Shown here: positions 1 to 5,321 of the stretch, one piece after another
Numbering within the stretch: position 1 is the stretch's first letter
How the letters are laid out: each line of letters starts with the position of its first letter
Notes under the pieces: generated by a model
What the model was told of the DNA's origin: nothing
The model's database searches: none
Seen by the model: the letters and a program-made list of their open reading frames with translations, nothing else
Translations under genes and position numbers: made by a program
Assembly (NCBI GenBank): GCA_040757115.1
Contig: JBFLYA010000255.1
Coordinates: forward strand, 1-5,321
DNA: 5,321 nucleotides
Origin: a bacterium
Lineage (GTDB): Bacteria > UBA9089 > CG2-30-40-21 > SBAY01
Reading direction: 5' to 3'

Positions 1-1701
1 TACCAAAATGATGGCCAGAGTGCACAAACCTACACCATTACTACCAGCCTGATACCCGACCCGGACCCAGATAGATTCGAACCAAATGATAATTTTGATA
101 AGGCGGTAAAGATAGAATTAGGCCAGATAATTACCGCTACTATTGCCCCTCAAAAGGATAATGATTATTTCAAGCTTAACATTCCGAAAAAAGGGACATT
201 TAGTGCTGTTGTTTCTGAGGTGCCGAAGGAAATTAATCCCTTTTTTGCGATGTATGATTCAAATAAAGAGTGGATGAGGAGTGCTCGTGGAGATTATGGT
301 CAGGGTGTAAGTATCCAGTTTACCTCACTTCCGGCAGGGGATTATTACTTACGGCTATGTGCCCAGGATGATGGGCAGAGTGCTCAGGCATACAAACTTA
401 CGACTAATTTTGGTTCCCCTGAAATAACACTACCTATGGCTAAAATTACCTCTCCTCAACCCAATTCTCTTCTCTCAGATACAATAACTATATTGGGCAC
501 GGCAACGGCTGAGAATTTCTTGAATTATGTATTCCAATACGGCACTGGCAGCACACCTACCTCCTGGCTAACGATTGCTACTTCCACCACACCAGTTATA
601 AATGGCACTTTAGCTACCTGGAATACTACCCTGTTAGAAGATGGGACTTATACCTTATGCCTGACAGTAAAAGACAAATTAAACAATATCGCTACAGATA
701 CGGTAGTGATAGGTATAGACAATACACCACCAGTACTTCAGATTACTTATCCGGTGAATAATTCTATCATTATGCAAGCGACTATTCCCGTTACCGGCAC
801 TGCTGATGATGAACATCTATTAAATTGGACACTTGAATATGGGGCAGGCTATACCCCTCAAACCTATACATTAGTTGCCAGTTCCACTATTTCTGTTATT
901 TCTGGTACTTTAGGGTCAATCTTCTTACCTACAGGTTCATACACATTAAAATTAACTGCAAAGGACATAACCAATAAAATAGCTACCCATACCGTATCAT
1001 TTATAATTATTCAAGCTATGCCTACCCCCGCAGAAATTCTACAAAAGGTAGCCGATAATCTTAATAAGATTAATGATATGAAGGCGGAGATTACGAATTG
1101 GGGAACGAGTACTATTACCGGATGGGGGACAGTGACAATTAAAACATTTGGTCCTACTCAAAAGACATATCTTGAGAAAAAACCAGATAAGATAAAAATT
1201 GAATCCCCTACTGAGAATATGGCTTATATCATAGATGGAGATGTGATGTATGTAAAATTATTTGGTGTTTGGAATCCCTGGACAAAGATATCAGAAACTT
1301 TTGGAATAAATCCATCAGAATTGAATATATTGTCTCCTGAATATCTTCAGGCAAATGAAGTTATTATTAAAGAGTATCTGAATACCTCCGAAGGCAACAT
1401 TTATATATTAGAAACCACTCCCAAAGGAACAGAAACTGGAAAATGGAAAATGATTTCGTATATTAACTATGATAAAGGCATAGTGACTAAAAGTGAAACT
1501 TATGATGTTGAAAATAATCTTATAGGTAGTGTAGAGTATTCAGAGTTTATTTTAGATTCTTCCAGTAGTGCCTGGCTGGCGACTAAATGTATTAATAGAG
1601 ATATGTGGGAAGGATTTAGCAAAGTTACAGAGACTATTTATAGTAATATTCAGATAAATACAGGTATCCCTGATAGTGAATTTGAGCCGGTATTTGAATA
1701 G
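1..1701 (+). CDS. Multidomain exported protein (PPC - Ig-like - Ig-like - LolA-like), 5' end outside window
   Basis: The frame is open from the first base to the TAG at 1699-1701 (566 codons), so the true start lies upstream; the GTG at 220 falls inside a domain and is not the start. Codons 1-17 are the end of one PPC-type beta-sandwich: QNDGQSAQTYTITT closely matches QDDGQSAQAYKLTT at codons 122-135, showing tandem repeats. A D/P-rich linker leads to a full PPC domain (about 27-137) opening with EPND and ending with the usual AGDYYLR strand. Two Ig-like repeats follow (about 147-242 and 245-337), each with a 'sP.n.' start, a 'v.GTA' strand and a 'Y.l.ltakD' strand. Codons 341-566 resemble LolA/COG2834 proteins: an amphipathic start, a beta-rich core with KTYLEKKPDKIKIE, and YILETTPKG. 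PPC and Ig modules usually occur in exported proteins; LolA-like folds bind lipid or lipoprotein acyl chains. The substrate is unknown. Domain assignments are by eye; LolA is the least certain. Confidence 0.8.
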   Translation, partial: YQNDGQSAQTYTITTSLIPDPDPDRFEPNDNFDKAVKIELGQIITATIAPQKDNDYFKLNIPKKGTFSAVVSEVPKEINPFFAMYDSNKEWMRSARGDYGQGVSIQFTSLPAGDYYLRLCAQDDGQSAQAYKLTTNFGSPEITLPMAKITSPQPNSLLSDTITILGTATAENFLNYVFQYGTGSTPTSWLTIATSTTPVINGTLATWNTTLLEDGTYTLCLTVKDKLNNIATDTVVIGIDNTPPVLQITYPVNNSIIMQATIPVTGTADDEHLLNWTLEYGAGYTPQTYTLVASSTISVISGTLGSIFLPTGSYTLKLTAKDITNKIATHTVSFIIIQAMPTPAEILQKVADNLNKINDMKAEITNWGTSTITGWGTVTIKTFGPTQKTYLEKKPDKIKIESPTENMAYIIDGDVMYVKLFGVWNPWTKISETFGINPSELNILSPEYLQANEVIIKEYLNTSEGNIYILETTPKGTETGKWKMISYINYDKGIVTKSETYDVENNLIGSVEYSEFILDSSSSAWLATKCINRDMWEGFSKVTETIYSNIQINTGIPDSEFEPVFE

Positions 1702-1719
1702 GGGGTAAAATCAAAAGGC

Positions 1720-1727
1720 AAAGGAGG
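1720..1727 (+). promoter_or_regulatory. Orphaned Shine-Dalgarno (AAAGGAGG) formerly serving the propeller gene
   Basis: AAAGGAGG is a near-perfect ribosome binding site but has no start codon at usable distance. If the transposon at 1735-2145 and one copy of its 8-bp target duplication are removed, the site lies nine bases (ACTTTTCAA) before the ATG now at 2156, an ideal spacing. The present ATG has only a pyrimidine-rich sequence (GACTTTTCAA) directly upstream and no visible Shine-Dalgarno. Confidence 0.8.
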
Positions 1728-1734
1728 ACTTTTC
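1727..1734. repeat. Left 8-bp target-site duplication (GACTTTTC)
   Basis: GACTTTTC directly precedes the left terminal repeat of the 411-bp element and is repeated exactly at 2146-2153 directly after the right terminal repeat. An 8-bp direct repeat abutting both ends is the signature of transposition, and eight bases is the length known for IS66-family insertions. Confidence 0.85.
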
Positions 1735-1759
1735 GTAAGAGTTCAGGTAGGATAAAAAT

Positions 1760-1795
1760 AAGGAGAAAGGGAGAAGATGGAGAAGTGGAGAAAAG
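1760..1795. repeat. Purine-rich left arm of long inverted repeat (partner 2077-2110)
   Basis: This is an almost pure A/G tract built of GGAGAA-like units. Its reverse complement is found imperfectly at 2077-2110 as CTCC/TTCTCC units on the + strand. Shared blocks include AAGGAGAAA at the outer side and TTCTCC/GGAGAA units inside. The pair forms the stem of the outer 411-bp element. Low-complexity composition makes part of the similarity trivial, but the placement is symmetrical about the element centre. Confidence 0.65.
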
Positions 1796-1848
1796 AAGAG
1801 TTAGGTGATAGGATTATTAATGTCTGTATTAATGTCCATAAAAAGTTA
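1777..1848 (+). pseudogene. Possible remnant: N-terminus of a GxxExxY-family gene
   Basis: An ATG at 1777 opens a frame with EELGDRIINVCINVHKKL, preceded by an AAGGGAGAAG purine run. This resembles the start of GxxExxY proteins (PF13366, a PD-(D/E)XK-like family), typically EL..KIIG.A.EVHKELGPG. The frame is broken at the TA marking the left end of the 188-bp element, inside which it stops at 1858-1860. If that element and one TA are removed, the next codon is GGA, restoring HKKLG as in the family. Beyond that the frame runs 29 more codons to TAA at 2122-2124 without recognisable GxxExxY sequence, so most of the gene had been lost already. It is very short and non-functional; the match rests on about 18 residues recalled from memory of the family. 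Confidence 0.45.
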
Positions 1849-2034
1849 GTGTCGTGTTGAACAAATAACGCACGGAATTTGATTCTGGTAACTGGTGATT
1901 GGTAACTGGTAATTAAATACCGTTGGGCTGAGCTCAGGGCGAAACTATTTAACCAATTACCAGTTACCAATTATCCGTTTGCAGGTTACGAAACCTGATG
2001 ATGCCCCGTGCAAAAGTTACTCAACACGACACTA
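1847..2034. mobile_element. 188-bp palindromic MITE nested in the outer element, TA-flanked
   Basis: TAGTGTCGTGTTGA (1847-1860) and TCAACACGACACTA (2021-2034) are perfect 14-bp inverted repeats. A further inverted match, GCACGG/CCGTGC (1870-1875 and 2006-2011), lies at the same distance from each end, extending the imperfect terminal repeat to about 29 bp. Each end begins with TA, consistent with duplication of a TA target as in the IS630/Tc1/mariner superfamily. A second inverted pair lies inside (1898-1914 and 1955-1971), and a small stem-loop CAGGTT-ACGA-AACCTG occurs at 1982-1997. No coding capacity is convincing. It sits almost exactly between the two arms of the outer element (about 114 and 111 bp). 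Confidence 0.8.
1887..1971. repeat. Internal hairpin with GGTAACTGGT direct repeats
   Basis: GGTAACTGGT occurs twice with a 14-base period (1887-1896, 1901-1910). ATTGGTAACTGGTAATT (1898-1914) is exactly reverse-complemented at 1955-1971, so a 17-bp stem with a 40-base loop can form. The loop carries the palindrome CTGAGCTCAG (1928-1937), followed by GGGCGAA. It resembles dispersed REP-like palindromes with a CTCAGGGCGAA end, which is a recollection rather than a search result. Confidence 0.75.
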
Positions 2035-2076
2035 GGATTGATGTCCAAAGGGTGGAGCAAGGAAAAGTTTGAGCCA

Positions 2077-2110
2077 TTTCTCCAATTCTCCCTTTTCCCC
2101 ATTTCTCCTT
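2077..2110. repeat. Pyrimidine-rich right arm of long inverted repeat (partner 1760-1795)
   Basis: This C/T-rich tract of TTCTCC units ends in ATTTCTCCTT, the reverse complement of AAGGAGAAA(T) in the left arm at 1760-1768. Together with the terminal repeats it makes the outer element a large imperfect palindrome. Confidence 0.65.
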
Positions 2111-2145
2111 GTTTACACTTCTAATGTATAGCCCTGAACGGTTAC

Positions 2146-2153
2146 GACTTTTC
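2146..2153. repeat. Right 8-bp target-site duplication (GACTTTTC)
   Basis: This is an exact copy of 1727-1734, directly abutting the right terminal repeat (2133-2145). It ends two bases before the ATG of the propeller gene, so the insertion lies just outside the coding region. Confidence 0.85.
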
Positions 2154-2155
2154 AA

Positions 2156-3148
2156 ATGAGTAGTAAGAAGGTAGTGTTATCAGGATTAGGGATTGTGGGT
2201 ATTCTTCTTTTTGGATATGCAATATATTATGCCATTTTCCCTGTTACTACAGAGTCAGATTTAGTTTCCTATCATGCACCTTGCTGGGGAGAGAAAAACA
2301 AGATTTATTTTATAAAGAAGGTGAGTTTTGCCAGGAAGATATTAAATCCTATGTCGCTATTAAGCATAGGTTTTTTTGGGGGCGGAGATTATTTACCAGA
2401 TCATACTGAGGTATATCTGTGTTCGATGAATTATGATGGGACAGATAAGAAGGAGATAGTAAAGATTGGGGATACAGATGATAACACTTACTGGCTGCCA
2501 ATGTATCTTGATTATTGTAAGGCAAATAATTTACTACTTTTGTCAGGTGGAATGCATCCTGCAAGGGGAGAAGTTTACCAGGGTATATATACAATAAAAT
2601 CAGATGGGAGAGATAAAAGGAAGATTTCAGAGGTAGGTTTGCATGCCACATGGTCACCTGATGGGAGACAAATAGTACATAGTGGAGGTTTTATAATGAA
2701 TGCAGATGGAAGTAATAACCATCCTATTTTTAGTAAAAATTCAGAATGTTGGGGAAAAAGCCGAGACTTTATCTGGTCACCCAGAGGCGACTTGATTGCC
2801 TTTGTTTGCCACGGCTGGATATATACCATGAAACCAGATGGAAGCGAGAGGAGGAAGGTGTGTAAGGGGGATCGTCTCAAGGGATGGACATTGGATGGTA
2901 AGGAGATTATTGGGGATGGATATACGGTTAGATTAGATAGCAAAGAAGAAAAATTATTGTATGACGCAGAAGCAGGAACATATTGGGGAGGAAGATATTC
3001 GTTGGACGGAAGGTTTATGCTCGGGGAAATAGGTTTTGTTGTCCGTGATATAGAAACGATGAAAACTATAAATCTTTTTGCTGATATTGAAATTAAAGGT
3101 AAACATCGAGAGCATTTTGTCTATAAGAGACCGAATAATATTTGGTAG
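2156..3148 (+). CDS. Membrane-anchored TolB/WD40-like beta-propeller protein (copy 1)
   Basis: The 330-residue protein begins with a short basic segment (SSKK) and one hydrophobic helix (about 6-29), then an extracytoplasmic domain. No lipobox or clear cleavage site is seen, so an N-terminal anchor is likely. Propeller blades of the TolB/PD40 type are visible: YLCSMNYDGTDKKEIV (87-102), IYTIKSDGRDKRKIS (144-158), TWSPDGRQIV (165-174), IMNADGSN (180-187), IWSPRGDLIAFV (206-217), YTMKPDGSERRKV (223-235), WTLDGKEI (244-251) and YSLDGRF (281-287). Such propellers usually act in protein-protein contacts; no catalytic residues are evident and the partner is unknown. ATG 2156 is chosen because it aligns with the paralogue at 4320 and an in-frame stop lies at 2135-2137. 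No Shine-Dalgarno precedes it, because a transposon separates the gene from its original site at 1720-1727; translation may be reduced. The next gene follows after 16 bases. Confidence 0.85.
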   Translation: MSSKKVVLSGLGIVGILLFGYAIYYAIFPVTTESDLVSYHAPCWGEKNKIYFIKKVSFARKILNPMSLLSIGFFGGGDYLPDHTEVYLCSMNYDGTDKKEIVKIGDTDDNTYWLPMYLDYCKANNLLLLSGGMHPARGEVYQGIYTIKSDGRDKRKISEVGLHATWSPDGRQIVHSGGFIMNADGSNNHPIFSKNSECWGKSRDFIWSPRGDLIAFVCHGWIYTMKPDGSERRKVCKGDRLKGWTLDGKEIIGDGYTVRLDSKEEKLLYDAEAGTYWGGRYSLDGRFMLGEIGFVVRDIETMKTINLFADIEIKGKHREHFVYKRPNNIW

Positions 3149-3154
3149 AGGAGG
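3148..3154 (+). promoter_or_regulatory. Ribosome binding site GAGGAGG of the lipase-like gene
   Basis: GAGGAGG begins on the last base of the preceding TAG stop and lies ten bases before ATG 3165. It supports that start and tight coupling to the propeller gene upstream. Confidence 0.8.
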
Positions 3155-3164
3155 TGGCTGTTAA

Positions 3165-4163
3165 ATGAAAAAAATTTGTATCTATAGTCTATTAATAGTA
3201 TGTTTGTTGAATAGTAAGGTATCTGCTGAGGATTTTACCTGGGGTAGTTGTACTACCTATGCACCTATGCCTGTATTGTTTATCCATGGGATTAACTCTA
3301 ATATGCTAACATGGGAAAAGGCTATTGGTAGTTTAACACAATACTTTGATGAGTATAGGTTAGTAAGATTTAATGAACCATCACCAAAGGGTTATATATC
3401 CCTTCACGAAACTGATAAAACTAAAGGAGTCACTTACTTCAAAGACGAACAGACAGGTTATGAGTCCCCCGCCAAACTCTATTTAGAGGCGTTTGATTAT
3501 GGTGGAGAGGATTATTCACAGAGTTTTAAGCCAACTGGTTCTTATCAGCCAGAGCTTAAAAAAATTATTGAAGGAGATGATAAGTCTCCAGGGATATTAA
3601 AATCATACTATGGGGAGAACTATAGTACTGCTACAGATAAACTCATTATTGTAGGCTATTCACAGGGTGGATTAATCGCAAGAGAATATGTGCAGAGTAA
3701 CCCAGACCAGGCTAAACATGTAAAACGCCTGATTACTATTGATACACCACATTATGGGACTGATGTTATAGCTAATTTAGTTGCTATTACCATGACAAAC
3801 CCATCTCTTTCGCCTGGAACAACACGTAACTTCTGGGGGTATATATTATATCCCTTCCTCCCTTCAGATCTTAAGAATGCTGTAAAAGCAATTGAACGAG
3901 GTGATGTTGGACTCGGTGACTTACTACCTCATAGCAATTATCTAAATAATCTTAATAAACTCTCTGTCCCTGAGAATATTGAATATATTTGTTTGGTAGG
4001 TAAGGTTATAATTCCAGAATTTCCATATATAGCTGATACTGATAATGTCGTTATGGGTTATAGTCAAAGGGCAGAAAAAATACAACCTCAACTATTTCCA
4101 CTAAAACCAAAAATAATTGAGCAAAAAATTCCCTGGGATTATATAATTAACTTACCGGGATAG
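3165..4163 (+). CDS. Secreted alpha/beta-hydrolase, lipase-like, probably truncated at the C-terminus
   Basis: The 332-residue product starts with a typical Sec signal peptide (MKK, hydrophobic 4-15, likely cleavage VSA|ED after residue 21). Alpha/beta-hydrolase hallmarks follow in order: the VLFIHGINSN oxyanion strand (37-46), the nucleophile elbow GYSQGG with Ser166, the DTPHYGTD loop (193-200) typical of lipase/PGAP1-like esterases, and a probable acid-residue region DTDNVVMGYSQ (291-301; Asp291 or Asp293). It presumably hydrolyses an ester bond outside the cytoplasm; the substrate cannot be read. The frame ends 31 residues after that region at TAG 4161-4163, with no His in the remaining tail, whereas such lipases need a C-terminal catalytic His. 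In the -1 frame the sequence continues as G-I-E-H-T-N. One added G in the GGG at 4157-4159 would give LPGIEHTN, a plausible His motif. The gene is probably frameshifted and possibly inactive, unless this is an assembly error. Confidence 0.85.
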   Translation: MKKICIYSLLIVCLLNSKVSAEDFTWGSCTTYAPMPVLFIHGINSNMLTWEKAIGSLTQYFDEYRLVRFNEPSPKGYISLHETDKTKGVTYFKDEQTGYESPAKLYLEAFDYGGEDYSQSFKPTGSYQPELKKIIEGDDKSPGILKSYYGENYSTATDKLIIVGYSQGGLIAREYVQSNPDQAKHVKRLITIDTPHYGTDVIANLVAITMTNPSLSPGTTRNFWGYILYPFLPSDLKNAVKAIERGDVGLGDLLPHSNYLNNLNKLSVPENIEYICLVGKVIIPEFPYIADTDNVVMGYSQRAEKIQPQLFPLKPKIIEQKIPWDYIINLPG

Positions 4164-4171
4164 AGCATACA

Positions 4172-4309
4172 AATAATGCGTGGATTGCTACTAAATGTGT
4201 TGATGAAGATATGTGGGAGGGATATAGTAAAGTTACTGAGACTATCTATACGAAGAGCCAAATTAATACTGGTCTTGCTGATAGTGAATTTGAGCCAACA
4301 TTTGAATAG
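4172..4309 (+). pseudogene. Orphan C-terminal fragment of a LolA-like gene
   Basis: In frame +2, codons from 4172 read NNAWIATKCVDEDMWEGYSK and continue to QINTGLADSEFEPTFE before TAG 4307-4309. This aligns without gaps to the last 45 residues of the LolA-like protein ending at 1701 (AWLATKC, DMWEG, SKVTETIY, QINTG, DSEFEP, FE all shared). The frame is open only from 4151, with TAA at 4148-4150, and has no start codon at its head; upstream sequence belongs to the lipase-like gene. It is therefore the 3' stub of a second LolA-like gene whose body was deleted or replaced. Restoring one G near 4157-4159 would place it in frame with the lipase (3165-4309, 381 residues), so it may be the tail of a former fusion protein. 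Its stop overlaps the ribosome binding site of the next gene. Confidence 0.85.
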
Positions 4310-4313
4310 GAGG
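4308..4313 (+). promoter_or_regulatory. Ribosome binding site AGGAGG of propeller copy 2
   Basis: AGGAGG overlaps the TAG stop of the LolA remnant and lies six bases before ATG 4320. It favours 4320 over the in-frame ATG at 4326 and shows the tight spacing that the LolA-like/TolB-like pair probably had before the insertion in copy 1. Confidence 0.8.
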
Positions 4314-4319
4314 GAACAG

Positions 4320-5321
4320 ATGAATATGGACAAGGTGGTAAGGATTTCAGCATTAACAGGATTAGGAGTAGTAGTTTTTTTGTTGGGATATACATTATAT
4401 TATGCAGTTTTTTCTATTACTAAGGAATCAGATTTAATCTCCTACCATGCACCTTGCTGGGGCGAGAAAAACAAGATTTATTTTATCAAGAAGGTGACTT
4501 TTGGGAAGGCAATAATAAATCCTTCTTCATTATTAAACAAGATTCTTTATCTTGAGGGGGATTATTTACCGGAGAAAACTGAGGTATATGTATGTTCGAT
4601 GAATTACGATGGAAGCAATAAGAAAGAGATAGTAAAACTTTGTGATACAGACATTGGTAATAGAGAATATGGTGAGACAAAAGAAGGGAGTTATTGGTTA
4701 CCGAGATATATGGACTGGTGTTCTGCTAATAATTTACTGCTTATTTCAGGAGGAGATATTCCAGGAAGAGGAGAAACTTCACAAGGGATATATACAATGA
4801 AGATAAATGGGCAGGATAAGAGGAGACTGTCAGAGACAGGGGTGCATGCCTCCTGGTCACCGGATGGGAAGAAAATAGCATATGAAGTAATCACAAAAGA
4901 ATCAAGGAGTGAAAAAATGTATGGTTATAAGGAGCCTGTAGAATATTATGATAAGGAGAATACTATCTGGGTAATGAATAGTGATGGCAGTGATAAACAT
5001 CAGATATCAAGAGAGAAAATACTAACGCGAACAGGCAGATGGGTGCGTGATGAACAAGGGAAACCAGTTATGGAAAATGGAAAAGAGAAGTATAAATGGG
5101 AGAAAAAGTATATGGATGAATCCCCCATCTGGTCACCCAGAGGTGATTTGATTGCCTTTGTCTGTAAAGGATGGATTTGGGTGATGAAACCAGATGGAAG
5201 CGAGAGGAGGAAGGTGATTGACACTTGCCATCTTTCTGATTGGTCTCCGGATGGAACAAAACTTATGACTTCAGCACTTTTAGGAATCGTTGATTTAAAT
5301 GGTAATGTGGTTAAAAAATTT
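4320..5321 (+). CDS. Membrane-anchored TolB/WD40-like beta-propeller protein (copy 2), 3' end outside window
   Basis: From ATG 4320 the frame is open to the window edge (334 codons, no stop), so the C-terminus is missing. It is a clear paralogue of the protein at 2156-3148: an N-terminal helix (about 9-32), then a shared SYHAPCWGEKNKIYFIKKV (41-59), VCSMNYDGSNKKEIVK, YWLPRYMD, IYTMKINGQDKRR, ASWSPDGKKIAYE, IWVMNSDGSD, IWSPRGDLIAFV (270-281) and VMKPDGSERRKV (288-299). Blade motifs W-SP-DG are of the TolB/PD40 type, implying a scaffold or binding role outside the cytoplasm rather than catalysis. Compared with copy 1 it carries two charged, K/E/Y-rich expansions (about 189-215 and 231-268) between blades. 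A strong AGGAGG and spacing support the start. It would be read with the upstream lipase-like gene. Confidence 0.85.
   Translation, partial: MNMDKVVRISALTGLGVVVFLLGYTLYYAVFSITKESDLISYHAPCWGEKNKIYFIKKVTFGKAIINPSSLLNKILYLEGDYLPEKTEVYVCSMNYDGSNKKEIVKLCDTDIGNREYGETKEGSYWLPRYMDWCSANNLLLISGGDIPGRGETSQGIYTMKINGQDKRRLSETGVHASWSPDGKKIAYEVITKESRSEKMYGYKEPVEYYDKENTIWVMNSDGSDKHQISREKILTRTGRWVRDEQGKPVMENGKEKYKWEKKYMDESPIWSPRGDLIAFVCKGWIWVMKPDGSERRKVIDTCHLSDWSPDGTKLMTSALLGIVDLNGNVVKKF

Follow-up and report, generated by a model that had tools for sequence, protein, structure and literature searches.

A 411-bp nested mobile element lies between the Shine-Dalgarno sequence and the start codon of a bacterial propeller-like gene

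The window (the whole stretch of 5,321 nucleotides of DNA analysed here) begins with the 3′ part of a gene for Ig-like repeats and a C-terminal LolA-like domain, which ends at a TAG stop codon (1699-1701), and continues with a propeller-like gene whose reading frame is intact; a mobile element occupies the gap between the two. The propeller-like gene belongs to a repeated family, with copies at 2156-3148 and 4320-5321 of the window and a third on contig C216, the DNA of which is 95% identical to the second window copy. The features, in window positions, are as follows.

1-1701, + strand: upstream gene, 3′ part, with Ig-like repeats and a C-terminal LolA-like domain (PF17131, E 3.7e-7; PF17957)
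1720-1727, + strand: stranded Shine-Dalgarno sequence AAAGGAGG of the propeller gene (from the sequence and in-silico removal of the insert)
1727-1734, + strand: left copy of the 8-bp target-site duplication, GACTTTTC
1735-2145, + strand: outer mobile element, 411 bp, classed as an IS66-type MITE that arose by internal deletion from an element carrying a GxxExxY gene and that holds a second, nested MITE
1735-1747, + strand: left terminal inverted repeat, 13 bp, GTAAGAGTTCAGG
1756-1793, + strand: left purine-rich internal inverted-repeat arm of 38 nt, 84% complementary to 2077-2114; it reaches into the beginning of the GxxExxY remnant
1777-1848, + strand: 5′ remnant of the GxxExxY ORF, MEKWRKEEL..RIINVCINVHKKL (by comparison with the intact L035 and L042; family TIGR04256/PF13366)
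1847-2034, + strand: inner nested element, 188 bp, an IS630-type MITE with ends TAGTGTCGTGTTGA / TCAACACGACACTA, in the TA of GTTAGGACC
2033-2072, + strand: 3′ remnant of the GxxExxY ORF, joined after a deletion at an AGGA microhomology (..TCCAGGATTGATGTCCGAAGG..; by comparison with L035/L042)
2077-2114, + strand: right pyrimidine-rich inverted-repeat arm
2133-2145, + strand: right terminal inverted repeat, 13 bp, CCTGAACGGTTAC
2146-2153, + strand: right copy of the 8-bp target-site duplication, GACTTTTC
2156-3148, + strand: propeller-like gene, 330 aa, frame intact (its start is that of the orthologue and paralogues)
4309-4322, + strand: paralogous junction without insert, in which AGGAGG overlaps the preceding stop region and stands 7 nt before the ATG at 4320

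The junction reads AAAGGAGG, GACTTTTC, the 411-bp segment (1735-2145), GACTTTTC again, AA and the ATG at 2156, with G1727 serving both as the last base of the Shine-Dalgarno and as the first base of the duplication. A preliminary description had placed the Shine-Dalgarno at 1720-1727, where AAAGGAGG is found to the base, and the 8-bp direct repeat that it reported around the element is GACTTTTC, exactly outside 1735-2145 on both sides. It had also described the ATG as lacking a ribosome binding site, and the preceding 20 nt (GAACGGTTACGACTTTTCAA) indeed hold no Shine-Dalgarno-like motif. When the segment and one repeat copy are removed in silico, the proposed original arrangement reappears as AAAGGAGG-ACTTTTCAA-ATG with nine-base spacing, while the distance from Shine-Dalgarno to ATG is now 428 nt. 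A perfect 8-bp repeat exactly abutting both element ends has a chance expectation of 1.5e-5.

The 411-bp element is a transposition product. Its sequence has 79 matches in the 4.3-Mb genome, and so is by no means confined to this site, and a search for the 13-base end that tolerated one mismatch gave 642 sites in the genome, compared with 3 for the reversed control. Exact 8-bp duplications were seen at 45 paired-end rows from sampled stretches of the genome (among them a few that stem from stretches that overlap or from nested ends); the duplicated bases vary from site to site among them, and the duplication is missing at some copies of the element. Plasmid records gave no match to the element.

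Comparison with paralogues and an orthologue gives good, albeit indirect, evidence that an empty site probably once existed here. Both insert-free paralogous junctions, at the window ATG 4320 and on C216, read TAGGAGGGAACAG-ATG with AGGAGG 7 nt before the ATG. The empty-site allele itself, which the preliminary description had proposed seeking in relatives, was found in none of 61 genomes, and the orthologous locus of a genome of the same genus (G001, contig C417) holds a different insert. In that genome the gene order LolA-like, propeller, lipase is kept, the gap between the LolA-like and propeller genes (L166:1508-2052) contains an insert whose GxxExxY gene, 125 aa long, is intact and distinct, and GAGGAAGG still adjoins the ATG of the propeller gene. 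This gap is possibly a hot spot for insertion, or the two insertions may coincide by chance. Transposition between Shine-Dalgarno and ATG, as first claimed, is thus borne out by the inverted ends, the perfect duplication, some 640 copies of the end, the element matches and the two paralogous junctions; what that first interpretation missed is the nesting of two elements and the nature of the outer one, a gene carrier that has decayed.

The carrier is recognisable from intact relatives of about 496 bp, which bear a whole GxxExxY ORF of about 126 aa. One of these (L035; 496 bp, flanked by the duplication GTGTATAA) has an intact 126-aa ORF that contains the GxxExxY motif and scores 129 bits against TIGR04256 (cut-off 35) and 125 bits against PF13366, PDDEXK_3 (cut-off 22). 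The window copy encodes no intact GxxExxY protein, retaining only the 5′ remnant (MEKWRKEEL..VHKKL) and the 3′ remnant, and the longest ORF over its 411 bp is 75 aa on the minus strand without an assigned family, with no transposase gene. The same three-part composite structure also stands in unrelated flanks at C42 and C2, from which it follows that the composite 411-bp form has itself moved. Within the GxxExxY family the D and E-x-K residues are invariant, and the predicted model has a PD-(D/E)XK fold (pLDDT 94.5); the nearest solved structures are Cas4 SSO0001 and lambda-type exonucleases, at weak Foldseek E-values (0.004 and higher), and a sequence search for a solved GxxExxY structure found none. 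Elsewhere, a third MITE type (CGACCTGTGCGGTTA..TAATCGCACAGGTGG, with the 8-bp duplication GATCTTTT) is nested in GxxExxY ORFs (L033:1470-1690 and L040).

Both elements have ends that match those of transposase genes in the same genome. The best IS66 transposase (PF03050, E 1.9e-39, with two in-frame stops) lies on contig C277 between identical 13-bp ends, GTAACCGTTCAGG / CCTGAACGGTTAC (L051 893-2455, 1563 bp); the left end of the window element, GTAAGAGTTCAGG, differs from GTAACCGTTCAGG at two bases, and no duplication borders the transposase copy. No other nearly full-length IS66 transposase was found in the genome; this one is broken, and is the obvious former partner of the outer element. 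Its coding sequence also contains a near-perfect copy of the element end, GTAAGCGTTCAGG (L051:1273-1285). For the inner 188-bp element, which has more than 25 solo or nested copies in the genome, a DDE_3 transposase ORF (PF13358, E 4e-20) is found between TAGTGTCGTGTTGA and TCAACTTGACACTA on contig C265 (861-2074), and these shared ends identify the inner element as an IS630-type MITE. Its target is TA, as seen by comparing outer copies with and without it: GTTAGGACC is uninterrupted in L035 and becomes GT-TA-(element)-TA-GGACC in L038 and L041, and more broadly outer copies lacking the inner element read AAAAAGTTAGGACC while those with it read AAAAAGT-TA-GTGTCG..CGACAT-TA-GGACC.

With the nested order, the gene remnant, the ends, the duplication, the copies elsewhere and the transposase genes with matching ends all seen directly, the best explanation, which we regard as highly probable, is that a non-autonomous IS66-type element that had lost most of its GxxExxY gene, and had a 188-bp IS630-type MITE aboard, moved here as a single unit of 411 bp. 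Both the loss of most of the gene and the uptake of the MITE would have preceded this jump, which would have placed the unit between the propeller Shine-Dalgarno and ATG and duplicated 8 bp. The transposases presumably acted in trans.

For the propeller gene, translation from the ATG at 2156 has most likely been reduced rather than abolished. Lower translation is predicted because Shine-Dalgarno and ATG are now 428 nt apart, and a very stable hairpin lies between them. Loss of the Shine-Dalgarno need not be fatal, since a Shine-Dalgarno motif precedes the leftmost ATG in only about 57% of long ORFs (12% of random positions), and the organism evidently tolerates its absence in the remaining 128 of 297 (~43%). 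Nor is insertion at a translation start unique in this genome: at L091:2674-2890 a 201-bp element is flanked by an 8-bp duplication, AAAATGGG, that contains the start codon of the next gene.

Two other routes to expression were weighed. In the first, the insert would fold in the transcript so that Shine-Dalgarno and ATG come to lie about 15 unpaired nt apart and initiation continues, as in phage T4 genes 38 and 25, where structure between the Shine-Dalgarno and the AUG rescues initiation by shortening the distance from 22 to 5 and from 27 to 11 nt (PMC3014915). The predicted RNA fold has a minimum energy of -163 kcal/mol and forms one long hairpin that closes at C1734-G2146, flush with the insertion ends. 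The pairs that close it, 1734-2146 to 1738-2142, stand at 0.94-0.98. Both GGAGG and the first two bases of the AUG are predicted to be mostly unpaired, with an unpaired path from Shine-Dalgarno to ATG of 6 + 9 = 15 nt; the z-score of the DNA fold is -8.9. However, 15 nt exceeds the usual optimum, the G of the AUG is predicted to be partly paired, and a 400-nt hairpin would likely be cut by RNase III, and we consider continued initiation across the hairpin unlikely, at perhaps one chance in a few. The hairpin is also no sign of selection, as any inserted element with inverted ends would form one. Less probable still is that the gene now relies on another signal, either a promoter in the element, whose message would be leaderless or weakly led, or a start further on, at the GTG of codon 14. 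The large share of long ORFs without a Shine-Dalgarno before the leftmost ATG (~43%) means that such initiation may be common here, and a AGGATTAGGG stretch stands ahead of the GTG, but the element holds no promoter-like site, the count for the region is not above that of shuffled sequences (the search for an element-borne promoter or terminator found nothing above shuffles), and it is the ATG, not the GTG, that agrees with the starts of the orthologue and paralogues. That the junction is instead an assembly artefact, with a high-copy repeat joining two unrelated contig ends, might be suspected from a 462-contig assembly with a very abundant repeat family, but is largely refuted and very improbable given the perfect 8-bp duplication common to its two sides and a LolA-like, propeller, lipase gene order that the congener also has.

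The carrier from which the outer element decayed has a layout of its own. GxxExxY genes are common in environmental genomes, and we know of no function for them. In this genome 16 of the 19 full-length GxxExxY genes lie between inverted, internally repetitive arms that score at least 32 in a flank-against-flank test, compared with 6 of 331 other ORFs, a control for which slightly shorter flanks were used. The arm sequences differ by element type (GGAGAAAGGGAGAAG.., CGCAGAGACGCAGAG.., CGCAAAGAACGCAAAG.., CACGAATTNNACGAATT..). A sample of 80 GxxExxY loci (L253-L332) from named genomes of many phyla gave a similar picture: 54 of the 78 testable loci attain a score of 32, compared with 3.5% of the 141 other genes at these loci and with 7.5% of flank pairs that were mismatched. 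Per 200 nt, CRCRRAG is found 2.4 times upstream and, on the opposite strand, 2.5 times downstream (background 0.16), a count that is descriptive since the motif was picked after the arms had been seen, and its spacings at GxxExxY loci are mostly 8-10 nt. Periodicity does not reach significance in all arms, the purine-rich arm of the window's family being among the non-significant ones.

A comparable arrangement surrounds the S23 genes (PF05635, the 23S rRNA IVS protein) of the genome (L333-L352), 18 of 19 of which are framed by inverted arrays; these consist of short degenerate tandem repeats, with a period most often of 7 or 8 nt or double that and a motif that is different at each gene. In the open-access literature we found no description of the inverted-array layout of GxxExxY genes and no papers with the letters of the array motif, and among the open papers searched the GxxExxY name appears in two, in at least one of them in passing. 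The inverted-array layout of GxxExxY and S23 genes seems to be undescribed. We tentatively suggest, at somewhat less than even confidence, that the outer element is one outcome of a class of hairpin elements that is widespread, occurring in many phyla, and so far undescribed, in which a small PD-(D/E)XK nuclease gene (GxxExxY) sits between inverted CRCRRAG arrays, usually 8-10 nt apart, in a layout like that of S23/IVS. The arrays may be cis sites, at the DNA or RNA level, for the small protein, and here such units would have been captured between IS66 ends and would have decayed into hundreds of MITEs. In this genome, it is IS66-type ends that move array-plus-gene units. A broader origin, of all MITEs of the genome from GxxExxY or S23 carriers, did not stand up to its control: 37 of 40 duplication-verified MITEs matched flanks of GxxExxY and S23 genes, but flanks of random genes matched 28-34 of the 40. 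Descent from GxxExxY carriers is hence kept for the window's family alone, in which the ORF remnant attests to it directly.

The locus offers a clean natural experiment on what happens when a mobile element parts a ribosome-binding site from its start codon, and the insert-free paralogue on the same contig makes the effect on translation easy to test. Beyond this locus, the conserved inverted array of short motifs beside GxxExxY genes in many phyla is a concrete candidate cis site, and the layout that GxxExxY and S23/IVS genes have in common suggests that one principle may underlie both of these orphan families.

Among known systems, the outer element is closest to the ISBst12 group of the IS66 family, with which it shares GTAA..GTTCAG/CTCAGC-like ends and 8-bp direct repeats. 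One end of ISDge4, a single-ORF member of that group, reads 5′-GTAACTGCTCAGCA, and the element comes with an 8-base repeat (PMC12898284); repeats of 8 bp are likewise generated by two IS66 elements of Paracoccus (PMC3281130). The single-ORF transposase of the group is matched here by the L051 copy, whereas the window element lacks a transposase and is what internal deletion has left of a GxxExxY-gene carrier. The inner element agrees with IS630-family MITEs in its TA target and in the 14-bp ends of the DDE_3 copy on C265, and differs from them in nothing essential. The split ribosome-binding sites of T4 genes 25 and 38 (PMC3014915) resemble the junction in having RNA structure between Shine-Dalgarno and AUG, but at this junction the predicted structure is formed by a mobile element, some 400 nt long, that has inserted there. 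The 23S rRNA IVS with its S23 ORF is likewise a small ORF whose flanking inverted repeats fold into a single long hairpin; in that of Coxiella burnetii the S23 ORF is accompanied by terminal inverted repeats and, next to it, short tandem heptamers, and the hairpin is reported at -143 kcal/mol with a 28-bp stem (PMC4990558). The window element was nevertheless rejected as such an IVS: it sits between protein genes, its ORF remnant is of the GxxExxY family rather than S23, it has transposon ends and an 8-bp duplication, and an Rfam search of the window returned no RNA. REPtrons consist of a RAYT gene between inverted REP sequences and have many gene-free derivatives. They are like the class to which we tentatively assign the outer element in having a single gene bracketed by inverted short motifs, with gene-free derivatives, but in place of a Y1/HUH transposase the protein here is of the PD-(D/E)XK class.
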